NCBI GenBank assembly: GCA_948467695.1
Contig: CAOKFJ010000044.1
Span: forward strand, 1-10,241
Origin: an uncultured Allobaculum sp.
Lineage (GTDB): Bacteria > Bacillota_I > Bacilli_A > Erysipelotrichales > Erysipelotrichaceae
Direction of reading: 5' to 3'
Length of the DNA: 10,241 nt
Translations under genes and position numbers: made by a program
Shown: positions 1-10,241 of the stretch, one piece after another
Layout of the letters: every line of letters starts with the position of its first letter
Position numbering within the stretch: the first letter of the stretch is position 1
Notes under the pieces: model-generated
What the model saw: the letters and a program-made list of their open reading frames with translations, nothing else
Told to the model about the DNA's origin: nothing
The model's database searches: none

Positions 1-420
1 GCATCGCTCTCCATCGCCCCCGTCTTCCGACAAAGCGGCGTTCTTTTCTGCAGAAGACGCACCGGAGGCATCACGCCTGTTCAGCGCTTCAATGATGCGT
101 TTTGCCAGTTCATCCTTGTGCGACGCGCCGACAAGCAGATCGACGCCGAGCGCGTTTCGTTCTTCTTCGCTGCTCACCTGCACAAAACAGCCGGCAGCCG
201 CGCAGAACGCGTTGGGATTTTCACGTTTCATGCGGTTGATTTTGCGGCGCGATTTTGCGGCGGCAGTGTTGGTGACCGTGCAGGTGTTGATGATCAGCAC
301 ATCTGTCGGCTCGCCTGCTTTGGCCTGCACAAAGCCCGCTTTTTCGAGCTGTTCGGCATAGTAGGCCGACTCGTATTCGTTGACCTTGCAGCCGAGAGTT
401 TCAATTTCAAACGTTCTCAT
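1..420 (-). CDS. mtaB: tRNA t(6)A37 methylthiotransferase MtaB, N-terminal part (runs off left edge)
   Basis: The first 140 residues of a radical-SAM methylthiotransferase; the frame is open to base 1. The family adds a methylthio group to N6-threonylcarbamoyladenosine at position 37 of tRNAs reading ANN codons. Visible is the N-terminal UPF0004 domain with its three cluster-binding cysteines: C11 in TLGCKVNEYES, C47 in NTCTVTN followed by AAAKSRRKI, and C78 in AAAGCFVQ. The wording around C11 and C47 (LGCKVN, NTCTVTN.A..KSR) matches MtaB/YqeV better than MiaB or RimO. The radical-SAM CxxxCxxC and TRAM domains would lie beyond the window. The ATG at 420-418 overlaps the rsmE stop (ATGA), so it is the last visible gene of the leftward cluster. 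Residues about 115-140 are a variable, Ala/Ser/Asp-rich linker. Family assignment is secure; the MtaB subtype is very likely. Confidence 0.93.
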   Translation of the reverse strand, partial: MRTFEIETLGCKVNEYESAYYAEQLEKAGFVQAKAGEPTDVLIINTCTVTNTAAAKSRRKINRMKRENPNAFCAAAGCFVQVSSEEERNALGVDLLVGASHKDELAKRIIEALNRRDASGASSAEKNAALSEDGGDGERC

Positions 421-1199
421 GCACAAACCTCTTCTTCTATTTCAGCCACTTCAAAAGAACCTTCTTCCATGGAGCGGCGATTTGTCTGGTTGATCTGGTA
501 CTGATACTGTGCCACGCTCAGCACGAAGCACGCGGCGGTTTCCGCGCGAAGGATATTCGCGCCAAGCGAACAGCGGACAAACCCGTCATCGGCAAGACGC
601 TCTGCTTCTTCAGGGGCAAATCCGCCCTCGGGTCCGATCACAAAGGTAGCGGAGTTCCAGTCCCCCGAGAGCTCGCCATACAGACCCCTGGACGTATCTT
701 CTTTTTCGTAAGCCATCACGCTGATGTCGCTTTTATAGTCTTTGAGTTTCGAAATGGTGCAGACAGGCGCGAGTTCAACCAGATCGGTGCGGTTGGACTG
801 GCGGCATGCCTGTTCGAGAATCGAAGCCCAGCGCGCGCGTTTTTTTTCTTCTTTTTTCGGCTCGATCTGCACAATCGTCCGCGCGCTTGTAAACGGCACG
901 ATGCGCGTCGCTCCGATTTCCGCCGCTTTCTGCAGCATCCATTCGAATTTGTCAGCTTTAATAAGCGCGAAACAAAGCGTCAGTTCGGGCTGTTCTTTGG
1001 AGGTGTCTTCGATTTCTTCCAGAATTTCCAGAAACGGTTTCTGGATGGTTCTTGCCATGAATACGCCATTGTCGGCGACAACGCGGATACGCTCTTTTTC
1101 GGTAGTGCGCAGCACATCGAAGATATGATGCGCGAGAACGTCATCGAGCTCGATGACTTCGCCAGTCAGCGCCGCGCCGGTATAGAACACCTGCTTCAT
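417..1199 (-). CDS. rsmE: 16S rRNA (uracil-1498-N3)-methyltransferase RsmE
   Basis: A 260-residue SPOUT-class methyltransferase that uses S-adenosylmethionine to methylate N3 of U1498 in helix 44 of 16S rRNA. Residues 1-65 form the PUA-like RNA-binding domain. Residues about 73-235 are the knotted SPOUT domain, with the diagnostic GPEGGF at 189-194 and SLGANILRAETAA at 211-223, plus the family QSNR motif at 134-137. The last motif usually reads LGxRILRxETA; here Asn replaces the first Arg, a possible lineage variant. The last 25 or so residues are an acidic tail (EEG...EIEEEVCA) beyond the usual end. The start overlaps the rluB stop by four bases (ATGA) and the gene overlaps mtaB by four bases, so translation is probably coupled. 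Assignment is very secure. Confidence 0.95.
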   Translation of the reverse strand: MKQVFYTGAALTGEVIELDDVLAHHIFDVLRTTEKERIRVVADNGVFMARTIQKPFLEILEEIEDTSKEQPELTLCFALIKADKFEWMLQKAAEIGATRIVPFTSARTIVQIEPKKEEKKRARWASILEQACRQSNRTDLVELAPVCTISKLKDYKSDISVMAYEKEDTSRGLYGELSGDWNSATFVIGPEGGFAPEEAERLADDGFVRCSLGANILRAETAACFVLSVAQYQYQINQTNRRSMEEGSFEVAEIEEEVCA

Positions 1200-1921
1200 T
1201 CAGGTTCGTTCTCCGTCATGGCGACAAGCTTGCGCACGTCAAAGGGTTTGAGACGGCGGCATTCGCCGGGTTTCATGCCCATAACATTGACAAAGCCAAA
1301 GCGCGAGCGGTGCAGCTTGCGCACCTCGTAGCCGAGGGCTTCCATCATTTTTTTGACCTGGTGGTTTTTGCCCTCGTAGATGGTCAGATCGAGCTGCATG
1401 CGGTCGCGCGGCACGTCTTTGTTCTTGATGAACACTTTTGCAGGAGCGAATTTTTCACCATCGTATGTAAATCCGCGGCGAAGTTTCTTCACGTCTTCTT
1501 CCGTCAGCATGCCCTGCAGATTGACTTCGTATGTTTTAGGCAGATGATAGCGCGGATGCATCATCTTGTTGGCGAACGCGCCATCGTTTGTCAGCAGCAG
1601 CACGCCGCTGGTGTCGTAGTCAAGACGACCCACAGGAAATACGCGCACATTTGCGGGCACATAATCCATAACCGTCTGGCGGTCCTTGTCGTCCTTGACG
1701 GTTGTTACGCAGCCTTTGGGTTTGTTGAGCACGTAGTAGACTTTCTCGTCGCGCGAGATGGTCTTGCCATTGACGGTAATGCTGTCGGAAAAGTCGGCTT
1801 TGGTTCCGAGTGTCGAAACCACTTTTCCGTTTACTTTCACTTTTCCCGCCAGAATCAGCTCTTCGGCTTTTCGTCTCGAGCAGATACCTGACTGGGCAAT
1901 CAATTTCTGAAGTCGTTCCAT
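1196..1921 (-). CDS. rluB: 23S rRNA pseudouridine synthase, RluB/RsuA family
   Basis: A 241-residue RsuA-family pseudouridine synthase. Residues 1-60 are an S4 RNA-binding domain (MERLQKLIAQSGICSRRKAE...). The catalytic domain carries GRLDYDTSGVLLLTNDG at 98-114, where D101 of GRLD is the family catalytic aspartate, and the second signature EGKNHQVKKMMEALGYEV at 183-200. Asn-His-Gln in place of the Arg-Gln-Ile-Arg form is seen in some Bacillota. Members of this subgroup next to scpB are normally RluB, which makes pseudouridine 2605 (E. coli numbering) in 23S rRNA; sequence alone cannot fully separate RluB from the 16S enzyme RsuA. The ATG overlaps the scpB stop by one base (TAATG), and its stop overlaps rsmE by four, so it sits inside a coupled string of genes. 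Confidence 0.93.
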   Translation of the reverse strand: MERLQKLIAQSGICSRRKAEELILAGKVKVNGKVVSTLGTKADFSDSITVNGKTISRDEKVYYVLNKPKGCVTTVKDDKDRQTVMDYVPANVRVFPVGRLDYDTSGVLLLTNDGAFANKMMHPRYHLPKTYEVNLQGMLTEEDVKKLRRGFTYDGEKFAPAKVFIKNKDVPRDRMQLDLTIYEGKNHQVKKMMEALGYEVRKLHRSRFGFVNVMGMKPGECRRLKPFDVRKLVAMTENEPE

Positions 1922-2490
1922 TATGATTCCTCCACTTCATCAAAGAGAGAGCTTTGCATCTCCCCTAGTTCAACCTCGGGCAGATCCCCGAGGGATTCAA
2001 TTCCAAATGTATCGTAAAACGCCGGCGTGACCTGGTATAAAAGCGGCCGGCCGATGGCGTCGAGATGTCCGCACGTTTCCACAAGTCCTCGTGCCTGCAG
2101 CTTCTTGAGCATCATATCGCTCGAAACGCCGCGGATCTCATCGATTTGCACTCGGGTGATCGGCTGACGGTACGCGACAAGCGACAGCACCTCCATCGCC
2201 GGTGCGGAAAGCGCGCTGCTGCGTATCTTGGAATACAGCTTCTGCGCGAACGGATAAATCGGTTCTTTGGCGACATATTTCCAGCAGCCGCCGTATCGCA
2301 CAAGTTCGATGCCGCGATCTTCCGACAGGCAGTCGTGCTTCATTTCTTCAAGGGTGCTGACAAGGGTCGATCGCTCGCACCAGTCGAGCACGGACTGCAG
2401 CTGAAGAAGCGTCAGTCCCTCTTCACCGCTGGTGAAGATCAGCCCTTCAAGCAGGGATTTCAGTGATTCACTGGAAGCTGATGAATCCAT
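1921..2490 (-). CDS. scpB: segregation and condensation protein ScpB
   Basis: A 189-residue winged-helix protein that dimerises and binds ScpA to regulate the Smc condensin in chromosome compaction and segregation. Visible are an N-terminal winged helix with SLLEGLIFTSGEEGLTL (12-28), the central family signature LSAPAMEVLSLVAYRQPITR (94-113) followed by DEIRGVSSD (117-125), and GRPLLYQVTPAFYDTFGI (147-164). A short acidic tail follows. The ATG at 2490 is preceded by AAAGGA seven bases upstream. Its first 31 bases overlap the 3' end of scpA in another frame, a longer overlap than the 1-4 base junctions elsewhere in the cluster. No better later start is visible, because the conserved helix begins at residue 12. 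Length is normal for the family. Confidence 0.95.
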   Translation of the reverse strand: MDSSASSESLKSLLEGLIFTSGEEGLTLLQLQSVLDWCERSTLVSTLEEMKHDCLSEDRGIELVRYGGCWKYVAKEPIYPFAQKLYSKIRSSALSAPAMEVLSLVAYRQPITRVQIDEIRGVSSDMMLKKLQARGLVETCGHLDAIGRPLLYQVTPAFYDTFGIESLGDLPEVELGEMQSSLFDEVEES

Positions 2491-3212
2491 ATATCGTCCT
2501 TTCCATTTTCCTGATCAAGATATACGCCGGCAGCGCCCTCGTGAACGAGTTCGAGCACCGCCAGAAAGGTCACCACCGCTTCGTGCAGAGTATGAATGTC
2601 TTCAAGCAGACGCTCGAAGCGTACAGGTGTTTCGCTAAAGCATTCCATATTGAGAATCTGCGCCATTCGCGTCTCGATGCTCAGTTCCTTGACCTCTACC
2701 TTTGTCTGATAAGGCTGTATGAGCTGATAGCGTCTGAGCACGCGCACAAACGCCTTGGAGAGCGCGTCAGGCGATATGGAAAGCTTCTCGTCATAGGAGG
2801 GCGTGTTCTGCCACTCTTCAATGCGGCTTGAGGGCTCGCGCCCGAGTTTCATCGCTCTATCCCTGGCGAGCTTTGCGATGGCTTCGGACTGCGCTTTGCA
2901 TTTTTCATATTCGCGAAGCCTTCTGGCCAGTTTCTGCGCCGGATCTTCGACGTAGCCTTCTTCATCCGGCTCGATGACTTCAGGTCTTGGCAGAAGCTTT
3001 TTTGATTTGTATTCGAGAAGCGTCGCAAATTCGACAAGATACTCGCTGCTAACATCAAGCGCAAGCGAAAGTGCCTGATGAATGTAGTCGCAGTACTGCG
3101 CCGCGAGAATATCCAGATTGAGCTCGAACAAATCGAGTTTGGAGGAGCGCACAAGATGAAGCATCAGATCAAGCGGACCTTCAAACTGATCAAGACAGAC
3201 TTTAAATTCCAT
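2460..3212 (-). CDS. scpA: segregation and condensation protein ScpA (kleisin)
   Basis: A 250-residue kleisin that bridges the two Smc heads and recruits ScpB. The N-terminal helical domain contains FEGPLDLMLHLVRSSKLDLF (10-29) and SSEYLVEFATLLEYKSKKLLP (about 55-75), both hallmarks of the family. A charged, partly helical middle (residues 90-130) links to a C-terminal winged helix with VVTFLAVLELVHEG (213-226). The ATG at 3212 has a strong Shine-Dalgarno, GGGAGGAG, seven bases upstream. It is the first gene of the leftward cluster, facing a divergent plus-strand gene. The smc gene itself is not in the window. Length and motifs are ordinary, and assignment is very secure. Confidence 0.96.
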   Translation of the reverse strand: MEFKVCLDQFEGPLDLMLHLVRSSKLDLFELNLDILAAQYCDYIHQALSLALDVSSEYLVEFATLLEYKSKKLLPRPEVIEPDEEGYVEDPAQKLARRLREYEKCKAQSEAIAKLARDRAMKLGREPSSRIEEWQNTPSYDEKLSISPDALSKAFVRVLRRYQLIQPYQTKVEVKELSIETRMAQILNMECFSETPVRFERLLEDIHTLHEAVVTFLAVLELVHEGAAGVYLDQENGKDDIWIHQLPVNH

Positions 3213-3336
3213 TCGTTTCTCCTCCCTTCAGTATACCATTGCCCGCATATCGCCTGATTCGGGCGGCTTCAGGCATGAAGACACCCCGACAGGCGCGCTG
3301 CGTATTCGTGTATATGCTTCGGATTTCCCGTTTGTT

Positions 3337-3368
3337 TTGCATGATTCGTTTGTATTGATTAAAATCAA
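3337..3368 (+). promoter_or_regulatory. candidate rightward promoter with overlapping palindrome
   Basis: TTGCAT (3337-3342), a 17-base spacer and TAAAAT (3360-3365) could drive the amidase-like gene that starts at 3486. The -10 box lies inside a perfect two-fold symmetric element, TTGATT-AA-AATCAA (3355-3368), which looks like a repressor site. The -35 match is only three of six bases, so this is tentative. Confidence 0.28.
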
Positions 3369-3433
3369 CGCAAGGCGCACAGCACAATCCGAATGATTTC
3401 GCGGATTTTTTCGCGGATGCATACAAATTACAC

Positions 3434-3462
3434 ATTATAAACGATCTTGCCGATTGTGTCTG
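3434..3462 (-). promoter_or_regulatory. candidate sigma-A promoter for scpA cluster
   Basis: On the minus strand, CAGACA (3462-3457), a 17-base spacer and a perfect TATAAT (3439-3434) form a plausible vegetative promoter. Transcription would start near 3427, leaving a leader of about 215 bases before the scpA start. The -35 box matches consensus at four of six positions. The TATAAT covers the start of the only leftward open frame here (3435-3202), which supports treating that frame as noncoding. Confidence 0.4.
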
Positions 3463-3485
3463 TTCCGTGCCGGAAAGGAGTGTCT

Positions 3486-4211
3486 ATGAAACGCGCCATT
3501 TTATTCCTTGCAGCCGCGCTGTTTATTCTGCTGGTCATCGACCCCAACCTCAGTGCAAGTCTCTCGCCTGAACAGGAGAAGATACCTGTCTATGACGATA
3601 ACGCTCCTTTGCGAACCAATGACGAGGTCGAACTGCGACGCAGTTCGTCAAACGCGCTGATTTACATCGACCCTGCGCGCGGAGGACGGGACAGCGGCTA
3701 TGTCGCTCCTTCGGGCACAAGCGAAAAAGACCTTCTGATGCAGATGGCCCTGACCATCGGCACCGCCCTCGAAAACGCCGGATATCGCGTTGAATACTCG
3801 CGCTGGTACGATGATGTGCCGGCGTGCACAGATACCGAAAACTGCGAAGCGGTACGCATTCAGAAAGCGCGTGAGGCCGGCGCCGACTACGTTCTGTCGC
3901 TGCAGATGAATCAGGACAATTCTCTTCATCAGGGCTATTCTCTGTTTGTGCGTCCCGACAACGACCTGCTCATCGGCCTGTCGCGCGATATCGCGGACGA
4001 AATCCAGAACGCCAACTATTCCCGTTTCGAAGGACTCGACACCGACCATTTCGACGCGTTCCCCGTTTTGCAGGATCCAAATCTCAACGCGATTCTGCTT
4101 CAGATCGGCTATGTCACCAATCCGCAGGACTATTCGCGCATGTCGGATTCGAAATTCCAGACGCGCATTGCCAACGCGGTTACCCGCGCTTTTCTCAACA
4201 CCGTCAACTGA
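3486..4211 (+). CDS. Amidase_3-fold envelope protein with degenerate active site (probable pseudo-amidase)
   Basis: A 241-residue protein with an N-terminal hydrophobic signal or anchor (residues 4-18) followed by an N-acetylmuramoyl-L-alanine amidase (Amidase_3) fold covering about 58-241. The fold is recognisable by IYIDPARGGRDSG (59-71), SEKD (79-82), the Val-Glu-Tyr-Ser-Arg strand, LSLQMNQD (137-144) and LLQIGYVTNPQDYSRM. In active enzymes these read DPGHGG, EKD, SxHxNA and VExGFxSN. Here the first zinc His is R65, the second zinc His is Q140 and the catalytic Glu is Q206; only the zinc ligand E80 remains. It is therefore unlikely to cleave peptidoglycan and may instead bind it or regulate another enzyme. 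ATG 3486 is chosen because GGAAAGGAG ends five bases upstream and the signal sequence follows directly; a TTG at 3447 has no comparable site. It stands alone between divergent scpA and a probable terminator. The fold is secure; the function is unknown. Confidence 0.85.
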   Translation: MKRAILFLAAALFILLVIDPNLSASLSPEQEKIPVYDDNAPLRTNDEVELRRSSSNALIYIDPARGGRDSGYVAPSGTSEKDLLMQMALTIGTALENAGYRVEYSRWYDDVPACTDTENCEAVRIQKAREAGADYVLSLQMNQDNSLHQGYSLFVRPDNDLLIGLSRDIADEIQNANYSRFEGLDTDHFDAFPVLQDPNLNAILLQIGYVTNPQDYSRMSDSKFQTRIANAVTRAFLNTVN

Positions 4212-4213
4212 AA

Positions 4214-4231
4214 CTGAAGGTTCATCTTCAG
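4214..4231 (+). repeat. hairpin directly after the amidase-like gene
   Basis: CTGAAG-GTTCAT-CTTCAG is a perfect six-base-pair hairpin starting two bases after the stop codon. No T-run follows, so it is more likely a transcript-end stabilising element than a terminator by itself. Confidence 0.35.
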
Positions 4232-4278
4232 CGCTCCGGTTTATGAACCCGAAGCTTAGAGGCAGGCATATTTGCATA

Positions 4279-4311
4279 CCCCTTCGAAGCATTCGGGTTT
4301 TGCATTTTTTT
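4279..4311 (+). terminator. probable rho-independent terminator of the amidase-like gene
   Basis: A small stem, CGAA-GCA-TTCG (4285-4295), is extended by CC/GG pairs across a TT bulge and followed by TTTTGCATTTTTTT (4298-4311). A larger alternative also exists: TCGAAGCA (4284-4291) with TGCTTCGA (4311-4318). The long T-run lies on the plus strand, fitting termination of the rightward transcript from 3486-4211. The stem is weak. Confidence 0.42.
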
Positions 4312-4356
4312 GCTTCGATTTAACCGCTTGAGCGTTTTAGCACTTTTCGCTTTAAA

Positions 4357-4382
4357 GATTCGAATTAAAATGAATTCGATTC
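4357..4382. repeat. operator-like imperfect inverted repeat
   Basis: GATTCGAATT - aaaatg - AATTCGATTC, nine of ten positions pairing, in the noncoding region ahead of the Nudix gene. The two-fold symmetry and AT-rich composition resemble a binding site for a dimeric helix-turn-helix regulator. TAAAAT (4366-4371), a possible -10 box, lies across its centre. No regulator gene is visible in the window, so the role is inference. Confidence 0.3.
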
Positions 4383-4393
4383 ATTTCTCTATG

Positions 4394-4421
4394 TTTCCAA
4401 AATCCACCTGCCTGATATGAA
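4394..4421 (+). promoter_or_regulatory. candidate promoter for the Nudix/ATP-grasp gene set
   Basis: TTTCCA (4394-4399), a 16-base spacer and TATGAA (4416-4421) preceded by TG (an extended -10, TGATATGAA). Each hexamer matches consensus at four of six positions. A start near 4428 would place the paired region 4431-4549 at the 5' end of the transcript. Tentative. Confidence 0.28.
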
Positions 4422-4549
4422 TATTGTGAAACAATTCAGGCCTGCCTGTTTCTGTCCGCCCTCTGGAAACTTTCTTGCGTTCTGCATAAGAATGCGCCCT
4501 TTTCAGGCGCAAGGCGGACAGAGCCGCTGATCACTTGAAAACAGATTGT
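4411..4549 (+). ncRNA. candidate structured leader RNA or small RNA
   Basis: TCTGTCCGCC (4451-4460) pairs perfectly with GGCGGACAGA (4513-4522). Inside it is a second hairpin, TGCGCC (4493-4498) with GGCGCA (4506-4511). The outer stem can be extended by CTGTTT (4446-4451) with AAACAG (4539-4544) and ACAAT (4431-4435) with ATTGT (4545-4549), leaving large side bulges. ACAAT can instead pair locally with ATTGT at 4423-4427 beneath CCTGA/TCAGG, giving two exclusive folds. The Nudix start lies about 94 bases downstream. It could be a cis-acting switch for the rightward genes or an independent RNA. No known riboswitch core was recognised, and there is no clear terminator between it and the gene. 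The shape, a long interrupted hairpin, loosely recalls 6S RNA, but I cannot support that name. Confidence 0.4.
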
Positions 4550-4642
4550 GCATGCTTCCTGATGGCGTATGTGACGCGAAAACGGCATGGACAGGACCGC
4601 AGTTCGGTTTTGACAGTCTGTTTTAAAGACGAAAGGAAAATC

Positions 4643-5137
4643 ATGAACAAAGACAACACCAGCATTCTGTACAAGGGACCCATTTTCTCCATTGTGCGCA
4701 CCGAACTTGAGCTGAACGGCAAGATGGTTGACCGTGATGTTCTCGTTCATTCCGGAGGCGCCGGCATTCTCGCGCTGCAGGATGGCAAAGTGCTCATGGT
4801 CCGACAGAAACGTGCCGGATCGGGACGCGAAATGATTGAAATTCCCGCCGGCATGATCGACAGCAATGAAGATCCCCGACAGACCGCACTTCGCGAACTC
4901 AATGAAGAAACCGGCTATGAAGCCGAGAAGATCGAACTGATCACCTCTTTTTACCCCACTCCGGGCTATGACAGCGAGCGACTTTTCATCTATCGCGCCA
5001 CAGGACTCGCACCCGCTAAAAAGCGTCTGGAAATGGACGCGGATGAAGAAATCGATCTGTTCTGGATGGATCTTGACGAAGCAAAAGCAAAAGTTTTCAA
5101 CGGATTGAAGACGCCAAAACAATCATCGCGCTTCTGA
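4643..5137 (+). CDS. Nudix hydrolase, ADP-ribose pyrophosphatase-like, with frameshifted C-terminus
   Basis: A 164-residue Nudix protein. The Nudix box spans residues 70-92 and fits G-x5-E-x7-REL-x-EE-x-GY exactly (G70, E76, R84, E85, E88, E89, G91), so Mg-dependent pyrophosphate cleavage should be possible. FYPTPGYDSE (103-112) downstream of the box is typical of the ADP-ribose pyrophosphatase (NudF/YqkG) group, which makes AMP and ribose 5-phosphate. AAAGGA ends five bases before ATG 4643. The ending is odd: after N153-G154 the frame reads LKTPKQSSRF and stops, while the neighbouring frame from 5104 reads IEDAKTIIALLMA and stops at 5145, which is the ending expected for this family. One base therefore appears to be missing near 5099-5104; restored, the protein would have about 167 residues. 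It is first of the rightward gene set. Confidence 0.85.
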   Translation: MNKDNTSILYKGPIFSIVRTELELNGKMVDRDVLVHSGGAGILALQDGKVLMVRQKRAGSGREMIEIPAGMIDSNEDPRQTALRELNEETGYEAEKIELITSFYPTPGYDSERLFIYRATGLAPAKKRLEMDADEEIDLFWMDLDEAKAKVFNGLKTPKQSSRF

Positions 5138-5152
5138 TGGCGTAAGCCTCTT

Positions 5153-5158
5153 TATAAA
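5153..5158 (+). promoter_or_regulatory. possible -10 box between Nudix and ATP-grasp genes
   Basis: TATAAA sits just after the expected end of the Nudix gene, but no convincing -35 box lies 16-18 bases upstream (GCTTCT at 5130-5135). It could be a weak internal promoter giving the last three genes separate expression. Confidence 0.15.
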
Positions 5159-5197
5159 ACGAAATGCGCCGCATCAATGAAGCGGATGAAAAGAACT

Positions 5198-5254
5198 GAA
5201 TGGATTTCCATTCCCAAAACAAAAAGAAGAAAACGAAAGAAAGGAGCAGCAATT
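5198..5254 (+). promoter_or_regulatory. translation-initiation region of the ATP-grasp gene (hairpin, A-rich leader, SD, TTG)
   Basis: GAATGG-ATTT-CCATTC (5198-5213) is a perfect six-base-pair hairpin that buries the in-frame ATG at 5200. It is followed by an A-rich stretch (5216-5240) and then AAGGAG (5241-5246), seven bases before the TTG at 5254. This layout strongly favours TTG as the true start, because the ATG has no good ribosome binding site. The unpaired A-rich tract may aid ribosome loading. Confidence 0.6.
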
Positions 5255-6462
5255 TGGAAAATTTTATTTTTATTTCCCCAAACTACCCGCAGGGCTACTG
5301 GATGTTCTGCCGCGGTCTGAAGGAACAGGGCGCGCGCGTGCTGGCGGTGATCGACACCGACTACAATGCTCTTGCCCCCGAACTGATCGCCAATTTTGAC
5401 GAATGCTACAAAGTCTCCTCGTTTCACAACTACGACGAAGTGTATCGCGCAGTCGCCTACTTCGCCGCGAAATACGGAAAACCCGACTGGATTGAATCCA
5501 ACAACGAAGCATGGCTTGATCTTGACGCCAAACTGCGCGACGACTTCAATGTAAAATCAGGCTTCAGCTACGAACAGATTGAAGAATTCCAGTCTAAAGC
5601 GGCAATGAAAGCCTACTACCAGAAAGCCGGCATTCCCGTAGCGCCGTATATTCTTCCCAAAACCCTCGAAGAAGCGAAGGCGTTCGCCGAAGTGCATGGC
5701 TGGAATCTGGTGCTCAAGCCCGACCATGGCGTCGGCGCAAGCTTTACCTGGCACATTCACAATCCCGAAGAACTCGAGAAATACTGGATCGAATCGCAGG
5801 CGCTCTGCCTGCAGATGATTCTGGAAAAATTCATCACCGGCAACGTCGTGACACTTGATGGTCTGGCTGATGCAGATGGAAACATCCGCTTCCTTGGCGG
5901 CATGAACTATGTCTCCAACTGCATGGATTCCGTTCAGAATCACGATTCGATCGGCTGCTACTACAACTTTGAAATCAGTCCCGAACGCCATCAGCTCGCG
6001 CAGAATGTCGTGAGCGCATTCGGCATCAAGAGCCGTTTCTTTCATGGCGAATACTTTGAACTGACCGAAGATCAGCCGGGCATCGGTTCAACCGGAGATC
6101 TCTGCGCGCTTGAAATGAACTTCAGACCGCCAGGAGGATTCTGCCCCGATCTGATCAACTATTCCTTCGATACGGATATCTACCGTCTGTGGGGAAAAGT
6201 GCTTCTCACCAATGAATGCGATGTGCAGGAGACCGCTCCCTATTCCGCCGGATTTGTCGGAAGACGAAGCGGTGTCGACTACATCAATTCGCTGGAAATG
6301 CTGATGAGCAAATACAAAGCGGAACTTCTCGGCGTAGAAGTCCTTCCGCCGGCCTTTGCGAGCGCCATGGGTGACGTGACGATCAAGGCCCGCTTTACCA
6401 CGCCTGAACGGCGCGTTGAATTCTTCGCGGATTCGTTCGCGCGCCGCATTACCGAAAATTGA
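5254..6462 (+). CDS. ATP-grasp carboxylate-amine ligase family protein
   Basis: A 402-residue ATP-grasp protein, start TTG 5254. Residues 1-105 form a pre-ATP-grasp Rossmann-like domain (FIFISPNYPQGYW). From about 110 the ATP-grasp core follows: KAAMKAYYQKAGIPVAPY, the ATP-binding lysine region VLKPDHGVGAS (K155), and the metal-binding CALEMNFRPPGG (E287, N289, R291), followed by DLINYSFDTDIYRLWG. Such enzymes activate a carboxylate as an acylphosphate with ATP and couple it to an amine, or rarely another nucleophile. The substrate cannot be deduced. It lies inside the cytoplasm (no signal or membrane segment). Its stop overlaps the TTG of the esterase gene by three bases, implying coupled translation and a shared pathway. 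An in-frame ATG at 5200 would add 18 lysine-rich residues and is considered unlikely. The family call is strong; the reaction is unknown. Confidence 0.85.
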   Translation: MENFIFISPNYPQGYWMFCRGLKEQGARVLAVIDTDYNALAPELIANFDECYKVSSFHNYDEVYRAVAYFAAKYGKPDWIESNNEAWLDLDAKLRDDFNVKSGFSYEQIEEFQSKAAMKAYYQKAGIPVAPYILPKTLEEAKAFAEVHGWNLVLKPDHGVGASFTWHIHNPEELEKYWIESQALCLQMILEKFITGNVVTLDGLADADGNIRFLGGMNYVSNCMDSVQNHDSIGCYYNFEISPERHQLAQNVVSAFGIKSRFFHGEYFELTEDQPGIGSTGDLCALEMNFRPPGGFCPDLINYSFDTDIYRLWGKVLLTNECDVQETAPYSAGFVGRRSGVDYINSLEMLMSKYKAELLGVEVLPPAFASAMGDVTIKARFTTPERRVEFFADSFARRITEN

Positions 6463-7214
6463 TCGTAAAATACGATCTGTTTGCCAGCAGTCTTCAGCGA
6501 AACGTCACCATACACATGTATCTTCCTGACGACTACATGACCAGTCAGAAGCGCTATCCGGTCCTGTACATGTTCGATGGACACAATCTGTTCTTCGACG
6601 AAGATGCCACGTACGGCCGTTCCTGGCGCCTGCTCAACCACTTGTACGCGCTCGAAAAAGACATCATCGTCGCCGGTGTGGAATGCAGCCACGAAGGCAA
6701 TGACCGTCTGAGCGAATACGCTCCCTTTGACTTCTACGATCCCGAGTTTGGAGGAATTGAAGGACGCGGCGATGCGACGATGGAATTCATCATCCGCACG
6801 CTCAAGCCGTATATCGACCATCACTTTCCCACGCTCAAAGACCGTAAAAACACATGGATCGCCGGTTCGTCATGCGGCGGATTGATGAGCATATACGCTC
6901 TTGCCGCGTATTCCAACGTCTTTTCGAAAGCCGCAGCGCTTTCCCCTTATGTGCTCCCCTGCGCAAGTACGCTTCTCTACTGCACAAGCACGACATACAT
7001 CCAGTCGCCAAGCGCCCTGTATCTGTCATGGGGCGCGCGCGAGGGAAACGGCGCGCATGAATTTGTGCAGGAGACAGCCTGTCTTGGCGAGCTGTCCAAC
7101 ATCCTTCTTTCAAAAAATGTAAAACTCAAGTTTCGTGTCAATCCAGTTGGCGAACACTGTGAAGCAGAATGGGAAAGCCTTGCAGACGAGTTTTTGAGGT
7201 TCCTTGCGCGATGA
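6459..7214 (+). CDS. alpha/beta-hydrolase esterase (putative esterase family, PF00756-like)
   Basis: A 251-residue serine hydrolase of the putative esterase (esterase D / enterochelin-esterase-like) family. YPVLYMFDGHNLF (residues about 33-45) is the typical early strand and oxyanion region. The nucleophile elbow is GSSCGG at 136-141 with S138 as nucleophile, and the catalytic His is probably H233 in VGEHCEAEW near the end. The acidic residue is not certain. No signal peptide is seen, so it acts in the cytoplasm. The TTG start overlaps the ligase TGA (TTGA); no Shine-Dalgarno of note is present, so expression likely depends on ribosomes ending the ligase. Its own stop overlaps the next ATG (ATGA). 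An intracellular esterase next to an ATP-grasp ligase suggests that it trims or releases the ligase product, or supplies its carboxylate; this is inference. Confidence 0.85.
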   Translation: MIVKYDLFASSLQRNVTIHMYLPDDYMTSQKRYPVLYMFDGHNLFFDEDATYGRSWRLLNHLYALEKDIIVAGVECSHEGNDRLSEYAPFDFYDPEFGGIEGRGDATMEFIIRTLKPYIDHHFPTLKDRKNTWIAGSSCGGLMSIYALAAYSNVFSKAAALSPYVLPCASTLLYCTSTTYIQSPSALYLSWGAREGNGAHEFVQETACLGELSNILLSKNVKLKFRVNPVGEHCEAEWESLADEFLRFLAR

Positions 7215-8323
7215 ACCGCAAACCTGTCATTAAGCATCTGAACGATTTTGACGGGCGGACAATCGTCATTTCCGATATTCACGGCAACGATACCCTCTTC
7301 GCCCGTCTGCTTGAAAAGTGCAAATACGTACCGGTGAAAGACCGCCTGATTCTACTGGGCGATCTGGTCGAGAAAGGGTATGAAAACCTCGCGACTCTGC
7401 ATCGCATCATGGATTTGTGCAAATACAATGAAGTGTACGCGATCATGGGAAACTGCGATTTTGTCGCCAAAAACATCCTGTTCTCCTATCGTCTCGAATA
7501 CCTGCGCCACGTTCTGCAAAACCGCGACGGCTCTCTGCTTCACGAAATGGCAAAAGAAGCCGGTATTGAACCGCTCTCGAACGAGACGGACATGAACGAA
7601 TGGGCAGCTGCCCTTCGCCATGCCTATCTTGACGAACTGATCTTTTTAAACGATCTTCCGCATGTCCTCATTACGCCGACAACGATTTTTGCGCACTCCG
7701 GCATTGAAGACGAAGAAACGATCGCGGACGATTTCCGCTTCGTCATGACCCGTTTTCGCTTTGACGAAGAAGACAAGCATTTTTCCAGACGTGTCGTGGT
7801 CGGCCATATGCCGGTCAGCGAATACTGTCTGCGCAAAGCTGATTTTAATCCGCGCGTCAATTACGAGAAAAACATCATCTCGATCGACGGCGGCAACATC
7901 GTCAAGAAAGCCGGTCAGCTCAACGCGCTGATTCTTCACCCCGCCTGGATGGAAACGATCAGCGAAGATCTTCTCGATTCCGTCAAAGTCCTGCACACAA
8001 CCAGGCCGCATAACTTCGCTCCATTCTATCTCAACTGGAGCGATGGAGAAGTCGAGGTTCTTGAAACACGCGAACATCAGTCTCTCGTTTTCTCGGCAAG
8101 TCTTGGACGGCGTTTCTGGATCGACAACGAGTTTCTTCAGGATCACAAGGGATCGAATTTCACCAGCTATGAAATGCCCCTGACAATCGGCGAGAGCGTC
8201 AAATTAGTCAATGTCTGGAGTCACAAAGCACAGATCAAGAAAAACGGAATTCTTGGCTGGACGGATGTCTCCAATCTCGAACTAAGCGACGAGCAGAAAG
8301 CCAGACCGGTAGATCTCAACTAA
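7211..8323 (+). CDS. calcineurin-like metallophosphoesterase with SH3-like C-terminal domain
   Basis: A 370-residue protein. Residues 15-250 carry the metallophosphoesterase motifs in order: SDIHGN (D22, H24), LLGDLVEKG (D51), MGNCD (N81), FAHSG (H162) and VVGHMPV (H199). This resembles the PPP-like group that includes bacterial Ser/Thr phosphatases and ApaH-type nucleotide hydrolases; GNCD instead of GNHE is a variation, and the general-acid His of GNHE is absent. From about residue 275 to the end is a beta-rich region with W-containing strands (VKLVNVWSHKAQIKKNGILGW, split around 332-350) that looks like a cytoplasmic SH3-like module. ATG 7211 overlaps the esterase stop (ATGA). It is the last of the rightward set and is followed by a strong terminator. 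Substrate (phosphoprotein, nucleotide or the pathway product) is not evident. Confidence 0.85.
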   Translation: MNRKPVIKHLNDFDGRTIVISDIHGNDTLFARLLEKCKYVPVKDRLILLGDLVEKGYENLATLHRIMDLCKYNEVYAIMGNCDFVAKNILFSYRLEYLRHVLQNRDGSLLHEMAKEAGIEPLSNETDMNEWAAALRHAYLDELIFLNDLPHVLITPTTIFAHSGIEDEETIADDFRFVMTRFRFDEEDKHFSRRVVVGHMPVSEYCLRKADFNPRVNYEKNIISIDGGNIVKKAGQLNALILHPAWMETISEDLLDSVKVLHTTRPHNFAPFYLNWSDGEVEVLETREHQSLVFSASLGRRFWIDNEFLQDHKGSNFTSYEMPLTIGESVKLVNVWSHKAQIKKNGILGWTDVSNLELSDEQKARPVDLN

Positions 8324-8394
8324 AATACCGCAAGGGTATCACTGAGACAACCAACGCACTTTCACCTGCACGGGATAAGCATACGCAGTAAAAC

Positions 8395-8443
8395 AAAAGG
8401 TCTTCGTCATTTGCATGTTTATGCAAATTGGCGAAGACCTTTT
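8395..8443. terminator. strong bidirectional rho-independent terminator
   Basis: AAAAGGTCTTCG (8395-8406) pairs perfectly with CGAAGACCTTTT (8432-8443), and inside it TTTGCAT (8410-8416) pairs with ATGCAAA (8421-8427) around loop GTTT. T-runs lie on both strands: CCTTTTC rightward and CCTTTTGTTTT leftward. It separates the converging rightward gene set and the leftward transporter genes, and it touches the stop codon (8446-8444) of the latter. Confidence 0.9.
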
Positions 8444-9115
8444 CTATGCAGATTTATTGTCGTTGATCTCTGTCTGTTCGTTGCCTTTTTCGTTTTGCAG
8501 ATTCTTTGTTCGAAACGGATCACTGTCGTGGACGAACGAATCGTTTTCCGGAAAGAGAATCTGAGAAGAGGCTTTTTCCAGATCAATGCGTCTTGAACGC
8601 TTGACGGGAACATCAACTTTTCCCTGTTCAAGACGAATGATTTTTGCGCGCGTGTTTTCCACCTGACGCTTTGAATAAAAGAAGAAACGCGTAAGCGTCG
8701 ACACGATCAGCATGCCCATCGCAAGCATCCCGGCGATCGAAAGCAGATTGATCATTTTAATCGCGCCCTCGCCTACCTGACCGGTCGCAAAGTCAACCAT
8801 CATTTTGTAGGCGGTTCCGCCTGGAACAAGCGGAATGAGCGCAGGAGCGGTAAAAGTCGTCACGGTCGTTTTCTGTCGGCGCGCGAAGTATTCTCCGAGC
8901 ACGCCGATGGCTATTGCCGCGATAAAGTTGGACATCCCCTCTCCCCAGCTGCAGCCGATCAGTAGCGTATAGACCAGACCGCCGATCGCGCCGGTAAGAC
9001 CGGATAGAACCAGATTCCAGCCGCGCACATTAAAGAGTACGCCAAATCCCAGAGAAGCCAGTCCGGCACCAAGAAATCCTTTCCAGAAAAGAACAAAATA
9101 TACTGGCAGATTCAT
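8444..9115 (-). CDS. threonine/serine exporter family protein, YjjB-like small subunit
   Basis: A 223-residue membrane protein matching the second half of ThrE-type exporters (ThrE_2/YjjB domain). Hydrophobic segments lie at about 6-28, 33-53, 60-77 and 122-145. The family signature is ALIPLVPGGTAYKMMVDF (92-109), preceded by GEYFARR. It should form one permease with the neighbouring YjjP-like protein; relatives export threonine/serine or, in other bacteria, have roles in dicarboxylate export, so the substrate is unsure. Residues 149-223 form a highly charged hydrophilic cytoplasmic tail, making the protein longer than typical YjjB proteins (about 150-160 residues). ATG 9115 overlaps the partner's stop by one base (TGATG) with GGGGG just upstream; the open frame continues upstream only as overlap with the partner gene. 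The stop touches the terminator. Confidence 0.87.
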   Translation of the reverse strand: MNLPVYFVLFWKGFLGAGLASLGFGVLFNVRGWNLVLSGLTGAIGGLVYTLLIGCSWGEGMSNFIAAIAIGVLGEYFARRQKTTVTTFTAPALIPLVPGGTAYKMMVDFATGQVGEGAIKMINLLSIAGMLAMGMLIVSTLTRFFFYSKRQVENTRAKIIRLEQGKVDVPVKRSRRIDLEKASSQILFPENDSFVHDSDPFRTKNLQNEKGNEQTEINDNKSA

Positions 9116-9918
9116 CACATCGCCCCCGTCATAAAAAGCCCGATCAGTACACCGATCGCGATGGCGCATGCGCAAAGCAGCGCCTGCATGAGAAGCACCA
9201 GGGCAGAGAGCGGTTCATCGATATCCGAATCTCGAAGCGCATTGGTAATTGTAAGTCCCGGAACAAGAAGCATGATCGAGGAAATGATCATGATCGACTG
9301 CGATGCTTCCGGCACATGCCGATGCAGTAGCACAGAGCATGCCGAGGCAAGAAAGGCGAGAAACATATTGACCAGATACGAATTGAGATGAATTTTCTCG
9401 CAGACCACGGTAAAGAATCGCACAATCAGACCGATCACGAAAACAAAAACGAGATCCGCGAGATTTCCGCCGAAAAACATTGAGAAGCCTGCAGCGCCGA
9501 TTGCTCCCCAAAGCGCTTTTGTCTCCGGAGAAAAATCCGGTGTTTCTTCAATCTCAGCCAGTCTCTCAAGTATCTGATCCGGCGTGAAATGCTTTCTTTC
9601 CGCCTGGCGGGAAAGATCATTTACCGCGCTGACAACGGAAAGGTTTCGACCGGTGTCATGAATGCGTGCCATGCTTGTGATGGTCTGTCCGCCCATCTGC
9701 ACTGTACAGATGACGCCTGTGACCATGACATAGCTCTCACAGGACTGCACAAACGGAATCGAGTTTCCAAGACGCGTCATTGTCTCTTCCACGCGATACA
9801 CTTCGGCACCGGATTTCATCAGCAGAACGCCTGCCTGCAGAACACAGTTTGCGCTCTCTTCCGCCTGACGGCGCCACAGTTCGCGCTGATCGGCGACAGC
9901 TTCGATTTTATCCGGCAT
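9115..9918 (-). CDS. threonine/serine exporter family protein, YjjP-like large subunit
   Basis: A 267-residue protein with a ThrE N-terminal (DUF1212/YjjP) domain. The first 135 residues are soluble (ANCVLQAGVLLMKSGAEVYR, VEETM, with the conserved early AEVYRVE segment). About five hydrophobic segments follow between residues 137 and 265. LLVPGLTITNALRDSDIDEP (217-236) matches the family PGxxxTNAxRD motif; the usual Gly-Asp-x-x-Ser-Gly after it is altered. It pairs with the downstream YjjB-like gene (one-base overlap) to make a split ThrE-type exporter. Two starts are possible: ATG 9924 lies only three bases from GAAAGGAG, while ATG 9918, two codons later, has a normal nine-base spacing and is preferred. 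No signal peptide. A leader of unknown length lies upstream (right). Confidence 0.88.
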   Translation of the reverse strand: MPDKIEAVADQRELWRRQAEESANCVLQAGVLLMKSGAEVYRVEETMTRLGNSIPFVQSCESYVMVTGVICTVQMGGQTITSMARIHDTGRNLSVVSAVNDLSRQAERKHFTPDQILERLAEIEETPDFSPETKALWGAIGAAGFSMFFGGNLADLVFVFVIGLIVRFFTVVCEKIHLNSYLVNMFLAFLASACSVLLHRHVPEASQSIMIISSIMLLVPGLTITNALRDSDIDEPLSALVLLMQALLCACAIAIGVLIGLFMTGAM

Positions 9919-9924
9919 AGGCAT

Positions 9925-10148
9925 TTACTCCTTTCGGCTGACTTTCAGGCAGCTTAATGCTGCTTATGAACTATGGAATATTGACTGAATGAATTGAAGG
10001 AAATGCATCAGTCGAGAACAGAACATGAGTACAATATATCGCGATTGAATATCGTGCAAGCAATAAAGACAATCAGAGATAATTGTTTTCGGATGAAGTA
10101 CATCGTATATTCCAAGCAAACATCTGCTTCAAGGTCACTCTTCACTCT
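9925..10148. other. noncoding stretch upstream of the transporter genes
   Basis: No convincing gene. It holds the transporter ribosome site (GAAAGGAG, 9935-9928), a small hairpin GCAGC-TTAAT-GCTGC (9950-9964 region), and a weak leftward promoter candidate: TTGCAC (10059-10054), a 17-base spacer and TATTGT (10036-10031). A weak rightward pair, TTGAAT (10045-10050) and GACAAT (10068-10073) 17 bases apart, also exists. ATCGCGAT near 10038-10045 is a short palindrome that could be an operator. Confidence 0.3.
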
Positions 10149-10209
10149 CAGGCTTTTTTACGCCTGCAACCAGCAAAAGCCTGCCAAATCTTCCGATTTG
10201 CAGGCTTTT
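10149..10209. terminator. terminator with overlapping alternative hairpins
   Basis: AAAAGCCTG-C-CAAATC (10175-10190) pairs with GATTTG-CAGGCTTTT (10195-10209), with a TTCC loop and one bulged C, a strong hairpin with T-runs on both strands. The upstream CAGGCTTTT (10149-10157) is an exact copy of the 3' arm and could pair with the same AAAAGCCTG (nine bases); CAGGC can also pair with GCCTG (10162-10166). It most likely ends a leftward gene lying beyond the right edge, or a rightward transcript. In the last bases the minus strand reads Ser-Glu-Asp-Leu-Phe-stop (stop at 10226-10224), which might be the end of such a gene, but this is too short to call. Confidence 0.7.
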
Positions 10210-10241
10210 GACTCTTATATTGTTCAAAAAAGATCTTCAGA

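Follow-up and report, generated by a model that had tools for sequence, protein, structure and literature searches.

What can a protein of the amidase fold still do once its zinc site is incomplete? The question is raised by a gene for a pseudo-amidase of 241 aa, which is located at positions 3486–4211 (+) of the window, i.e. the whole analysed stretch of 10,241 nucleotides from an uncultured Allobaculum sp., and whose product combines the Amidase_3 fold with an incomplete zinc site. Inactive hydrolases controlling wall metabolism are already known (EnvC, CwlM). The present case, if true, would add an extracellular pseudo-amidase spread over several genera of gut Erysipelotrichaceae. Its living relatives represent intermediate stages of active-site loss and let one ask what persists after catalysis; furthermore, it may be a spore-linked gene under selection in lineages no longer sporulating. 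A literature search that reached few subscription papers returned no paper describing the group by title or abstract, and absence from print is not claimed.

Active-site positions of the window protein

The source contig is C44 of a 1.99 Mb assembly, which is 68% complete, and the nearest named relatives are Allobaculum sp. Allo2, A. mucilyticum 128 and two Erysipelotrichaceae genomes. The frame from 3486 to 4211 (+) is open throughout, in line with the clean frame over 241 residues reported in the first-pass annotation, and the sequence AAAGGAG stands directly 5' of the ATG at 3486. An alternative TTG start (3447, 254 aa) was disfavoured, since the ATG at 3486 has this RBS-like AAAGGAG and close homologs align from its Met. 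Scans for promoters (3 promoter-like sites versus 1.2 expected) and terminators (3 terminator-like sites versus 1.9 expected) were not relied on.

The only Pfam match of the protein at E ≤ 0.001 is Amidase_3, which covers residues 59–235 (3660–4190, +) with 92.6 bits (cut-off 27); an M23/LytM domain is absent at the same threshold. Profile match and fold place the protein in PF01520, and the His-Glu-His zinc ligands plus catalytic Glu of that family are not present as a set. As obtained from direct indexing and alignment, R65 (3678–3680, +) stands in place of the first zinc His of the GHGG motif, Q140 (3903–3905, +) in place of the second zinc His of SxHxN and Q206 (4101–4103, +) in place of the catalytic Glu, while the zinc Glu is kept as E80 (3723–3725, +). 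In 12 aligned Amidase_3 homologs the three ligand positions read H, E and H without exception (12/12), and the fourth, catalytic position is E in 11 and D in one (L002). C. difficile CwlD has the ligands H49, E65 and H133 and the catalytic E199, to which R65, E80, Q140 and Q206 correspond (PMC8496864). The three substitutions and the intact E80 proposed in the first-pass annotation were thus confirmed by indexing and by the 12-homolog alignment. No displaced His or Glu fitting the four positions was seen in the alignments of homologs and relatives, so that a rescue of the catalytic positions from elsewhere in the protein, which that annotation had named as a possible refutation, did not appear.

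Orthologs and gene neighbourhood

A full-length ortholog was found in 25 of 272 Erysipelotrichaceae genomes, distributed over 11 genera, with scores of 141–530 bits; the next match reaches 91 bits with domain coverage only. The frame is open in all 25 orthologs, and a tree of 64 rows unites the pseudo-amidase group in a single clade (support 100/99). In the window the divergent neighbour is scpA (2460–3212, −), followed by scpB, rluB and rsmE, and a NUDIX hydrolase gene (4535–5137, +) lies downstream. The pseudo-amidase gene is divergent from scpA in all 24 other loci, scpA being the nearest query gene on that side, with a gap that does not exceed 424 bp in 22 loci; G216 and G002 have longer gaps (0.9 and 2.3 kb, respectively). 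The NUDIX gene follows 3' of the ortholog in 20 of these 24 loci and an ATP-grasp gene in 23, the comparison for G208 being cut by a contig end. The ATP-grasp-like protein downstream in the window (5200–6462) shows 52–77% identity across loci and only a weak Pfam match, to CPSase_L_D2 (23.3 bits).

Loss pattern and selection

For the comparison of active sites, database homologs and orthologs were combined to 137 distinct sequences, after 7 of 121 proteins, each shorter than 200 aa, had been dropped and one duplicate merged. A complete set of four catalytic residues is found in none of the 137, and the two histidines never occur together; the check on relatives that the first-pass annotation had proposed therefore turned up no intact site. 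The exact trio Arg/Gln/Gln, whose conservation it had suggested looking for, is not what the relatives share. Position 65 is R in 53, H in 34, N in 19, K in 17, G in 5, Y in 4, F in 2 and L in 1 sequence with two gaps, for a total of 70 of 137 with R or K; at position 140, Q is found in 84 sequences and H in five, and these five all carry G65; position 206 is E in 78, Q in 55 and D in 4. E is found at position 80 in 129 of 137 and is missing in seven of the 136 sequences with a residue there. R or K at position 65 occurs only alongside E80, in 70 of the 127 sequences that have this Glu and in none of the seven that lack it (Fisher p 0.005, kinship ignored).

The losses differ between genera. 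The commonest class, H-E-Q-E (29/137), is missing one of the four residues, which makes residual activity possible there; genus g21 retains most of the site in this form. R/K65 combined with Q206 is found in 47 of 137, and G016 and G032 are also without the GHGG loop. On a tree built without columns 65, 80, 140 and 206, gain or loss of the catalytic letter at these positions requires at least 5, 3, 2 and 5 changes, respectively. As read from these alignments, the conserved feature of the group is the loss of the histidine pair plus the motif D-x-D-H.

This motif, D185-T186-D187-H188 (4038–4049, +), was located by alignment. All 137 relatives share D185, D187 and H188, while the four old catalytic positions vary; the residues identical throughout are 183, 185, 187, 188, 208 and 215, and H188 is the sole invariant His of the set. 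D-x-D-H is not present in any of the 12 aligned Amidase_3 homologs, and the 39 further amidases included in the tree all lack D-H at 187–188; the corresponding stretch in intact homologs reads, e.g., RGLLDTNE or RGTQTTEN. We infer that the motif may serve as a binding surface or as a shifted metal site.

With respect to selection, dS was saturated in 14 of 25 pairs that are more than 55% identical; the other 11 gave dN/dS values of 0.030–0.180, only two of them with dS below 1 (dN/dS 0.080 and 0.071). These values in the 11 pairs with unsaturated dS indicate purifying selection between close relatives. Together with the absence of any intact site among 137 relatives, the frame kept open in every one of the 25 orthologs and the kept gene order, they bear out the earlier suggestion of a maintained pseudoenzyme rather than decay. 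That the canonical amidase site has been lost and the protein nonetheless maintained is well supported by the sequences compared.

Probable N-terminal anchor

The N-terminal hydrophobic anchor comprises residues 2–21 (3489–3548, +), ends with P20-N21 and has no A-x-A site; a helix is predicted for residues 2–24. A hydrophobic N-terminal segment is found in all 25 orthologs, and none of them has A-x-A within residues 15–40. A looser small-x-A triplet occurs in this range in 8 of 25, including the window protein (LSA, 22–24), so that cleavage may still occur. P20, N21, P34, T44 and N45, which lie in or after the anchor, are each conserved at ~99% or more, and conservation of this kind would be unusual for a passive linker. 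Judged by these features, the N-terminus resembles a membrane anchor that stays uncleaved more than it does a signal sequence. Of the intact signal sequence described in the first-pass annotation, the hydrophobic N-terminus was recovered in every ortholog; its nature as a signal sequence is less likely, given the missing A-x-A and the near-invariant P20-N21.

Sporulation genes and origin

SpoIVA exceeds the cut-off in 36 of the 272 family genomes and in none of the 25 with the ortholog, the window's own assembly being ~68% complete. Spo0A_C over cut-off was found in 7 of 10 comparison genomes and in 0 of the 25, where one weak sub-cut-off match was seen (G203). As judged by these two marker genes, a CwlD-type role in a spore former is not indicated. 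The absence of spore genes is weakened as evidence because only 15 of the 25 genomes reach at least 90% completeness with at most 5% contamination. Sporulation loss is already known within Erysipelotrichaceae (PMC8340488).

Both spore markers are present in G060 and G237, and in these two genomes an intact CwlD-like amidase lies between a NUDIX gene and divergent spoVA genes; it adjoins NUDIX directly in G060 and is separated from it by one ORF in G237, where scpAB follows beyond spoVA. Taking spoVA out of a layout of this kind would give the gene order of the window. This account of a sporulation origin is weakened by G238, G239 and G240 (genus g69), G009, G059 and G017, in which NUDIX faces spoVAC with no amidase between. 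The identity of SpoVAD was checked by Pfam; the genes that we take to be spoVAC, spoVAEb and spoVAF were assigned with the help of tblastn with the G237 proteins. As a side observation, NUDIX divergent from spoVAC-spoVAD recurs in L118, L120 and L123 (g69) as well as in L107, L115 and L127, matching the NUDIX/ATP-grasp block of the window, and in the three g69 loci an ATP-grasp gene stands behind NUDIX.

In the tree the pseudo clade branches outside the remaining CwlD-like amidases, on a long stem, and not beside the two spoVA-linked ones; a grouping with the latter was neither rejected nor shown by the AU test (p 0.279), and the gene junction of the pseudo-amidase is compatible with theirs. 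By TIGR02883 (CwlD) the window protein falls outside the family with 67.3 bits against a cut-off of 221.55 bits, which was reached by none of the 11 scanned proteins, intact ones included. That the pseudo-amidase arose from a CwlD-like, spore-linked amidase once sporulation had been lost is a tentative reading, to which we give somewhat less than even weight.

Proposed function and alternatives

The window protein is probably a membrane-anchored extracellular pseudo-amidase, kept as a binding protein or regulator that does not cut. By the predicted topology its Amidase_3 domain would be extracellular and tethered to the membrane. A normal zinc site could not form, and peptidoglycan would not be cut by the mechanism of the family. 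The protein would most likely hold a stem peptide or a partner, presumably a working amidase from the same cell or an enzyme of wall synthesis, and such binding would regulate or position wall remodelling. Peptidoglycan binding or control of an amidase, as put forward in the first-pass annotation, would thus be a plausible suggestion. The binding surface may be the old groove or the D-x-D-H motif; with zinc gone, Arg/Lys65 could pair with E80, by which the shape of the pocket would be kept and the stem peptide bound uncut. A second Amidase_3 over cut-off was found in 23 of the 25 ortholog-bearing genomes and is intact in all 23 (G004 read by eye), which makes regulation of a real amidase possible. 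The assemblies of G208 and G016 contain no second Amidase_3 over cut-off, so that an amidase partner would not be universal.

Enzymatic readings have to be weighed against this non-cutting role. The protein could still be an enzyme for a new substrate or chemistry, its metal or acid-base site having shifted to D-x-D-H, perhaps with the participation of E80. The motif would suit such a site, being invariant beside four varying old positions and missing both from the 12 aligned homologs and, as D-H, from the 39 other tree-set amidases; it is nonetheless kept where E80 is absent (7/136), and invariant motifs mark binding surfaces as well, so that we consider this enzyme unlikely. An amidase that works at a reduced level and uses Q140 as a weak ligand would be conceivable for the 29 of 137 relatives having H65, E80 and E206 beside Q140, but the window protein retains one of the four residues and 47 of 137 combine R/K65 with Q206. 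In its other form this reading has a partner complete or stabilise the zinc site, in the manner of GerS with CwlD; in the absence of GerS, C. difficile CwlD fails to bind zinc stably (PMC8496864), but CwlD itself carries the complete ligand set, and we hold an amidase of either form to be quite improbable.

A decaying sporulation relic without present function would agree with the missing SpoIVA and Spo0A_C (0/25), with the intact homolog adjoining spoVA in two relatives and with the additional loss of the GHGG loop in G016 and G032. It is contradicted by the dN/dS of 0.03–0.18 in the measurable pairs, and the 25 open frames, the gene order kept over 11 genera and the invariant D-x-D-H speak against it too, which leaves it very improbable. 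The non-cutting role may be extended to a fuller scenario, which is doubtful as a whole: a spore-cortex-type amidase would have been recruited after sporulation loss in a gut lineage as an anchored wall receptor or regulator, catalysis, freed from selection, would have been lost piecemeal in parallel, and the invariant D-x-D-H would have become the functional centre.

Comparison with known systems

EnvC has an M23/LytM fold, which is different from the amidase fold. This degenerate LytM factor, named in PMC4946905, is likewise a hydrolase relative without catalytic residues and activates amidases; unlike in EnvC, the inactive domain of the window protein is the amidase domain itself.

The closest precedent is CwlM of Mycobacterium (PMC4946905). 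CwlM is an Amidase_3-type homolog with degenerate histidine/arginine at the zinc ligands, and cells still grow with an allele in which all four zinc residues are missing, so that catalysis is not what makes it essential. It is cytoplasmic, has no secretion signal and activates MurA (PMC4946905). As a regulator with degenerate ligands, CwlM indicates that an amidase homolog without a normal zinc site can regulate (PMC4946905). Both proteins share the replacement of a zinc His by Arg (R65 here, R/K in 70/137); at the second zinc His the window protein has Gln. Unlike cytoplasmic CwlM, the window protein has the hydrophobic N-terminal anchor (25/25 orthologs, predicted helix 2–24), comes from Erysipelotrichaceae and bears D-x-D-H.

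CwlD of C. difficile, in complex with GerS (PDB 7rag), carries the full ligand set, unlike the window protein, and works as an enzyme together with GerS (PMC8496864); furthermore, CwlD comes from a spore former, whereas neither SpoIVA nor Spo0A_C exceeds the cut-off in any of the 25 pseudo-amidase genomes. In LytH-ActH of S. aureus (PDB 7tj4), LytH reportedly cuts stem peptides, perhaps of uncrosslinked peptidoglycan only, whereas the window protein is without the catalytic set.

Paired Amidase_3 genes

The window's genome has two tandem Amidase_3 genes in L089 (8732–9883 and 9948–11042; G000:C4). The first (8732–9883) has all four catalytic residues; the second (9948–11042) keeps H-E-H, with Asp at the catalytic Glu and His for the Asn of SxHxN. 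At G001:C1:422563-423106 the second amidase of a pair matches in two separate pieces, and scpB and rsmE of G001 are likewise broken into tblastn pieces (L057), so these matches may reflect frameshift errors in the record. Neighbouring pairs were also observed in L150 (G004:C60) and at G002:C1:1498425-1499877, G003:C44:24948-26493 and G031:C39:63037-64461; both copies of the pair in G004 appear intact by eye.
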